From positions 1-64,000 of the forward strand of contig NZ_JAQZAM010000007.1 in NCBI RefSeq assembly GCF_028737215.1: 64,000 nt of DNA, read 5' to 3'. The notes below the pieces were generated by a model, which was not told the DNA's origin, did no database searches, and was given only the letters and a program-made list of their open reading frames with translations. This document shows, piece after piece, positions 1 to 64,000 of this stretch. This DNA comes from Actinomycetospora chibensis (GTDB lineage: Bacteria; Actinomycetota; Actinomycetes; Mycobacteriales; Pseudonocardiaceae). The position numbers and the translations under genes are program-made. Numbering within the stretch: the stretch's first letter is position 1; every line of letters begins with the position of its first letter.

Positions 1-1
1 C

Positions 2-76
2 GAGCCCGAGGTCGCCGAGCCCGAGGTCGCCGAGCCCGAGGTCGCCGAGCCCGAGACCGCCGAGCCCGAGACCGCC
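2..76 (+). repeat. 15-bp tandem repeat coding EPEVA/EPETA in ftsY
   Basis: Five consecutive 15-bp units starting at base 2: three of GAGCCCGAGGTCGCC and two of GAGCCCGAGACCGCC. They encode EPEVA x3 and EPETA x2, then a degenerate EPATT. The array continues to the window edge, so its true length is unknown. It lies in the disordered acidic N-terminus of FtsY, where copy number could vary without breaking the frame. Confidence 0.95.
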
Positions 77-1087
77 GAGCCGGCCACCACCACCGAGGAC
101 ACGACCGAGACGGTCGCGCCGTCCACCGGGGCGACGGTCGCCCCGGCGGCGCCGACCGAGGAGATCCCGTCGGCCGAGGGCCGGCTGGAGCGCCTGCGCG
201 GGCGGCTCGGCCGGTCGCGCTCGACGCTCGGGCAGGGCCTGCTCGGTCTGCTCGGGGCGGGGGACCTGGACGAGGACTCGTGGGAGGAGGTCGAGGACAC
301 CCTGCTCATGGCCGACCTCGGCTCGTCGACCACGCAGGAGATCGTCGCCAAGCTGCGCGAGCGCATCGCGTCGCGGGGCGTCCGGACCCCCGACCAGGCC
401 CGGGAGCTGCTCCGCGAGGTCCTCATCGAGTCCCTGGGCCCGAACATGGAGCGCTCGGTGCGCGCGCTGTCCCACGACGGGCGGCCCGCCGTGGTCCTCG
501 TGGCCGGGGTCAACGGCACCGGGAAGACCACGACGACCGGCAAGCTCGCCCGGGTCCTGGTCGCCAGCGGGCACGTCGTGCTCCTGGGCGCCGCCGATAC
601 GTTCCGTGCCGCCGCGGCCGAGCAGCTCGCGACCTGGGGCGAGCGCGCCGGCGCGGAGACCGTGCGCGGCAAGGAGGGCGCCGACCCCGCCAGCGTCGCC
701 TTCGACGCCGTCAAGCGCGGCACCGACTCCGGCGTCGACGCCGTCCTGCTGGACACCGCGGGCCGCCTGCACACCAAGACCGGGCTGATGGACGAGCTGG
801 GCAAGGTCAAGCGGGTGGTCGAGCGCCAGGCCGAGGTCGACGAGGTCCTGCTCGTCCTCGACGCGACCACCGGCCAGAACGGCCTGACCCAGGCGCGGGT
901 GTTCGGCGAGGTCGTCGACGTCACCGGTGTCGTGCTGACCAAGCTCGACGGCACGGCCAAGGGCGGCATCGTCTTCCAGGTACAGCGTGAGCTGGGCGTC
1001 CCGGTCAAGCTCGTCGGCCTGGGCGAGGGTCCGGACGATCTCGCGCCCTTCGAGCCCGAGGCGTTCGTGGACGCGCTCCTGCGCTGA
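2..1087 (+). CDS. ftsY: Signal recognition particle receptor FtsY (5' end cut by window)
   Basis: SRP receptor GTPase that docks ribosome-SRP complexes at the membrane and, with Ffh, drives co-translational insertion. The frame is open from the first bases of the window, so the start lies upstream. Visible order: an acidic Glu/Pro repeat (bases 2-76) and a Thr/Ala/Pro linker typical of the unstructured actinobacterial A domain; the N four-helix domain (about 180-480, with GRLERLRGRLG); then the G domain with P-loop GVNGTGKTTTT (about 505-540), DTAGR (about 752-766) and TKLDG (938-952), ending in the family-typical FEPEAFVDALL. Ffh, its partner, is encoded at 6080, beyond the ammonium block. 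The fold is certain; total length cannot be given. Confidence 0.97.
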   Translation, partial: EPEVAEPEVAEPEVAEPETAEPETAEPATTTEDTTETVAPSTGATVAPAAPTEEIPSAEGRLERLRGRLGRSRSTLGQGLLGLLGAGDLDEDSWEEVEDTLLMADLGSSTTQEIVAKLRERIASRGVRTPDQARELLREVLIESLGPNMERSVRALSHDGRPAVVLVAGVNGTGKTTTTGKLARVLVASGHVVLLGAADTFRAAAAEQLATWGERAGAETVRGKEGADPASVAFDAVKRGTDSGVDAVLLDTAGRLHTKTGLMDELGKVKRVVERQAEVDEVLLVLDATTGQNGLTQARVFGEVVDVTGVVLTKLDGTAKGGIVFQVQRELGVPVKLVGLGEGPDDLAPFEPEAFVDALLR

Positions 1088-1114
1088 CGGTCCCCGCCCC
1101 TAGCCTCCGGGGCC

Positions 1115-1486
1115 ATGACCGGCATCGCACGCCTGCAGCTGACCGTCCTCGACACCCCCGAGCCGATGGCGCTCGCGCGCTTCTACTCGCGGCTCGTGGG
1201 GCTCCCTGTCGCCGAGTCCGAGACCGACCACGACTGGGTGGAGCTCGACGGCGGCGGCGGGCCGTCCCTCGCCTTCCAGCTCGCGCCGGCGAAGACGGCC
1301 CCGGCGTGGCCGCAGGAGGGCGCGCTCCAGGCCCACCTCGACCTCGAGGTCGACGATCTCGACGCCGGCGAGGCGGCCGTGCTCGAGGCGGGCGCGACGA
1401 AGCACGAGCACCAGCCGGGGGAGTCGTTCCGGGTCTTCCTCGACCCCGAGGGCAACCCGTTCTGCCTCGTCCGGAGCGCGCAGTAG
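1115..1486 (+). CDS. VOC superfamily (glyoxalase/bleomycin-resistance fold) protein
   Basis: A 123-aa single-module vicinal-oxygen-chelate protein. The opening strand IARLQLTVLDTPEPMALARFYSRLVGLPV is the usual first beta-alpha unit, and the end (FRVFLDPEGNPFCLVRS) is the typical closing strand of glyoxalase-like domains. Family members are metal-dependent enzymes or antibiotic-binding proteins; nothing here fixes the substrate. It follows ftsY after 27 bp, but a -10-like TAGCCT (1101-1106) lies 8 nt before the ATG and there is no Shine-Dalgarno, so I infer its own leaderless transcript. No neighbour suggests a pathway. Confidence 0.85.
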   Translation: MTGIARLQLTVLDTPEPMALARFYSRLVGLPVAESETDHDWVELDGGGGPSLAFQLAPAKTAPAWPQEGALQAHLDLEVDDLDAGEAAVLEAGATKHEHQPGESFRVFLDPEGNPFCLVRSAQ

Positions 1487-1557
1487 ACCGGTCGGGGACG
1501 TCCCGATCGCTCAGCGTCATGACCGAGGTCTCACCGGGACCCGTAACGTCCGGTCGG

Positions 1558-1605
1558 GAAACATGAACGTCACATCCCACGGACCCGTGTTAACTGCGGT
1601 GAAAC
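1558..1605 (+). promoter_or_regulatory. GlnR-like binding region upstream of amt
   Basis: TTAAC-n6-GAAAC at 1590-1605 matches the actinobacterial GlnR half-site pair (gTnAC-n6-GAAAC), and GAAAC-n6-GTCAC lies at 1558-1573. Further GAAAC words occur at 1623 and 1652. In actinobacteria GlnR activates amt-glnK-glnD under nitrogen limitation, so position and genes agree. The two halves are not in the textbook a-b-a-b spacing, so exact occupancy is uncertain. Confidence 0.6.
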
Positions 1606-1689
1606 GGAACGCGCCGCTGCGCGAAACACGCGCTCTTCATTCTCGCTCTTCGAAACCGGTCTCACCGCGACGAAGGGAATCTGCTGACC

Positions 1690-3356
<1,667 letters not shown>

Positions 3357-3367
3357 CCGCCGGAGAC

Positions 3368-3412
3368 GACGACGGCGCCGGGCCCCCTTCCACGGGACCC
3401 GGCGCCGTCGTC
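3368..3412 (+). terminator. Strong hairpin between glnK and glnD
   Basis: Perfect 15-bp arms GACGACGGCGCCGGG (3368-3382) and its complement (3398-3412) around a 15-nt loop that can extend the pairing. There is no U-tract, which is normal for high-GC actinobacteria. It can end or attenuate amt-glnK transcription before glnD. Confidence 0.75.
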
Positions 3413-3502
3413 ACCGCGCGCTCGGTGCGACCCGCTCCGTTTCCCGGTGCGGGGCAGGAACGAAGGCCGCCGTCGAGCGCGCCGGAGAGGACGTGGGGGC
3501 GG

Positions 3503-5965
3503 ATGGCGACGGACGCGCAGCGGAGCGGGACCGGACCCTCGGGGACCGACGCGCGGACCGGCATCCCGAGCGGCCACGGCGACGCCTCGGACCTGGTCCG
3601 GGCGCGGGACGCCCTGCTCGACCCGCCGCCCGGCGCGCGGCGACTGGGACCGGGCGCGCTGCGCGAGGCGTTCGTGGAACTGCACGACTTCTGGCTCTCG
3701 TCGCGCGCCGCGACGGTGGGCGTGGGGGAGGGCTCGGCGCTGGTGGCGGTCGGTGCCCTCGGGCGCCGGGAGCTCGCGCCGCACTCCGATCTCGACCTCG
3801 TGCTCGTGCACGACGGGCGCGGCAGGCGGGGGGACAAGGAACGCATCTCCCGCGTCGCGGACGCGCTCTGGTACCCGCTGTGGGACGCCGGGATCGGGCT
3901 GGACCACTCGGTGCGCACGGTGGGCGAGGCCATCGAGGTCGCCACCACCGACCTGCGGGTGGCGCTGGGCCTGCTCGAGGTCCGCCACCTCGCCGGCGAC
4001 CCCGACCTCGCCGAGCGCCTGGCCGCCACGGCCCGCCAGGCGTGGCGCGCGGGCATCCGGAACCGCTTCGACGACCTCCTCGCCACCACGGCGACGCGCT
4101 GGGAGCGCTCGGGCGAGGTCGCGCACCGCATCGAGCCCGACCTCAAGAACGGCCACGGGGGTCTGCGCGACATCCAGCTGCTCGACGCGCTCTCCGCGGC
4201 GCAGCTGGTGGACCGGCCCACCGTCGACGTCCAGGACGCGCGCCGGCTGATGCTCGACCTGCGCGTGGAGCTGCACCGCCGGGCCGGCCGGGCCCGCGAC
4301 GTGATGCAGGCGGAGGACGCCCACGAGGTCGTGGCGGCCGCCGCGGCCGATCTCGGCGTCACCGACCGCTTCGACCTCGCGCGCGCCCTGTCCGGGGCGG
4401 CGCGCACGGTCGTCTTCGCCACGGACACCGCCCTGCGCTCCGCGCGCTCCGCCCTGCCGCGCCGGGGCCTGGCCGCGCTGCGTCGCCCGCCGGCGCGCCG
4501 GCCGCTCGACGACGGGGTGGTCGAGCACGCGGGCGAGGTGGTGCTCGCCCGCGACGCCCAGGTCTCGCGCGACCCGGCCCTGGTGCTGCGCCTCGCCGCG
4601 ACGGCGGCGCGCACCCAGCTGCCGATCGCCGCGGGCACCCTGCACCGCCTCGCCGACGCCGCGCCCGAGCTGCGCGAGCCGTGGCCGCGCGCCGCGCTCA
4701 GCGAGCTCCTGGCCCTGCTCGGCGCCGGCGCGGGCACCGTGGACGTCATCGAGGCCCTGGATCGCACCGGCCTCTGGGGCCGGCTGTTCCCCGAGTGGGG
4801 CGCGGTGCGCGACCTGCCCCCGCGGGACCGCTCGCACGTCTGGACCGTCGACCGCCACCTCGTCGAGGTCACCCGCCGGGCCGCGGAGCTGACGACGCAG
4901 GTGTCGCGGCCCGACCTCCTGCTGCTCGGTGCGCTGGTGCACGACATCGGCAAGGGCCGCGACGAGGACCACTCCGAGGTCGGCGAGCGCCTCGCCCGCC
5001 ACATCGGGCGACGCCTCGGCCTCTGGCCCGCGGACGTGGAGACGCTCGCCGCCATGGTGCGTCACCACCTGCTCCTGCCCCACACCGCGTCGCGCCGCGA
5101 CCCGGAGGACCCGGCGACCGTCGAGCGCGTCGTGGAGACCCTCGGCACGGACCCGGTCCTGCTCGAGCTGCTGCACGCCCTCGCCGAGGCCGACTCGCTC
5201 GGCACCGGGCCCGGGGTCTGGACCTCGTGGCGGGCGACCCTGATGGGCGACCTGGTGCGCCGCTGCCGGGTCGTCATGTCCGGGGGGCCGGTGCCCGGCC
5301 CGTCGCCGCTGTCCGACGAGGCGATCGCCCTGGCCCACGCCGTGTCCGAGAGCGGGCGCCCGGAGGTCTCGATCGCCGGGGAGGGCGACCTGACGACGAT
5401 CACCATGACGGTCGCCGCGCCCGACCGCCCCGGCCTGCTCTCCCGTGCCGCGGGCGTGCTGGCGCTGCACTCCCTGCAGGTGCACACCGCCGACCTCGGC
5501 GAGCACGACGGGGTCGCGGTGGACGCGTTCACCGTCTCGCCGCGCTTCGGGCGCCTGCCGGAGGCTTCGCTGCTGCGCGAGGACCTCGTCCGCGTGCTGC
5601 GGGGCTCGCTCGACCTGCCCGCCCGTCTCGAGGCCAAGGAGCGCGACTACGACCGGCCCGGCCCCGCACCCGCGCCGAGCCGGGTGGTGTGGTTCGACGA
5701 CGAGGCGACGGGGGCGGTGGTGCTCGAGCTGCGCACGAGCGACCGCATCGGCCTGCTGCACCGGGTGGCCGCGGCGCTCGAGGAGCAGGAGCTCGACGTC
5801 CGGTGGGCGCGGGTGTCGACGCTGGGCAGCTCGGTGCTCGACGCCTTCTGCCTGGAGACCGCCGAGCACTCCGGCCTCGACCCGGCACGCCGCCGGGCGG
5901 TCGAGGAGGTCGTGCTGGCCGCCGCCGCGACCGGGCCGTCGACCCCGGCGCCGTCCGCGGGCTGA
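3503..5965 (+). CDS. glnD: PII nucleotidyltransferase GlnD
   Basis: About 820 aa. Senses glutamine and adds or removes a nucleotide on GlnK Y51 (uridylyl in enterics, adenylyl in studied actinobacteria). Domains in order: nucleotidyltransferase with GALGRRELAP followed by metal ligands D96 and D98 (SDLDLVL); the GlnD linker with KNGHGGLRDIQ; an HD hydrolase domain with H480-D481 (ALVHDIGKG); and two C-terminal ACT glutamine-sensing domains beginning TMTVAAPDRPGLLSRAAG and LELRTSDRIGLLHRVA. I chose ATG 3503, preceded by purine-rich GAGAGG and GGGGG stretches; an in-frame start at 3425 would add 26 low-complexity residues. Third gene of the nitrogen block. Confidence 0.95.
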   Translation: MATDAQRSGTGPSGTDARTGIPSGHGDASDLVRARDALLDPPPGARRLGPGALREAFVELHDFWLSSRAATVGVGEGSALVAVGALGRRELAPHSDLDLVLVHDGRGRRGDKERISRVADALWYPLWDAGIGLDHSVRTVGEAIEVATTDLRVALGLLEVRHLAGDPDLAERLAATARQAWRAGIRNRFDDLLATTATRWERSGEVAHRIEPDLKNGHGGLRDIQLLDALSAAQLVDRPTVDVQDARRLMLDLRVELHRRAGRARDVMQAEDAHEVVAAAAADLGVTDRFDLARALSGAARTVVFATDTALRSARSALPRRGLAALRRPPARRPLDDGVVEHAGEVVLARDAQVSRDPALVLRLAATAARTQLPIAAGTLHRLADAAPELREPWPRAALSELLALLGAGAGTVDVIEALDRTGLWGRLFPEWGAVRDLPPRDRSHVWTVDRHLVEVTRRAAELTTQVSRPDLLLLGALVHDIGKGRDEDHSEVGERLARHIGRRLGLWPADVETLAAMVRHHLLLPHTASRRDPEDPATVERVVETLGTDPVLLELLHALAEADSLGTGPGVWTSWRATLMGDLVRRCRVVMSGGPVPGPSPLSDEAIALAHAVSESGRPEVSIAGEGDLTTITMTVAAPDRPGLLSRAAGVLALHSLQVHTADLGEHDGVAVDAFTVSPRFGRLPEASLLREDLVRVLRGSLDLPARLEAKERDYDRPGPAPAPSRVVWFDDEATGAVVLELRTSDRIGLLHRVAAALEEQELDVRWARVSTLGSSVLDAFCLETAEHSGLDPARRRAVEEVVLAAAATGPSTPAPSAG

Positions 5966-6079
5966 GCCCGACAACGGCTGGCAGCGGTCGGAGCGTCACG
6001 AGCCGCCGGTTAGGGTTGTGACGAGGACGCCGGGGCGCACAACGGGCCGCGGCGCGCGATTCCGGGAGTGGGTCCAACC

Positions 6080-7687
6080 GTGTTCGACACCCTGTCCGAC
6101 CGTCTCACGTCGGTCCTGTCCGACCTGCGCGGCAAGGGCCGGCTCTCCGAGAACGACATCGACACCACGTCACGCGAGATCCGCATCGCGCTGCTCGAGG
6201 CCGACGTCGCCCTGCCGGTGGTGCGCGCGTTCGTCCGGAAGGTCAAGGAGCGGGCGCTCGGTGCGGAGGTCTCCGAGGCGCTGAACCCCGCCCAGCAGGT
6301 CGTCAAGATCGTCAACGAGGAGCTCGTGGGCATCCTCGGCGGCGAGACCCGCCGGCTGCGGTTCGCCAAGAACCCGCCGACGGTGATCATGCTCGCCGGC
6401 CTGCAGGGCTCGGGCAAGACGACGCTGGCCGGCAAGCTCGCGCACTGGCTCAAGGGCCAGGGACACACCCCGATGCTCGCGGCGTGCGACCTCCAGCGCC
6501 CGAACGCGGTGAACCAGCTCCAGATCGTCGGCGAGCGCGCCGGCGTCGAGGTCTTCGCCCCCGAGCCCGGCAACGGCGTCGGCGACCCCGTGGACGTCGC
6601 CCGCCGGGCCGTCGCCGACGCGAAGAGCCGCCAGTACGACGTGCTCGTCGTCGACACCGCGGGCCGCCTCGGCGTCGACGAGGAGCTGATGCGTCAGGCC
6701 GCGGACATCCGCGACGCCGTCACCCCGGACGAGACGCTGTTCGTGCTCGACGCGATGGTCGGTCAGGACGCCGTCACCACCGCCGAGTCCTTCCGCGACG
6801 GGGTCGGCTTCTCCGGCGTGGTGCTCACCAAGCTCGACGGTGACGCCCGCGGTGGCGCCGCGCTCTCGGTCCGCGAGGTCACCGGCCAGCCGATCCTCTT
6901 CGCCTCCAACGGCGAGAAGCTCGACGAGTTCGACGTCTTCCACCCCGACCGGATGGCCTCGCGCATCCTCGGCATGGGTGACGTGCTCACCCTCATCGAG
7001 CAGGCCGAGCAGGCCTTCGAGGAGGGCCAGGCCGAGGCCGCCGCCGCCAAGATGGGCTCCGGTGAGCTCACCCTCGAGGACTTCCTCGAGCAGATGATGG
7101 CCGTCCGCAAGATGGGACCCATCGCGAACGTCCTGGGGATGCTCCCCGGCGCCGCGCAGATGAAGGACCAGCTCTCCGGGCTCGACGAGAAGCACCTCGA
7201 CCGTGTCCAGGCGATCATCCGCGGCATGACCCCGGCCGAGCGGGCCGATCCGAAGATCATCAACGGGTCGCGCCGGCTCCGCATCGCCAACGGCTCCGGG
7301 GTGGGCGTCACCGACGTCAACCAGCTGGTGGAGCGGTTCTTCGAGGCCCGCAAGATGATGAAGAACATGGCCGGCCAGTTCGGCCTGCCCGGCATGGGCG
7401 GTGGCCGCAAGGGCAAGCGCCAGGCGGCGAAGGCGGGCAAGCAGGTCCGCAAGGGCCCGAAGTCGATGCCCGCGATCGCCGGGATCGCCTCGGAGAGCAG
7501 CGCCGATCGCGGCGAGCGCTCGGTCGGGAGCTACCAGACCCCGGGCCTCAACCAGCTCCCGCCGGCCCTCGCCGGCATGAACGAGCTCCCGCCGGGCTTC
7601 GACCCGGGCGCGCTGAGCTTCCCCGGCGCGGGCGGCGGTGAGGGCTCGCGGAGCTCGAAGAAGGGCAACAAGAAGAAGCGCAAGTAG
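6080..7687 (+). CDS. ffh: Signal recognition particle protein Ffh
   Basis: About 535 aa. GTPase of the signal recognition particle; binds 4.5S RNA and signal sequences and pairs with FtsY. N domain starts FDTLSDRL; the G domain has P-loop GLQGSGKTTLAGKLA, DTAGRLGVDEELM and TKLDGDARGG; the M domain is Met-rich (FLEQMMAVRKMGP, LGMLPGAAQMK) and contains the RNA-binding SRRLRIANGSG. The C-terminus is extended by about 90 residues of Gly/Pro/Lys-rich sequence ending in a Lys-rich run. GTG 6080 gives the canonical MFDTLS start; GTG 6068 would add four residues. TAGGGT at 6011-6016 is a plausible -10. Converges on the next gene. Confidence 0.96.
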   Translation: MFDTLSDRLTSVLSDLRGKGRLSENDIDTTSREIRIALLEADVALPVVRAFVRKVKERALGAEVSEALNPAQQVVKIVNEELVGILGGETRRLRFAKNPPTVIMLAGLQGSGKTTLAGKLAHWLKGQGHTPMLAACDLQRPNAVNQLQIVGERAGVEVFAPEPGNGVGDPVDVARRAVADAKSRQYDVLVVDTAGRLGVDEELMRQAADIRDAVTPDETLFVLDAMVGQDAVTTAESFRDGVGFSGVVLTKLDGDARGGAALSVREVTGQPILFASNGEKLDEFDVFHPDRMASRILGMGDVLTLIEQAEQAFEEGQAEAAAAKMGSGELTLEDFLEQMMAVRKMGPIANVLGMLPGAAQMKDQLSGLDEKHLDRVQAIIRGMTPAERADPKIINGSRRLRIANGSGVGVTDVNQLVERFFEARKMMKNMAGQFGLPGMGGGRKGKRQAAKAGKQVRKGPKSMPAIAGIASESSADRGERSVGSYQTPGLNQLPPALAGMNELPPGFDPGALSFPGAGGGEGSRSSKKGNKKKRK

Positions 7688-7688
7688 G

Positions 7689-8102
7689 TCACTGCTGGGC
7701 GAGCCATTTCTCGCGGCGGCGGTTCGAGGCACGGGCCAGCCAGGCGTCCTGGACGATCTCGGTGAGTTCGTCGCGCGAGAGTCGCGGGAGGTCCACGGCC
7801 CGCAGCAGCACCGAGAGGTGCCCGTCGAAGCGGGGCGTGGTGAAGAACGGGCTGGACGGGTCGCGCACGAGGGCGTCCTTGTCCTCCTCCGACTCGACCC
7901 AGAACATGATCACGTCGGGGTGCTTCTCGCCGGTCACGGGGTCGGCGGCGTCGGGCTGGGGCGTCCGGAAGAAGACGAACGACTTCCCGCCGACCTGGTA
8001 GACGGCGTTGCCCTTCGGTCCCTCGACCACCGTCACGTGGGGCATGCGCAGCGCCAGGGCGTGCACGTCGTCGACGCCGGGGGAGTCGGTCACGGCGTCC
8101 AT
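7689..8102 (-). CDS. MmcQ/YjbR family DNA-binding-like protein
   Basis: A 137-aa protein of the MmcQ/YjbR (CyaY-like fold) family. Recognisable are ALALRMPHVTVVEGPKGNAVYQVGGKSFVFF near the start and the DLPRLSRDELTEIVQDAWLARAS ending typical of the family. The molecular role of these proteins is not established. I chose ATG 8102 (MDAVTDSPG); a longer in-frame start adds 23 residues of poor quality. Its stop is 1 bp from the ffh stop (convergent), and it diverges from the amidohydrolase at 8204 across 101 bp. Confidence 0.82.
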   Translation of the reverse strand: MDAVTDSPGVDDVHALALRMPHVTVVEGPKGNAVYQVGGKSFVFFRTPQPDAADPVTGEKHPDVIMFWVESEEDKDALVRDPSSPFFTTPRFDGHLSVLLRAVDLPRLSRDELTEIVQDAWLARASNRRREKWLAQQ

Positions 8103-8203
8103 GGTGCCCAGCGCGCCGTGGGGTCGTGCCCCGACACGGCGCAGCACGCCGCCCTCGCCCTGCCGACCCACGCGGCGGCCGGAGCGTCGCTACCCTCCCC
8201 GGC

Positions 8204-9310
8204 ATGTCGTCGCCGACCTCTCCGGGACCCCTGCACCTGCGCGGCGTGCTGCTCGACGGCACCGCCGAGGGCGAGCGTGTGGGCGAGCTGTGGGTCACCG
8301 CCGAGGGTCGGATCAGCGTCGACCCGGTGCCCGACGCCACGACGGTGGCCGACGGGGCCTGGATCCTGCCGGGTCTGGTCGACGCCCACTGCCACGTCGG
8401 CATCGGGCCCGACGGCCCCGTCGACCTCGAGGAGGCCCGCGAGCAGGGGCACACCGACGCCGCGTCCGGGGCGCTGCTCCTGCGCGACTGCGGCAGCCCG
8501 ATCGACACCCGCCCGCTGGACGACGACCCGCGGATGCCCGAGATCGTCCGGGCCGGGCGTCACCTCGCGCGGCCCAAGCGCTACATCCGTGGCCTGCCGA
8601 TCGAGGCGGACTCCCCGGAGGAACTGCCGGCGCTGGTCGCCGAGCAGGCCCGCAGCAACCCGTGGGTGAAGCTCGTCGGCGACTGGATCGAGCGCGAGGA
8701 GGGCGACCTCGCCCCGCTGTGGCCCGAGGACGTGCTGAAGGCGGCCATGGACGCCGCGCACGCCGAGGGCGCGCGGGTCACGGCCCACGTGTTCGGGGAG
8801 GACGCGCTGCCCGGGCTCATCGGGGCGGGCATCGACGGCATCGAGCACGGCACCGGCCTGGACGACACGACGATCGCGATGATGGTCGAGCACGGGACGG
8901 TGCTGGTCCCGACGCTGATCAACGTCGAGAACTTCCCGGCCTTCGCCGACGCGGCCGGCGAGAAGTTCCCGCGCTACGGCACCCACATGCGCGAGCTGCA
9001 CGCCCGCGCCTCGGCCACCGTCGCGTCGGCGATCGAGGCCGGCGTGCCCGTCTTCGCCGGCACCGACGCCGGCGGCGGGATCGTGCACGGCCGCATCGTC
9101 GACGAGATCGCCGCCCTGGCGCAGGTGGGTCTCGGGCCCGCCCGCGCGCTCGAGGCGGCCTGCGGCGCGGCCCGCGACTGGCTGCGTCGTCCCGGCCTCA
9201 CCGACGGTGCGGCCGCCGACCTCGTCGTCGTCGACCGCGACCCGCGCGTCGACACCGACGCCCTCCGCACCCCGTCGTTGGTCCTGCGGGCCGGGGTCCG
9301 GCTGTCCTGA
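8204..9310 (+). CDS. Amidohydrolase family protein
   Basis: About 368 aa TIM-barrel metal-dependent hydrolase of the amidohydrolase superfamily (imidazolonepropionase/cytosine-deaminase-like branch). Metal motifs: DAHCHVG (HxH) after strand 1, AHVFGEDAL and GIEHGTGLDD for the later histidines, and AGTDAGGGIVHG with the catalytic aspartate. The protein ends with the composite-domain strand DLVVVDRDPRVD that flanks these barrels. Substrate cannot be read from sequence. No Shine-Dalgarno, but TACCCT (8191-8196) sits 7 nt before the ATG, pointing to a leaderless mRNA. Its stop nearly abuts the convergent MFS gene. Confidence 0.9.
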   Translation: MSSPTSPGPLHLRGVLLDGTAEGERVGELWVTAEGRISVDPVPDATTVADGAWILPGLVDAHCHVGIGPDGPVDLEEAREQGHTDAASGALLLRDCGSPIDTRPLDDDPRMPEIVRAGRHLARPKRYIRGLPIEADSPEELPALVAEQARSNPWVKLVGDWIEREEGDLAPLWPEDVLKAAMDAAHAEGARVTAHVFGEDALPGLIGAGIDGIEHGTGLDDTTIAMMVEHGTVLVPTLINVENFPAFADAAGEKFPRYGTHMRELHARASATVASAIEAGVPVFAGTDAGGGIVHGRIVDEIAALAQVGLGPARALEAACGAARDWLRRPGLTDGAAADLVVVDRDPRVDTDALRTPSLVLRAGVRLS

Positions 9311-9311
9311 C

Positions 9312-10748
9312 TCAGGTGCGCCCGGGCAGTCGGCGGGACAGCAGGATCGCGACGACGAGGACGCCGCCGACGACGAGCAGCGCGTCGGAGAACGCCGCGC
9401 CCGCGCCGTCGTGCAGCGGGTTCCACGAGCCGCTCCCCGCGCCGGTGCGGGCCGCGAGCACCGTGCCGAGCACCGCGGCGCCCGTGCCACCGCCGAGGAA
9501 GAACGCGCCCTGGTAGAGGCCGAGGCCGACGCCCGCGTGCTCGGAGGGCACGACGGCGGCCACGGCGTTGATCAGCGGCGACGTGATCGACGCGAGGCCG
9601 ACGCCGAGAGCGAACGTCACCGCCGACAGGGCCACCGCCGACCCCCCGGCCGCCGTCGAGAGCGTCAGTGCGGCCGCGGCGAGGATGCCCAGGCCGATGC
9701 CCACCAGCCGACGAGGGCCGAGTCGGTCGGAGAGCCGCCCGGCGGGCGAGGAGAGCAGGGCGACGGCGAGCGCCCCGGGCAGCAGCACGAGGCCCACGTG
9801 CCCGACCCCGAGCCCGTTGACGGTCGCGACGAGCAGCGGCACCAGCAGGATCGTGCCGAGGTAGCCGAACATCGCGAGGAACCCCACGCCCACGGCGTTG
9901 ACGAACGGACCGTGGGTGAGCAGGCCCGGCGGCACGAACGGCCGTGGCGTGCGGCGGATGCGGACGACGAACCCGGCCGCGAGCAGCACGGCCGCGAGCG
10001 CCGCGCCCCAGGACGACACCGCGCCGAAGCCCACCTGCTGGCCGCGCGTGAGACCGAAGAGGCCGAGGCCCACGGCCGCCCCGAGCAGGACGCCGCCGAC
10101 CAGGTCGATCTGACGCCACGTGGCGTCGGCGTCCGGGCGCCCGTCGGGCAGGACCCGCGGCGCGAGGAACAGCAGCGGCGTGATCAGCAGCGCGGCACCG
10201 AGGAACGGCCACCGCCAGCCGGCGACCTCGGCGACGAACCCCGCGAGCGGCGGGCCGAGCGCCTGCCCGGCACCGACGCCGGTGCCGACGATCCCGAAGC
10301 CGAACCCGCGGCGTCCCGGCGGCAGCGCCCGGGCGATGGCCACCGAGCCCAGCGCCGGCACCGCCGCGCTGCCCCCGCCCTGCAGGACGCGGCCGACGAG
10401 GTGCCAGCCGATGTCGGGCGCGAGCCCGGCGAGCAGCGAGCCGGCGATGAACACCGCGAGCCCGAACGCGAACACCCGGCGGACCCCGAAGACGTCGGCG
10501 ACCCGGCCGTAGAGCGGCGTCGTCACCGCGAACGTCAGCGAGAACGCCGTCACGACCCACGCGAGGCCGCCGGGGGAGGCCGTGAAGTCCCGGCCGATCT
10601 CGGGCACCAGGACGAGCACCATGCTGTTGGCGAGCACGGCCACCGTGACCGAGACCAGCAGCACCCCGAGCAGGAGGCCGACGCGCACCGGCGGGTCCTC
10701 ACCCTCGGGCGGGGACGGCACGACCGTCGCGGGCCGTGGATCGGTCAT
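9312..10748 (-). CDS. MFS drug-exporter-like transporter (DHA2/EmrB-QacA type)
   Basis: About 478 aa inner-membrane proton-coupled exporter with about 14 hydrophobic segments. Motif A appears in the loop after TM2 (TTPLYGRVADVFGVRRVF), and an antiporter-type motif C region follows in TM5 (GFGIVGTGVGAGQALGPPLAGFV); these are typical of the DHA2 drug-resistance branch. Substrate unknown. I prefer ATG 10748 over GTG 10754 because a -10-like CAGGCT lies exactly 6 nt upstream. The promoter has a MerR-type 19-bp spacer (see 10755-10785), suggesting induction by a ligand or redox signal; no merR gene is in the window. Divergent from pxpA. Confidence 0.9.
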   Translation of the reverse strand: MTDPRPATVVPSPPEGEDPPVRVGLLLGVLLVSVTVAVLANSMVLVLVPEIGRDFTASPGGLAWVVTAFSLTFAVTTPLYGRVADVFGVRRVFAFGLAVFIAGSLLAGLAPDIGWHLVGRVLQGGGSAAVPALGSVAIARALPPGRRGFGFGIVGTGVGAGQALGPPLAGFVAEVAGWRWPFLGAALLITPLLFLAPRVLPDGRPDADATWRQIDLVGGVLLGAAVGLGLFGLTRGQQVGFGAVSSWGAALAAVLLAAGFVVRIRRTPRPFVPPGLLTHGPFVNAVGVGFLAMFGYLGTILLVPLLVATVNGLGVGHVGLVLLPGALAVALLSSPAGRLSDRLGPRRLVGIGLGILAAAALTLSTAAGGSAVALSAVTFALGVGLASITSPLINAVAAVVPSEHAGVGLGLYQGAFFLGGGTGAAVLGTVLAARTGAGSGSWNPLHDGAGAAFSDALLVVGGVLVVAILLSRRLPGRT

Positions 10749-10754
10749 GGACAC

Positions 10755-10785
10755 AGCCTGCGCCCTCGATCACGCTCCAGGTCAA
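10755..10785 (-). promoter_or_regulatory. MerR-type promoter (19-bp spacer) of the MFS gene
   Basis: On the minus strand TTGACC (10785-10780) is followed after exactly 19 bp by CAGGCT (10760-10755), which is 6 nt from the ATG. Overlong 19-bp spacers carrying an imperfect inverted repeat (CCTGGAGC...GATCGAGG) are the hallmark of promoters untwisted by MerR-family activators. The dyad is weak, so the regulator class is inference. Confidence 0.5.
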
Positions 10786-10812
10786 GGGACGGTCCGTCCT
10801 AGGCTGCGCGGC

Positions 10813-11568
10813 GTGAGCGCGACCCTCGACCTCAACGCCGACCTCGCCGAGGGCTTCGGTATCTGGTCGCTGACCGACGACGACGCCCTGCTCGACGTCG
10901 TGACCTCGGCGAACGTGGCCTGCGGGTTCCACGCCGGCGAACCCGCGACCATGCGCCGGGTGTGCGCGCAGGCGGTGGAGCGGGGCGTGGTGATCGGCGC
11001 CCAGGTCTCCTACCGCGACCTCGCGGGTTTCGGGCGCCGCTTCGTCGACGCCGACCCCGCGGAGCTGACCGCCGAGCTGCTCTACCAGGTCGGCGCGCTG
11101 CGGGAGTTCGCCCGGATCGCCGGGGGCGAGGTCGCGTACCTCAAGCCGCACGGCGCGCTCTACAACGCCGTCGTGCACCACGACGCCCAGGCCCGTGCCG
11201 TCGTGGAGGCGGCGCGCCAGGCCGGCCTCCCGGTGCTGGGCCTGCCCGGATCGCGGCTGCTCGCGCTGGCGGTGGAGGCGGGCCTCACCACGCACGCCGA
11301 GGCGTTCGGCGACCGCGGCTACACCCCCGACGGCACGCTGGTGCCCCGCTCCGAGCCCGGCGCGCTGCTGCCCGACACCGACGCCGTCGTCGAGCGCGCC
11401 CGGCGTCTGGCGGCCGACGGCGTGATCGTCGCCGTCGACGGCACCGAGCTGCCCATGGCCGCGGCGTCGCTGTGCCTGCACGGCGACAGCCCCGGCGCCG
11501 TCGCCTCGGCCCGCCGTGTCGCCCACGCCCTGCGCGAGGCCGGGGTCACCCTCGCGCCGTTCGCCTGA
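10813..11568 (+). CDS. pxpA: 5-oxoprolinase subunit PxpA (LamB/YcsF family)
   Basis: 251 aa, the standard length. PxpA is the subunit that, with PxpB and PxpC, hydrolyses 5-oxoproline to glutamate using ATP. Signature start LDLNADLAEGFGIW and TSANVACGFHAGEP (metal/substrate site), then YLKPHGALYN and AEAFGDRGYTPDGTLVPRS are all family hallmarks. Start is GTG 10813 with TAGGCT (10800-10805) 7 nt upstream, so probably leaderless. pxpB and pxpC are not in the window, which is unusual because the three are often clustered. Confidence 0.93.
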   Translation: MSATLDLNADLAEGFGIWSLTDDDALLDVVTSANVACGFHAGEPATMRRVCAQAVERGVVIGAQVSYRDLAGFGRRFVDADPAELTAELLYQVGALREFARIAGGEVAYLKPHGALYNAVVHHDAQARAVVEAARQAGLPVLGLPGSRLLALAVEAGLTTHAEAFGDRGYTPDGTLVPRSEPGALLPDTDAVVERARRLAADGVIVAVDGTELPMAAASLCLHGDSPGAVASARRVAHALREAGVTLAPFA

Positions 11569-11580
11569 GAGGCCGTCTGG

Positions 11581-11586
11581 CACAAT
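11581..11586 (+). promoter_or_regulatory. Candidate -10 (CACAAT) for the rpsP operon
   Basis: CACAAT follows GGCCGTCTGG just after the pxpA stop and is the best -10 hexamer in the 144-bp gap before rpsP. No convincing -35 is present. It would give an mRNA leader of about 120 nt. Confidence 0.35.
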
Positions 11587-11712
11587 TCACAGGGCACCGT
11601 GGCCGCCTCGCGCAGGCGGTCACTCTTCATGCACGAGCGGGCACGCCGTCCCCGAGGTCCCCACCCCGGCCGGGCGGCCCCGAGCATCACCGACCGAGGA
11701 GCACTCAGAGCA

Positions 11713-12069
11713 GTGGCTGTCAAGATCAAGCTGGCCCGCATGGGCAAGATCCGCGAGCCCCACTACCGCATCGTGGTCGCGGACGCCAAGAACCGCCGGG
11801 ACGGTCGCGTCATCGAGCAGATCGGTGAGTACCACCCGAAGAGCGAGCCGAGCGACATCAAGATCAACTCTGAGCGCGCGCAGTACTGGCTCGGGGTCGG
11901 CGCCATCCCCACCGAGCCGGTGCACAGCCTGCTGAAGGTCACCGGCGACTGGCAGAAGTTCAAGGGCCTCCCCGGCGCCGAGGGCAAGCTGAAGCCGCAG
12001 CCGCAGAAGGTCGACAAGCAGGCCCGCTTCAACGAGGAGCTGGCCAAGGTTTCCGGCTCCGCGGAGTGA
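11713..12069 (+). CDS. rpsP: 30S ribosomal protein S16
   Basis: 118 aa. S16 binds 16S rRNA during early 30S assembly. The whole conserved core is visible: [40 protein letters not shown], and [18 protein letters not shown]. The C-terminus is extended by about 35 Lys/Gln-rich residues, as in many actinobacteria. Start is GTG 11713 with GAGGAGC about 11 nt upstream; upstream in-frame codons are not S16-like. First gene of rpsP-khpA-rimM, with its stop overlapping the next GTG by 4 bp. Confidence 0.98.
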
Positions 12070-12305
12070 GCGAGCTCGCCGAGGCGCTCGAGCACCTCGT
12101 GCGCGGGATCGTCGCCCACCCCGATGACGTCGCCGTCGACCTCGTCACCAACCGCCGTGGCCGCACCCTCGAGGTCCGGGTCCACCCCGACGACCTCGGC
12201 AAGGTGATCGGCCGCAACGGCCGGACCGCCACCGCGCTGCGCACCGTCGTGAGCGGCATCGGTGGCCGTGGTGTGCGGGTCGACGTGGTCGACACCGATC
12301 GCTGA
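12066..12305 (+). CDS. khpA: KH-domain RNA-binding protein KhpA
   Basis: 79 aa, a single type-II KH domain with the RNA-binding GxxG loop GRNG in [21 protein letters not shown]. KhpA proteins (formerly YlqC) pair with KhpB/Jag and bind many small RNAs, affecting cell size and division in Gram-positives. It starts with GTG inside the rpsP stop (GTGA overlap), so translation is coupled, and precedes rimM; this S16-KhpA-RimM order is conserved in many Gram-positive genomes. Confidence 0.93.
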
Positions 12306-12315
12306 CGCGCAGACG

Positions 12316-12849
12316 ATGAGGGACGCCGCGTCCGACGACCGTGTCGTCGGCCGGGTCGTCAAGGCCCACGGCCTGCGCGGTGAGCTCGTCGTCGAGCCCC
12401 GCACCGATCACGTCGACGCCCGGTTCACCCCCGGCGTCGTGCTCTCGGTGCGGGGCCGACGCGTCTCCGGGGCCGGGCAGCTGACGGTCGTCGCCGCCCG
12501 CCGCCACGGCGAACGGCTGCTGGTCACGGTCGAGGAGATCACCGACCGCGACACCGCCGAGGCCCTGCGGACCGCGGAGCTCACCGCACCGCCGCTGGCC
12601 GAGGAGCCCGACGACCCCGACGAGTTCCACGACCACCAGCTCGAGGGCCTCGCCGTGGTGCTCGCCGACGACACGGCCGTCGGCACCGTCACCGACGTGC
12701 TCCACGGCGCGGGCGGCGAGCTGCTGGCCGTGCGGCGCCCCGACGGCGGCGAGGTGCTGATCCCGTTCGTCGCCGCCATCGTCACCCAGGTCGACGTGCC
12801 GGGCGGCCGGCTGGTCCTCGATCCGCCCGAAGGCCTGCTCGAGGACTGA
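12316..12849 (+). CDS. rimM: Ribosome maturation factor RimM
   Basis: 177 aa. RimM helps late maturation of the 30S head domain and binds S19. N-terminal RimM barrel: VVGRVVKAHGLRGELVVEP; then a PRC-barrel C-terminal domain with LEGLAVVLADDTAVGTVTDVLHGAGGELLAV and VLIPFVAAIVTQVDVPGGRLVLDPPEGLLE, the usual family ending. ATG 12316 lies 10 bp after khpA. It converges on the minus-strand mgtC gene 9 bp away. Confidence 0.95.
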   Translation: MRDAASDDRVVGRVVKAHGLRGELVVEPRTDHVDARFTPGVVLSVRGRRVSGAGQLTVVAARRHGERLLVTVEEITDRDTAEALRTAELTAPPLAEEPDDPDEFHDHQLEGLAVVLADDTAVGTVTDVLHGAGGELLAVRRPDGGEVLIPFVAAIVTQVDVPGGRLVLDPPEGLLED

Positions 12850-12858
12850 GGAGGGGCC

Positions 12859-13578
12859 TCACTCCTCCTCGGTCGGCACCCCGACGGCGAGCACGCCCGG
12901 GAGTTCGGAGAGCTCGCCGGACAGCGGTGCGAGCGAGCCCCGCCCTGCGAGCGACAGCGTCACCGAGGCGACCCGGGTCGTTCCGTCGACACCGTCGGTG
13001 GAGTCCTCGCGGTCGACGTGCATCCCCGCCACCACGAACCCCCGCTCGGTGCAGATCGACAGCACCGCGCGCAGCACCCCGCGCCCGTCGGCGTAGGAGA
13101 GGTGCAGGTCGCGGGGCACGGTCGACGAGCGCGTGATCAGCCGCGCCAGCGGCCGGTAGCCGCGGGTCACGAGGTAGTGCACGGCCGTGCCCGCCACCGC
13201 GAGCAGCGGCAGGCCCGCGCCGCAGGCGGTACCCACCGCGGCCGCCGTCCAGACCGTCGCCGCCGTCGTCAGCCCGCGGACGGCGTCGCGGCGCACGAAG
13301 ATCAGGCCGCCGCCGATGAACCCGATCCCGGAGACGATCTGGGCCGCGACCCGTGAGGGGTCGAGGGCGATGTCGGGGGAGGAGAGCAGGTCGTCGAAGC
13401 CGTACTTCGAGATCAGCATGAAGGCGGCCGACCCGACTCCGACCAGCGTGTGCGTGCGCAGCCCGGCGCTCTTCGCCGCCAGCTCGCGCTCCAGGCCGAT
13501 GAGTGTGCAGAGCACGACGGCGAGCCCGAGCGGGGCGAGCAGGCGCCACTGCTCGGGGTACGACAGGAACTGTTCCAC
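12859..13578 (-). CDS. mgtC: MgtC/SapB family membrane protein
   Basis: 239 aa. N-terminal MgtC domain of about four to five helices with the hallmark LIGLERELAAKSAGLRTHTLVGVGSAAF and IVSGIGFIGGGLIF; a cytoplasmic ACT-like C-terminal domain follows. MgtC proteins support growth in low magnesium and inside macrophages in Mycobacterium and Salmonella; many homologues have untested roles. Start GTG 13578 (MEQFLSYPEQW) fits the family N-terminus. It is inserted on the opposite strand between rimM and trmD, interrupting the common rpsP-rimM-trmD-rplS order. Confidence 0.9.
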   Translation of the reverse strand: MEQFLSYPEQWRLLAPLGLAVVLCTLIGLERELAAKSAGLRTHTLVGVGSAAFMLISKYGFDDLLSSPDIALDPSRVAAQIVSGIGFIGGGLIFVRRDAVRGLTTAATVWTAAAVGTACGAGLPLLAVAGTAVHYLVTRGYRPLARLITRSSTVPRDLHLSYADGRGVLRAVLSICTERGFVVAGMHVDREDSTDGVDGTTRVASVTLSLAGRGSLAPLSGELSELPGVLAVGVPTEEE

Positions 13579-13623
13579 CCCTCGGCACCCCCTTCGCGAC
13601 CGGCAGGGGCAGGATCGTGCCCG

Positions 13624-14472
13624 ATGCGCATCGACGTCGTCACGATCTTCCCGGGCTACCTCGCCCCGCTCGACGAGGCGCTCGTCGGGCGGGCGCGTCG
13701 TGCGGGCCGTCTCGACGTCCGGGTGCACGACCTGCGCCGGTGGGCCACGGGCGTGCACCAGGCCGTCGACGACTCCCCGTACGGCGGGGGCCCGGGGATG
13801 CTCATGACCGCGCCGGTCTGGGGGCCGGCGCTCGACGAGGTCACCGCTTCCGGGGACGGCGTGCCTCGGCTGCTCGTGCCGACCCCGGCGGGCGAGCCCT
13901 TGACCCAGCGCCGCGCCGCCGGATGGGCCGCCGAGCCGTGGCTCGTCATCGCCTGCGGCCGCTACGAGGGGATCGACGCCCGTGTGCTCACCGATGCCGC
14001 CCGGCGGATGCCCGTCGAGGAGGTCTCGCTGGGCGACTACGTCCTCGCCGGCGGGGAGGTCGCGGCCCTGGTCGTCGTCGAAGCCGTGTCCCGGCTGGTG
14101 CCCGGCGTGCTCGGTAACCCGGCGTCGGCGGAGCTCGACAGCTTCGCTGAAGGTACCGGCGGTCTCCTCGAGGCCCCCGCCTACACCCGCCCGGAGACAT
14201 GGCGCGACCTGCCGGTCCCGCCGGTGCTGCGCAGCGGCGACCACGGCGCCGTGGCCCGGTGGCGTCGCGACCGCTCGCTCGAGCGCACGGCGGCGACGCG
14301 CCCCGATCTGCTCGACGCGCTGCTGGCCCGCGACGGACCCGCGGCGTTCGACGCCCGGGACCGCGAGGTGCTGACGGCCTGCGGCTACGACCCGGTCCAC
14401 GGCGCGCGAGCAGCGGCATGGCAGACTGGGGAGGTTGCCACGGACGGCGCACGACCTGATCGAGGTCGGTGA
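13624..14472 (+). CDS. trmD: tRNA (guanine-N1)-methyltransferase TrmD
   Basis: 282 aa SPOUT-class enzyme making m1G37 in tRNAs reading CNN/CCN codons, preventing +1 frameshifts. Visible: start RIDVVTIFPGYLAPL; DDSPYGGGPGMLM; the trefoil-knot SAM site CGRYEGIDARV and EEVSLGDYVLAGGE; then the C-terminal tRNA-binding domain. ATG 13624 is preceded at 8 nt by CAGGAT, a -10-like element, so a leaderless message is possible. The C-terminal about 30 residues are a genus-specific extension. Divergent from mgtC across 45 bp. Confidence 0.96.
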   Translation: MRIDVVTIFPGYLAPLDEALVGRARRAGRLDVRVHDLRRWATGVHQAVDDSPYGGGPGMLMTAPVWGPALDEVTASGDGVPRLLVPTPAGEPLTQRRAAGWAAEPWLVIACGRYEGIDARVLTDAARRMPVEEVSLGDYVLAGGEVAALVVVEAVSRLVPGVLGNPASAELDSFAEGTGGLLEAPAYTRPETWRDLPVPPVLRSGDHGAVARWRRDRSLERTAATRPDLLDALLARDGPAAFDARDREVLTACGYDPVHGARAAAWQTGEVATDGARPDRGR

Positions 14473-14574
14473 GCCGCCGGCCGTCGGCCCGAGAACCGAT
14501 CCACCTCGGCTGCACGGACACCCGCCCCACGGGTTCCGGCGCCGGCCTGTGAGACGACCGCGAGGACGCTGACG

Positions 14575-14934
14575 ATGAACGCCCTGGACGAACTCGACGC
14601 CAAGTCGCTGCGCTCCGACATCCCGGACTTCCGCGCCGGGGACACCGTGAAGGTGCACGTCCGGGTCATCGAGGGTTCACGCTCTCGTGTACAGGTCTTC
14701 CAGGGTGTCGTCATCCGCCGCCACGGCGGCGGGCTGCGCGAGACGTTCACCGTCCGCAAGGTCTCCTTCGGCGTCGGGGTGGAGCGCACCTTCCCGGTGC
14801 ACACCCCGAACATCGATCACATCGAGGTCGTCACCCGCGGTGATGTCCGCCGGGCGAAGCTCTACTACCTCCGTGATCTCCGGGGCAAGGCCGCGAAGAT
14901 CCGCGAGAAGCGCGAGACGACGCCGACCGGCTGA
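14575..14934 (+). CDS. rplS: 50S ribosomal protein L19
   Basis: 119 aa, the normal L19 length. L19 sits at the 30S-50S interface. Core motifs [61 protein letters not shown] and [18 protein letters not shown] are intact. ATG 14575 lies about 100 bp after trmD, leaving room for its own promoter or a leader structure; I see no specific motif there. Confidence 0.98.
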
Positions 14935-14967
14935 GCCGGCCGCCTCTCCTCTCCTAACCTGAGTCGC

Positions 14968-16953
14968 GTGCGCCCCCAGGAGCCCTCCCTCCCGCCGTAC
15001 CGGAACGCCGGCACGGGTGGCGAGACGACCCGTGCCGGACGGCACGCGGGGCCTGACGACGCCGCCGACCACGAGGACCCGTACGGCGACGTCCCGGCGC
15101 CGCCCTCGTCCTCCGGGTCGAGTGTCCAGGCGCCCTACGGCTCCTCGGGGTGGAGCGGATCGGACAGCTACGCGTCCGGTCCCTCCGGCTTCTCCGGTGC
15201 CGACGGGCTCGGTCCGCGGCCTGAGGGCTACCCCGGCTACGGCGGCAACGGGTCGTCGGTGTCCTACGGGTACGGCAACTCCTCCGGCAACGGCGACGCC
15301 CTCGGCCCGCCGGTCGCGAACGGCAACGGCTCGTTCGGCACGTACGGGACCTACGGCAACGGGACCCACGGCAACGGGACCCACGGCAACGGGACCTACG
15401 GCAACGGGACCTACGGCAACGGGACCCACGGCAACGGGACCCACGGCAACGGGTCCCACGGGGCTCCCGGTCAGGGTGTGCCCCTGCCCCCCGGACCGGC
15501 AGGGCCCTCCTGGGGCTCGTCTCCGTCGCACGCGCCGTACGGCACGCCGCCCCCGGACGGTCGCTCCCCGGTCCCCCCCGGCCCCACCGCGGGAGGGCCG
15601 CCGCCCCCCGGCTTCGGCGCCCGCCCCGTGTCGCCGCCCCCCGGCGCGCCCCGACCCGCGCCCGCACCGGGCGCCCCGTCCCAGGGTGCGCCGTCCCCGG
15701 GTGCGCCGTCACAGGGCGCCCCCTCGCCCGGCGCCGAGCCCGCTCCGTCCGCACCCGCGCCGTCCGCACCCGCTCCCTCCGCACCCGCCGAGGGTGCGCC
15801 GGCCACCTCCTCCTCGTCCGCCGACAGCGGGCTCGCGGGCACCGACCACGGCCTCGCCGGTGCCGACGGCTTCGCCTCCCGCCCGCCCCGCCCGTCGTTG
15901 CGCGGCACGGCCGCCACGACGGCGACGACGGAGACCACGCGTGGCGCGGGCGCCAGCCCCGGCCGCCACCGCCGCGCGGGCACGGGCCCCGGTCGGGACG
16001 GCGACGAGCCCGAGGACGGCGAGGACGGCGCGGGCAGCGGCCCCGGCCGCCGTGGCGCGGACACCGGTGGCACGAAGGGCAAGGGCAAGAAGCCCAAGCG
16101 CAAGGGCTCGTTCTGGCGCGAGCTGCCGCTGCTGATCGTGGTCGCGGTGGTGCTGACGTTCGTCATCCAGACGTTCCTGGCCCGCATCTACGTCATCCCG
16201 TCGGCGTCGATGGAGCGGACGCTGCACGGCTGCAACGGCTGCAACAACGACCGCGTCGCCGTCGACAAGATCACCTACCGCTTCTCCGAGCCGTCGCCCG
16301 GCGACGTCGTCGTGTTCCGCGGGCCGCCGACCTGGGGCGACAACGGCGAGTCCGGGGGCGGCGGCAGCGGCCAGCGCTCCGAGAACGTCCTCGTCCGGGG
16401 CCTGCAGAGCGGGCTCTCACTGGTCGGGCTGGCCCCGCCGGACGAGAAGGACTTCGTCAAGCGCGTCATCGCCACCGGCGGTCAGACCGTGGCCTGCTGC
16501 GACCCGCAGAACCGCGTCACCGTCGACGGGCAGCCGCTCGACGAGCCGTACATCTACTACCAGCCGAACCTCGGCCGTACCCAGGCCGACTTCGCGCCCG
16601 TGCAGGTGCCGCAGGGGCAGCTGTGGGTCATGGGCGACAACCGCAACAACTCGGCGGACGCCCGCGTGCACGGCCCGATCGGCGTCACCGACGTCATCGG
16701 CAAGGCCAGGGTCATCGTGCTGCCCGTCGGCCGCTGGGGCGGGGTGCCGGACACCGACCCGCAGGCCCAGGTCTCCGCCCTCGGCGCGCCGACCTGGACA
16801 TCCGGGGCGCCCCTGGCGGCCGGGGTGCTCGGTGCGGTGCCGCTGGTGTGGGTGTCCCGGCGGCTGCGGTCGCGCCACCGACAGGCCGACCCCGACGAGC
16901 CACCCCTCGACGTCCCGGGACGGGCGCCACCGCCCCGCCTCCCGGACCGGTGA
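14968..16953 (+). CDS. lepB: Signal peptidase I with a very long repetitive N-terminus
   Basis: 661 aa against about 250-300 for the family. It removes signal peptides from secreted proteins at the outer face of the membrane. Residues 1-380 are disordered Gly/Pro/Ser/Asn-rich sequence, including seven GN-G-T-(H/Y) pentad repeats (about residues 130-164) and Pro/Ala-rich stretches, ending in a Lys-rich stop (KGKGKKPKRKG). A membrane anchor follows (about 387-407), then the catalytic serine S414 in SASMERTL, the general base K498 in DFVKRVIATGG, and the WVMGDNRNNSADARVHGPIG box. A second hydrophobic segment lies near the C-terminus (APLAAGVLGAVPLVWVS). GTG start with TAACCT 7 nt upstream suggests leaderless translation. 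All catalytic residues are present. Confidence 0.94.
   Translation: MRPQEPSLPPYRNAGTGGETTRAGRHAGPDDAADHEDPYGDVPAPPSSSGSSVQAPYGSSGWSGSDSYASGPSGFSGADGLGPRPEGYPGYGGNGSSVSYGYGNSSGNGDALGPPVANGNGSFGTYGTYGNGTHGNGTHGNGTYGNGTYGNGTHGNGTHGNGSHGAPGQGVPLPPGPAGPSWGSSPSHAPYGTPPPDGRSPVPPGPTAGGPPPPGFGARPVSPPPGAPRPAPAPGAPSQGAPSPGAPSQGAPSPGAEPAPSAPAPSAPAPSAPAEGAPATSSSSADSGLAGTDHGLAGADGFASRPPRPSLRGTAATTATTETTRGAGASPGRHRRAGTGPGRDGDEPEDGEDGAGSGPGRRGADTGGTKGKGKKPKRKGSFWRELPLLIVVAVVLTFVIQTFLARIYVIPSASMERTLHGCNGCNNDRVAVDKITYRFSEPSPGDVVVFRGPPTWGDNGESGGGGSGQRSENVLVRGLQSGLSLVGLAPPDEKDFVKRVIATGGQTVACCDPQNRVTVDGQPLDEPYIYYQPNLGRTQADFAPVQVPQGQLWVMGDNRNNSADARVHGPIGVTDVIGKARVIVLPVGRWGGVPDTDPQAQVSALGAPTWTSGAPLAAGVLGAVPLVWVSRRLRSRHRQADPDEPPLDVPGRAPPPRLPDR
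15355..15459 (+). repeat. 15-bp tandem repeat in the LepB N-terminus
   Basis: Seven units of GGCAACGGGACC(C/T)AC begin at 15355, 15370, 15385, 15400, 15415, 15430 and 15445; the last has TCC for ACC. They encode GNGT(H/Y). The near-identical third-codon positions indicate recent slippage expansion rather than conserved protein repeats. Confidence 0.95.
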
Positions 16954-17042
16954 CGGCCGGGTACGACGCGGGCCGTCGACGCGCTGCGGGCACCGGCCGG
17001 CGTCCCGCCCGTCGGCGGGCGGCGCTGCCCCCGCGGACCGGT

Positions 17043-17867
17043 GTGCAGCCGCCCCGCGCGATCGTGCGCCGCAGCACCGAGAGCTGGGCGCTGCAGTCGG
17101 CGCTCGAGCGTCACGGCCTCGGTCCGGTCGTCGGGGTGGACGAGGCCGGACGCGGTGCGTGCGCCGGCCCCCTGGCGGTGGCCGCGTGCATCCTGCGTCC
17201 CGGCGACGCGCGCAAGTTCGAGGGGCTCACCGACTCGAAGCTCCTGACCCACGAGGAGCGGGAGCACTTCGCACGGGTGATCAAGCGGCGCGCCGTCGAC
17301 TGGCACGTCGTGCTCATCGACCCCCCCGAGGTGGACCGCCGGGGCGTCCACGTCGCCAACATCGACGGGATGCGCCGGGCCGTCGCCCGGCTCGAGACGC
17401 GCCCCGGCTACGTGCTGACCGACGGGTTCCCCGTCTCCGGCTTCGGTGTGCCCGCGCTCGCCGTGCCCAAGGGGGACCTCGCGGCCGCGTGCGTGGCGGC
17501 CGCCTCGGTCCTGGCCAAGGTCACGCGGGACCGGCTGATGGCCGACCTCCACGAGCGCCGTCCGGAGTACCGCTTCGACCTGCACAAGGGCTACTGCACG
17601 CCGACGCACAGCGCAGCGCTGGCGGAGTACGGGCCCAGTGACGACCACCGGTTCAGCTTCGTCAACGTCGCCGCCGCCGCGCGGGGCCGGAGCCCGGGCG
17701 GCCTCGCGGCCGGCGTGCGACACAATGGGGCCGTGACCGTGGACGAGGCGTCCGCCGAGAACGGGGAGGCCGACGAGCTCGTGGAGTTCGACAGCGGGCC
17801 GCGCGCGCTCGACGACGAGCCGGACGTCGCGGACGAGGCCGTGCCGGAGGGGGGAGAGCCGCGATGA
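17043..17867 (+). CDS. rnhB: Ribonuclease HII with an acidic C-terminal tail
   Basis: About 274 aa. RNase HII nicks RNA-DNA hybrids and single ribonucleotides in DNA. The catalytic DEDD set is visible: GVDEAGRGACAGPL (two acidic residues), the aspartate in YVLTDGFPV, and the C-terminal DLHKGYCTPTHSAALAEYGPSDDHRFSFVNV. Residues after about 230 form an acidic Glu/Asp/Ala tail not needed for the fold. I chose GTG 17043 because it gives the mycobacterial-like N-terminus (MQPPRAIVRRS); GTG 16950, overlapping the lepB stop (GTGA), is an alternative that adds 31 Arg-rich residues. Its stop overlaps the next ATG. Confidence 0.92.
   Translation: MQPPRAIVRRSTESWALQSALERHGLGPVVGVDEAGRGACAGPLAVAACILRPGDARKFEGLTDSKLLTHEEREHFARVIKRRAVDWHVVLIDPPEVDRRGVHVANIDGMRRAVARLETRPGYVLTDGFPVSGFGVPALAVPKGDLAAACVAAASVLAKVTRDRLMADLHERRPEYRFDLHKGYCTPTHSAALAEYGPSDDHRFSFVNVAAAARGRSPGGLAAGVRHNGAVTVDEASAENGEADELVEFDSGPRALDDEPDVADEAVPEGGEPR
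17721..17726 (+). promoter_or_regulatory. Candidate internal -10 (CACAAT) in rnhB
   Basis: CACAAT lies exactly 6 nt before an in-frame GTG at 17733 within rnhB, the same geometry as the leaderless starts elsewhere in this window. It could drive the DUF2469 gene and a 44-residue acidic peptide identical to the RNase HII tail. Confidence 0.35.
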
Positions 17868-18184
17868 GCGCGGAGGATCTCGAGAAGTACGAGACCGACA
17901 TGGAGCTCTCGCTCTACCGCGAGTACCGCGACATCGTCGCGCAGTTCTCCTACGTCGTGGAGACCGAGCGCCGCTTCTACCTGGCGAACACGGTCGACGT
18001 CGCGGTGCGCAACGCCGACGGCGAGGTGTACTTCGAGGTCACGATGTCCGACGCCTGGGTGTGGGACATGTACCGGCCCGCGCGCTTCGTCAAGAACGTG
18101 CGCGTGGTGACGTTCAAGGACGTCAACGTCGAGGAGCTGGAGAAGCCCGACCTCCGCCTCGACGAGGGGCCGTTCAGCGGCTGA
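17864..18184 (+). CDS. DUF2469 family protein
   Basis: 106 aa, a highly conserved actinobacterial family of unknown function (homologous to the protein encoded beside rnhB in Mycobacterium). Sequence is recognisable throughout: SAEDLEKYETDMELSLYREYRDIV, FSYVVETERRFYLAN, VYFEVTMSDAWVWDMYRPARFVK and VRVVTFKDVNVEEL. It is soluble, acidic, with no signal or membrane segment. ATG overlaps the rnhB stop (ATGA), and a possible internal promoter lies at 17721. No function should be assigned. Confidence 0.95.
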   Translation: MSAEDLEKYETDMELSLYREYRDIVAQFSYVVETERRFYLANTVDVAVRNADGEVYFEVTMSDAWVWDMYRPARFVKNVRVVTFKDVNVEELEKPDLRLDEGPFSG

Positions 18185-18350
18185 CGCTGCTCCGCCCGGT
18201 CGATGATCGGTCTCAGCACCGCAGCACTCCGTCCACACCCCCACCGGTCGTCCCCAGACGTGACGCCGAGGCTCCCGCCCGGACGGTCGCGCCCAGCACT
18301 CTCGATCCCGCCGCCGGAGCGCCCGGACGGCGTGGACGAGGGAGCCGGCC

Positions 18351-18734
18351 ATGGCCACCACTCGCGGGAGACCCGACCGGGAGACGCTGGGGCGGCGCGG
18401 GGAGGATCTCGCGGCCGACCACCTCGCGGCCCGCGGGCTGGTCGTGCTCGACCGCAACTGGCGCTGCCGCGAGGGCGAGCTCGACGTCGTCGCCGCAGCG
18501 GGTGACCGCCTCGTCGTCGCCGAGGTGAAGACGCGCTCGGGCACGGGCTACGGCACGGCCGAGGCGGTCACGCACGCCAAGGCCGCCCGCATCCGGCGTC
18601 TCGCGCAGCGCTGGCTGGCCGAGCGGCACGCCGCCGGCGGCTCCGGGTTCGCCGAGGTGCGCTTCGACGTCGTCGCGGTGCTCCTGGCGCCGGGTGCGGC
18701 GCCGCAGCTCGAGCACTACGAGGGGGCGTTCTGA
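18351..18734 (+). CDS. yraN: YraN family (UPF0102) nuclease-like protein
   Basis: 127 aa. The UPF0102 family has an archaeal-Holliday-resolvase-like nuclease fold: G-E-D-AADHLAARG helix, then EGELDVVA and VVAEVKTRSGTGYG carrying the D-E-K active-site triad of the PD-(D/E)xK superfamily. Function in the cell is not established. It forms a tight unit with comM (stop and GTG 1 bp apart) and dprA, the classic transformation-gene cluster. A 166-bp gap precedes it, in which I see no clear regulatory element. Confidence 0.93.
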   Translation: MATTRGRPDRETLGRRGEDLAADHLAARGLVVLDRNWRCREGELDVVAAAGDRLVVAEVKTRSGTGYGTAEAVTHAKAARIRRLAQRWLAERHAAGGSGFAEVRFDVVAVLLAPGAAPQLEHYEGAF

Positions 18735-18735
18735 C

Positions 18736-20304
18736 GTGGCGCTCGCGTGCGCGTGGTCGATCGGGCTGCGCGGGGTCGACGGCGAGGTCGTCGAGATCGA
18801 GGCGGACATCGGGCAGGGACTGCCCGGGGTGTCGCTGGTGGGGCTGCCGGACGCGGCGCTCGCGGAGTCCCGCGACCGGGTGCGGGCGGCGGTGGTGAAC
18901 TCCGGAGAGACCTGGCCGGCGCGCCGCATCACGCTGGCCCTGTCTCCGGCGACGCTGCCGAAGCAGGGCAGCGGGTACGACCTGGCGCTGGCCTGCTCGG
19001 TGCTCGCCGCGGCGGGCGCGGTGCCGCTCGCCCGCCTGCGGGGGGTGGTGCTGCTCGGCGAGCTGGCGCTCGACGGTCGGGTGCGCGGTGTGCGCGGGGT
19101 CCTGCCGGCCCTGCTCGCGGCCCGGCGGCTCGGGGTGGAGCGCGTGGTGGTGCCGGCGGCCGCGGCCGTCGAGGCGGGCCTGGTGGAGGGCCTGGAGGTG
19201 TTCGGGGCCGAGCACCTGTCCGACGTGCTGGCCTGGCTGCGCGGGAAGCACGGGACGCTGGGCGCGGTCCGGGCCGGCGCGCGTCCCCGCGGCGGCGCCC
19301 CGCCGGACGACCTCGCCGACGTCGTCGGGCAGCTCGCGGCCCGCCGGGCGGTGGAGATCGCGGCGGCCGGGGGCCACCACCTGCTGATGGTCGGCCCGCC
19401 CGGCTCGGGCAAGACGATGTTGGCGCGCCGCATGACGGGGCTCCTGCCCGACCTCGACGTGGACGCCGCGCTGCAGGTGGCGGCGGTGCGCTCGCTGGCG
19501 GGGGCGCTCGATCCCCAGGAGGCCCTGCCCGCCGCGCCGCCCTTCGTCGCCCCGCACCACTCGGTGTCCTCGGCCGCGCTCGTCGGTGGGGGCAGCGGCC
19601 TGGCCCGGCCGGGCGCGGTGTCGCTAGCCCACCGCGGCGTCCTCTTCCTGGACGAGATCTACGAGTTCGCTCCGCACGTGCTGGAGATGCTGCGCACGCC
19701 GCTCGAGGACGGCGAGGTCCGCCTCGCGCGCACCGACGGCGTCGTCCGCTATCCGGCCCGCTTCCAGCTGGTGATGGCAGCCAACCCGTGCCCGTGCGCC
19801 CCGCCCCGGGACACCGACTGCACCTGCTCGAGCCTCACGAAGCGCCGCTATGTGGCGCGCCTGTCGGGTCCGATGCTCGACCGCGTCGACCTGCGCGTGT
19901 CGTTGCGGGCGGTCGAGGGGCTCTCCTGGGCGGGCGGGCCCACCGAGGGGCTCGAGGAGGTGCCGGAGGACACCGCGGCCGTCCGGGCGCGGGTCCTCGC
20001 GGCCCGGGCGGCGGCCCGCGAACGGTGGCGGGACGCGGGGTGGCCCACCAACGCCGAGGTGCCCGGGCCCGAGCTGCGCCGGCGCGGGCGGCTCCCGCAC
20101 GACGCCACCGCGGTCCTCGAGCGCCAGCTGCGCTCCGGGGCGATGACCGCGCGCGGGGCGGACCGCGCGCTCCGGGTCGCCTGGACGATCAGCGACCTGC
20201 GTGCCGCGGCGGGGCCGGAGATGTCCGACGTCGTCGAGGCGATCGGGTTCAAGGGCTTCGTGAACGACCCCGACGGCGAGCCGGGCGGGTGGGCCGTCGC
20301 ATGA
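18736..20304 (+). CDS. comM: YifB/ComM family Mg-chelatase-like AAA+ ATPase
   Basis: 522 aa. ComM is a hexameric helicase that aids branch migration during natural transformation in Gram-negatives; the actinobacterial role is unproven. N-terminal ChlI domain: IEADIGQGLPGVSLVGLPDAALAESRDRVRAA; Walker A GPPGSGKTMLARRM; Walker B FLDEIYEF; the sensor region LVMAANPCPC followed by Cys-rich DTDCTCSS (a zinc-ribbon-like insertion); the C-terminal Mg_chelatase_C. Start GTG 18736 directly follows yraN, and the stop overlaps dprA by 4 bp, so the three genes are translationally coupled. Confidence 0.94.
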   Translation: MALACAWSIGLRGVDGEVVEIEADIGQGLPGVSLVGLPDAALAESRDRVRAAVVNSGETWPARRITLALSPATLPKQGSGYDLALACSVLAAAGAVPLARLRGVVLLGELALDGRVRGVRGVLPALLAARRLGVERVVVPAAAAVEAGLVEGLEVFGAEHLSDVLAWLRGKHGTLGAVRAGARPRGGAPPDDLADVVGQLAARRAVEIAAAGGHHLLMVGPPGSGKTMLARRMTGLLPDLDVDAALQVAAVRSLAGALDPQEALPAAPPFVAPHHSVSSAALVGGGSGLARPGAVSLAHRGVLFLDEIYEFAPHVLEMLRTPLEDGEVRLARTDGVVRYPARFQLVMAANPCPCAPPRDTDCTCSSLTKRRYVARLSGPMLDRVDLRVSLRAVEGLSWAGGPTEGLEEVPEDTAAVRARVLAARAAARERWRDAGWPTNAEVPGPELRRRGRLPHDATAVLERQLRSGAMTARGADRALRVAWTISDLRAAAGPEMSDVVEAIGFKGFVNDPDGEPGGWAVA

Positions 20305-21521
20305 GCACGACGACGGCGACGGACGCCGCGGTGCTCCCTCCGGTGCCGCCCGAGGTGCTCCGGGCCCGCGCGTACCTGTCCCGGGTCGCGGAGCCGCCCG
20401 CACCGGCTCTCGGCGCCCTCGTCGAGGAGATCGGTCCGGTCGACGCGGCGCAGCTGGTCCGCGAGGGCACCGCCCACGGACCCCACGCGCTGCCCCCGGC
20501 CGTGACCGCCGAGACCGCGGCCCGGCGGGGCACCGACCGCGCCGCGGCCGACCTCGCGCTGCTCGCCGCCCGCGGCGGGCGGCTGATCGTCCCCGAGGAC
20601 CCGGAGTGGCCGGAGGCGGCGCTCGCGGGCCTCGGGGTGGCCGCCGGTCCGGACGGGACGGTCGGGCTCGAGGGCGCCCCGGTGCGCGACGGCCCGGCGG
20701 TGCCCCTCGCGCTGTGGGCGTGCGGCCCGGGGCGGCTCGACGACGCGCCCCGGCGCTGGGTGGGCATGGTCGGGGCCCGCGCGGCCGGCGAGTACGGGCT
20801 GTGGGTCGCGCGCGACTGGTCGGCGGAGCTCGCCGACCGCGGCGTCACGGTGGTCTCGGGGGCCGCGCTCGGGGTGGACGGCGCCGCGCACCGCGGCGCC
20901 CTCGCCGTCGGCGGGCGGACGGTGGCGGTCCTGGCGTGCGGCATCGACCGGTCCTACCCGCCCACCCACGCCACGCTGCTCGACCACATCGCGCGCACCG
21001 GCCTGGTGCTCACCGAGTACCCGCCGGGCGCGACGCCCGCGCGACACCGCTTCCTCGTGCGCAACCGCCTGATCGCCGCCCTGAGCGCCGGCACCCTCGT
21101 CGTCGAGGCGGCCGCCCGGTCCGGGGCCATGCGCACGGCGCTCGTGGCCGAGGCGCTGGGACGGGCCGTCATGGTGGTGCCGGGGCCGGTCACCTCGGCG
21201 CTCTCCCTCGGGTGCCACGAGCTCGCTCGGCGCCCGGCCGTGTCGGTCGCGGGCCGGGCCGCGCACGTCCTCGAGGAGGTGGGGCCCGTGGGGGACGCCC
21301 TGGCCCCGCCGCCGACGACGCCGCACCGGCCGACCGACGGTCTCGACGCCGGCGCCCTGCGCGTGCGTGAGGCCCTGCCGCTGCGCGCGGCACGCACCCC
21401 GGAACGCCTCGCCCACGACAGCGGTGTGGATCCCGCGGAGGTCGTCGGCCATCTGTGGGTGCTCGCGGCGCGGGGGCTCGTCGTCGAGGAGAACGGGCGA
21501 TGGCGTCGACGACCCGGCTGA
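20301..21521 (+). CDS. dprA: DNA-processing protein DprA
   Basis: 406 aa. DprA binds incoming single-stranded DNA and loads RecA. The Rossmann-like core is clear: VGMVGARAAGEYGLWVARDW, VSGAALGVDGAAHRGAL, AVLACGIDRSYPPTHA, LTEYPPGATPARHRFLVRNRLIAALS, VVEAAARSGAMRTALVAEALGR, and the C-terminal winged-helix-like segment (PERLAHDSGVDPAEVVGHLWVL). N-terminal about 120 residues form the SAM-like extension. Starts at ATG 20301 overlapping the comM stop (ATGA). Last gene of yraN-comM-dprA; a 641-bp gap follows. Confidence 0.95.
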   Translation: MSTTTATDAAVLPPVPPEVLRARAYLSRVAEPPAPALGALVEEIGPVDAAQLVREGTAHGPHALPPAVTAETAARRGTDRAAADLALLAARGGRLIVPEDPEWPEAALAGLGVAAGPDGTVGLEGAPVRDGPAVPLALWACGPGRLDDAPRRWVGMVGARAAGEYGLWVARDWSAELADRGVTVVSGAALGVDGAAHRGALAVGGRTVAVLACGIDRSYPPTHATLLDHIARTGLVLTEYPPGATPARHRFLVRNRLIAALSAGTLVVEAAARSGAMRTALVAEALGRAVMVVPGPVTSALSLGCHELARRPAVSVAGRAAHVLEEVGPVGDALAPPPTTPHRPTDGLDAGALRVREALPLRAARTPERLAHDSGVDPAEVVGHLWVLAARGLVVEENGRWRRRPG

Positions 21522-22162
21522 CGACCCGGCTGGGGCCCCCGCGGCGTGGGGATCCTGTGGGGGACGCCCCGACGCTCCACCGGGTGGCGCACCGGCCCCG
21601 ACCAACGGTCGGACCACGGGCGCCTCCGGATCGCGGAACGCGGTCCGGTCCGGACGGCGCGCCCAGCGGTACGTCCGGCCCATCGTGGCGGCGCGGTTCT
21701 CCCGGATCCGATCACCCGCTCGAGCGATCTCGAGGGCGCCGACTCCTCGGCGAGGGCTGTCGGCGGCCATGGAGTCGACCGGGGTGAACAGGCACAGAGC
21801 GACGAACGGTTGCAGAGCGCGACGAATGGATCCGCTCCTCGATGGTGGCCCACGGTCACCGCACGACACGCGTCGGTGCTTGACCCTGGCCTGTCGGATC
21901 GAGAGTCTTCACCGCGATGACCGGCACGTTCTCTCCCGACGACTCCACCGGAGGCCCCCGTGGGCCGCGCCGGTCACCCGGTCGAGGGCGCTCTCGTGGG
22001 TTCCCCTTCGACCCGGTTACGTCGTCACGCTCCGCGTTCACCGAGACGGACGCCGACGGCGCGTCGGACCCCGCGGGTCGGGCTCCGATGGACGCCGCCG
22101 GTGACGATCAGTCGGTGGTCCCCGGGCCCCGTGTCGGTGGATCGGCGGTCGAGGCTTCGACC
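21522..22162 (+). other. 641-bp gap with no gene I can support
   Basis: Between dprA and the tyrosine recombinase. Several frames are open but none shows a recognisable domain, and third-position GC is visibly less extreme than in neighbouring genes. It starts with a short direct repeat (GACCCGGCTG twice, 21511-21535). It may hold the promoter for the recombinase-whiG pair: TTGACC at 21880-21885 is the only good -35, with no clear -10. The recombinase frame is open back to ATG 21917. Confidence 0.5.
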
Positions 22163-23131
22163 GTGCGCGCCGGGGTGGCCGCTGCCGTGCCCGCCGTTGT
22201 CCCCGCCGCCGCGCACCTCGAGGCGTACGAGGCGCACCTGCGGTACGAGCGGGCGCTCTCCCCCCACACGGTCCGGGCCTACCGGGGCGACGTCACCACG
22301 CTGCTCGACCACCTCCGCCTCCAGGTCCACGGCCCCGACGCCGCGGGGGACACCCCGCTCGACCTCGCAGGCCTCGACCTGACCGGGCTGCGCTCCTGGC
22401 TCGCCGCGGGGCGTTCGCGCGGCGCGAGCCGGACCACGCTGGCCCGTCGCGCGGCGGCGGCCCGCACGTTCACGGCGTGGGCGGTGCGCACCGGGCGGGC
22501 GCCCAGCGACGCCGGCGCCCGCCTCGCCTCGCCCCGCGCGCACCGGCGGCTGCCCGAGGTGCTGCGCGCCGACCAGGCGGCCGACGCCCTGCGCGCCGCG
22601 GCGTCGGGGGCAGCGGAGGGCGATCCGGTGGCGCTGCGCGACCACCTGCTGCTCGAGCTGCTCTACGCCACCGGCGTGCGCGTCTCCGAGCTCTGCGGAC
22701 TCGACGTCGACGACGTCGACGACGGCCGTCGCACGCTGCGCGTCCTGGGCAAGGGAGGCAAGGAGCGGACCGTCGTCTACGGCGTGCCCGCGGCCGCGGC
22801 CCTCGAGGCCTGGCGACGTGACGGCCGGCCCGCACTCGCGGTCCCGACCTCCCCGCCGGCGCTGCTGCTCGGCGCCCGCGGGGGACGACTCGACCCGCGC
22901 ATCGCGCGCACGGTCGTGCACGACGCGGCGGGGGCGGTGCCGGGGGCACCCGACATCGCGCCGCACGGTCTCCGGCACTCGGCGGCCACACACCTGCTCG
23001 AGGGGGGAGCGGATCTGAGGAGCGTTCAGGAACTGCTGGGTCATGCGTCACCCGCGACGACCCAGCTCTACACCCACGTGTCCGCCGAGCGACTGAGGGC
23101 CATCCATGACACCGCCCACCCCCGCGCCTGA
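22163..23131 (+). CDS. Tyrosine recombinase, XerC/XerD family
   Basis: About 322 aa. Cuts and rejoins DNA via a 3'-phosphotyrosine; Xer proteins resolve chromosome dimers at dif. The N-terminal SAM-like domain ([26 protein letters not shown]) is followed by the catalytic set: Arg in [14 protein letters not shown], Lys in [24 protein letters not shown] (H and R), and [15 protein letters not shown] with the second His and the nucleophile Tyr. I chose GTG 22163, which has GAGG 8 nt upstream; ATG 22088 and ATG 21917 are in frame and would add 25 and 82 poorly conserved residues. It overlaps whiG by 26 bp. XerC is likely from position and length, but XerD cannot be excluded. Confidence 0.9.
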
Positions 23132-24212
23132 ACCGCGGCGCGACGGCGCGTCGGTGGCGACCACGGCGGCCCCGCCCACCGGTCCGCTGCCGGCCCTGCC
23201 GGGCATCGACTCCGACGCCGCCGTCCGTGCCGCAGGCGCGGCCGCCCGGACCCCACGCCGGGCGCCCCGACGCGAGCCTGCGGGCCCGGTCACCGACGGT
23301 GCCACCGCGCTCGCGCCGGTGCCCGCACCCGCCGACGGGTCGCGCGACGCCGCCCACGCGGCCGTGCACGCCCTGCCCGCCACGCTCGGACGCGTCGCGG
23401 CCGGCGCCCCCGACGAGGAGGCGCTGGTCGAGGCCGGCATCGCCGAGCTCTGGGCGGCGTTCGAGGCCGACCCGCGCAAGTCGACCAAGGACCGGCTGGT
23501 CCTGCACTACGCGCCGCTCGTCAAGTACGTCGCGGGGCGCGTGGGCACCGGCCTGCCGTCCCACGTCGACGTCGCCGACCTGATCCAGTGCGGGATCTTC
23601 GGGCTGGTCGACGCGATCGAGCGCTTCGAGCCGGACCGCGGGCGCAAGTTCGAGGTCTACGCGATGCAGCGCATCCGCGGCGCGATCCTCGACGAGCTCC
23701 GCTCCCAGGACTGGGTGCCGCGGTCGGTGCGCTCGCGGGCGCGGGAGATCGAGCGGGCCATCGAGCGCCTCGAGGGCCGCGAGCAGCGGTCCTGCAGCGA
23801 CTCCGAGCTCGCGCAGGAGCTCGACACGTCGACCGAGGACCTGCGTTCGACGTTCGGGCAGATCGCGATGACCAGCGTCGCCGCCCTCGACGAGCTCGTC
23901 GCCGCCGGTCGCGCCGGCGGCGGCGGCGGCGACGGCGGGTCCGCGCCGTCGCTGGCCGACTCGCTGCCCGACACCGACGCCGAGGACCCCCTCGCCGCGA
24001 TGGAGGACCGCGAGACGCGGCGCCTGCTCGCGGAGGCGGTCGGGCAGCTCGCCGAGCGCGACCGCACCGTGGTGGGCCTCTACTACTTCGAGAACCTCAC
24101 CCTCGCCGAGATCGGGCGGGTCCTCGGGGTCACCGAGTCCCGGGTGTGCCAGCTGCACACGCGCGCCGTGATGCGCCTGCGCGGGCGTCTCGCGGAGCTG
24201 CAGCACGCCTGA
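23106..24212 (+). CDS. whiG: FliA/WhiG-family sigma factor
   Basis: 368 aa. Group-3 sigma factor of the FliA/WhiG type, which in Streptomyces starts sporulation septation. Residues 1-110 are a Pro/Ala-rich extension. Region 2 follows: [46 protein letters not shown] and [19 protein letters not shown]; region 3 around [18 protein letters not shown]; a Gly-rich linker; region 4 helix-turn-helix ([45 protein letters not shown]). ATG 23106 has GAGGG 6 nt upstream and lies inside the recombinase gene, so translation is coupled. No flagellar or anti-sigma gene is nearby. Confidence 0.92.
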
Positions 24213-24218
24213 GCCGGT

Positions 24219-24803
24219 TCACGGGTCGGTCGGCAGCAGCCGCACACGCCCGAGGCCCAGGAGCAGCAGGGGGTCCAGGTACTCGAGGGCGCCCACCGCG
24301 CCGGTGGTCGACGGGCGGCGCAGGCCCCAGTGCAGGCACGCCGCGACGGGGCAGCCGCGGTGCCCGGGGTCGAGGACGCCCAGCGGGTCGCCGCGCCGCA
24401 CCGGTGTGCCCGGCGCGACGGTGACGGTGAGCGGCTCGTAGGTCGTGCGCAGGCCGTCGTCGTGCTGCACGGAGACCACGCCCCGCCCGGCCAGGCGGGC
24501 GGCGTGGACGACGACGCCGTCACCGGCGGCGAGCACCGTGAGCCCGGGTCGTCCGGCGAGGTCGGCACCGCGGTGCCCGCGCCCGTAGTAGTGCGGCGGC
24601 GGGTCGAACAGCCGCGTCGCGGCGCCCGGCACGCCGGCCCGGGCGGGCGCGCCGTCGCCGCCCACGCCCGTCAGCGGCCAGCCGTAGGCCCCGACCGGTA
24701 CCACCGGCGGGGGAGCGGGCGCGCCGGCGGCGGGGGAGCCGGTGGCCAGGAGCGTCGCCACCAGTGCGGCCAGGGACAGGCCGCGGGCGAGAGTCGTCGT
24801 CAC
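24219..24803 (-). CDS. Secreted M23 family metallopeptidase (LytM-like)
   Basis: 194 aa. N-terminal signal peptide (TTTLARGLSLAALVATLLATGSPAAGA) then an M23 domain: zinc ligands H and D in GRGHRGADLA and the HxH-type site CLHWGL near the C-terminus, with the VLAAGDGVVVHA and GLRTTYEPL strands between. M23 enzymes cut peptidoglycan cross-bridges; the HxH motif here reads LHW, so the first His of the pair is replaced (CLH rather than HxH), and activity should not be assumed. GTG start at 24803. It converges on whiG with 6 bp between stops, and diverges from rpsB. Confidence 0.85.
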   Translation of the reverse strand: MTTTLARGLSLAALVATLLATGSPAAGAPAPPPVVPVGAYGWPLTGVGGDGAPARAGVPGAATRLFDPPPHYYGRGHRGADLAGRPGLTVLAAGDGVVVHAARLAGRGVVSVQHDDGLRTTYEPLTVTVAPGTPVRRGDPLGVLDPGHRGCPVAACLHWGLRRPSTTGAVGALEYLDPLLLLGLGRVRLLPTDP

Positions 24804-24856
24804 ATCCGGTTCGACGCACCAGATCCCTCATCGGCTCCCTCGGGCCGCGAGCCGGT

Positions 24857-24900
24857 GGATTTCCTGACGTTGAAGGTCAGCGTGGCCCCCACGCTGGCAC
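24857..24900 (+). repeat. 44-bp dispersed intergenic element, copy 1
   Basis: Begins GGATTTCCTGACGTTGAAGG and contains an 8-bp hairpin CAGCGTGG-ccc-CCACGCTG (24878-24896). It matches a reversed copy at 54326-54369 (6 differences in 44) and a direct copy at 58056-58099 (8 differences). It lies between the M23 gene and the rpsB promoter. Confidence 0.85.
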
Positions 24901-24962
24901 ACCCCGTGCGCCGCCCCGTTCGCCCGCAGCAGGGCGCGCAGAGGGCGCGGGTGGGCCGGGAG

Positions 24963-24968
24963 TAGACT
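24963..24968 (+). promoter_or_regulatory. Candidate -10 (TAGACT) of the rpsB operon
   Basis: TAGACT followed by CG is a common actinobacterial -10 for ribosomal genes. No good -35 is visible. It would start a leader of about 230 nt before rpsB. Confidence 0.5.
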
Positions 24969-24974
24969 CGTGAC

Positions 24975-25204
24975 CAGCGGTCCGTCCTCTCCCCGTCCGC
25001 GGGGAGCTGATCGGGCCGACTTCGCGTGCCCTCTCAAGCGCCCGCACGCTCAGGCGCTGCCACAACCGCATCCGGGCGGTCCCGCCACAGGCGGGTTCCG
25101 GATCGGTCATGAGGGCACCAGGGCGGCGGCCCGACCCGGGACCGTCGCAGCAAACCGCCGGGCCCGAGCACGTGTCGGGCCACCGAGAGAGGTAGTTCCA
25201 CCGC
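24975..25204 (+). other. Long structured leader of rpsB
   Basis: Inferred 5' leader between the TAGACT promoter and rpsB. It contains several self-complementary segments: CTCCCCGTCCGCGGGGAG, CCCGCCACAGGCGGG near 25080-25094, and a GC-rich pair around the ACCGCCGGGCCCGAGC stretch. There is no protein-coding signal. Ribosomal operons often carry autoregulatory leaders, but no known leader family is recognised here. GAGAGAGG (25186-25193) is the ribosome site. Confidence 0.4.
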
Positions 25205-26221
25205 ATGGCCGTCGTCACGATGCGCCAGCTGCTGGACTCGGGTGTCCACTTCGGACACCAGACCCGCCGCTGGAACCCCAAGATGCGCCGCTTCATCTTC
25301 ACGGAGCGCAACGGCATCTACATCATCGACCTGCAGCAGACGCTGTCCTACGTCGATCGCGCCTACGAGTTCGTGAAGCAGACCGTCGCCCACGGCGGCA
25401 CGGTGCTCTTCGTCGGCACGAAGAAGCAGGCCCAGGAGGCCATCGACGAGCAGGCGCGTCGCGTCGGTATGCCGTTCGTCAACCAGCGCTGGCTGGGCGG
25501 CATGCTCACCAACTTCCAGACCGTGCACAAGCGCCTCCAGCGGCTCAAGGAGCTGGAGGCCATGGAGCAGAGCGGGGGCTTCGAGGGTCGCACCAAGAAG
25601 GAGATCCTCATGCTCACCCGCGAGCACGACAAGCTCGAGAAGACGCTCGGCGGCATCCGCGACATGGGCCGCGTGCCCAGCGCGGTGTGGGTGGTCGACA
25701 CCAAGAAGGAGCACATCGCGGTCGGTGAGGCCCGGAAGCTCAACATCCCGGTCGTCGCCATCCTCGACACCAACTGCGACCCCGACGAGGTCGACTACCC
25801 GATCCCGGGCAACGACGACGCGATCCGCTCGGCGGCCCTGCTGACCCGCGTGGTCGCGCAGGCCTGCGCCGACGGCCTCCAGGCCCGCGGCCAGCGCAAC
25901 GGCGGCGGCGACGGCGAGCGCGGCGAGGACGAGCCGCTGGCCGAGTGGGAGCAGGAGCTCATGGCGTCCGGCGGGGACGGCGCGAGCGCGCCGACCGGCC
26001 TGGAGCAGGGCAGCACCAGCTCCGCGGTCGACGCGCCGGGCGACTCGCCGGTCGCGACGCCCGAGGCCGAGGCCACCGCCGCGGCCGCCGGGGACGACAC
26101 CACGCCGGTCAGCCGCCCCGAGCGGACGGCCGGCACGGTCGACGCCAACTCGGAGAGCGACGACAACGCGATCGCCGCGGCGCCGGAGGCCGGTCAGGTC
26201 AACGGCACGCCGCAGGGCTGA
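25205..26221 (+). CDS. rpsB: 30S ribosomal protein S2 with long C-terminal tail
   Basis: 338 aa, about 70-100 longer than usual. S2 joins the 30S late and is needed for S1 docking. The core is intact: [105 protein letters not shown]. After about residue 225 comes a disordered Asp/Glu/Ala/Thr tail. Preceded by a strong purine-rich site. Forms the usual pair with tsf (53 bp gap). Confidence 0.98.
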
Positions 26222-26274
26222 CAGGCCCGCAGGCGACACGACAACGACGACGAGGAACGGACGAGAGCCGCACC

Positions 26275-27099
26275 ATGGCGAACTACACCGCTGCGGACGT
26301 GAAGAAGCTCCGGGACCTCACCGGGTCCGGGATGATGGACTGCAAGAAGGCCCTCGAGCAGTCCGAGGGCGACCTCGACGCGGCCGTCGAGGCGCTGCGC
26401 ATCAAGGGTGCGAAGGACGTGGGCAAGCGGGCCGGCCGCACCACCGCCAACGGCATCGTGGCGGCCCGTGACGGCGCGATGATCGAGCTCAACTCCGAGA
26501 CCGACTTCGTGGCCAAGAACGCCGACTTCGTGCAGCTCGCCGAGGACATCCTCGGCGTCGCGCTGGAGAACAGCACCAAGGACCTGGAGTCCCTCAAGGC
26601 CGCCACCCTCGGGCAGGGCACGGTCGACGAGAAGGTCCAGGAGCTCTCGGCGCGCATCGGCGAGAAGCTCGAGCTGCGTCGCGTGGCCGTGCTCGACGGC
26701 CCCACCGCGACGTACCTGCACCGGCGGTCCTCGGACCTGCCCCCGGCCATCGGCGTGGTCGTCGCCTACACCGGCGACGGGGACGACGCGTCGGAGGCGG
26801 CCCGCGGCGCGGCCATGCAGGTCGCGGCGGCGCGCCCGCTCTACACCACGCGCGACGAGGTCCCGAGCGACGTGGTGGAGAACGAGCGCCGCATCGCCGA
26901 GGCCACCGCCCGCGAGGAGGGCAAGCCCGAGAAGATCCTCGAGAAGATCGTCGAGGGTCGCCTCAACGGCTACTACAAGGACACCGTGCTCCTCGAGCAG
27001 GACTCGGTGTCGGTGGACAAGAAGTCGGTCGGCAAGGTGCTGGAGGAGGCGGGCGTCAGCGTCCGCACCTTCGCGCGCTTCGAGGTCGGCCAGCCCTGA
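26275..27099 (+). CDS. tsf: Elongation factor Ts
   Basis: 274 aa, standard actinobacterial length. EF-Ts is the guanine-nucleotide exchange factor of EF-Tu. N-terminal UBA-like domain with [28 protein letters not shown], then the signature [10 protein letters not shown] region ([19 protein letters not shown]), and the dimerisation/Tu-binding core ending [22 protein letters not shown] 26275 is 53 bp after rpsB. A strong hairpin follows the stop (27109-27148). Confidence 0.98.
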
Positions 27100-27108
27100 C
27101 GAACCGCT

Positions 27109-27148
27109 CACGGCGCCGGTGCCCGGGTGACCGGGCGCCGGCGCCGTG
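27109..27148 (+). terminator. Hairpin between tsf and pyrH
   Basis: Arms CACGGCGCCGGTGCCCGG (27109-27126) and CCGGGCGCCGGCGCCGTG (27131-27148) pair over 18 bp with one G-T, leaving a 4-nt loop GTGA. Very stable; no U-tract. Likely terminates or attenuates the highly expressed rpsB-tsf message before pyrH. Confidence 0.75.
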
Positions 27149-27185
27149 ACGGCGGCACCGCCGGAACCCCGTGGTGGAGGAGAGC

Positions 27186-27950
27186 GTGGCGAGTCCCCAG
27201 ACCGTGTCCGAGGCCGGTCCCGATGCCCGCCCCGGTCATCGCCGGGTCCTGCTCAAGCTCGGCGGTGAGATGTTCGGCGGCGGCGCCGTCGGCGTCGACC
27301 CCGTGGTCGTGCGGACCGTCGCTCGCCAGATCGCCGACGTCGTGGCCTCCGGCGTCGAGATCGCCGTCGTCATCGGCGGCGGCAACTTCTTCCGCGGCGA
27401 GGAGCTGCACCGCTACGGGATGCAGCGCCAGCGTGCCGACTACATGGGGATGCTCGGCACGGTCATGAACTGCCTGGCCCTGCAGGACTTCCTCGAGCGC
27501 GAGCACCACATCGACACCCGGGTGCAGACGGCCATCACGATGGGCCAGGTCGCCGAGTCCTACATCCCACGCCGCGCGATGCGCCACCTCGAGAAGGGTC
27601 GCGTCGTCATCTTCGGCGCCGGCGTGGGCATGCCCTACTTCTCGACCGACACCACCGCGGCGCAGCGTGCCCTCGAGATCGAGTGCGAGGTCGTCCTGCT
27701 GGCCAAGGGCGTGGACGGCGTGTTCACCGCCGACCCGAAGACCGACCCGACGGCGACGATGTACCACGAGATCTCCCACCGCGAGGTGCTGGAGAAGGGC
27801 CTGAAGGTCGCCGACGCGACCGCCTTCAGCCTCTGCATGGACAACAACATGCCGATCATGGTGTTCAACCTGCTCGTCGAGGGGAACATCGCCCGTGCGG
27901 TGCGGGGTGAGAGGATCGGGACGCTGGTCCACACCCCCTCCGGTCCCTGA
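27186..27950 (+). CDS. pyrH: Uridylate kinase PyrH
   Basis: About 254 aa. Hexameric UMP kinase (UMP + ATP to UDP + ADP), amino-acid-kinase fold. Motifs: [81 protein letters not shown] and [23 protein letters not shown] chose GTG 27186, which has GGAGG 5 nt upstream; GTG 27171 would add five residues. Followed after 11 bp by frr, the usual pyrH-frr order. Confidence 0.97.
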
Positions 27951-27961
27951 GGAGAGCCCAC

Positions 27962-28519
27962 ATGATCGACGAGACGCTCCTCGACGCCGAGGAGAAGATG
28001 GAGAAGGCGGTCAGCGTCGCCAAGGACGACCTCGGCGGTGTGCGCACCGGCCGGGCCAGCCCGGCGATGTTCAACCGCATCCAGGTCGAGTACTACGGCG
28101 CCTGGACCCCGCTCAACCAGCTGGCCTCGGTGCAGGTCCCCGAGGCCCGCATGGCCGTCATCAAGCCCTATGACGCCAGCCAGCTGCAGAGCATGGAGCG
28201 CGCGATCCGCGACTCCGACCTCGGCGTCAACCCCAGCAACGACGGCCAGATCATCCGCGTCGTGTTCCCGCAGCTCTCCGAGGAGCGGCGCAAGGACATG
28301 GTCAAGGTCGCACGCAGCAAGGGCGAGGACGCCAAGGTCTCGATCCGCAGCGTGCGCCGCACGGCGATGACCGAGCTGCAGCGCATCGTGAAGGACGGCG
28401 AGGCCGGCGAGGACGAGACCGGGCGGGCGGAGAAGGAGCTCGAATCCGTCACCTCCCGCTACGTCGCGGCGGTGGACGACCTGGTGAAGAACAAGGAAGC
28501 CGAGCTCCTCGAGGTCTGA
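27962..28519 (+). CDS. frr: Ribosome recycling factor
   Basis: 185 aa, standard length. RRF with EF-G splits post-termination ribosomes. Conserved: [38 protein letters not shown] at the start, [20 protein letters not shown] in the head domain, and [22 protein letters not shown] in the coiled tail. ATG 27962 with GGAGAG 7 nt upstream. Its stop is 1 bp from the cdsA start codon. Confidence 0.98.
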
Positions 28520-28520
28520 C

Positions 28521-29513
28521 GTGCCCTCCTCCGCGTCGCGGCCCCGACGGCCCGCCCCCACCGAGTCCCCGGCCTCCCCGGCGGACGCGACCCCGACCGA
28601 CGGAGTCGAGCCCGAGGACGCCGGCCGCCCCGAGACAGGCCGGCCCGAGGCAGGCCAGTCCGAGGGCGGCCAGTCCGCGGACGCCCCGAAGCGCAGCTCC
28701 CGCGCCGGCCGCAACCTGCCCGTCGCCATCGGGGTCGGGCTCGCGATGGGCGCCGTCGCCCTCACCGCGCTGCTCACGGTGCGCCAGACCTGGATCGGGA
28801 TCCTCGCCGTCACCGCCGTCATCGGGACGTGGGAGCTCTTCGGTGCCCTGCACCGGGGGGCCGGTATCCGTCTCTCGCGCGTCCCGGTGCTCATCGGGGG
28901 CCAGGCGATGATCTGGCTGGCGTGGCCGTTCGGCACCGAGGGCATCCTCGGCGCGCTGCTGGTCACGGTGCTCGGGTGCTTCCTGTGGCGCATGCGTCTC
29001 GGCGCGGGCGGATACGTGCGCGACGTCGGCGCCTCGATGCTCGTGCTCTGCTGGATCCCGCTGTGCATGGCGTTCGCGACCATGCTCGTCGTCCCCACCG
29101 ACGGCGCCGCGCGGGTGCTGACGTTCCTCATCGTCGTCATCTGCTCGGACACCGGCGGGTACGCCGCGGGTGCCCTGCTCGGCAAGCACCCGATGGCGCC
29201 GAAGATCAGCCCGAAGAAGTCCTGGGAGGGCCTCGTCGGGTCGATCGTCCTGGGCTCGGCGGGCGCCTGCCTGTCCGTCGCGTTCCTGCTCGACGACCGC
29301 TGGTGGTACGGCCTGATCATCGGCCCGCTGCTCGTCGCGACGGCGGTCACGGGCGATCTCGTCGAGTCGCTGATCAAGCGCGACCTCGGCATCAAGGACA
29401 TGGGCTCGGTGCTCCCGGGCCACGGCGGGCTGATGGAGCGCCTGGACTCGCTGGTCACCTCGGCCCCGATGGCCTGGCTCCTCCTCCTCGTCCTGGTACC
29501 AGTCCACGGGTGA
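28521..29513 (+). CDS. cdsA: Phosphatidate cytidylyltransferase CdsA
   Basis: 330 aa integral membrane enzyme making CDP-diacylglycerol from phosphatidate and CTP, the branch point for phospholipids. Residues 1-65 are a Pro/Glu/Gly-rich cytoplasmic extension with short repeats (GRPE, GQSEG). About eight hydrophobic segments follow. The signature is present: SPKKSWEGLVGS, TGDLVESLIKRDLGIKDMGSVLPGHGGLMERLDSL; the usual D in the last motif (MDR) is E here. GTG start directly after frr; the stop overlaps the next GTG (GTGA). Confidence 0.95.
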   Translation: MPSSASRPRRPAPTESPASPADATPTDGVEPEDAGRPETGRPEAGQSEGGQSADAPKRSSRAGRNLPVAIGVGLAMGAVALTALLTVRQTWIGILAVTAVIGTWELFGALHRGAGIRLSRVPVLIGGQAMIWLAWPFGTEGILGALLVTVLGCFLWRMRLGAGGYVRDVGASMLVLCWIPLCMAFATMLVVPTDGAARVLTFLIVVICSDTGGYAAGALLGKHPMAPKISPKKSWEGLVGSIVLGSAGACLSVAFLLDDRWWYGLIIGPLLVATAVTGDLVESLIKRDLGIKDMGSVLPGHGGLMERLDSLVTSAPMAWLLLLVLVPVHG

Positions 29514-30232
29514 CCCGGTACCGGAGCGGGGACGTCGTCGAGTCCCCCAACATCTGGCGCTGGCCCGAGGTCTACGAACGCGAGAACGCCGCGCAGGACG
29601 CCACGGGCGCACTCTGGGACGCGGTGTGCGAGCTGGCGCCGCACGACGGCGCGGACGTCGTGGACGTCGGCTGCGGCGACGGCTACCACCTGCCGCGCTT
29701 CGCCGAGCGCGCCCGCACCGTGGTCGGTGTCGAGCCCCATGCCCCGCTCGTGGCGCGGGCCCGCGAGCGCGTGACCGACGACCCCGCATGCCGGGTCGCG
29801 CAGGGGAGCGCCGCCGCCCTGCCGCTGGCCGACGACTCCGCCGACGTCGTCCACGCGCGCACCGCCTACTTCTTCGGCCCCGGCTGCGAACCGGGGCTCG
29901 CCGAGGCCTCGCGTGTCCTGCGTCCGGGCGGGGTGCTCGTGATCGTCGACCTCGACGCCACCCGCCACTCCTACGGCGCCTGGATGCGCGCGTCGGTGCC
30001 CCGCTACGACCCCGCGGCCGCCGAGCGCTTCTTCGCCGACCAGGGCTTCGCCGTGCGCCGCGTCGACACGCAGTGGCGCTTCCCGGACCGCACGACGCTC
30101 GCCGACGTCCTGCGCATCGAGTTCAGCCCCGCCGTCGCGCAGAAGGCCATCGACGGCACCCCCGGGCTCGCCCTCTCGGTGGGCTACCGCGTGCACACGC
30201 GTCGCGAGCCCGCCGGGCTCCTGCGGCCCTGA
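29510..30232 (+). CDS. Class I SAM-dependent methyltransferase
   Basis: 240 aa. Methyltransferase_11-type Rossmann fold: motif I VVDVGCGDGYHLPRFAE, the acidic residue after strand 2 in VVGVEPHAPLV, then AAALPLADDSADVVHARTAYFFG and VLRPGGVLVIVDLD. Acceptor unknown. It is translationally coupled to cdsA by a GTGA overlap, so it may act with lipid synthesis, but this is only context. It is the last gene before a strong promoter region for the one-carbon operon. Confidence 0.88.
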   Translation: MTRYRSGDVVESPNIWRWPEVYERENAAQDATGALWDAVCELAPHDGADVVDVGCGDGYHLPRFAERARTVVGVEPHAPLVARARERVTDDPACRVAQGSAAALPLADDSADVVHARTAYFFGPGCEPGLAEASRVLRPGGVLVIVDLDATRHSYGAWMRASVPRYDPAAAERFFADQGFAVRRVDTQWRFPDRTTLADVLRIEFSPAVAQKAIDGTPGLALSVGYRVHTRREPAGLLRP

Positions 30233-30265
30233 CGCGCGTCCGGATATATCAGTTCCCCCGACCTC

Positions 30266-30333
30266 TTGACGTGATCTCGCTCACGGCCGCAGACTCGTTG
30301 CGTCAATGACAACCGGTTGCGTATCTCGCAACC
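30266..30333 (+). promoter_or_regulatory. Promoter and palindromic operator of the demethylation operon
   Basis: TTGACG (30266-30271), an 18-bp spacer, CAGACT (30290-30295). Immediately downstream GTTGCG occurs at 30297-30302 and again in a perfect palindrome GGTTGCG-tatct-CGCAACC (30315-30333). Half-sites overlapping the expected start point suggest a repressor. The GTTGCG-n5-CGCAAC form resembles sites of IclR- or GntR-class regulators, but no regulator gene lies nearby, so the class is unproven. Confidence 0.65.
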
Positions 30334-30388
30334 TCGTCCGAGCGGTTCGGTGGAGGTGCCCCCGGACGCACGATGAAGTGGAGTGCCG

Positions 30389-31639
30389 ATGACGGACGTC
30401 CTGCCCAGCCGGGCCGCGGTCGACATCGCGCCGGGACCAGCCTCGACGGTGGTCACCGAACCGGCGGTCCTGCTGTACCCCCGCCTGCGGAAGTCGCCCT
30501 ACTTCTGGAAGTCACGGGCGCACGGCGTGGCGATGTACAGCGTCTACAACCACACCTATCACCCCCGGCACTACGGCGACCCGGTCGCCGAGTACTGGGC
30601 GCTGCTCGAGGGCGTGACCCTCTGGGACGTCGGCGTCGAGCGCCAGATCGAGATCACCGGCCCGGACGCCTTCGCGTTCACGAACATGCTCGTGCCCCGG
30701 GACCTGACGAAGTGCGCCGTGGGGCAGTGCAAGTACGTGTTCATCACCGCCCCGGACGGCGGGATCATCAACGACCCGGTCCTGTTGCGTCTCGAGGAGG
30801 ATCGCTTCTGGCTCTCGCTCGCCGACTCCGACGTCGGGCTCTGGGCGACGGGGCTGGCCCACGCCGGCGGCTGGGACGTGTCGGTCCGGGAGATCGACGT
30901 CGCTCCCGTGCAGGTCCAGGGCCCGAAGGCCAAGGCGCTGGTCACCGACCTCTTCGGGGCCGACGTCGCCGAGATGCCCTACTACCACCTGCGCCACGCC
31001 GTGCTGGACGACATGGAGGTCGTCATCAGCCGTACCGGCTACAGCGCGGAGATCGGGTACGAGATCTACCTGCACCAGGCCATCCGCGACGCGGGGAAGC
31101 TGTGGGACCGGGTGTGGGAGGCGGGCCGGCCGCACGACCTGCGCCCGATCGGCCCGTGCCACATCCGGCGCATCGAGGGCGGCATGCTCGCCTACGGCTG
31201 CGACATCACGCTCGACACCAATCCGCTCGAGGTCGGCTACGACTACACGTGGATGGTCGACCTCGACCAGGAGGCCGACTTCGTCGGCAAGGACGCCCTG
31301 ATCCGCGCCAAGCAGCGGGGCCTGGACCGCTCGCTGGTCGGTGTGGAGATCGGCGGGGCGCGGCTGGGCACGTTCAACGACGGCTCGATGATCGAGCCGT
31401 TCACGGTGCGGGACGGCGCGGGGGCCGTGGTCGGGTCGGTGACCAGCGCCTGCTGGTCGCCGCGGCTCGAGCGCAACATCGGGCTGGCCATGGTTGCCAC
31501 CCCCTCGACGCCGTTGGGGACGGCGCTGGTGGTGGACGCCGGCGCGGGGGACGGCGGGATGCTGGGGCGTGACGTCCGCGAGGCCGTCGTGGTCGAGAAG
31601 CCCTTCGTCGACCCGCGCAAGCAGACTCCCAAGGGCTGA
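30389..31639 (+). CDS. DmdA-like tetrahydrofolate-dependent aminomethyltransferase (demethylase)
   Basis: About 416 aa, GCV_T plus GCV_T_C fold. It resembles DMSP demethylase DmdA more than glycine-cleavage GcvT: RKSPYFWKSRAHGVAMYSVYNHTYHPRHYG, LWDVGVERQIEITGPDAF, MLVPRDLTKCAVGQCKYVFI, GGIINDPVLLRL, FWLSLADSDVGLW and RRIEGGMLAYGCDITLDTNPLEVG have DmdA counterparts. Family members move a methyl group from S-, O- or N-methyl substrates to tetrahydrofolate. ATG 30389 follows GTGGAG after 5 nt. The next gene, a methylene-THF reductase homologue, would consume the 5-methyl-THF product, which supports a methyl (not methylene) transfer. Substrate not determinable; DMSP is only one option. Confidence 0.85.
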   Translation: MTDVLPSRAAVDIAPGPASTVVTEPAVLLYPRLRKSPYFWKSRAHGVAMYSVYNHTYHPRHYGDPVAEYWALLEGVTLWDVGVERQIEITGPDAFAFTNMLVPRDLTKCAVGQCKYVFITAPDGGIINDPVLLRLEEDRFWLSLADSDVGLWATGLAHAGGWDVSVREIDVAPVQVQGPKAKALVTDLFGADVAEMPYYHLRHAVLDDMEVVISRTGYSAEIGYEIYLHQAIRDAGKLWDRVWEAGRPHDLRPIGPCHIRRIEGGMLAYGCDITLDTNPLEVGYDYTWMVDLDQEADFVGKDALIRAKQRGLDRSLVGVEIGGARLGTFNDGSMIEPFTVRDGAGAVVGSVTSACWSPRLERNIGLAMVATPSTPLGTALVVDAGAGDGGMLGRDVREAVVVEKPFVDPRKQTPKG

Positions 31640-31650
31640 GCGGGGCCGTC

Positions 31651-32469
31651 ATGGAGCCGGGATCCCTCGCCGCGCTGCTCGCCCGGCCGCGCTACGAGGT
31701 GGCGCCGGTGGCGGGCGTTCTCGCGGCGGCCGCCGACCTCCCCGCGGGGGCGACGGTCGCCGTCACCGCCTCGCCGAGCCGGGGTCCGGACGCCACGGTG
31801 GCGGTCGCCGAGGGGCTCGCGGCCCTCGGGTTCGCCCCCGTGCCGCACCTCGCGGCGCGCAGCCTGCGCGACCGCGGCGAGCTCGCCCTCCACCTCGACC
31901 GGCTCGCCGGGGCCGGCGTCCGCGACGTGTTCGTCGTGGGCGGCGACGCCCGGGAGCCTGCCGGGGAGTTCCCCGACGGGCTCGCGGTGCTCCGGGCGAT
32001 GGAGGAAATGGGCCAACGGCCGCCGCGCGTGGGCGTGCCGTCGTACCCGGACGGCCACCACCGGATCCCCACCGGCGTCCTCTGGACCGACCTGGCGGCC
32101 AAGGCAGCGCACGCCGACTACACCGTCACGCAGCTGTGCTTCGACGCCGAGGTCGTCGGGGCGTTCGTCGACGAGGCCCGCGGGCGGGGGATCCGTCTGC
32201 CCGTGATCGCCGGCGTCCCGGGTGTCGTCGACGCCGCGCGCCTGGTGCGCGTCAGCGTCCGCATCGGCGTCGCCGACGCCGTGCGCTTCGCCCGCGCGCA
32301 CCCCGGGACCGCGGGGTCCCTGCTGCGGTCGCGCTCGCACCGTTCCGACGACCTCGTCGAGGCCCTCGCCGCCGGCGGGAGCGACCTCGCGGGGCTGCAC
32401 GTCTTCACGTTCAACCAGATCGAGCCGACCGTGCGGTGGCTGACCGAGGCCCGCCGCGCGGCCGCCTGA
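31651..32469 (+). CDS. Methylenetetrahydrofolate reductase-like protein
   Basis: 272 aa TIM-barrel protein of the MTHFR superfamily. Recognisable: TVAVTASPSRGPDATVAVAEGLAALGF, VFVVGGDAREPAGEFPDGLAVLRAM, GVPSYPDGHHRIPTG, the TVTQLCFD strand, LPVIAGVPGVVD and LHVFTFNQIEPTVRW. It is shorter and diverged from housekeeping MetF. In operons with THF-dependent demethylases, such proteins oxidise 5-methyl-THF to 5,10-methylene-THF; I infer that direction here. Starts 11 bp after the methyltransferase, ends 30 bp before the flavoprotein. Confidence 0.82.
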   Translation: MEPGSLAALLARPRYEVAPVAGVLAAAADLPAGATVAVTASPSRGPDATVAVAEGLAALGFAPVPHLAARSLRDRGELALHLDRLAGAGVRDVFVVGGDAREPAGEFPDGLAVLRAMEEMGQRPPRVGVPSYPDGHHRIPTGVLWTDLAAKAAHADYTVTQLCFDAEVVGAFVDEARGRGIRLPVIAGVPGVVDAARLVRVSVRIGVADAVRFARAHPGTAGSLLRSRSHRSDDLVEALAAGGSDLAGLHVFTFNQIEPTVRWLTEARRAAA

Positions 32470-32499
32470 GGCTGGACACCGCGCTGGGAAGGACCCGCC

Positions 32500-35004
32500 G
32501 TGACACCGTTCCCTGACCGTGCCCAGGTCGTCGTGATCGGGGCCGGCATCGTCGGCAACTCCGTGGTGCACCACCTCGCGCGGCTGGGTTGGCGCGACAT
32601 CCTGCTGGTGGACAAGGGCCCGCTGCCCGACCCGGGCGGCTCGACCGGCCACGCGTCGAACTTCGTGTTCCCCGTCGACCACTCGCGGGAGATCACGCAG
32701 CTCACCGCGGACTCGTCGCGGCAGTACGCCGAGCTCGGAACCCTGACGACGTGCGGCGGCATCGAGGTGGCCCGCACCCCGGAGCGCGTCCAGGAGCTGC
32801 ACCGGCGCATGTCGTCGGCGCACGCGTGGGGCATCGACGCGGAGCTGATCACCCCGGCCGAGGTGGCGGAGAAGGTCCCGTTCCTCGACCCCACGGTCGT
32901 GCTCCGGGGGTTCTGGACGCCGTCGGTGGCGGTCGTCGACCCGCTGCGGGCCGGCGAGCTGATGCGCGAGCGGGCCACGGCCGCGGGCGCGCTCACGGTG
33001 TCGGCGATGACCGAGGTGCTGGCCGTCGACACCGACGACGGGCGCGTGACCCGGGTCCGCACCGACCGCGGCGACGTCGACACCGAGTACGTCGTCGTCG
33101 CATGCGGCGTGTGGAGCCCGCGCATCGCGGCGCTGGCGGGCGCGACGATCCCGCTCACGCCCGCCGTGCACCAGATGATCGACGTCGGCCCGATCGCCGA
33201 GCTCGCGGCCACCGGGCGGGAGATCGCGTTCCCGATCGTGCGCGACATGGACCCGCTGATGTACGAGCGGCAGAGCGGCGCCGACCTGGAGATCGGGTCG
33301 TACGCCCACCGCCCGATCCTCTGCGAGCCCGACGACATCCCGTCGCTGGCCGCTGCGGCGCTCTCGCCGACGCAGCTGCCGTTCACCCCCGACGACTTCG
33401 ACCCGCAGATGGAAGCGGCGCTCGAGCTGTTCCACCCCGTCCTCGACCGCCCCGACGCCGGCATCCGGCACGCCATCAACGGGCTGCTCTCCCTCACGCC
33501 CGACGGGCACCCGCTGCTCGGGGAGACCCCGGAGGTGCGTGGCCTCTGGTCCGCCGCCGCGGTGTGGATCAAGGAGGGGCCCGGTGTCGGCCGGCTCATC
33601 GCCGAGTGGATGACCGAGGGCGCCCCCGAGATCGACGCGGCCGCCTCCGACATCGCCCGCTTCGCCCCGCACGAGCGCACCCGCCACCACGTGCGCGCCC
33701 GCGCGTGCGAGGGCTTCAACAAGACCTACGGGATCACGCACCCGCGCGAGCAGTGGAGCTCCGACCGCGGGGTGCGCCGCTCGCCCTTCCACGAGCGCGA
33801 GGTGGCCCTCGGCGCGGAGTTCTTCGAGGTGGCGGGCTGGGAGCGCCCGCAGTGGTACGCGTCGAACGCGCCGCTGGTGGCGGAGCTCGGCGTGCCCGAC
33901 CGCCCGCACGAGTGGGACGCGCGCTGGTGGTCGCCGATCATCGACGCCGAGCACCTGGCGATGCGCCGGAGTGCGGCGATGATCGACCTCAGCGCGTTCT
34001 CCCAGTTCGACGTCCGCGGCCCCGGGGCGCTCGCGTACGTCCAGCACCTCACGGTCGCGCAGATGGACCGGCCCGTCGGGCGGGTGATCTACACGCCGGT
34101 CCTCGCCCCGGACGGCGGCTTCCGCAGCGACCTGACCGTCGTGCGGCTCGGCGATCGGCACTTCCGGGTGGTCACCGGCGGCTCCGACGGCGCGCGGGAC
34201 CTGGCGTGGTTCACCCGCCATCTGCCGCGCGACGGGTCGGTGACGCTGACCGACGTCACCTCGGCGGTCTGCACCCTCGGGCTCTGGGGCCCGCGGGCCC
34301 GCGACGTCCTCGCGGCGATCACCGACGAGGACGTGTCCGACGCCGCCTTCCCGTTCGCCACCGCGCGCACGATCACGATCGGGTCGATCCCGGTCCTCGC
34401 GCTACGCCTGTCCTACGTCGGCGAGCTCGGCTGGGAGCTGCACGCACCCACCGAGTGCGGGCTGCGCCTGTGGGACGCGGTCGCCGAGGCGGGCGCGCCG
34501 CACGGTCTCGTGCCGGCCGGCATCGGCGTCTACGGCACCACCGCGCGCATGGAGAAGGGCTACCGGCTCGTCGGCCACGAGCTCGACGCCGAGCACGGGC
34601 CGGTGGAGGCGGGGCTCGCTCTGCCCGGGCTGAAGTCCCAGGACTTCGTCGGCAAGGCCGCCTACACCAAGGCCCGCGAGGGCGAGCCCGAGGCGACGCT
34701 GTGCACGCTGACGCTCGACCCCGGCGATCCTGCGGGGCATCCACGCTTCCCGCAGGGCGGCGAGCCGGTCCTCACGCCCGACGGCGCCCGGATCACCGAC
34801 CGCCGGGGCCGGCCGTCGTTCGTCACCAGCGCGGGCGCCGGCCCGTCGCTCGGGACGTACCTGCTGATGGCGTACCTGCCGCCCTGGCACGCCGTCGAGG
34901 GCACCGGTCTGCTCGTCGAGTACCTGGGGGAGCGCTACCCGGTGACGGTCGCGCGGGCGGGCCGGACGCCGCTGTTCGACCCCGACGACACCCGGATGAG
35001 GTGA
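32500..35004 (+). CDS. Dimethylglycine/sarcosine dehydrogenase-like flavoprotein fused to a GcvT domain
   Basis: 834 aa. N-terminal DAO oxidoreductase domain with FAD motif VVVIGAGIVGNSVVHHLARLG, and H51 in GSTGHASN at the place where dimethylglycine dehydrogenase binds FAD covalently. FAO_M linker around 390-440 (FNKTYGITHPREQW), then GCV_T (SAMIDLSAFSQFDVRGPGAL) and GCV_T_C with ARMEKGYRLVGHELDAEHGPVEAGLAL. Such enzymes oxidise an N-methyl group, pass the one-carbon unit to THF as methylene-THF, and give electrons to ETF. The ETF genes follow 6 bp later, which fits well. GTG start with GGGAAGGA upstream. Substrate among methylated amines not fixed. Confidence 0.88.
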   Translation: MTPFPDRAQVVVIGAGIVGNSVVHHLARLGWRDILLVDKGPLPDPGGSTGHASNFVFPVDHSREITQLTADSSRQYAELGTLTTCGGIEVARTPERVQELHRRMSSAHAWGIDAELITPAEVAEKVPFLDPTVVLRGFWTPSVAVVDPLRAGELMRERATAAGALTVSAMTEVLAVDTDDGRVTRVRTDRGDVDTEYVVVACGVWSPRIAALAGATIPLTPAVHQMIDVGPIAELAATGREIAFPIVRDMDPLMYERQSGADLEIGSYAHRPILCEPDDIPSLAAAALSPTQLPFTPDDFDPQMEAALELFHPVLDRPDAGIRHAINGLLSLTPDGHPLLGETPEVRGLWSAAAVWIKEGPGVGRLIAEWMTEGAPEIDAAASDIARFAPHERTRHHVRARACEGFNKTYGITHPREQWSSDRGVRRSPFHEREVALGAEFFEVAGWERPQWYASNAPLVAELGVPDRPHEWDARWWSPIIDAEHLAMRRSAAMIDLSAFSQFDVRGPGALAYVQHLTVAQMDRPVGRVIYTPVLAPDGGFRSDLTVVRLGDRHFRVVTGGSDGARDLAWFTRHLPRDGSVTLTDVTSAVCTLGLWGPRARDVLAAITDEDVSDAAFPFATARTITIGSIPVLALRLSYVGELGWELHAPTECGLRLWDAVAEAGAPHGLVPAGIGVYGTTARMEKGYRLVGHELDAEHGPVEAGLALPGLKSQDFVGKAAYTKAREGEPEATLCTLTLDPGDPAGHPRFPQGGEPVLTPDGARITDRRGRPSFVTSAGAGPSLGTYLLMAYLPPWHAVEGTGLLVEYLGERYPVTVARAGRTPLFDPDDTRMR

Positions 35005-35010
35005 CGGCGG

Positions 35011-35766
35011 ATGGACGTCCTGGTCTGCGTGAAGCGCGTCCCGGCGGTCGGCGCGGAGATCCTGCTGACCGCGGACGGGACGGCGATCGACACCCGCCAC
35101 CTCGGCTTCACCATCGGGCCGCACGAGGAGTGCGCGGTCGAGGAGGCGGTGCGCATCGCCGAGCGCACCGGAGGCTCGGCGGGCGTGCTCACCGTCGGTC
35201 CGCCCGAGACCGAGGAGCAGCTGCGCTACGCGCTGTCGATGGGTGCCGACCACGCCGTCCGGGTCGACACCCCCGAGACCGACCCGGATCCCGAGGCCAC
35301 CGCCGCGGCCGTGACGGGCGCGCTGGGCGAGCTGCCGCCCTACGACCTCGTCCTGTTCGGCGAGGCCTCGGCGGACGCCGGGCACGCGCAGGTCGGGTTC
35401 CGGGTCGCCTGCGCGCTGCGGCGGCCGGTCGTCGGCGGGGTGAAGGGGATCGACCTCGACGGTGACCGGGTGCTCCTGCGCCGCGAGTCGCCCGAGGGCG
35501 TCGAGGTGCACGAGGCGCCGCTGCCGGCCGTCGCCGCCGTGCTGGAGGGGCTCAACCTGCCCCGTTATCCGACGATCAAGGGTCGGTTGCGGGCGAAGAA
35601 GGCGCCGATCCGCGTCCTGGACGGCCCGGGAGCGACCGGCGGGCTGCGGACCCTGCGGCTGCGCCACCGGCCCGAGGCGCGGGCGCGGACCGTGGTGCTG
35701 GGCCACGGGGCCGCGGCGGCACCGGCGGTCGTGGACGTGCTCGCCGAGCTGGGGATCGTGCCCTGA
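35011..35766 (+). CDS. etfB: Electron transfer flavoprotein beta subunit
   Basis: 251 aa. Small ETF subunit: DVLVCVKRVPAVGAEI start, DTRHLGFTIGPHEECAVEEAVRIAE, then YALSMGADHAVRV, GEASADAGHAQVGFRVACAL, and PRYPTIKGRLRAKKAPI, all family-typical. With EtfA it carries electrons from flavoprotein dehydrogenases to the quinone pool. Placed between the dehydrogenase and etfA, so it is likely a dedicated copy for the neighbouring flavoprotein rather than the housekeeping ETF. Confidence 0.93.
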   Translation: MDVLVCVKRVPAVGAEILLTADGTAIDTRHLGFTIGPHEECAVEEAVRIAERTGGSAGVLTVGPPETEEQLRYALSMGADHAVRVDTPETDPDPEATAAAVTGALGELPPYDLVLFGEASADAGHAQVGFRVACALRRPVVGGVKGIDLDGDRVLLRRESPEGVEVHEAPLPAVAAVLEGLNLPRYPTIKGRLRAKKAPIRVLDGPGATGGLRTLRLRHRPEARARTVVLGHGAAAAPAVVDVLAELGIVP

Positions 35767-35782
35767 GGGAGATGGTGCACTG

Positions 35783-36760
35783 ATGGTGCTGGTCGTGGTC
35801 GAGAGGGACGGCGACGGGACGCTGACCGAGGACTCCGCCGAGGTCCTCGCCGCCGCACGGGACCTCGCCGAGTCCCTCGGCGTCCCGGTCGGGGCCGTCG
35901 CGGTGGGGGAGCCGGGGGAGCTCCCCGACGACCTCGTCAAGCGGGGCGTCGGGCGCCTCCACCTCCTGGCACACGAGCTGCTCACCGACGGGTCGCCGGC
36001 ATGTCTGGGGGAGGCGCTCGCCGGGCTCGTGGCCGACCTGCGCCCCGCGGCCGTGCTCGCCCCGAGCACCGACCGGAGCACCGAGGCGATGGCGTGGGCC
36101 GCCGCGGAGCTGGGGATGCCGCTGGCCACGGCATGCACGGAGATCCGCCCCGGGGACGACGGCCCCTGGGAGGTCACCCGGGAGCGGGCGGGCGGGGTCC
36201 TGCTCGAGGACGCGGCCCTGACCGCGCCGATCCGGCTGTGCACGCTGCGCCCCGGGAGCCCGTCGCCGAGCGAGACGGCCGCGGCCGACGAGATGACGGT
36301 GCACGTCGTCGTGCCGGAGCTGCGGGCCTCGGTGCCGCGGGCCCGGCTGGTCGAGCGCCGGGAGCGCGCCGCCGGGATGACGCTGACCACCGCCCCGGTG
36401 GTGGTCGCGGGCGGGCGCGGGGTCGGCAGCTCCGAGGGCTACGCGGTGCTCGAGGAGCTGGCCGGTCTCGTCGGCGGGGCCGTCGGGTGCTCGCGGGTCG
36501 CCACCAACAACGGCTGGCGCCCCCACGCCGACCAGGTCGGGCTCACCGGCACCCGGATCAGCCCGGACCTCTACGTCGCCTGCGGGATCAGCGGCGCCAC
36601 CCAGCACTGGGTCGGCTGCATGAACGCCCGGTCGATCCTGGCGGTGAACACCGATCCCGAGGCGCCCATGGTCACGCGCGCGACGTGGGCGGTGATCGGC
36701 GACGTGCACGAGGTGCTGCCGGCCGTGGTCGACGAGATCCGGCGGCGATCCGGACGCTGA
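35783..36760 (+). CDS. etfA: Electron transfer flavoprotein alpha subunit
   Basis: 325 aa. The C-terminal FAD domain is clear: VVVAGGRGVGSSEGYAVLEELAGLVGGAVGCSRVA, HADQVGLTGTRISPDLYVACGISGATQHWVGCMNARSILAVNTDPEAPM. The N-terminal half is diverged but ends with the expected strands. ATG 35783 has GAGGGAG upstream; the 16-bp junction after etfB repeats the start region (GATGGTGC appears twice), which offers an out-of-frame decoy ATG at 35772. Last gene of the one-carbon operon; 67 bp to the next start. Confidence 0.92.
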   Translation: MVLVVVERDGDGTLTEDSAEVLAAARDLAESLGVPVGAVAVGEPGELPDDLVKRGVGRLHLLAHELLTDGSPACLGEALAGLVADLRPAAVLAPSTDRSTEAMAWAAAELGMPLATACTEIRPGDDGPWEVTRERAGGVLLEDAALTAPIRLCTLRPGSPSPSETAAADEMTVHVVVPELRASVPRARLVERRERAAGMTLTTAPVVVAGGRGVGSSEGYAVLEELAGLVGGAVGCSRVATNNGWRPHADQVGLTGTRISPDLYVACGISGATQHWVGCMNARSILAVNTDPEAPMVTRATWAVIGDVHEVLPAVVDEIRRRSGR

Positions 36761-36827
36761 CCGTCGGCCCGATCGCGGTCGGGGCCGCTCGCGAGGTGGC
36801 GGTGTCGGCGGGGTTACCGTGGAGGTC

Positions 36828-37418
36828 GTGTCCGCGTATCCGCCTCCCCGCCCGCCCGGGCGTGGCCAGGGCTCTCCACCGCCGCGACGCGGCGGCCGGG
36901 CCGTCCGCGTCGACCCCGTGCTCGTCGAGATCGCGGCCGGGCTCGTGTGGCTCGCGGTGGGCACCCTGGGCCTCGGGGCCGACGGGGTCGGCACGCTGAT
37001 CCTCGCGATCGGCATCGCCGTCGCCATCGGCATCGGGGTGGAGAACCGCCGCCGGGGGCCGCGCCCGTTCGACACCTCGCGCTCCACCGAGGTCCTGCGC
37101 CTCGCCGCCGGCGTCGTCGTCATCGTGATCGTGGCGTCCATCGTGCTGGGTCTGCTCAGCGCCTCGGACCTCCTGCCGGGCCTGGCGCTGGTGCTCACCG
37201 GCGCGGCGTTCGTGCTGCTCAGTCGCTCCACCGGCCAGCGGCCCACGCGCTGGCTGGGCTTCCTGCTCGTCGGCGCGGGCCTGCTCTCGGCGCTGATCTC
37301 GACGATGGCGGCCGGCGGCTTCGTGTCGCAGGGCCTGCTCGGGCTGCTCGCGGGCGTCGTCATCCTGCTCTCCGCGGCCGACCGCGTGGGCCTCGTGGAG
37401 ATGTTGAGGGACCGATGA
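36828..37418 (+). CDS. Six-helix membrane protein of unknown function
   Basis: About 196 aa. Pro/Arg-rich cytoplasmic N-terminus (residues 1-25), then six predicted helices: [88 protein letters not shown] and [16 protein letters not shown]. No catalytic motif or family recognised. GTG 36828 has TACCGT 7 nt upstream (leaderless pattern); GTG 36819 is an alternative adding three residues. The stop overlaps rlmN (ATGA). Confidence 0.75.
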
Positions 37419-38578
37419 CCGAGCCCGCCGTCACCCCGGAGACCCCGGACCCCGGGACCGCTCCGGGGCCGGTGCTCACGCTCTCGCCGCGCGGCTCCCG
37501 CCGCACGCGGCCCGCGCAGCACCTCGCGGACCTCGACACCGAGGGCCGCCGCGCCGCGGTCGCCGAGCTGGGGATGCCGGCCTTCCGCGCCGACCAGCTC
37601 TCGCGCCACTACTTCACGCGCCTCGAGAGCGACCCGGCGACGATGACCGACCTGCCCGCCGCGGCGCGCGAGACGCTCGGGCCTGCGCTGCTGCCCTCGC
37701 TGCTCACCCCCACCTGGGAGCAGGACTGTGACGGCGGCACCACCCGCAAGACGCTGTGGCGCGCCAACGACGGGGCGCTCGTCGAGAGCGTGCTCATGGG
37801 CTACACGGACCGCGCCACCGTCTGCATCTCCAGCCAGGCCGGCTGCGGCATGGCGTGCCCGTTCTGCGCCACCGGCCAGAACGGCCTGGAGCGCAACCTG
37901 TCGACCGCCGAGATCGTCGAACAGGTCCGCTCCGCGGCCGCCGTCGTGCGCTCCGGCGGGCTGGGCGCGAACCTCAGCCGGCTGTCGAACGTCGTCTTCA
38001 TGGGCATGGGCGAGCCGCTGGCGAACTACCGCCGCGTCGTCGACGCCGTGCACCGCCTCTGCGACGCCCCACCCGCGGGGCTCGGGCTCTCGCAGCGCTC
38101 GGTCACCGTCTCGACGGTGGGTCTCGTGCCGGCGATCCACCGCCTCGCCGAGGAGAACCTGCAGGTGACGCTGGCGGTGTCGCTGCACACCCCGGACGAC
38201 GAGCTGCGCGACACCCTGGTGCCGGTCAACACCCGCTGGCCGGTGGCCGACGTGTTCGCCGCCGCCCGGCACTACGCCGACGTCACCGGACGCCGCGTCT
38301 CCATCGAGTACGCGCTGATCCGCGACGTGAACGACCAGCCGTGGCGCGCCGACCTGCTGGCCAAGCTGGCGTCGAAGCACCTCGGCCGGTTGGTCCACGT
38401 CAACCTCATCCCGCTCAATCCGACGCCGGGCAGCAAGTGGGACGCGAGCCCCGCGCCGGTGCAGGCGGAGTTCCTGCGGCGCGTGCGCGAGGGCGGCGTG
38501 GCGTGCACGGTGCGCGACACCCGCGGCCGTGAGATCGCCGCCGCCTGCGGGCAGCTCGCGGCCACCGCACGGCCATGA
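37415..38578 (+). CDS. rlmN: Dual-specificity 23S rRNA/tRNA adenine C2-methyltransferase RlmN
   Basis: 387 aa radical-SAM enzyme making m2A2503 in 23S rRNA and m2A37 in some tRNAs. The 4Fe-4S cysteines are C144, C148 and C151 ([11 protein letters not shown]). Other signatures: [84 protein letters not shown], and the C-terminal catalytic Cys in [20 protein letters not shown]-terminal extension of about 50 residues. ATG overlaps the upstream stop, and its own stop overlaps the ATG of a 16-codon relay ORF. Confidence 0.96.
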
Positions 38579-38621
38579 GCCCGGCCGCGAGTCCGGCCAT
38601 GAGTCCGGCCATGAGTCCGGC
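38574..38621 (+). repeat. Four 12-bp tandem repeats at the rlmN/GNAT junction
   Basis: Units CATGAGCCCGGC, CGCGAGTCCGGC, CATGAGTCCGGC and CATGAGTCCGGC run from the rlmN stop codon to the base before the GNAT start. They encode MSPA-type repeats in the relay ORF and occupy the place where a Shine-Dalgarno would be expected. Confidence 0.92.
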
Positions 38622-38625
38622 GTGA
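38575..38625 (+). CDS. 16-codon relay ORF (MSPA repeats) between rlmN and the GNAT gene
   Basis: ATG 38575 overlaps the rlmN stop (ATGA) and its own TGA (38623-38625) overlaps the GTG start of the next gene (GTGA). The peptide is [17 protein letters not shown] infer that its role, if any, is to carry terminating ribosomes across the repeat to restart at 38622, since no Shine-Dalgarno exists there. A meaningful peptide is unlikely. Confidence 0.45.
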
Positions 38626-39866
38626 CCTGGCAGGTCCACCGGCTCGCGCCCGCACTCGCGGAGGGCGCGCCGGACGCGGACACCGCGACCTGGATCCGGG
38701 CCATGATGGCGGCGTTCCTCGGGCCCCGGCCCGGGCCCGAGGAGATGGCAACAATCGCGGCGTCGTTCGCCGGGCAGCGGCTGCGCGGGGTGTACGAGAC
38801 CGCCGACACGTCCCCGGTGGCCACCCTGCGCTCGTGGGACACGGCGATGACGGTGCCGGGCGGCGAGGTGGCCGCCGACGCGATCAGCTCGATCGGCGTC
38901 CGCGCCACGCACCGCCGCCGTGGCCTGCTGCGGGCGCTCCTCGTCGACGACCTCGCCGAGGCGGTGCGCGCCGGCACCCCGGTCGCGGCGCTCACGTCCA
39001 CGCAGGGCTCGCTCTACGAGCGCTTCGGGTTCGGGCTCGCCGCCTGGACGCGGTCGCTCACGCTGGACACCCGCGCGGCCCGGTTCCGCGACGCGGCGCC
39101 GACCGGCCGCCTCCGGATGCTCGACCCCTCGGGCTTCGCCCCGGTCGCCGGGCCCATCCAGGACCGTGCCCGGCGTCGGCACCCGGGCTCGATGGACCGG
39201 TCCGCCCCGTCGTGGCACGCGCTGATCACCGGGGGCGTGTACGACAGCTCGCCCCGCTCCGCGGTCGCCTGGGCCGACGCGACCGGCCGGCCCGCCGGCT
39301 ACGTCGTCTACGGAGTGGCCGAGTCCTGGTGGGGCACCGGTTCCGCGACGCTCGCCGTGCACGACCTGCAGGCGACGACCCCGGAGTCCTACCGCGAGCT
39401 GTGGCGACACCTGGCCTCGCTCGACCTCGTCGGTGAGGTGGGGTGGGCGAACGCCTCACTCGACGAACCGCTCCCGTGGCTGCTCACCGACCACCGCGCG
39501 GTGAGCTCCGGCGGGCCGCGCGACATGCTCTGGCTGCGCGTCCTCGACGTCCCGGCCGCGCTGGGGGCCCGCCGCTACCCCGTCACCGACCGGATCGTGC
39601 TGCGCGTGCACGACCCCGACCGCCACGCCTCGGGCTGCTGGGCGCTCGACACCACCGACCAGGTCACCCCGGCGGTGACCGCCACGACCGATACGCCCGA
39701 CGTCGAGATGGACGCCGCGGCACTCGGATCGCTCTACCTCGGGGGCGTCGATCCCCGGGTCCTCGCCCGGGCCGGGCGGCTCTCCGAGCACAGCCCCGGC
39801 GCCGCCGGCCGCCTCGCCCGGCTCTTCGCCGCGCCCGGCGTGCCCTGGAACGGCATCCGCTTCTGA
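38622..39866 (+). CDS. Eis-like GNAT family N-acetyltransferase
   Basis: 414 aa, the length of mycobacterial Eis-type tandem GNAT proteins with an SCP2-like C-terminal domain. Acetyl-CoA motif ISSIGVRATHRRRGLLRALLVDDLAEA, then ALTSTQGSLYERFGFGLAAW, a second GNAT half (about 220-310), and an end that finishes in a carboxyl-terminal Phe (WNGIRF), the residue Eis uses as catalytic base. Known Eis enzymes acetylate aminoglycosides and protein lysines; substrate here unknown. GTG 38622 is coupled to the relay ORF. Confidence 0.87.
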   Translation: MTWQVHRLAPALAEGAPDADTATWIRAMMAAFLGPRPGPEEMATIAASFAGQRLRGVYETADTSPVATLRSWDTAMTVPGGEVAADAISSIGVRATHRRRGLLRALLVDDLAEAVRAGTPVAALTSTQGSLYERFGFGLAAWTRSLTLDTRAARFRDAAPTGRLRMLDPSGFAPVAGPIQDRARRRHPGSMDRSAPSWHALITGGVYDSSPRSAVAWADATGRPAGYVVYGVAESWWGTGSATLAVHDLQATTPESYRELWRHLASLDLVGEVGWANASLDEPLPWLLTDHRAVSSGGPRDMLWLRVLDVPAALGARRYPVTDRIVLRVHDPDRHASGCWALDTTDQVTPAVTATTDTPDVEMDAAALGSLYLGGVDPRVLARAGRLSEHSPGAAGRLARLFAAPGVPWNGIRF

Positions 39867-39880
39867 CTACGATCGCCGCT

Positions 39881-41407
39881 GTGGCGAGCGAACGCTTCGG
39901 CCCGTACCGGATCGAGGGGATGATCGGGCGCGGCTCGATGGGCGAGGTGCACCGGGCCACCGACCTGCGCAAGGAGCGCACGGTCGCGCTCAAGCGCCTC
40001 TCCGTCGCCCACAGCGGCGACGAGGGGTTCGCCACACGCTTCCGGCGCGAGGCCGAGATGACCGCCCGGCTGCACGAGCCGCACGTCATCCCGATCCACG
40101 ACTACGGCGAGATCGACGGGCAGCTCTACCTGGACATGCGCCTCGTCGAGGGCATCGACCTCAGTGGCGCGATCGCCGGCTCCGGGCCGCTCGACCCGCA
40201 GCGGGCGGTCGCGGTCGTCGAGCAGGTCGCGGCGGCGCTCGACGCCGCCCACCGCGCCGCGCTGATCCACCGCGACGTCAAGCCCTCGAACATCCTGCTG
40301 GCGCAGCCGGAGGGGTCGGGGCCCGAGTTCGCCTATCTCATCGACTTCGGGATCGCGGCGAGCCTGCGCGACTCCCGCCTCACCGAGCAGAGCACGCTGA
40401 TCGGCACCGCCGCCTACATGGCGCCCGAACGGTTCATGCCGGGGGCGGGCGGCGACCACCGCGTCGACGTCTACGCCCTGGGCTGCGTGCTGCACGAGAC
40501 GCTGGTGGGCAAGCAGCCGTTCCCGTCCGGGAGCATCCACCAGCTGATGCACGCCCACGTCCACGAGCCGGCGCCGCGACCCGGCAGCTTGCGCGCCGGT
40601 CTGCCGCAGGCGCTCGACGAGGTCGTCGCCACGGCCATGGCCAAGGACCCCGACCAGCGCTACCAGCGCGCGGGCGAGCTCGCCGCCGCCGCGCGCGCGG
40701 CGATCTCGGGCGTCGGGGCGGTGATCCCGGGGTCCCCGAGCTCGCCCACGATCCCGGGAGCGGGCGGGAAGGGTGGGTCGGGCGGGGTGGCCGGCCCCGG
40801 CGGGGTGACCGGCTCGGCTGCGGTGCCCGACCGGTCGGACTCGACCGACGAGTTCGCGCGCCCGGCCCTCTCGGGCACGAAGCCCGGGACGAAGCCAGGG
40901 ACGAAGCCGGGTACGGCCCCGGGGACGCAGGCACCGCCACCGTCCTCCGCGCCGTCCCGGCGGCCCCGGCTGTGGCTGGTCGCCGCGGTCGTGCTGGCGC
41001 TGCTCGTGCTCGGCGGCACGGGCTACCTGCTCGCCCGGGACTACCTGCCCGCCGGCCAGGCCGCCCCTCCCGGGCCGGCCGCCGCCCGGCTGCCCGACGG
41101 CCTCGTCGGGACGTGGAACGGCACCCAGAACGAGCCGGCCTCGGGACGCGACTTCGGGGTCCGCGTCGACCTGAGGGCGGGGGCGGTCGGCGAGCGCGTG
41201 GGGGAGATGTCGTTCTCCGTCTTCGACTGCCGGTTCGACCTGGTCCTCCTCAGCGTCCAGGGCACCACCGACATGGCGGCCCGGCCGGTCGCGGGCCCGT
41301 GCACCGAGGGCGTCGTGCGCGCCACCGAGGCCGGGCCGGACCGGTTCACCTACGAGACCCTCGCCGGCGACCGGGTCGTCGCGACCGGGGACCTCACGCG
41401 GGGCTGA
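39881..41407 (+). CDS. Transmembrane serine/threonine protein kinase
   Basis: 508 aa Pkn-type kinase. G-loop GRGSMGEV, Lys in VALKRL, catalytic loop HRDVKPSNIL, DFG (LIDFGIA), activation loop ending GTAAYMAPERF, then DVYALGCVLHETLVG. A disordered juxtamembrane linker (about 285-360) contains a GTKP repeat, followed by one membrane helix (about 364-385, WLVAAVVLALLVLGGTGYLLA) and a 120-residue extracellular domain with two cysteines (FDCRF and GPCTEG) that may form a disulfide. It lacks PASTA repeats, so the ligand is unknown. GTG 39881 with TACGAT 7 nt upstream, leaderless. Converges on the LigD-type gene. Confidence 0.93.
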   Translation: MASERFGPYRIEGMIGRGSMGEVHRATDLRKERTVALKRLSVAHSGDEGFATRFRREAEMTARLHEPHVIPIHDYGEIDGQLYLDMRLVEGIDLSGAIAGSGPLDPQRAVAVVEQVAAALDAAHRAALIHRDVKPSNILLAQPEGSGPEFAYLIDFGIAASLRDSRLTEQSTLIGTAAYMAPERFMPGAGGDHRVDVYALGCVLHETLVGKQPFPSGSIHQLMHAHVHEPAPRPGSLRAGLPQALDEVVATAMAKDPDQRYQRAGELAAAARAAISGVGAVIPGSPSSPTIPGAGGKGGSGGVAGPGGVTGSAAVPDRSDSTDEFARPALSGTKPGTKPGTKPGTAPGTQAPPPSSAPSRRPRLWLVAAVVLALLVLGGTGYLLARDYLPAGQAAPPGPAAARLPDGLVGTWNGTQNEPASGRDFGVRVDLRAGAVGERVGEMSFSVFDCRFDLVLLSVQGTTDMAARPVAGPCTEGVVRATEAGPDRFTYETLAGDRVVATGDLTRG

Positions 41408-41432
41408 GAGGGCGGGGTCTCCTCGGGAGAGC

Positions 41433-42377
41433 TCAGACCTCGGGCGGCTCGTCGGGCACGCCCCCGTCGCGCTCGGCCCACTCGAGCAGGGCGCGCAGGT
41501 CGAACACCGACTCGTCGATGCCGGCCGTCAGGTCGCCGACCTCGGTGTAGCGGGCGGGCATCGTCGCGATCGTGAAGTCGCCCGGCTCGGCGTCGGGGAC
41601 CTCGTCCCAGCGCAACGGCGCCGACACCCGCGCCTCCGGCGTCCCGCGCACCGAGTAGGCCGAGGCGATCGTGTGGTCGCGGGTGTTCTGGTTCCAGTCG
41701 AGGAAGACCGTCCCGGGCTCGCGGTCCTTGCGCCACCACGCGGTCGTCACCAGGTCCGGCGCGCGGCGCTCGACCTCGCGGGCGAACGCGAGCGCCGCCC
41801 GGCGCACCTCGGTGAACGAGTGCTCGGGGCGGATGCGCACGTAGATGTGCAGGCCCTTGCCGCCCGAGGTCTTCGGGAACCCGACGGCGCCGAGGTCGTC
41901 GAGCACCTCCCGGGCGACCGCGGCCACGCGGCGCACGGTCGGGAACTCGACGTCGGGCATGGGGTCGAGGTCGATGCGCCACTCGTCGGGGGACTCGACG
42001 TCGGTCGCGCGGCTGTTCCACGGATGGAACTCCACGGTCGACATCTGCACGGCCCAGATCACGTCGGCGGGGCTGGTGACGCACAGCTCGTCGGCGGTGC
42101 GGTTGTAGCGCGGGAAGTGGACGCGCACGGTGCGCACCCAGTCCGGGGCGCCCTTGGGGAGGCGCTTCTGGTGGACCTTCTCGCCGTCGGTGCCGGTGGG
42201 GAAGCGGTGCATCATGCAGGGCCGTTCCCGCAGCGCCCGGACGATGCCGTCGGAGACGGCGAGGTAGTACCGGGCGAGATCGAGTTTGGTTTCTCCGCGC
42301 GCCGAGAAGTACACCCTGTCGGGGTTGGTGAGGCGCACGGTCCGTCCGTCGACCTCGATCTCCGCGGCCTCGGTCAC
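41433..42377 (-). CDS. Stand-alone LigD-type primase-polymerase
   Basis: 314 aa, an archaeo-eukaryotic-primase (LigD_Prim_Pol) domain with no ligase or nuclease module. Start EIEVDGRTVRLTNPDRVYF is the family opening; MMHRFPTG, EFHPWNSR, the metal-binding RIDLDPMP and KTSGGKGLHIYVRI, and the later VFLDWNQNTRDHTIASAYSVRG are conserved. Such polymerases fill ends during non-homologous end joining or repair; mycobacterial relatives act without LigD. No Ku or ATP-dependent ligase is in the window. GTG 42377 has TATCGT 6 nt upstream (leaderless), divergent from the flavoprotein at 42412. Confidence 0.9.
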   Translation of the reverse strand: MTEAAEIEVDGRTVRLTNPDRVYFSARGETKLDLARYYLAVSDGIVRALRERPCMMHRFPTGTDGEKVHQKRLPKGAPDWVRTVRVHFPRYNRTADELCVTSPADVIWAVQMSTVEFHPWNSRATDVESPDEWRIDLDPMPDVEFPTVRRVAAVAREVLDDLGAVGFPKTSGGKGLHIYVRIRPEHSFTEVRRAALAFAREVERRAPDLVTTAWWRKDREPGTVFLDWNQNTRDHTIASAYSVRGTPEARVSAPLRWDEVPDAEPGDFTIATMPARYTEVGDLTAGIDESVFDLRALLEWAERDGGVPDEPPEV

Positions 42378-42411
42378 GGCGGCACGATACTCCCGGAGCG
42401 GACGGAGGCTC

Positions 42412-43794
42412 ATGACCAAGCGCATCGTGGTGATCGGCGGGGACGCCACCGGCATGTCGGCGGCGTCCACGGCGCTGCGCCACGCCGGTCACGGCGCCCT
42501 CGAGGTCGTCGTGCTCGAGCGGGGTCACTACACCTCGTACTCGGCGTGCGGCATCCCCTACTGGATCGCCGGGGACGTCGCCAGCCGTGACGAGCTGATC
42601 GCCCGCACTCCCGAGCAGCACCGTGAGGCCGGGATCGACCTGCGGATGCGCACCGAGGCGACGGCGATCGACCTCGACAAGCGGTCGGTGAGCGTGCGCG
42701 GCGTCGACGACGGCGACACCTACGAGCTCGGGTACGACGAGCTGGTCATCGCCACCGGCGCGGTGCCGACCGTGCCGCCGCTGGAGGGCTCCGAGGCCGA
42801 GGGCATCTTCGGCGTGCAGTCGCTGGAGCAGGGCGAGCAGATCGTGAAGGATCTGGGCGACGGGGACCGCCGGCGCGCCGTGGTCGTCGGTGCGGGCTAC
42901 ATCGGTGTCGAGATGGCCGAGGCGATGGTCACCCGCGGGCTCGAGACCACGATCATCGACCAGGCGCCCGAGCCGTTCACCCAGGTCGACCCCGACATGG
43001 GCGCGCTGATCCACGAGGCCATGGAGGGCATGGGCATCACGGTGCTCACCGGCGTCTCGGTCGACGGCTTCGACGTCGGCGAGGACGGGCGGGTGCGCGC
43101 GGTGCGTGCCGGCGACACCGTGCTCCCCGCCGATATCGTGATCATCGGTCTCGGGGTGAAGCCGAACGCGTCCCTCGCGGCCGACGCGGGGCTGACGATC
43201 GGCGCCTCGGGCGGCATCACCACCGATGTGCGGATGCAGGCCGCGCCGGGCGTGTGGGCGGGCGGCGACTGCGTCGAGGTCCACCACCGCCTCTCGGGCA
43301 AGCCCGTCCACATCGCGCTCGGCACCCACGCCAACAAGCACGGCCGGATCATCGGCACGAACGTCGCCGGCGGCTACGGCGCGTTCCCCGGCGTGATCGG
43401 GACGGCGATCAGCAAGGTCTGTTCGCTGGAGATCGGGCGCACCGGGCTCGGGGAGTCCGAGGCGGACGCCGCGGGCTTCGGCTACGTCACCGCCACCGTC
43501 GAGTCGACGACGACGGCCGGCTACTGGCCGGGCGCCGAGATGATGACGGTCAAGGTGCTCGCCGAGCAGCGCACCGGCCGGCTCCTGGGCGCCCAGATCG
43601 TGGGCCGCGAGGGGTCGGCGAAGCGGATCGACGTCTTCGCCACGGCGATCTGGAACGGCATGACCGTCGAGGAGATGACGTTCATGGACCTCTCCTACGC
43701 CCCGCCGTTCTCGCCGGTCTGGGACGCCGTTCTCGTCGCTGCCCGCAAGGCCGCCAAGGAGGTCCAGGCCGCCGTCCCGGCCTCACCGGTCTGA
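42412..43794 (+). CDS. CoA-disulfide-reductase-like FAD/NAD(P) oxidoreductase
   Basis: 460 aa. FAD motif IVVIGGDATGMSAASTALR (GxDxxG instead of GxGxxG), single redox cysteine C46 in YTSYSACGIPYW as in CoA-disulfide and NADH-peroxidase-type enzymes, second NAD motif VVVGAGYIGVEMAEAM, then VWAGGDCVEV and a C-terminal dimerisation domain (GAQIVGREGSAKRID). Reaction likely reduction of a low-molecular disulfide or persulfide; the exact one is not clear because mycothiol, not CoA, is the main thiol here. ATG with GGAGG upstream. Converges on the APC gene. Confidence 0.88.
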   Translation: MTKRIVVIGGDATGMSAASTALRHAGHGALEVVVLERGHYTSYSACGIPYWIAGDVASRDELIARTPEQHREAGIDLRMRTEATAIDLDKRSVSVRGVDDGDTYELGYDELVIATGAVPTVPPLEGSEAEGIFGVQSLEQGEQIVKDLGDGDRRRAVVVGAGYIGVEMAEAMVTRGLETTIIDQAPEPFTQVDPDMGALIHEAMEGMGITVLTGVSVDGFDVGEDGRVRAVRAGDTVLPADIVIIGLGVKPNASLAADAGLTIGASGGITTDVRMQAAPGVWAGGDCVEVHHRLSGKPVHIALGTHANKHGRIIGTNVAGGYGAFPGVIGTAISKVCSLEIGRTGLGESEADAAGFGYVTATVESTTTAGYWPGAEMMTVKVLAEQRTGRLLGAQIVGREGSAKRIDVFATAIWNGMTVEEMTFMDLSYAPPFSPVWDAVLVAARKAAKEVQAAVPASPV

Positions 43795-43818
43795 CGGGCG
43801 AAGCCCTCGTGAGCCCCA

Positions 43819-45792
43819 TCAGCCGACGTGGACCGCGGGGCGCTGGTTGCGGTCGGGCTCGGCCTCGCGGAGCACCTCGCGCGTCACCGGGGCCACCTCG
43901 CCGACGCCGAAGAGCAGATAGCGGGCGATGTTGGTGGCCGGGCTGCCCTCGTCCCACTCGAAGTAGACGTGCGGCACGCGTCCGGTGAGGTCGCGCAGGT
44001 GCAGCAGGAGCGCCGCGATGGCGTTGGGCACCGTGGCGCTGCGGGCGCGCAGGATCCGGTAGCCGTGGCGCTCCTCGCCGAGCACGTACAGCTCGGACTC
44101 GAAGTTCGAGGGGTCGTCCACGGTGATCTCGACGAAGATCACCACGTCGCCGGACGGGATGTGGTGGTCGGCGCGCTCCTCGAGCTCCTTCTCCTCGTAC
44201 TCCCGCTTGTCGCGCCGGCCCGGCTCGTTGGCCACCAGCCGGATCGTCGCCTCCGGGTCCTCCTCGTGGGCCTCGCGGACGATCCGGCGGGCGGTCTTGT
44301 CGAGGTGCACCCCGGTGATCCGGAGCTCGGTGCTCCGCAGCGCCCGCGAGGCGAAGGACACGATGAAGATCGCCGCCACGAAGAGCAGGCCGATCTTGAG
44401 GCCCTCGGGACGCTCGATCATGTTCGCCACGGTGGTGTAGACGAAGACGACGGCGATGATCCCGAAGCCGACCGTCGCCGCCTTCTGGCCCTTGTGCCGG
44501 GCCGAGAGGGTCACCGCGATCGACGCCGACGTGATGAGCACCAGGACGCCGGTGGCGTAGGCGCCGCTCTGCGCGTCGACGCTCGCGTCGAAGATGACCG
44601 TGATGAGGATGCCGAGGGTCGTGAACACCAGCACCATCGGGCGCACGGCGCGCGCCCAGTTCGGCGCCATGCCGTAGCGCGGCAGGTACCGGGGGACGAG
44701 GTTGAGCAACCCCGCCATCGCCGACGCCCCGGCGAACCACAGGATCGTGATGGTCGACAGGTCGTAGGCCGTGCCGATGACCTCGCCGAACTGCTCGTGG
44801 GCCAGGTATGCGAGCGCCCGCCCGTTGGCCTGGCCGTCGGGCCCGAACTGCTCGAGCGGGATGAGCAGCGTCGTCACGAAGCTCGACGTGATGAGGAAAC
44901 CGCTCATGATCAGGGCGGCGGTGGTGAGCAGCTTGCGGGCGCCGGCGATGCGTCCCTCGGGGTGCTTCTCCGTGTCGCCCTCGGCGCCCTTGACCAGCGG
45001 CATGACCGCGACCCCGGTCTCGAACCCGGACAGGCCCAGCGCGAGCTTGGGGAACACCACGAGGGCGATCGCGACGACGACCAGCGGGTTGCCGTGCTGG
45101 GTGAGCAGGGCGTCGCTCCAGTCGGCGATGACCACCGGCTCGGTGAACACCCGGTACAGCGCGCCGGACACCACCACGAGGTTGAGCAGCAGGAACGTGG
45201 CCACGACGACCACGGCGATGCCGACGGCCTCGGCGAAGCCCATGAGGAAGACGACGCCGAGCAGGACGACGAGCGCGCAGGTCAGCGGCACCTCCCACCC
45301 GTGCAGCGCGCTGCCGACCAGGGGGTTCTCGACGATGTGTGCGGTGGCGTCGGCGGTCGAGAGGGTGATGGTGATGAGGAAGTCGGTGACCGCGAAGCCC
45401 AGCAGCACGAGCACCAGGAGCTTCGACCACCAGTACGAGAGCAGCCGCTCGAGCATGGCCACCGAGCCCTCGCCGTGCGGGCTCTCGCGGGCGACGCGCC
45501 GGTAGACCGGCAGCGCCCCTGCGAGCGTGACCACCACGAGGACGAGTGTCGCGATCGGCGAGATCAGCCCGGCGGCGACGACGGCGACGGCCGGCTGGTA
45601 GCCCAGTGTCGAGAAGTAGTCGACGCCCGTGAGGCACATGACGCGCCACCACGGCTTCCCGTGGGACGTCTCCCGCGGCCGCGCGTGGGGCCCGGAGTAG
45701 TGGGCGCTGCGGTCGGCCAGGCCGTCGAGCATCCATCGTCGCAGGGACGACGGCTCCCGACGCTGCTCCGGCGGTGCCGGCGGGGCGCTCAC
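43819..45792 (-). CDS. APC-superfamily amino-acid permease
   Basis: About 657 aa. Residues 1-55 cytoplasmic, then about 12 helices (first [23 protein letters not shown]; consensus [14 protein letters not shown] in TM6 region), and a long C-terminal cytoplasmic domain of about 200 residues ([23 protein letters not shown] ...) typical of the large actinobacterial APC family related to KUP-type and amino-acid transporters. Substrate unknown. GTG 45792 overlaps the upstream DUF2631 stop (GTGA), so the two are co-translated. The C-terminal domain suggests regulation by a soluble ligand or partner. Confidence 0.88.
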
Positions 45793-46091
45793 CGCCGCCA
45801 GGACGTCCGGGCGCGGATGATCGAGCCGAGCGACAGCGCGAAGAAGCCGATCGCGAGGACGACCAGCCAGATGTCCTCCTGGGCGCCCACGTGGTTGCCC
45901 CAGAGCATGATGAGCAGGATCGCCGCGACCAGGAAGCCCGCGAACCGGGCCAGCTTCGGGTAGTGCCCGTGCCAGCCCCACTCCACCGAGGGCTCGTCGT
46001 CCGAGGACACACCGTTGACCACCACGGCCTCGTGGTCGTGGTGCGCGACTCCGCCGCCGCGCTCCTGCTTGGCAGGGCTGTTCGAGGCCAC
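45789..46091 (-). CDS. DUF2631 small membrane protein
   Basis: 100 aa. Conserved DUF2631 core: [26 protein letters not shown] then two helices ([16 protein letters not shown] and [19 protein letters not shown]). Function unknown; in mycobacteria a relative also lies beside dxr. GTG 46091 has AGGAG 7 nt upstream. Its stop overlaps the permease start, implying joint expression and perhaps a physical partner. Divergent from dxr across 78 bp. Confidence 0.88.
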
Positions 46092-46169
46092 GGCGCACTC
46101 CTGTCGTCTCGCTCGTCCGGGCGCGCCCAACCTACCGTCCCGGGCCCGCGCCCGTGATGATGAGCCGCG

Positions 46170-47348
46170 ATGAGCACACCGTCCGGGTCCACCTCCGAGC
46201 CTCGCAGGCTCGTCCTCCTGGGCTCCACCGGATCGATCGGCACCCAGGCCCTCGACATCGTGCGGGCCCATCCCGAGCGCTTCGTCGTCACCGGGCTCGC
46301 CGCCGGTGGCGGCCGTCCCGACCTGCTCGCCCAGCAGGCCGCCGAGTTCGGGGTGCCGACGCTCGCCGTGGCCGACCCGGCGGCCGCGCCGGACCTGCGG
46401 GAGCGCACGGGTGCCGACGTCCTCGCCGGCCCGGAGGCGGCCGCCGAGCTGGCCGGCTCGGGCGCCGACGTCGTGCTCAACGCCATGGACGGCTCGCGCG
46501 GCCTGGCCCCGACGCTCGCCGCGCTCGCCGCGGGCTCGACGCTCGCGCTTGCCAACAAGGAGTCGCTGGTGGCCGGGGGGCCGCTGGTGACGCGCACGGC
46601 GACCCCCGGCCAGCTCGTCCCGGTGGACTCCGAGCACTCCGCGCTCGCGCAGTGCCTGCGGGGAGGCCGCGCGGAGGAGGTCGGGCGCCTGGTGCTGACC
46701 GCCTCGGGCGGCCCGTTCCGCGGACGATCCCGCGGCGAGCTCGCCGGCGTCACCGTCGACCAGGCGCTGGCCCACCCCACGTGGGCGATGGGGCCGGTGG
46801 TGACGCTGAACTCCTCGACGCTGGTCAACAAGGGGCTCGAGCTGATCGAGGCCCACCTGCTGTTCGGCGTGCCCTACGAGCGCATCGACGTCGTCGTCCA
46901 CCCGCAGTCGATGATCCACTCGATGGTCACGTTCGTGGACGGCGCGACGATCGCCCAGGTCAGCCCGCCCGACATGCACATGCCGATCGCGCTCGCGCTC
47001 GCCTGGCCCGAGCGTCTCGCCGGCGCGAGCCGTCCCGAGACGTTCGCCGACCCGACGAGCTGGACCTTCGAACCCGTCGACGCCCACACGTTCCCCGCCC
47101 TCGACCTCGCCCGCGCCGCGGGCAGCGCCGGGGGATGCCTGCCCGCGGTGTACAACGCCGCGAACGAGGAGGCCGTCGCCGCCTTCCTCGCCGGTCGCTG
47201 CGCCTGGACCGGCATCGACGAGACGCTCGCCGCGGTGCTCGACGACGCGGGGGAGTGGGTGGTCGACCCGGGCACCGTCGCCGACGTCCTCGCCGCGGAG
47301 GACTGGGCCCGCACCCGGGCCCGCGAGCGCCTCGTGCCGGTGCCCTGA
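46170..47348 (+). CDS. dxr: 1-deoxy-D-xylulose 5-phosphate reductoisomerase
   Basis: 392 aa. Converts DXP to MEP with NADPH in the non-mevalonate isoprenoid pathway; target of fosmidomycin. NADPH motif [44 protein letters not shown]; the metal/substrate loop TASGGPFRG and [19 protein letters not shown]; and the C-terminal [12 protein letters not shown]. Divergent from DUF2631; TACCGT at 46132-46137 is a candidate -10. Two genes later lies ispG of the same pathway. Confidence 0.96.
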
Positions 47349-47422
47349 GCGGTGGCGTGAACGGCGTCCCGACCCGGGGCGCCCACGCAGGGCACATCCC
47401 CGGCCGTCTACCGTCCTGACCC

Positions 47423-48721
47423 GTGATGCTCGTCCTGGGGATCGTGCTCTTCGCGCTGGGTCTGCTGTTCTCCATCGCGTGGCACGAGCTCGGCCACTAC
47501 ACGGCGGCCCGGCGGTTCGGCATCCGCGTGCCCGAGTTCATGGTCGGGTTCGGGCCCACGGTGCTCTCGGTGAAGAAGGGCGAGACCCGCTTCGGCCTGA
47601 AGGCCGTCCCGCTCGGCGGCTACATCCGGATGATCGGGATGATCCCGCCCGCCCCGGGCGAGCGCATCGGCCGCAGCCGCCGATCGGGGCCGTTCCAGGG
47701 GATGGTCGACGACGTCCGCGCCGACTCGGTGCGCGACTTCGAGCCCGGCGACGAGGACCGCCAGTTCTGGACCCGCAAGCCCTGGCAGCGGATCATCGTC
47801 ATGCTCGCCGGGCCGTTCATGAACCTGATCCTGGCGATCGTCCTATTCGCGATCGTGCTCATGGGCTTCGGTGTCGCGACCCCGCAGCCGGTGGTCAACG
47901 CCGTGAGCGAGTGCGTCGTCCCGGCCTCGTCGCAGACCGGTCCCGGCTGCCCCCCGGGCGCGCCCCCGACGCCCGCCGCGCAGGCGGGCTTCCTGCCCGG
48001 CGACCGCATCGTGAGCTTCGCCGGCCAGACCTACCCGGACTGGCCGAGCCTGCAGCGCGCCATCCGCGACGCGCGCGGCACCGTGCCCGTGGTCGTCGAC
48101 CGCAACGGCACCGAGCTCACGCTGTACCCGACGCTGATCGAGAACCAGGTGCCCGACCTGGACACCCCACTCGGCGCCGACCCGCGCTACATCACCGCGT
48201 CGTTCCTCGGCCTCGAGCCGATCCAGCCGGTGATGCGCCAGACCGTGGGGCAGGTCACCGAGCGCATGGGGGAGATGCTCGAGGGCTCCGTCTACGCGAT
48301 CGCGCGCCTGCCCGAGAAGGTGCCGGCGCTGTTCGGGGCCGTGTTCCTCGGCGAGGAGCGCGAGGTCAACGGCCCGGTGAGCCTCGTCGGCGTGTCGGTC
48401 ATGGGCGGCCAGGTGCTCGAGCAGGAGCGCCCGGTGGCGGTCGAGATCTCGATCTTCCTCAACCTGCTCGCCGCGGTGAACCTGTCGCTGTGCCTGCTCA
48501 ACCTGCTGCCGATCCTGCCGCTCGACGGCGGGCACGTGCTGCCGGCCCTGTGGGAGGCGGTCAAGAAGCGCATCGCGCGGCTGCGGGGGCGCCCCGACCC
48601 CGGCCCGGTCGACCTCGCCCGCCTGATGCCGATCGGCGTCGGGTTCGCGGCGGTGATCATGGCCTACGGCCTGCTGGTGATCGTGGCCGACATCGTCAAC
48701 CCGATCGACCTGGGGTTGTAG
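47423..48721 (+). CDS. rip1: Site-2 intramembrane protease, Rip1/RseP family
   Basis: 432 aa M50 protease that cuts anti-sigma factors within the membrane (Rip1 in Mycobacterium). Zinc motif H21-E22-L23-G24-H25 in helix 1; GLKAVPLGGYIRMIGM; a central PDZ domain (GFLPGDRIVSFAGQTYPDWPSL); and the second metal motif LPLDGGHVLPALW in the third helix. Four predicted helices. GTG 47423 (or ATG 47426) has TACCGT 8 nt upstream, suggesting leaderless translation. Sits between dxr and ispG, as in mycobacteria, though it is not an isoprenoid enzyme. Confidence 0.95.
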   Translation: MMLVLGIVLFALGLLFSIAWHELGHYTAARRFGIRVPEFMVGFGPTVLSVKKGETRFGLKAVPLGGYIRMIGMIPPAPGERIGRSRRSGPFQGMVDDVRADSVRDFEPGDEDRQFWTRKPWQRIIVMLAGPFMNLILAIVLFAIVLMGFGVATPQPVVNAVSECVVPASSQTGPGCPPGAPPTPAAQAGFLPGDRIVSFAGQTYPDWPSLQRAIRDARGTVPVVVDRNGTELTLYPTLIENQVPDLDTPLGADPRYITASFLGLEPIQPVMRQTVGQVTERMGEMLEGSVYAIARLPEKVPALFGAVFLGEEREVNGPVSLVGVSVMGGQVLEQERPVAVEISIFLNLLAAVNLSLCLLNLLPILPLDGGHVLPALWEAVKKRIARLRGRPDPGPVDLARLMPIGVGFAAVIMAYGLLVIVADIVNPIDLGL

Positions 48722-48808
48722 CTCACTCCCGGCGTGGCGCGGCCCACCGGCAGGCACCGCCGCGCTGTAGGACACTGGACGGGTCAGGTCCTCCAGCACG
48801 GGAGAGAG

Positions 48809-49975
<1,167 letters not shown>

Positions 49976-50097
49976 GTCGACCACTTCCGTGTCAGCGAAG
50001 TGCCGTCGCAGACGTTGAGTGTCCGTATCGGTACTTCGATCACCGGCGAGTGCGGTCGGTCGCGCCGGGGGTCAGGGTTCCGTGATCGGATGAGAGC

Positions 50098-52116
50098 GTG
50101 AGCACGTTCGACGACCTCGACGCCTTCGTCGCCACCCGCCGCTGTGCCGGGCTCGCGCTGTCCCCGGACGGCACGCGCCTCGTCACCACCGTCTCGGAGC
50201 TCTCCGCGGACGGGAAGAAGTACGGCACCTCGCTGTGGGAGCTCGACCCGGACGGTGAGCGGGCGCCGCGGCGCTTGACGCGCTCGTCGACCGGCGAGTC
50301 GTCGGCCACGTTCACCCCGGACGGCGACCTGCTTTTCACGTCGCGACGCGCGGACCCCATCGCGGAGAAGCCGACCGAGGACCGCACCGCCCTGTGGCTC
50401 CTGCCCGCGCGGGGCGGCGAGGCCCGGCCGGTGGCCGAGCGCCCCGGCGGCGTCAGCGGTTTCGCCGTGGCGCGGGACTCCGGCACGCTCGCCCTGGTCA
50501 CCCCGAGGCCGGTGGAGGGGGACGCGGCCGAGCAGGTGGAGGCGCGCGAGACCGCGGGCGTCGCGGCGCGGCTGCACACCCATTTCCCGGTGCGCTTCTG
50601 GGACCACGACCTCGGCCCGGGCCGCGCGCACCTGCAGCGGTGCGCGCCCCCGGACCCGGCCGACCCCGACGCCGGCTACGGCGAGCCCGAGCACGTCGCC
50701 CCCGGCGCCGACCACCGCTTCGGCGGGAGCGCGATCAGCCCCGACGGGCGGACCGTCGCGGTGGTCGCGGAGGTGCCCGACCCCGCCGACCCCGCGTCGT
50801 GGCGTCGCCGTCTCGAGCTGCACACCGAGGATGGGCGTGTCGTCGTCGGCGACGAGCCGGGTGCCGACCACGAGGCGCCCACCTTCACCCCGGACGGCCG
50901 GTGGCTGCTGTGGGTGCGCGAGCGGCACCCCCGCCCGGGGCGCGGGATGGCGCACACGCTGAAGGCGCGCCCATTGGACGACGGTGCTTCGGGATCTGGC
51001 TACGAGCGCGACGTCCTGCCCGAGGAGGCCGTCCAGGTCCGCGGCGTCACCGGGGCCCCGGGCGGCGACGTCGTGTACGTCGTCGTCGACGAGGCCGGGC
51101 ACGGGCCGGTGCTGCGCGTGTCGATCACCGACGGCACCGTCACCCGCCTGACCCGCTCCGGGGCCTACACCGACGTCGTCGCCGCCCAGGACGGCTCGGC
51201 GCTCTACGCGCTGCGCTCGGGCGTCGACGCGCCCCCGGCGCCGGTGCGCCTCGACCCCGAGGCCGCCGACCAGGAGCCGACGGCGCTGCGCGGGGTGACG
51301 CAGCTCGACCCGCTGCCCGGGACGCTCGCCGAGGTGCACGCCACCGCCGCGGACGGCACGGCGCTGCGTTCGTGGCTGGTGCTGCCCGGGGGCGCGTCGG
51401 CGGCGTCCCCGGCCCCGCTGGTCCTCTGGATCCACGGCGGGCCGCTGTCGAGCTGGAACGCCTGGTCGTGGCGCTGGAACCCGTGGCTGATGGCCGCGCG
51501 CGGCTGGGCGGTGCTGCTACCCGACCCGCGCCTGTCCACCGGCTACGGCCAGGAGTTCCTCGACCCCGCCACCGGGGCCTGGGGCGAGCTGCCCTACACC
51601 GACCTCATGACGGCCACCGAGGCCGCGCTGGCGCGCGAGGACGTCGACGCCACACGCGTCGCCGCGATGGGCGGGTCCTTCGGCGGCTACATGGCCAACT
51701 GGATGGCCGGGCACACCGACCGCTTCGCCGCGATCGTCACCCACGCCAGCATCTGGCACCTCGACGGCTTCGTCGGCACCACCGACGCCTCGTTCCACTG
51801 GCGTCGGGAGTGGGGCGACCCGCTCGACGAGCGCGAGCGCTACGACGCCCACTCGCCCCACCGCCACGTGCGGTCGATCGCCACGCCGATGCTGGTGATC
51901 CACGGCGACAAGGACTACCGCGTGCCGATCTCCGAGGGCCTGCGGCTCTGGTACGACCTGCAGCGCTCCGGGGTGGAGTCGCAGTTCCTGTACTTCCCCG
52001 ACGAGAACCACTGGGTGCTCCAGCCCGGGGACGCGAAGCTCTGGTACCGCACGGTGTGGGCGTTCCTCGACCACCACGTCCTGCACCGTCCCTGGGAGCG
52101 GCCGGCCCTCGTCTGA
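50098..52116 (+). CDS. S9 family peptidase (acylaminoacyl-peptidase/prolyl-oligopeptidase-like)
   Basis: 672 aa. N-terminal beta-propeller with WD40-like repeats (ALSPDGTRLV, TFTPDGDLLFTS, AISPDGRTVAVV, TFTPDGRWLLWV), then an alpha/beta hydrolase: oxyanion HGGP (WIHGGPLSSWN), nucleophile S527 in GGSFGGYM, D606 in HGDKDYRVP and H638 in ENHWV complete the triad. No signal peptide, so cytoplasmic. Likely trims N-terminally blocked or small peptides; substrate not fixed. GTG 50098. A GCC-rich spacer separates it from the GNAT gene. Confidence 0.93.
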   Translation: MSTFDDLDAFVATRRCAGLALSPDGTRLVTTVSELSADGKKYGTSLWELDPDGERAPRRLTRSSTGESSATFTPDGDLLFTSRRADPIAEKPTEDRTALWLLPARGGEARPVAERPGGVSGFAVARDSGTLALVTPRPVEGDAAEQVEARETAGVAARLHTHFPVRFWDHDLGPGRAHLQRCAPPDPADPDAGYGEPEHVAPGADHRFGGSAISPDGRTVAVVAEVPDPADPASWRRRLELHTEDGRVVVGDEPGADHEAPTFTPDGRWLLWVRERHPRPGRGMAHTLKARPLDDGASGSGYERDVLPEEAVQVRGVTGAPGGDVVYVVVDEAGHGPVLRVSITDGTVTRLTRSGAYTDVVAAQDGSALYALRSGVDAPPAPVRLDPEAADQEPTALRGVTQLDPLPGTLAEVHATAADGTALRSWLVLPGGASAASPAPLVLWIHGGPLSSWNAWSWRWNPWLMAARGWAVLLPDPRLSTGYGQEFLDPATGAWGELPYTDLMTATEAALAREDVDATRVAAMGGSFGGYMANWMAGHTDRFAAIVTHASIWHLDGFVGTTDASFHWRREWGDPLDERERYDAHSPHRHVRSIATPMLVIHGDKDYRVPISEGLRLWYDLQRSGVESQFLYFPDENHWVLQPGDAKLWYRTVWAFLDHHVLHRPWERPALV

Positions 52117-52166
52117 GGGAGGGACGCGATCTCCCCACCGAACCGTGGACGTGGCACGCTTGGGAG

Positions 52167-53000
52167 GTGCTCCGTACCGCCGGTGCGCGGCTGCTCGACG
52201 ACCGGGACCGGTCGAAGGTGCGGAGCGCCCTCGACGCCGATCCCGTCGCCACCTGCATGGTCGCCTCGCGCGTCGAGACGGTCGGGGTCGAGCCGTGGCG
52301 CCTCGGCGGCGAGCTGTGGGGCGTCGGCGGCCGGCTCGACGGGCTGTGCTTCTCGGGGGCCAACCTCGTCCCCCTGCGCGGCGACCGCGCGGAGGTGCGT
52401 CACTTCGCCGACCGGGCCCGTCGTCAGCGGCGCTCGTGCTCGTCGCTGGTCGGGCGGCGCGAGCTGGTGCTGCCGCTGTGGGAGGAGCTCTCCGAGCACT
52501 GGGACAGCGCCCGCGAGGTGCGTCCCGACCAGCCGCTGATGGCCACCGCGGTCGCCCCGACGGTCACGCCCGACCCCGCGGTGCGCCAGACCCGCCCGGA
52601 CGAGATCGAGCGCTACCTACCCGCCGCGATCGCGATGTTCCTCGAGGAGGTCGGGGTCGACCCGCGTCTCGGCGACGGCGGCGCGGGCTATCGGGCCCGG
52701 GTGGCGGAGCTGATCGGTGCCGGGCGCGCGTTCGTGCGCTTCGAGCAGGGCGAGGTCGTGTTCAAGGCCGAGATCGGCGCCCTGTCGGCGCGGGTCGGGC
52801 AGATCCAGGGCGTCTGGGTGCACCCCGAGTGGCGGGGCCGGGGGCTGGGGCAGTCGGGGACGGCCGCCGTCGTGGCCCACCTCGTGCGGGCGCGCCGGGT
52901 CGCGAGCCTCTACGTCAACGCGTTCAACACCCCCGCCCGGCGCGCCTACGAGCGCATCGGGTTCGAGCAGGTCGGCTCGTTCGCCACCGTGCTGTTCTGA
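52167..53000 (+). CDS. DUF4081-GNAT family N-acetyltransferase
   Basis: 277 aa. N-terminal DUF4081 (LLDDRDRSKVRSALDADPVATCMVASRVE, GVGGRLDGLCFSGANLVPLRG) followed by a GNAT domain with acetyl-CoA motif GQIQGVWVHPEWRGRGLG and YVNAFNTPARRAYERIGF. The combination sits beside ispG and map across actinobacteria, including Mycobacterium. Substrate unknown. GTG 52167 has CACGCT 6 nt upstream, so a leaderless mRNA is possible. Confidence 0.88.
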   Translation: MLRTAGARLLDDRDRSKVRSALDADPVATCMVASRVETVGVEPWRLGGELWGVGGRLDGLCFSGANLVPLRGDRAEVRHFADRARRQRRSCSSLVGRRELVLPLWEELSEHWDSAREVRPDQPLMATAVAPTVTPDPAVRQTRPDEIERYLPAAIAMFLEEVGVDPRLGDGGAGYRARVAELIGAGRAFVRFEQGEVVFKAEIGALSARVGQIQGVWVHPEWRGRGLGQSGTAAVVAHLVRARRVASLYVNAFNTPARRAYERIGFEQVGSFATVLF

Positions 53001-53026
53001 GCCCCGGTTCTGATTAACCTCGGGTC

Positions 53027-53404
53027 GTGACCACCGCGACGCCGACCCGCCACGCCTCCTGGATCGTGCTCGACGCCGCGGCGGTGCTGGCCTTCGCGGC
53101 GATCGGCCGGGCGAGCCACACCGAGGACCTCGCGGGCACCCTGCTCACCGCCGCGCCCTTCGTCGTCGGCGCCGCGGTGGGGACGTTGGCCGCGCGGACG
53201 TGGCGCGACCCGCTGGCCTGGCGTGCGGGGCTCGCGGTGTGGGCAGGGGCGGTGGTGGTCGGGCTGCCCGTGCGCGCCGCGATCACCGGGCGCCTGCCGC
53301 TGTCGTTCGCCATCGTGGCCACCGTCGCGCTCGGCGCACTGGTGCTGGGGTGGCGCGGCGTCGTCCGCCTGCTCCGTCGATCGGCGACACACCGGCACCG
53401 CTGA
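53027..53404 (+). CDS. DUF3054 membrane protein
   Basis: 125 aa with four predicted helices (WIVLDAAAVLAFAAIGRASH; LLTAAPFVVGAAVGTLAA; WRAGLAVWAGAVVVGLPVRA; LSFAIVATVALGALVLGWRGVV). DUF3054 is a conserved actinobacterial family of unknown function, usually next to GNAT/map genes as here. GTG 53027 preceded by TAACCT 6 nt upstream. Confidence 0.88.
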   Translation: MTTATPTRHASWIVLDAAAVLAFAAIGRASHTEDLAGTLLTAAPFVVGAAVGTLAARTWRDPLAWRAGLAVWAGAVVVGLPVRAAITGRLPLSFAIVATVALGALVLGWRGVVRLLRRSATHRHR

Positions 53405-53457
53405 GCCCACGGCACGAGACGACGGCGGCCCGCGAGCGGGGCGCCTAGGGTGGGGGC

Positions 53458-54315
53458 ATGCCGGTCCGCGCCCCGTTGCGGCCCGGGCAGCAGACCCCGC
53501 TGCGCCCGGTGCCCCCGCACATCACCCGCCCCGAGTACGTCGGGAAGCCCGCGCCCGCGCGCAGCACCGATCCCTGGGTGCAGCCGCCCGAGGTCATCGA
53601 GGCGATGCGGGTGGCCTCGACGATCGCCGCACAGGCGCTGCAGGCCGGCGGCGAGGCCGTCCGCCCGGGTGTCACCACCGACGAGGTCGACCGCGTCGTG
53701 CACGAGTTCCTCGTCGACCACGACGCCTACCCGTCGACGCTGGGCTACCGCGGCTTCCCGAAGTCGTGCTGCACCTCGCTCAACGAGGTCATCTGCCACG
53801 GCATCCCGGACTCGACGGTGATCAGCGACGGCGACATCGTCAACATCGACGTCACCGCCTTCATCGGCGGCGTGCACGGCGACACCAACGCGACGTTCCT
53901 CGCCGGGGACGTCGACGAGGAGGACCGCCTGCTCGTCGAGCGGACCCTCGAGGCGACGAAGCGGGCGATCAAGGCGGTCAAGCCGGGGCGTGAGCTCAAC
54001 GTCGTCGGCCGGGTGATCGAGTCCTACGCGAACCGTTTCGGCTACGGCGTCGTCCGCGACTTCACCGGCCACGGCATCGGGCGGGCGTTCCACTCCGGGC
54101 TCGTCGTCGTCCACTACGACGACCCGGACCGCCACGAGATGCTCGAGCCGGGGATGACGTTCACGATCGAGCCGATGATCACCCGCGGCACCGCCGACTA
54201 CGATCTCTGGGACGACGGCTGGACGGTGACGACCAAGGACAAGTCGCGCACCGCGCAGTTCGAGCACACGATCCTCGTCACCGACACCGGCAGCGAGATC
54301 CTCACGCTGCCGTGA
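53458..54315 (+). CDS. map: Methionine aminopeptidase type I with N-terminal extension
   Basis: 285 aa. Removes the initiator Met. The first about 40 residues carry the [18 protein letters not shown] extension seen in one of the two mycobacterial MetAPs. Metal ligands are all visible: DIVNIDVT and GDTNATF (two Asp), [11 protein letters not shown] (His), TIEPMI (Glu) and QFEHTILV (Glu). ATG 53458 with TAGGGT 6 nt upstream, leaderless. Followed by intergenic element copy 2. Confidence 0.96.
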
Positions 54316-54325
54316 GCACCTGCCG

Positions 54326-54369
54326 GTGTCAGCGTGGGGGCCACGCTGACACTCGACGTCAGGGAAGCC
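54326..54369 (-). repeat. 44-bp dispersed intergenic element, copy 2 (reversed)
   Basis: Minus-strand copy of the element at 24857, differing at 6 of 44 positions. The same CAGCGTGG-ccc-CCACGCTG hairpin is perfect (54330-54348). It lies between map and the RibD-like gene, 10 bp after the map stop. Confidence 0.85.
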
Positions 54370-54391
54370 CCCACGATCACCGCGAGGTCTC

Positions 54392-55402
54392 GTGAGGCTC
54401 CCGCACGTGCTCGCCTCCGCCGCGGTGTCGATCGACGGCTTCCTCGACGACGACACCCCTGAGCGGCTCGTGCTCTCCGGGCCCGCCGACCTCGACCGCG
54501 TCGACGCCGAACGCGCGGGCGTCGACGCGATCCTCGTCGGCGGCGACACCGTCCGCGCCGACGACCCGCGCCTGCTCGTGCGCTCCCCGCAGCGCCGCGC
54601 CGACCGGCTCGCGCGCGGGCTGAGGCCGTCACCGCTCCGGGTCGTGCTCTCGTCGCGCCCCGTCGCCCCGGACGCCCGCGTGCTGACCGAAGGCCGCGAG
54701 CTCGCCGACACCGTCGTCCTCTGCGGCCCGCCCGACGAGGTGCTCGACCGCCTCGCCGCCCACGGCGTCGTGCGGCTCATGATCGAGGGCGGCGCGCGCG
54801 TGCACCGCGACTTCCTCGCCGCCCATGCCGTCGACGAGCTGCAGCTGGCGATCGCGCCGCGGCTCGTCGGCGCCGGGCCGCGGTTCACCGGTGTGCCCCT
54901 GCAGGGCCACCTGGTGGAGACTCGCCGGGTGGAGCAGGACGTGCTGCTGCGCTACCGGTTCGGTGACGCGGACACCCGCTGGCTCGCCGAGGCGTGCTCG
55001 CTGGCCGAGCGCTGCCCGCCGTCGGCGTCGGCGTTCTCGGTGGGCTGCGTGGTGGTCGCCGCCGACGGCACCGTGCTCGCGACCGGGCACAGCCGCCGCG
55101 ACGACGTCCTCGACCACGCCGAGGAGGTCGCCCTGCGCGACCTCGACCACGCCGACCCGCGGCTGCCCGGCGCCACGATCTACACCTCGCTCGAGCCCTG
55201 CGGTCAGCGCGCGTCGCGCCCGACGACCTGCACCCAGCACATCCTCGACGCCGGCGTCGGCCGGGTCGTCATGGCCTGGCGCGAGCCCCCGCTGTTCGTC
55301 GGGACGCCCTCGGGCGCGGCACGGCTCGCCGAGGCGGGCGTCGAGGTGATCGAGCGCCCGGAGTTCGTGGAGCTCGCGCGCCGCCCCAACCTCCACCGCT
55401 GA
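54392..55402 (+). CDS. RibD-like reductase-deaminase fusion with inverted domain order
   Basis: 336 aa. Residues 1-190: RibD_C/dihydrofolate-reductase fold (ASAAVSIDGFLDDD, DAILVGGDTVRADDPRLLVR, LMIEGGARVHRDFLAAHAVDELQLAIAP). Residues about 195-320: zinc deaminase with DHAEEVAL (HAE) and EPCGQRASRPTTC (PC...C). In E. coli and B. subtilis RibD the deaminase comes first; here the order is reversed. It probably performs the pyrimidine deamination and ribose reduction of riboflavin synthesis, or acts on a related pyrimidine or pterin. GTG with GAGG 4 nt upstream. No other rib gene nearby. Confidence 0.85.
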   Translation: MRLPHVLASAAVSIDGFLDDDTPERLVLSGPADLDRVDAERAGVDAILVGGDTVRADDPRLLVRSPQRRADRLARGLRPSPLRVVLSSRPVAPDARVLTEGRELADTVVLCGPPDEVLDRLAAHGVVRLMIEGGARVHRDFLAAHAVDELQLAIAPRLVGAGPRFTGVPLQGHLVETRRVEQDVLLRYRFGDADTRWLAEACSLAERCPPSASAFSVGCVVVAADGTVLATGHSRRDDVLDHAEEVALRDLDHADPRLPGATIYTSLEPCGQRASRPTTCTQHILDAGVGRVVMAWREPPLFVGTPSGAARLAEAGVEVIERPEFVELARRPNLHR

Positions 55403-55435
55403 GCCGATCACGCCCCTGTCGGTCATCGTGGTGGC

Positions 55436-55903
55436 GTGCGCTCGCTGCCGATCCTGCTGCCCGCCGCGGTGATCCGTGCCCGCGCCTGCCCGCTGGCCTC
55501 GATCCGGCAGATCCGCACCTGGCGGCTGCGGTTCGTCGAGCACGCCACCGGGACCGGCGACCGGCCGCGCGGGTGGTCCGACGTCGTCGACGCGGTGGCG
55601 GTGCCCGCAGTCGGACGGCCGGGGTCGACCGCCTGGTCCACCGAGCTCGCCGGCGAGGGCTTCCGCGCGCTCTGGGACGCCCCGCGGCACGTGTCCGGGC
55701 CGGTGCGGCTGCGCGGCGACCTCGTCGTCGACCCACTCGACGGGCTCCCCACCACTGGACGCATCCACCGCCTGCGCCTGCTCACCGAGACGGTCCGCGA
55801 CGAGCGCGTCGCCCTGGCCGCGCGGGACCTCTCGGCGGTGCCGAAGGCCGTCGACGACGCCGCCACCGGCGTCCTGGTCGACGTCGAGCTCGACGCGACG
55901 TGA
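55436..55903 (+). CDS. Hypothetical protein
   Basis: 155 aa. No family recognised. Arg-rich first third, soluble, no signal or membrane segment. It has the codon bias of a real gene and a leaderless-type CATCGT 6 nt before GTG 55436. It lies between the RibD-like gene and the PPOX-family gene on the same strand. Function unknown. Confidence 0.6.
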   Translation: MRSLPILLPAAVIRARACPLASIRQIRTWRLRFVEHATGTGDRPRGWSDVVDAVAVPAVGRPGSTAWSTELAGEGFRALWDAPRHVSGPVRLRGDLVVDPLDGLPTTGRIHRLRLLTETVRDERVALAARDLSAVPKAVDDAATGVLVDVELDAT

Positions 55904-55949
55904 GCCACGTGGCTGCGCCGGGCGCGCCCGGCGTGCGAGATTGCCAGGT

Positions 55950-56525
55950 GTGGCAGGAGTCTACGAGCGCATCGAGCCCCGGCTCGCCCGGTGGATCGGC
56001 GAGCAGCCGGTGTTCTTCGTCGGCACCGCCCCGCTGTCGGGCGACGGGCTGGTCAACGTCTCGCCGAAGGGCCTGCGCGGCACCTTCGGCGTGCTCGACG
56101 ACCACACGTTCGCCTACGTCGACATGACCGCGAGCGGCATCGAGACCACCGCCCACCTGCGCGAGAACGGGCGCATCTGCGTCATGTTCTGTTCCTTCGA
56201 CGGCACGCCCAACGTCGTGCGGCTGCACGGCCGAGGGCGCGTCGTCACCCACGGCGAGGAGGGGTTCGACGAGGCGCTCGCGCCGTTCGCGATGGGGCTC
56301 GCGTCGCGGCGCACCGAGGCCCGCGGCGTGATCACCGTCGACGTCACCCGGGTCGCCGACGCCTGCGGCTACGCGGTGCCCCGGATGGCCCTCGAGTCCG
56401 ACCGCGAGCTGCTCGACTCGTGGGCCGAGCGGCACAGCCCCGAGTGGCTGCGGAACTACCGCGCGGAGAAGAACGAGCACTCCCTCGACGGCCTGCCCGG
56501 GCTCGCGGGCCTGCCGGGATGGTGA
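55950..56525 (+). CDS. Pyridoxamine-5'-phosphate-oxidase-fold flavin/F420-like protein
   Basis: 191 aa split-barrel protein: [37 protein letters not shown] and [34 protein letters not shown] are typical of this PPOX subfamily, whose members bind FMN or F420. Reaction unknown. GTG 55950; GAGATT lies 7 nt upstream. Its stop region overlaps the cobQ start by 7 bp, so the two are translated together. Confidence 0.83.
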
Positions 56526-58048
56526 CGGCCGGCGCGCTGCTCGTCGCGGGGACGACGTCGGACGCCGGCAAGAGCGTCCTGGTCGCCGGGATCTGCCGGT
56601 GGCTGCACCGCCGCGGCGTCGACGTGGCGCCGTTCAAGGCGCAGAACATGAGCAACAACAGCGTCGTCTGCGCCGACGGCGGGGAGATCGGGCGCGCCCA
56701 GGCGCTGCAGGCCGCCGCGTGCGGGCTGGCGCCCAGCGTCGGGTTCAACCCCGTGCTGCTGAAGCCGGGCAGCGACCGGACCTCACAGGTGGTGGTGCGC
56801 GGCGTCGTCGACGGGACGGTGTCGGCGGCGAGCTACCGCGAGCGCAAGGCGGCGCTGCTCGAGGTCGTCACGTCGTCGCTGGCCTCGCTGCGGGAGCAGC
56901 ACGAGGTCGTCATCTGCGAGGGCGCGGGATCGCCCGCGGAGATCAACCTGCGGTCCACCGACATCGCCAACATGGGCCTCGCACGCGCCGCCGACCTGCC
57001 CGTGATCGTCGTCGGCGACATCGACCGCGGTGGCGTGCTGGCGCACCTGTTCGGGACCCTGGCCGTCCTCGAGCCCGCCGATCAGGCGCTGGTGGCGGGC
57101 TGGGTGGTGAACAAGTTCCGCGGCGACCCGGCGCTGCTCGAGCCCGGCCTCGAGCAGCTCCGGGCGCTGACCGGCCGCCCGACGCTGGGCGTCGTGCCGT
57201 GGAGACCGGAGCTGTGGCTCGACGCGGAGGACTCGCTCGGCCACGTCGCCGACGGGGTCGTGGGACGGCCCGCGACGCCGGTCGGGCGCGACTGGCTGCG
57301 GGTGGCGGTGGTGCGCCTGCCGCGGGTGTCCAACGGCACGGACGTCGACGCGCTCGCCGCCGAGCCCGGGGTCGCCGTCCGCTACGTCACCGAGCCCTCG
57401 CGCCTCGCCGACGCGGACCTCGTCGTCCTGCCCGGCTCCAAGGCGACGGTGGCCGACCTCGCGTGGCTGCGCGCGCAGGGGCTCGCCGACGGGGTCCTCG
57501 CCCACGCCCGGGCCGGGCGGCCGGTGCTCGGGGTCTGCGGCGGTTATCAGATGCTCGCCCGGCGTATCCACGACCCGCACGGCGTCGAGGCCGCGCCGGG
57601 CACCGCCGAGGGCCTCGGTCTGCTCGACGTCGAGGTGACCTTCGACGTCGCCAAGCACCTCGGGACGCCGACCGGCACGGCGCTGGGGGAGTCGGTGGCG
57701 TTCTACGAGATTCACCACGGGCGGGAGCTGCGCGGTGCGGTGGCGCCGCTGGTCACCCTGGGCGACGGGACGCCCGAGGGGGCGGACGGGGGGCACGTGC
57801 TCGGCACCCACGCCCACGGTCTGCTCGAGAACGACGCGCTGCGCCGGCGCCTGCTCGCGCGCGCCGCGGCGGCCGCGGGTCGTGACTTCACCCCGGCGCC
57901 GGCCACGTCCTACGCGGCGACGCGCGCCGCCCAGCTCGACCTGCTCGGCGACCTCGTCGAGACCCACCTCGACACCGACGCCCTCGAGGCCCTCATCGCG
58001 AAGGGCGCGCCGCCCGGACTGCCCGAGGTCCGCGTCTCGTCCTCATGA
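56519..58048 (+). CDS. cobQ: Cobyric acid synthase CobQ
   Basis: 509 aa. Amidates adenosyl-cobyrinic acid a,c-diamide at four positions with glutamine and ATP in B12 synthesis. N-terminal ATPase ([73 protein letters not shown]) and C-terminal class-I glutamine amidotransferase with nucleophile C340 in GVCGGYQM and His in [13 protein letters not shown] 56522 is an alternative start with a 4-bp GTGA overlap. No other cobalamin gene is in the window. Confidence 0.95.
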
Positions 58049-58055
58049 TCGAGGC

Positions 58056-58099
58056 GGATTTCCTGGCGGTGAACGCCAGCGTGGACGCCAGGCTGGTAC
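58056..58099 (+). repeat. 44-bp dispersed intergenic element, copy 3
   Basis: Direct copy of the element at 24857 with 8 differences in 44. The hairpin is kept with altered bases (CCAGCGTGG-acg-CCAGGCTGG, one mismatch), suggesting the fold matters. It begins 7 bp after the cobQ stop and ends 20 bp from the convergent gene. Confidence 0.8.
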
Positions 58100-58118
58100 G
58101 GGGAGAGGCAGGCCGATG

Positions 58119-59342
58119 TCAGGCCCGAGCGACGTCGTACACGTGCCCGGCGGTGCGCAGGCGCTCCACGAGCGCCGGGCCCATCGCCGTGGCGGGGGTG
58201 AGCGAGCCGGCGCGGTCGGGCAGGCGGTCGCCGTCGAGGGCGAGGCAGAGCCCCGTCTCGCCGAACATCACGGCGGTGGCGGCGTAGCCCGGGTCGCCGG
58301 AGCCCGAGACGCGCCCGGTGTAGCGGGCGCCGGTGGTGGTCGTCGCGTCGATGTCGTGGCGGAACCATCCGGCGTTGCGGGTCTTCTCGCTCGGCCCCTC
58401 GCCCGGCTTGGGCAGGACGCGGTCGAGCACCTGTCGGACGCCGGGGGTGACGAACCCCGCGAGCAGGGCGCCCAGCCCGCCCGTGACGACGCCCGCCGTG
58501 ATCGCGCCGAGCGGGCCCTTCCCGGTCCCCATCACCTCGCCGTAGCGCAGGCCCTTGCCGTACGCGTAGCCCGCGATCGCGTTCGAGCGCCGCACGATAC
58601 GGGTGTTGTAGGAGGCCATGACGAACGGCGCGACCCAGCGGCCGTCGACGCGGTGCGGCGCCGGGTTGTCGCTGGGCTGGCGGGTGTCGGGCTCGGCGTC
58701 GCGCTCCGGGCTCAGGCCGTAGGGATCGCGCATCAGCTTCGCGAGTGAGCGGTCGGCCCGCGCCCCGTCGGCCAGCCCGCGCATGGAGTCGACCGTGCCG
58801 CCCGAGACGCCGCCGCGGATGCGGGCGACGGTGGTGACGTCGGTGAGCTCGCCCTCGCCGTCGGCCTGGACGCGGCTGTGGAGCAGCAGCACCGACAGAT
58901 CGGAGGGGATCGAGTCGTAGCCGCAGGAGTGCACGATCCGCGCGCCGCTCGCTCGGGCGGGCTCGTCGAAGCGGTCGATCGCCTCGCGGGCGAACTGGAC
59001 CTCGCCGGTGAGGTCGGCGTAGTGCGTGCCGGCCGTGGCGCAGGCCTCGACCACGGGCAGGCCGTACTTGGCGTAGGGGCCGACGGTGGTGAGCAGCGCC
59101 GTCGTCGAGGCGGCCATGCGCGCGAGGGCGTCGGGGTCGGTGGTGTCGGCGACGATCAGCGGCCAGTCCCCGCCGGGCGGGGGCAGGCGCTCGCGGACCT
59201 TCTCCAGGCGCTCGCGCGAGCGGCCCGCCAGCGCGATCCGGGTGCCGGCGGGCGCGTGGCGCGCGAGGTGGGCGGCGGTCAGCTCGCCGACGAAGCTCGT
59301 GGCGCCGAACAGGACCAGCTCGTGCTCGCGATCACCGGACAT
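58119..59342 (-). CDS. Saccharopine dehydrogenase-like / trans-acting enoyl reductase family protein
   Basis: 407 aa. N-terminal Rossmann fold ELVLFGATSFVGELTAAHLARHAP and LTTVGPYAKYGLPVVEACATAGTHYADLTGE; later HSCGYDSIPSDLSVLLLH and a long actinobacterial C-terminus (GKGPLGAITAGVVTGGLGALLAGF). Relatives in Mycobacterium include the trans-acting enoyl reductase of phthiocerol/phenolglycolipid synthesis; most members are uncharacterised. ATG 59342 has TATCGT 6 nt upstream on the minus strand (leaderless). Function here unknown. Confidence 0.87.
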   Translation of the reverse strand: MSGDREHELVLFGATSFVGELTAAHLARHAPAGTRIALAGRSRERLEKVRERLPPPGGDWPLIVADTTDPDALARMAASTTALLTTVGPYAKYGLPVVEACATAGTHYADLTGEVQFAREAIDRFDEPARASGARIVHSCGYDSIPSDLSVLLLHSRVQADGEGELTDVTTVARIRGGVSGGTVDSMRGLADGARADRSLAKLMRDPYGLSPERDAEPDTRQPSDNPAPHRVDGRWVAPFVMASYNTRIVRRSNAIAGYAYGKGLRYGEVMGTGKGPLGAITAGVVTGGLGALLAGFVTPGVRQVLDRVLPKPGEGPSEKTRNAGWFRHDIDATTTTGARYTGRVSGSGDPGYAATAVMFGETGLCLALDGDRLPDRAGSLTPATAMGPALVERLRTAGHVYDVARA

Positions 59343-59388
59343 GGCGGCACGATAGCGGCGCTCGGAGGCCCGAGCAGGCTCGAGGGCC

Positions 59389-59428
59389 GTGAGTGAAGTT
59401 CGGGGCTATCACACCGAACATCACTCAC
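59389..59428. repeat. 15-bp palindrome overlapping the Ddn gene stop
   Basis: Arms GTGAGTGAAGTTCGG (59389-59403) and CCGAACATCACTCAC (59414-59428) pair with a single mismatch across a 10-nt loop. The right arm covers the stop codon of the nitroreductase gene. Possible bidirectional terminator or a second dispersed intergenic palindrome family. Confidence 0.7.
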
Positions 59429-59874
59429 GTGGGGGTGATCACGAAGATCGGGTGCCGGTCGGCGATCGCGGCGAGCTCGTCGTCGGACGAGTCGGCGTCG
59501 ACGCCGTCGAAGAACGCGCCGACCTCCCACGCCCAGGCGCGCAGGTAGGCGCGCAGCACCGGCACCTTGTCGGCGCCCGTGAGCTCCGTGGCGCGCACGG
59601 TCTCGGTGCGCCGCCCGACGCGGAGCTCGGCCTCGCCCGCCACGCGCAGGTTGCGCACCCACTGCGTGTGCCCGCGGGCGGCGACGAGGTAGCGCCGGCC
59701 GTCGAGGCGCAGCGGGTTCACCGGGGTCGTGCGGACCTCGCCGCTCGTGCGGCCACGGACACCGAGGACGGCGGAGCCGGCGAGCGGGAGCCCGAGCCGC
59801 GTCAGCCCGGCGACCAGCGGGTTCATGATCGAGCGCGTGATGCGTCCGGGGGCCTGGTAGTGGTTGGCGGTCAC
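59425..59874 (-). CDS. Ddn/DUF385-family F420-dependent nitroreductase-like protein
   Basis: 149 aa, the normal Ddn length. Recognisable: GLPLAGSAVLGVRGRTSGEVRTTPVNPLRLDGRRYLVAARGHTQWVRNLRVAGEAELRVGRR. Mycobacterial Ddn uses F420H2 to reduce quinones and nitroimidazoles; substrate here unknown. GTG 59874 with GAGGAGG 5 nt upstream. The promoter (TTGACA at 59946-59941, AACAGT at 59923-59918, 17-bp spacer) is studded with TetR operators, so the adjacent divergent TetR is its likely repressor. Confidence 0.88.
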   Translation of the reverse strand: MTANHYQAPGRITRSIMNPLVAGLTRLGLPLAGSAVLGVRGRTSGEVRTTPVNPLRLDGRRYLVAARGHTQWVRNLRVAGEAELRVGRRTETVRATELTGADKVPVLRAYLRAWAWEVGAFFDGVDADSSDDELAAIADRHPIFVITPT

Positions 59875-59892
59875 GGTGTCCTCCTCAGCGGT

Positions 59893-59959
59893 GAGAGCAC
59901 TGCTCTCGGCAGTAGGCACTGTTCTCGCCCTGGAGGAGGATGTCAAGAGCACTGCTCTC
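59893..59959. promoter_or_regulatory. Multiple TetR operators between the Ddn gene and tetR
   Basis: Two perfect or near-perfect 15-bp palindromes: GAGAGCA-C-TGCTCTC (59893-59907) and AAGAGCA-C-TGCTCTC (59945-59959), with a degenerate third (59912-59926). The second overlaps the TTGACA -35 of the nitroreductase promoter; the third overlaps its -10; the first lies in the leader. Binding would also block the CACGAT (59969) promoter of tetR. Confidence 0.75.
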
Positions 59960-59981
59960 GTCGTGTGGCACGATGAGCCGC

Positions 59982-60638
59982 ATGCCCCCCGGGACCCGCG
60001 CACGGGCGCGCGCCGAGACCACCCGAGCGATCCTCGACGAGGCCCGCCGTCAGCTCGCCGAGCAGGGCGCGGCGGCGCTCTCGCTGCGCTCCGTGGCCCG
60101 CGAGGTCGGCATGGTGTCCTCGGCGGTCTACCGGTACGTCGCCAGCCGGGACGAGCTGCTCACGCGGCTCATCGTCGAGGCCTACGACGCCGTGGGGGAG
60201 CGCGCCGAGGCGGCCCGGGACCCGGACGCGCCGCCCCGCGCCCAGTGGCGCGCCGTCTGGCGGGCGGTGCGCTCCTGGGGTCTCGAGCACCCCGCGGAGT
60301 ACGCGCTGATCTACGGCTCGCCGGTGCCCGGCTACGCGGCGCCCGCCGAGACGATCCCGGCCGCCGGTCGCGTGGGCCTGCTCCTGGCGGCGATCGTCGC
60401 CGAGCACGGGGTCGCGCCGACCGACGAGGGGGGGAGCGACGGGATACTGCGCGACGGCCTGCTCCCCGGCGTGGACCGGCCGCTCGTCCTGCCGGCGATC
60501 GCGGCCTGGACCCAGCTCTTCGGCACCGTCGGCTTCGAGCTCTTCGGCCAGTACGAGAACGTCGTCGTCGACCGCGCGGCCTTCCTCGACGCCGTCGCCG
60601 ACGCCGCTGCGTCGTCGGTCGGGCTCCCGTCCCGGTGA
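59982..60638 (+). CDS. TetR-family repressor of the Ddn divergon
   Basis: About 218 aa. N-terminal helix-turn-helix: TTRAILDEARRQLAEQGAAALSLRSVAREVGMVSSAVYRYVASRDELLTRL. The C-terminal ligand domain is of the TetR_C type common in actinobacteria (WRAVWRAVRSWGLEHPAEYALIYGSP). ATG 59982 with CACGAT 7 nt upstream; an ATG at 59973 lies inside that hexamer and is less likely. It probably represses itself and the nitroreductase via the GAGAGCACTGCTCTC sites. Inducer unknown. Confidence 0.9.
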   Translation: MPPGTRARARAETTRAILDEARRQLAEQGAAALSLRSVAREVGMVSSAVYRYVASRDELLTRLIVEAYDAVGERAEAARDPDAPPRAQWRAVWRAVRSWGLEHPAEYALIYGSPVPGYAAPAETIPAAGRVGLLLAAIVAEHGVAPTDEGGSDGILRDGLLPGVDRPLVLPAIAAWTQLFGTVGFELFGQYENVVVDRAAFLDAVADAAASSVGLPSR

Positions 60639-60732
60639 GTCCGCCGGGCGGATGACACCGTCCGGATGCTTGACGCCGAGTGCCCTGTGCGCGGACGGTG
60701 ACCGCGTCGACGTCGCCGAAAGGGAGCACCAG

Positions 60733-61005
60733 ATGGCCGACCAGGATCACCGCGAGGAACCGCCGTCACTCCCCGAGACCGTGGCGCGCGAGCGCGCGAA
60801 CGAGGAGGCCGCGGACGCCGACTCCGCCACCTCCATCGCGAGCACCGAGCGCCGTGGCCGGCACGCCACGCCCGAGTCCGGCGACGACTCGCTGCCCGAG
60901 GCCGAGCAGCGCGAGCGGGCCTCGGCGCGTGACGCCGACGCCGAGCAGGCGCGTGCCGAGAACCCGTCCATCCCCGGTGAGGAGTACCGCCACCGCGAGG
61001 GCTGA
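60733..61005 (+). CDS. Small acidic hypothetical protein
   Basis: 90 aa, rich in Glu, Ala, Arg, Ser and Asp (ADQDHREEPPSLPETVARERANEEAADADS...), probably disordered. No family recognised. ATG 60733 has a clear AGGGAG site 6 nt upstream. It stands alone between two tetR genes. A stress-related role is possible for such proteins but not supported here. Confidence 0.6.
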   Translation: MADQDHREEPPSLPETVARERANEEAADADSATSIASTERRGRHATPESGDDSLPEAEQRERASARDADAEQARAENPSIPGEEYRHREG

Positions 61006-61014
61006 CGCGCGGGG

Positions 61015-61650
61015 TCAGCGCGTCGCCAGCGAGACGCGCAGGCCCGCGATCATCAGATCGAGTCCGTGGCGGAACAGGGCCTCGTGGTCCTCGGGCGTGC
61101 CGGCGCGCTCGGCGAGCGCGGGCCGGAGCGCGGCCAGGTGCGGGTAGACCTGGGGATCCGGCGGCGCCGGGCGTCCGTGGTCGGAGGCCGGCCGCTCGCG
61201 CTCGGCGTGGTACTCGATCGCCGAGCCGATCACGAGGTTGCCGACGGCCTGGACCGTCGAGAAGGCGTCGACGGGGGCGAGGCCGGCGCCGATGAGGGTG
61301 GCGAGCACCTGCTCGACCGCGGGCAGCGACGCCTCCGTCGGCCGATTGCCGGCGACGACCAGCGCGGCGTCGCGGTGGGCGACGAGCGCCCGGAACTGCG
61401 CGATCGCGCGCTCGCGCAGCCAGTCCGCCCAGTCCTCGCCCGGCGCGAGCGGGATCACCCGCCACTGGTCGGCGAGCAGGCGCTCGGCGACGTGGTCGAG
61501 CAGCGTGCGCTTGTCGGCGACGTGCCAGTAGAGCGTCGGTGCGCTGACCCCGAGGTCGCGGGCCAGCCGCCGCAGCGACAGGCCCTCGAGTCCCACCTCG
61601 CCGAGCAGGTCCACCGCGGCGTCGACGACGGCGTCGCGGGTCAGCGTCAT
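61015..61650 (-). CDS. TetR-family repressor (TetR_C-type) of an ABC exporter
   Basis: 211 aa. DNA-binding domain TLTRDAVVDAAVDLLGEVGLEGLSLRRLARDLGVSAPTLYWHVADKRTLLDHV is the tetracycline-repressor class (LYWHVxxK), followed by a TetR_C ligand-binding domain. ATG 61650 with AAGGAGG upstream. It is divergent from a DrrA/DrrB-like exporter across 65 bp containing an operator-like palindrome, so it probably represses the exporter until a drug-like ligand binds. Confidence 0.9.
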   Translation of the reverse strand: MTLTRDAVVDAAVDLLGEVGLEGLSLRRLARDLGVSAPTLYWHVADKRTLLDHVAERLLADQWRVIPLAPGEDWADWLRERAIAQFRALVAHRDAALVVAGNRPTEASLPAVEQVLATLIGAGLAPVDAFSTVQAVGNLVIGSAIEYHAERERPASDHGRPAPPDPQVYPHLAALRPALAERAGTPEDHEALFRHGLDLMIAGLRVSLATR

Positions 61651-61684
61651 GCGTCCTCCTTGCCCTCTCGAACGGTGTGAGGGT

Positions 61685-61704
61685 AGCGTCCCTAACGCTG
61701 TTAG
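61685..61704. promoter_or_regulatory. TetR-type operator between tetR and the ABC exporter
   Basis: CTAAC-gct-GTTAG (61692-61704) is a perfect short dyad, and AGCGT-ccta-ACGCT (61685-61699) overlaps it. Both lie between the divergent genes and just before the exporter's ribosome site GAGGAGG. The CTAACnnnGTTAG form is common for TetR sites in actinobacteria. Confidence 0.6.
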
Positions 61705-61715
61705 AGGAGGGGGCC

Positions 61716-62729
61716 ATGAACACACCCGCGGTCGCGGTCCGCGGCCTGGTGAAGCGCTACGGCGCGATTGAGGCGGTGCGCGGCATCGACCTCGAGGTGG
61801 CGCGCGGCGAGACGTTCGGCTTCCTCGGACCGAACGGGGCCGGGAAGTCCACCACGATCAACATCCTGTGCACCCTGGTCGAGCCGACCGACGGCGAGGC
61901 CGAGGTCGTCGGGCTCGACGTCGTGCGCGAGCGCGCCGCCGTGCGCCGGCGCATCGGGCTGGTGTTCCAGGACCCGACGCTCGACGCCCCGATGTCGGGC
62001 GAGCAGAACCTGCGCTTCCACCAGGAGCTCTACGGCGTCGACCGCCGGCGCGCGCCGGCCCGGCGCGAGGAGGTGATGCGCATGGTGGGCCTCTGGGACC
62101 GCCGGGCCGACCCCGTCGCCACGTACTCCGGCGGCATGCGGCGGCGGCTCGAGATCGCGCGGGGCCTGCTGCACTCGCCCCAGGTGCTCTTCCTCGACGA
62201 GCCGACGATCGGCCTCGACCCGCAGACCCGCGGCACCATATGGGACTACGTGGCGGAGCTGCACCGCAACGCCGAGAGCCAGGAGGACGGAGGGATCACC
62301 GTCTTCGTCACCACCCACTACATGGACGAGGCCGAGCACTGCGACCGGATCGCGATCATGAACGAGGGCCGGATCGTCGCCCTCGACACCCCGGACGCGC
62401 TCAAGGCCCAGGTGGGCGCCGACCGCGTCACGATCACCACGGACGACGACGAGGCCGCCCTGCGCGCGTTGCGCACCGAATTCGGGCTCGAGGGCGCCGT
62501 GCGCGAGGGCGCCGTGTCGATCGCCGTGGCCGACGGCGCAGGCTTCGTGCCGCGCCTGTTCGACCGTCTGGGCCACCACCGCGTGGCCATCCGCTCGGTC
62601 ACCGTGACCCGGCCCAGCCTCGACGACGTCTTCCTGGCCTACACGGGCACGACGATCCGCGACGCGGAGGCCGGGCCAGCAGCATCACGGGGCATGCATC
62701 CCATGGCGATGCGGATGAGGGGACGCTGA
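61716..62729 (+). CDS. ABC exporter ATPase, DrrA family
   Basis: 337 aa. Walker A GPNGAGKSTT, Q-loop FQDPTLDAPMSGEQNL, signature YSGGMRRRLEIARGL, Walker B VLFLDEPTIGLD, and H-loop VTTHYMDEAEHCD; the C-terminal DrrA-type domain follows (SLDDVFLAYTGTTIRD). Drug or lipid export; substrate unknown. ATG with GAGGAGG upstream; its stop overlaps the permease start by one base. Confidence 0.92.
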   Translation: MNTPAVAVRGLVKRYGAIEAVRGIDLEVARGETFGFLGPNGAGKSTTINILCTLVEPTDGEAEVVGLDVVRERAAVRRRIGLVFQDPTLDAPMSGEQNLRFHQELYGVDRRRAPARREEVMRMVGLWDRRADPVATYSGGMRRRLEIARGLLHSPQVLFLDEPTIGLDPQTRGTIWDYVAELHRNAESQEDGGITVFVTTHYMDEAEHCDRIAIMNEGRIVALDTPDALKAQVGADRVTITTDDDEAALRALRTEFGLEGAVREGAVSIAVADGAGFVPRLFDRLGHHRVAIRSVTVTRPSLDDVFLAYTGTTIRDAEAGPAASRGMHPMAMRMRGR

Positions 62730-63595
62730 TGACCACCACGATGACCCCGGAGGCCGTGCGGGTCCCCGTGAACAGTCTCGCCACCGAGGCGCGCGCCGCG
62801 GCGGTCGTCTGGCAGCGGGAGATGATCCGCTTCGTCAAGGACCGCTCGCGCATCCTGTCGTCGCTGGCCCAGCCGCTGCTGTTCCTGTTCGTGCTGGGCA
62901 CCGGGCTGGGCTCGCTGCTCGGGAGCAGTGAGGGCGCCGGGTCCGTCGCGTTCACGACGTTCCTGTTCCCGGGCGTCATGGCGATCTCGGTGCTCTTCAC
63001 CGCGGCCTTCGCGGGCATCTCCATCGTCTGGGACCGGGAGTTCGGCTTCCTGCGCGAGATGCTCGTCGCGCCGGTGTCGACCGCCTCGATCCTCATCGGG
63101 AAGGCCCTCGGCGGCGCCACCGTGGCGACGCTGCAGTGCCTCGTCCTCCTGGCCCTCGCCGGCCTGGTCGGTGTGCCCTACGACCCGCTGATGCTGCTGG
63201 CGATGATCGGGCTGATCTTCCTGATGGGCTTCATGATCACGTCGCTCGGCCTCGTGCTGGCGGCGCGCGTGAAGCAGATCCAGACGGCGATGCCGCTCGT
63301 CCAGCTCGTGATCACGCCCCTGATGTTCCTGTCCGGAGCGCTGTTCCCGCTCTCGGGGCTGCCGACGTGGCTCGCCGTGCTCACGCACGTCAACCCCATG
63401 ACCTACGCCGTCGAGCCCCTGCGCTCGGTGGTGTTCGACCACCTCGACGTCGACGCCGCGACCCGTGCGCGCTTCGACCCGGGCATCGTCTGGGGGACCT
63501 GGACGGTGCCCGTCGGCGTGCAGATCCTCATGACGATCGGGTTCTGCGTCCTGCTGCTGTCCCTCGCGGTGTGGCGGTTCCGGCGGACGGAGTGA
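62729..63595 (+). CDS. ABC-2 exporter permease, DrrB family
   Basis: 288 aa with six predicted helices (LAQPLLFLFVLGTGLGSLL; FLFPGVMAISVLFTAAFAGISI; ATLQCLVLLALAGLVGV; MLLAMIGLIFLMGFMITSLGLVLA; QLVITPLMFLSGALFPL; VQILMTIGFCVLLLSLAVW). The ABC-2 signature region (DREFGFLREMLVAPVSTASILIGKALGGATVATLQ) is clear. It forms the exporter with the preceding ATPase, under probable TetR control. Confidence 0.92.
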   Translation: MTTTMTPEAVRVPVNSLATEARAAAVVWQREMIRFVKDRSRILSSLAQPLLFLFVLGTGLGSLLGSSEGAGSVAFTTFLFPGVMAISVLFTAAFAGISIVWDREFGFLREMLVAPVSTASILIGKALGGATVATLQCLVLLALAGLVGVPYDPLMLLAMIGLIFLMGFMITSLGLVLAARVKQIQTAMPLVQLVITPLMFLSGALFPLSGLPTWLAVLTHVNPMTYAVEPLRSVVFDHLDVDAATRARFDPGIVWGTWTVPVGVQILMTIGFCVLLLSLAVWRFRRTE

Positions 63596-63617
63596 CCCTC
63601 GGAGCCGGACCCGGAGC

Positions 63618-64000
63618 TCAGACCTCGGGGTCGAGGGGGAGGCCGAGCAGGGCGTTCTCCAGCACCTCGGGCAGCGCCGGGTGGATCCAGTACTGCTTCT
63701 CGGCCATCGTGCGGGCGTCCAGGCCGAAGGTGATCGCCTGGATCATCGGCTGGATCAGCGAGGAGGCCTCCGGGCCCATGAGGTGGGCGCCGAGCAGGGT
63801 GCCGTCCGGCGAGGCGACGAGCTTGACGACGCCGGTGGTGTCCTCCATCGCCCAGCCGAAGGCGACATCGCCGTAGTTCTGGATCTTGGTGACGTAGGGG
63901 ATGCCGCGGTCGCGGCAGTCCTGCTCGCGGAGCCCGATCGAGGCGATCTGCGGGTCGGTGAACACCGCGGCCGGCACGTGCCGGTTGTTCGTCTCCCGCG
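63618..64000 (-). CDS. mtr: Mycothione reductase, C-terminal part (5' end beyond window)
   Basis: The frame is open to the right edge. The visible 127 residues are the pyridine-nucleotide-disulfide-oxidoreductase dimerisation domain, matching mycobacterial Mtr: RHVPAAVFTDPQIASIGLREQD, YGDVAFGWAMEDTTGVVKLVA, GAHLMGPEASSLIQPMIQAITFGLDA and the catalytic IHPALPEVLENALLGL with the active-site His. Reduces mycothione with NADPH. Mycothiol use confirms an actinobacterial host. FAD domain and start not seen. Confidence 0.92.
   Translation of the reverse strand, partial: RETNNRHVPAAVFTDPQIASIGLREQDCRDRGIPYVTKIQNYGDVAFGWAMEDTTGVVKLVASPDGTLLGAHLMGPEASSLIQPMIQAITFGLDARTMAEKQYWIHPALPEVLENALLGLPLDPEV

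Follow-up and report, generated by a model that had tools for sequence, protein, structure and literature searches.

The window, a 64,000-nt stretch of Actinomycetospora chibensis DNA, contains five consecutive plus-strand genes separated by gaps of 11, 30, 6 and 16 bp and preceded by a tandem operator (Table 1), bearing out the gene order and the 6–30 bp spacing of the five-gene operon in the original prediction. For the first gene, dmd, an alternative GTG start at 30383 is possible. Family searches assigned the GCV_T and GCV_T_C domains to the dmd product, an ETF domain to the etfB product and ETF and ETF_alpha domains to the etfA product, while the DMGDH-like chain combined DAO, FAO_M, GCV_T and GCV_T_C, the architecture of dimethylglycine oxidase/dehydrogenase.

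Table 1 Features of the dmd operon and its operator in the window
Feature	Coordinates	Strand	Assignment and basis
Tandem operator	30295..30334	.	Two 21-bp sites, 19 bp apart; matrix scores, conservation
dmd	30389..31639	+	THF-dependent methyltransferase of the DmdA superfamily; predicted to move betaine methyl groups to THF; start codon ATG at 30389
MTHFR-like gene	31651..32469	+	5-methyl-THF oxidation predicted; E16, D99 and Q161 kept in family
DMGDH-like gene	32500..35004	+	Fused flavoenzyme DAO-FAO_M-GCV_T-GCV_T_C; H51, H224, Y255 and D544 conserved
etfB	35011..35766	+	Electron transfer flavoprotein beta subunit
etfA	35783..36760	+	Electron transfer flavoprotein alpha subunit

DmdA was the best match of the dmd product in both NCBIfam and the PDB, and the dmd structure model was closest to 3tfh (Z 44.8), followed by GcvT (Z 40.9), with the YgfZ and Iba57 folds also ranked lower. 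However, dmd scored 318.7 bits against the DmdA model NF009133, below its curated cut-off of 410, whereas the positive control, Phaeobacter DmdA, reached 600.3 bits. In the tree, dmd stood apart from the DmdA clade (100/100) and outside GcvT, in a clade with a support of 89/97 whose base was not resolved and which carried a long-branch warning. The GCV_T fold, common to dmd and GcvT, would also suit a T protein of the glycine cleavage system that has a housekeeping role and happens to sit among unrelated genes, but dmd reached neither cut-off of the GcvT models NF001567 and TIGR00528 (173.5 and 146.1 bits; cut-offs 300 and 235.85), against 421.2 and 323.4 bits for the host's own GcvT on contig C2. 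Together with the conserved neighbours and the tree, these scores make a housekeeping role extremely improbable; clustering of dmd within GcvT, which would have refuted the original prediction, was not seen. By curated cut-offs and tree, dmd is a DmdA relative that is neither DmdA nor GcvT.

The tryptophan at the DMSP site (W171; PMC7487153) was considered as a mark of DmdA identity and dropped: Tyr occupies this position in 69 of 70 actinomycete dmd rows, and three roseobacter DmdA likewise carry Tyr there, so the residue is not diagnostic of DmdA. An H258-x-R260 pair occurs in the dmd family and in four of five haloarchaeal relatives, as opposed to [LG]-x-E in four DmdA, a contrast that we retain only as a lead.

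The MTHFR family match of the second protein was weak (37.5 bits, cut-off 24), and its best solved match was 7xg9 (1e-26), which we take to be the MTHFR of SYK-6, with 1v93 next (5e-11). This match and the retained MTHFR residues lend support to the proposed direction of the pathway, the oxidation of methyl-THF. The same match, together with the LigM arrangement, to which FTHFS (LigH) belongs, could also point to a module that removes O-methyl groups from methoxylated aromatics, as the SYK-6 LigM–MTHFR pair does. That arrangement likewise sets a THF-dependent GcvT-like enzyme beside an MTHFR (PMC13001107). However, dmd scored 45 and 54 bits against the LigM and DesA models, reaching neither cut-off (580 and 800), LigM structures ranked below DmdA for the dmd model (Z 28.9 versus 44.8), and the partner genes are amine-specific, rendering aromatic O-demethylation highly improbable.

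In the DMGDH-like chain, which was 40% identical to the host's own dimethylglycine oxidase (DMGO), H51 aligned with the histidine of the dimethylglycine oxidase GGST.HA motif, and H51, H224, Y255 and D544 were each invariant in 58 of 58 DMGDH-like relatives. By correspondence with 1pj5, these are the FAD-linking His and the catalytic His, Tyr and Asp, and the alignment and invariance of H51 support its predicted role as the covalent-FAD histidine. The ETF-QO domain PF21162 had no match in the host; mycobacteria have an EtfD-type acceptor.

Relatives of the operon were collected with six peptide patterns as the starting point; of the 97 that were confirmed, 80 were retained. Counts of 72 loci, which are redundant within genera (11 are from Actinomycetospora), leave out eight distal relatives (L082–L089, 53–55% identity), mostly without partner genes. 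Near the actinomycete dmd, MTHFR was present in 61/72 loci (missing in 11), the fused dimethylglycine dehydrogenase/oxidase in 62/72 (missing in 10), FTHFS in 44/72 and etfBA in 30/72. This recurrence of the gene set across many actinobacterial genera is more than chance. The gene set is thereby conserved together, so that the second outcome named beforehand as refuting the original prediction did not occur either. Formate-THF ligase lies within most clusters outside Actinomycetospora (44/61); in the host, it is encoded on contig C22 and the sarcosine oxidase genes on contig C9, and the description of the gene set as "chemically complete" was therefore too strong.

The fused enzyme was of the DMGO type in 13/72 loci, ten of which also carried soxB and soxA, and eight aligned enzymes of this type were 53–59% identical to the host's own DMGO. 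Adjacency to sarcosine oxidase was rejected as a general rule, as it holds for most DMGO-type loci and fails for the window's DMGDH type, which adjoins sox in 0/49 loci. In a class sample, a SoxB- or MSOX-type gene was found in 15 of 16 dmd genomes versus 143 of the 378 genomes without dmd (p 8e-6 by Fisher's test, kinship not corrected for). At locus L061, genes for a BCCT transporter and an MSOX-like protein lie close to dmd. Among ten further carriers, three (L079, L088 and L089) encode a 60–61% identical DMGDH elsewhere in the genome, and the fused enzyme was absent genome-wide in five of the eight distal relatives (L082, L083 and L085–L087). In haloarchaea, a dmd relative occurs in five plasmid regions, which also contained MTHFR (4/5), two FAD-dependent oxidoreductase genes (3/5), FTHFS (2/5) and BCCT (1/5).

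The operator upstream of the operon is a tandem TTGCG-N5-CGCAA motif with copies 19 bp apart, comprising a weaker site at 30295–30315 and a second site at 30314–30334 with the core TTGCGtatctCGCAA at 30317–30331. Positions 30315–30333 form a perfect 7-bp inverted repeat, with a direct copy (72%) 19 bp upstream. A matrix from other genera, trained on 23 other loci, scored the two sites 12.2 and 19.9, the latter value being reached in 0 of 1000 shuffles of the dmd promoter, and matched 39 of 49 held-out loci versus 8 of 406 control genes; the upstream operator site was absent in 10/72 loci. The original prediction placed the operon under a single promoter with an operator. Its operator proved real, given the perfect inverted repeat and the conservation in other genera, but a scan for sigma-70-type promoters found none, so the single promoter is only inferred.

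In the 137,003 bases scanned from the host, nine positions scored at least 12 (0–3 in ten shuffles), eight of them falling in three promoters (dmd, Rieske/reductase and ferredoxin/MFS) and the remaining one preceding the glutamine-amidotransferase gene of a methylamine-like cluster. The C9 glyA–sox and iclR promoters were without an operator site (scores 5.6 and −5.6). Over the whole host genome, the exact pattern with at most one mismatch gave 15 sites versus 16 in the control, so the simple pattern is uninformative, and the trained matrix on the 137 kb alone is informative. The operator is probably bound by the IclR-type regulator encoded near the Rieske gene on C9, which is 51–57% identical to the IclR of Saccharopolyspora, Sciscionella and Pseudonocardia dmd loci.

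On C9, the operator-marked GbcA-like Rieske oxygenase and its ferredoxin adjoin a glyA–soxBDAG–dimethylglycine oxidase island, and the host DMGO scored 1200 bits against the solved A. globiformis DMGO. The Rieske protein scored 233 bits against the GbcA model, far below the cut-off of 670, and its best solved matches were 3vca and 4qup, presumably stachydrine demethylases; we infer that it acts on betaine. Given that the host already has this Rieske/DMGO/Sox route, betaine use by itself does not require the operon.

Glycine betaine, a quaternary amine originally raised as an alternative substrate, is favoured over DMSP because soxBDAG and dimethylglycine-oxidase genes adjoin dmd in some loci, because the host GbcA-like oxygenase has the same operator, and because the operon, as first noted, is without an acyl-CoA ligase and the other genes that adjoin DmdA on roseobacter plasmids. 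A DMSP demethylation operon with a true DmdA, to which the top database matches and the nearest structure would point, is very unlikely: beyond the score below the cut-off and the separate clade, the operon is without an acyl-CoA ligase, dehydrogenase and DmdD, unlike loci L100 and L104, and DMGDH and ETF would have no evident role for methylmercaptopropionate.

The substrate could instead be proline betaine (stachydrine) or some other quaternary amino acid with N-methyl groups, from which dmd would yield a tertiary amine and the DMGDH-like enzyme a secondary amine, leaving sarcosine oxidase unneeded. This agrees with the lack of sox beside the window-type DMGDH and with a survey of 48 carrier genomes from the 80 loci (a set without 24 loci, mostly metagenome-assembled genomes and distal relatives, six more, and L050 and L074), in which SoxB and MSOX were both absent, at the thresholds used, from 13/48 genomes, all of the window's DMGDH type. 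Proline betaine also stays a candidate since the operator-sharing Rieske resembles stachydrine demethylases. However, no column (85% rule) separated the dmd of 13 DMGO-type from that of 48 DMGDH-type loci, making one substrate likely for both; wherever a dmd genome had a close Rieske, soxB was present too (20 of 20); the host Rieske lies a few genes from glyA–soxBDAG–DMGO–sdaA–purU; and, on inspection by eye, no proline-catabolism family was recognised among the cluster starts. Weighing both sides, we consider proline betaine an unlikely substrate.

We propose that the operon probably encodes an oxygen-independent, folate-linked catabolism of glycine betaine. In this pathway, dmd would move a betaine methyl to THF, yielding dimethylglycine and 5-methyl-THF, which the MTHFR with its retained residues would oxidise to 5,10-methylene-THF. 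The fused flavoenzyme, whose catalytic residues are conserved, would then oxidatively demethylate dimethylglycine, capturing the methylene on THF again and passing the electrons to the dedicated ETF. Sarcosine would be handled by the SoxBDAG encoded on C9, and C1 units could exit via FTHFS (C22), PurU or GlyA. As the same operator precedes the GbcA-like Rieske system, the oxygen-using and oxygen-sparing first steps may belong to one regulon. Several observations weigh against the betaine reading: the carrier genomes in which neither SoxB nor MSOX was recognised, the absence of sox beside the window-type DMGDH, the host's existing Rieske/DMGO/Sox route, the low GbcA score of the Rieske protein, the C9 glyA–sox and iclR promoters without an operator site, the operator site before the methylamine-like cluster, the loci and distal relatives that are missing MTHFR, the fused enzyme or the upstream site, and the missing ETF-QO match in the host.

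It is an even call whether dmd is the founding member of a family of enzymes that transfer methyl groups directly from glycine betaine to THF, with a diverged form in haloarchaea; in Actinomycetospora, dmd would then be the oxygen-sparing twin of the Rieske betaine oxygenase, both being controlled through one IclR-type operator. Such enzymes would need no corrinoid, oxygen or homocysteine, and would allow halotolerant Actinobacteria and folate-using haloarchaea to pass two or all three methyls of betaine to folate, where they would be burned for energy. Glycine betaine is a widespread osmolyte. If true, methyl transfer from betaine to THF would, within the literature searched, be a new enzyme activity, the partially covered open-licence PMC literature having yielded no description of a THF-dependent betaine demethylase. 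It would account for a use of betaine that spares oxygen and conserves energy in halotolerant actinobacteria, and perhaps in haloarchaea. It also suggests that genes of such organisms annotated as "GcvT" or "DMSP demethylase" are in some cases misleadingly named.

Among known systems, DmdA of Pelagibacter and Roseobacter resembles dmd in its fold, in the predicted THF-dependent redox-neutral methyl transfer, and in the motif Y-x-[VI]-Y-N-H and the NDP and ADSD segments, but dmd falls under the family cut-off in a separate clade, with H258-x-R260 in place of [LG]-x-E and other neighbours. The DMGDH-like enzyme shares the four-domain fused organization and the four conserved residues with A. globiformis dimethylglycine oxidase and mammalian DMGDH, and differs in being paired with a dedicated ETF. 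In Sphingobium SYK-6, the THF-dependent demethylase LigM is coupled to an MTHFR running towards methylene-THF (PMC13001107), whereas here the substrate would be a quaternary amine rather than an aromatic ether, and DMGDH and ETF are added. In SAR11, one gcvT-like gene near betaine transporters was postulated to act in betaine metabolism and another adjoins metF, but the accessible portion of that source assigns the betaine step to BHMT, without a demonstrated THF-dependent betaine enzyme (PMC3160333). GbcAB and BHMT share with the proposed pathway dimethylglycine as the first product. GbcA requires oxygen and BHMT requires homocysteine, whereas the proposed methyl acceptor of the operon is THF.

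The five-gene run in the window is compact, with gaps of 11, 30, 6 and 16 bp between dmd, the MTHFR-like gene, the DMGDH-like gene, etfB and etfA, and Pfam and NCBIfam concur with the family names that the original prediction gave to these genes, whose description as an operon holds. A. callitridis shares the gene order, with 97% protein identity. In nine Actinomycetospora loci, counting the window, the operon keeps the same neighbours, a pair of genes upstream and the genes that follow downstream. The upstream pair consists of a gene that we take to be cdsA-like and a SAM methyltransferase gene, and we take one downstream gene to be rlmN-like; upstream of the operon, positions 25205-29513 presumably hold an ordinary rpsB-tsf-pyrH-frr-cdsA cluster, likewise named from the sequences. 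The surroundings are different or cut in three loci (L013, L015, L016); in L015, from strain TBRC 11914, the operon adjoins other genes and lacks the MTHFR gene.

Genes of the window operon and the operator repeat preceding them
Feature	Position	Strand	Basis
operator repeat GGTTGCG-TATCT-CGCAACC	30315-30333		
dmd	30389-31639	+	Pfam, NCBIfam
MTHFR-like gene	31651-32469	+	Pfam, NCBIfam
DMGDH-like gene	32500-35004	+	Pfam, NCBIfam
etfB	35011-35766	+	Pfam, NCBIfam
etfA	35783-36760	+	Pfam, NCBIfam

The best solved match of the dmd protein was 3tfh (1e-66), titled as the DMSP-dependent demethylase of P. ubique, and structure comparison of its AlphaFold model (mean pLDDT 81.6) also found 3tfh nearest (Z 44.8, rmsd 1.8, 365 aligned), versus Z 40.9 for the best GcvT and 28.9 for LigM. 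Its family-model scores were below cut-off for both DmdA (318.7 bits against 410; positive control 600) and GcvT (173.5 against 300; the host's own GcvT 421). In a midpoint-rooted tree of 44 rows, for which the program warned of long branches and whose base lacks resolution, support was 89/97 for the actinomycete dmd clade and 100/100 for DmdA proper; one group (100/99) united 37 of the 44 rows, including dmd, DmdA, haloarchaeal, OsmC-linked and most distal rows, while GcvT, the fused flavoenzymes and four paralogues fell outside it. The sub-cut-off scores and tree position therefore place dmd in the DmdA superfamily, as neither DmdA itself nor GcvT. In Rubrobacter-type loci (L062:14544-15830, L075:14414-15691) a second paralogue of the GcvT family, distant from dmd in the tree, lies in the vicinity of an MSOX-like gene. 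Plasmids of Phaeobacter (L095) and Loktanella (L097) carry DmdA relatives 47-48% identical to dmd, perhaps another sulfonium or betaine demethylase, in a common cassette with an Lrp regulator, OsmC, enoyl-CoA hydratase and acyl-CoA synthetase.

Scanning one genome per species with six peptide patterns as seed yielded 97 relatives of dmd, of which 80 loci were kept, with genes predicted by a codon-score script and then clustered; the neighbour counts refer to 72 actinomycete loci (L010-L081), redundant within genera. A window-type MTHFR was present in 54 and an MTHFR of another kind, paired with a MetV-like protein, in seven (either in 61). A fused oxidoreductase was present in 62: in 49 it is of the DMGDH type seen in the window and in 13 of dimethylglycine-oxidase (DMGO) type. 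FTHFS occurred in 44 loci (44/61 outside and 0/11 inside Actinomycetospora), IclR in 41, etfBA in 30, soxB plus soxA in 13, MSOX in three, a Rieske relative in two (close in L021 only) and BCCT in one. Representatives scored 831 bits for FTHFS (family-model cut-off 652), 521 for the MSOX-like protein (cut-off 257, N-methyl-tryptophan-oxidase model) and 593 for the BCCT betaine transporter, slightly below its cut-off of 650. MTHFR was absent from 11 of the 72 loci (six Microbacteriaceae, three Nesterenkonia, L015, L079) and the fused enzyme from ten (L021, L037, L039, L050, L065, L067, L079, and L026, L068 and L069, whose contigs end near). In seven Nocardiopsis-type loci (L044, L047, L049, L051, L064, L069, L077), the different MTHFR and its MetV-like partner, whose representative matches PF12225, lie divergently beside dmd in place of the window-type MTHFR, the presumed methyl-THF oxidase, for which they are a non-orthologous substitute. 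A GbcA-like Rieske oxygenase adjoins dmd and MTHFR in Pseudonocardia acaciae (L021:9926-14745) and a Proteobacteria MAG (L084); the proposed oxygen-using and oxygen-free enzymes are therefore physically linked outside Actinomycetospora too.

The two fused types keep different company: DMGO-type enzymes occur with soxBA in 10/13 loci and with ETF in none, DMGDH-type enzymes with ETF in 30/49 and with sox in none. Eight aligned DMGO-type proteins of the 13 were 53-59% identical to the host's own DMGO on contig C9, a full-length match (1200 bits) to the solved Arthrobacter dimethylglycine oxidase. Four residues (His, His, Tyr, Asp), presumably the FAD-linking His and a catalytic His, Tyr and Asp, were unvaried in all 58 fused enzymes of both types. 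In the MTHFR family, E16 (48/48 rows with a residue, 7 gaps), D99 (53/53, 2 gaps) and Q161 (55/55), which we take to be catalytic positions, were invariant and are also found in 7xg9. No column of the dmd alignment divided DMGO-type (13 rows) from DMGDH-type (48 rows) loci under an 85% rule, and the simplest reading is that dmd would have one substrate yielding dimethylglycine, i.e. glycine betaine. The amine, an alternative substrate in the original prediction, was judged the better reading, and glycine betaine is probably the natural methyl donor; proline betaine or a similar compound seems an unlikely donor. What the analysis demonstrates is the sequence, the gene order, its conservation, the retained residues and the operator; the reactions, their direction, the substrate and the regulator are all predictions.

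Of 394 genomes sampled evenly across the class, 16 carried dmd at E 1e-60; the gene's distribution is therefore patchy, as expected for a catabolic trait. Genomes with dmd more often carried SoxB (8/16 versus 44/378; Fisher p 3e-4), a monomeric-oxidase family member (13/16 versus 121/378; p 1e-4) or either (15/16 versus 143/378; p 8e-6), all uncorrected for kinship. Of 48 locus-bearing genomes, 26 had soxB, 31 the monomeric type and 13 neither; a Rieske relative occurred in 32 and was close (at least 60% identity) in 20, all with soxB. A sarcosine oxidase candidate was present in 9/9 DMGO-type genomes, 4/4 with no partner and 22/35 of DMGDH type. The 13 DMGDH-type genomes without one are the main gap in the betaine reading: in them, sarcosine would be taken by the DMGDH type as well or by some other enzyme, or else the substrate is not the same. 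Five of ten further carrier genomes (L061, L079, L082-L089) had a fused enzyme, of the window type at 60-61% identity and away from dmd in L079, L088 and L089; none was found in the genomes of L082, L083, L085, L086 and L087.

Contig C9 of the host carries glyA, soxBDAG, DMGO, a cyclodeaminase-like gene, GntR, sdaA, purU and IclR, together with a GbcA-related Rieske oxygenase (233 bits against a cut-off of 670) and genes for a ferredoxin reductase, an MFS transporter and a Rieske ferredoxin; the names of GntR, sdaA and the small subunits of sox were assigned by eye. With this gene set the host species therefore seems to hold an oxygenase route as well as the dmd route; its FTHFS lies on C22, and C2 carries a classical MTHFR. 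A second soxBDAG-like set on C9 (about 36.8-51.5 kb; L090:6769-20000 and L091:155-1477) is accompanied by a type III glutamine synthetase (TIGR03105, above cut-off), a permease, glutamine-amidotransferase and FMN glutamate-synthase genes and, by eye, a PurU-like gene, and looks like an N-methylglutamate (methylamine) pathway.

The operator repeat, with a weaker copy 19 bp upstream, also precedes dmd in other genera. A matrix built from 23 loci outside Actinomycetospora, searched over the 400 bp preceding either dmd or the gene of the fused enzyme, found a site in 39/49 held-out loci (23/23 training) versus 8/406 other genes of the same loci, and in 1/8 distal loci. The matrix gave no site in L039, L041, L042, L043, L046, L050, L057, L061, L078 and L079, although sites do exist in L057 and L078, where the call for dmd is overlong or absent. 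In operons that hold dmd in an internal position the site precedes the leader gene, and in L052, L066 and L076 it lies between soxB and DMGO; the spacing of neighbouring sites is for the most part 19 bp (34 pairs) or 18 bp (12 pairs). The matrix scan covered 137,003 bases of the host genome, in which nine positions scored at least 12 (between 0 and 3 in each of ten dinucleotide shuffles): the dmd promoter has two, the Rieske/reductase promoter four and the ferredoxin/MFS promoter two, and one, scoring 14.7, lies upstream of the amidotransferase gene of the methylamine-like cluster. The best score of each of the first three promoters was matched by 0/1000 local shuffles. An exact-pattern search of the whole genome found three perfect sites, one at dmd, and with up to one mismatch 15 sites versus 16 for the control. 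The C9 IclR is 51-57% identical to the IclR of Saccharopolyspora, Sciscionella and Pseudonocardia dmd loci, versus about 40-50% for the rest of 39 hits, and we infer that it would bind the operator; that the matrix scan found no site at the C9 glyA-sox and iclR promoters counts against a shared regulon.

Relatives at 41-42% identity lie on plasmids of Haloarcula hispanica, Haladaptatus and Salinigranum with MTHFR, two genes annotated as FAD-dependent oxidoreductases and, in two of the three, FTHFS. The Halomicrococcus region has MTHFR and BCCT; the stretch examined in Haloarcula GH36 showed no MTHFR, FAD-dependent oxidoreductase, FTHFS or BCCT. One haloarchaeal FAD enzyme (L099) has DMGO as first match; alignment with it gives 83-86% for the first FAD enzymes of L098 and L105 and 53% for part of L099's second, the identity of the second enzymes of L098 and L105 being from annotation. 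A 2011 genome paper places haloarchaeal DMGO-like genes near BCCT transporters, leaving open the compounds used (PMC3102087).

Other reports describe Arthrobacter Rue61a as growing on betaine, the path predicted for it being incomplete (PMC3534580), a Ruegeria fhs null mutant as not growing on betaine (PMC4744692) and a SAR11 gcvT-like gene as postulated in betaine metabolism (PMC3160333). The SYK-6 MTHFR is reported to favour the oxidation of methyl-THF and to have coevolved with LigM (PMC13001107).
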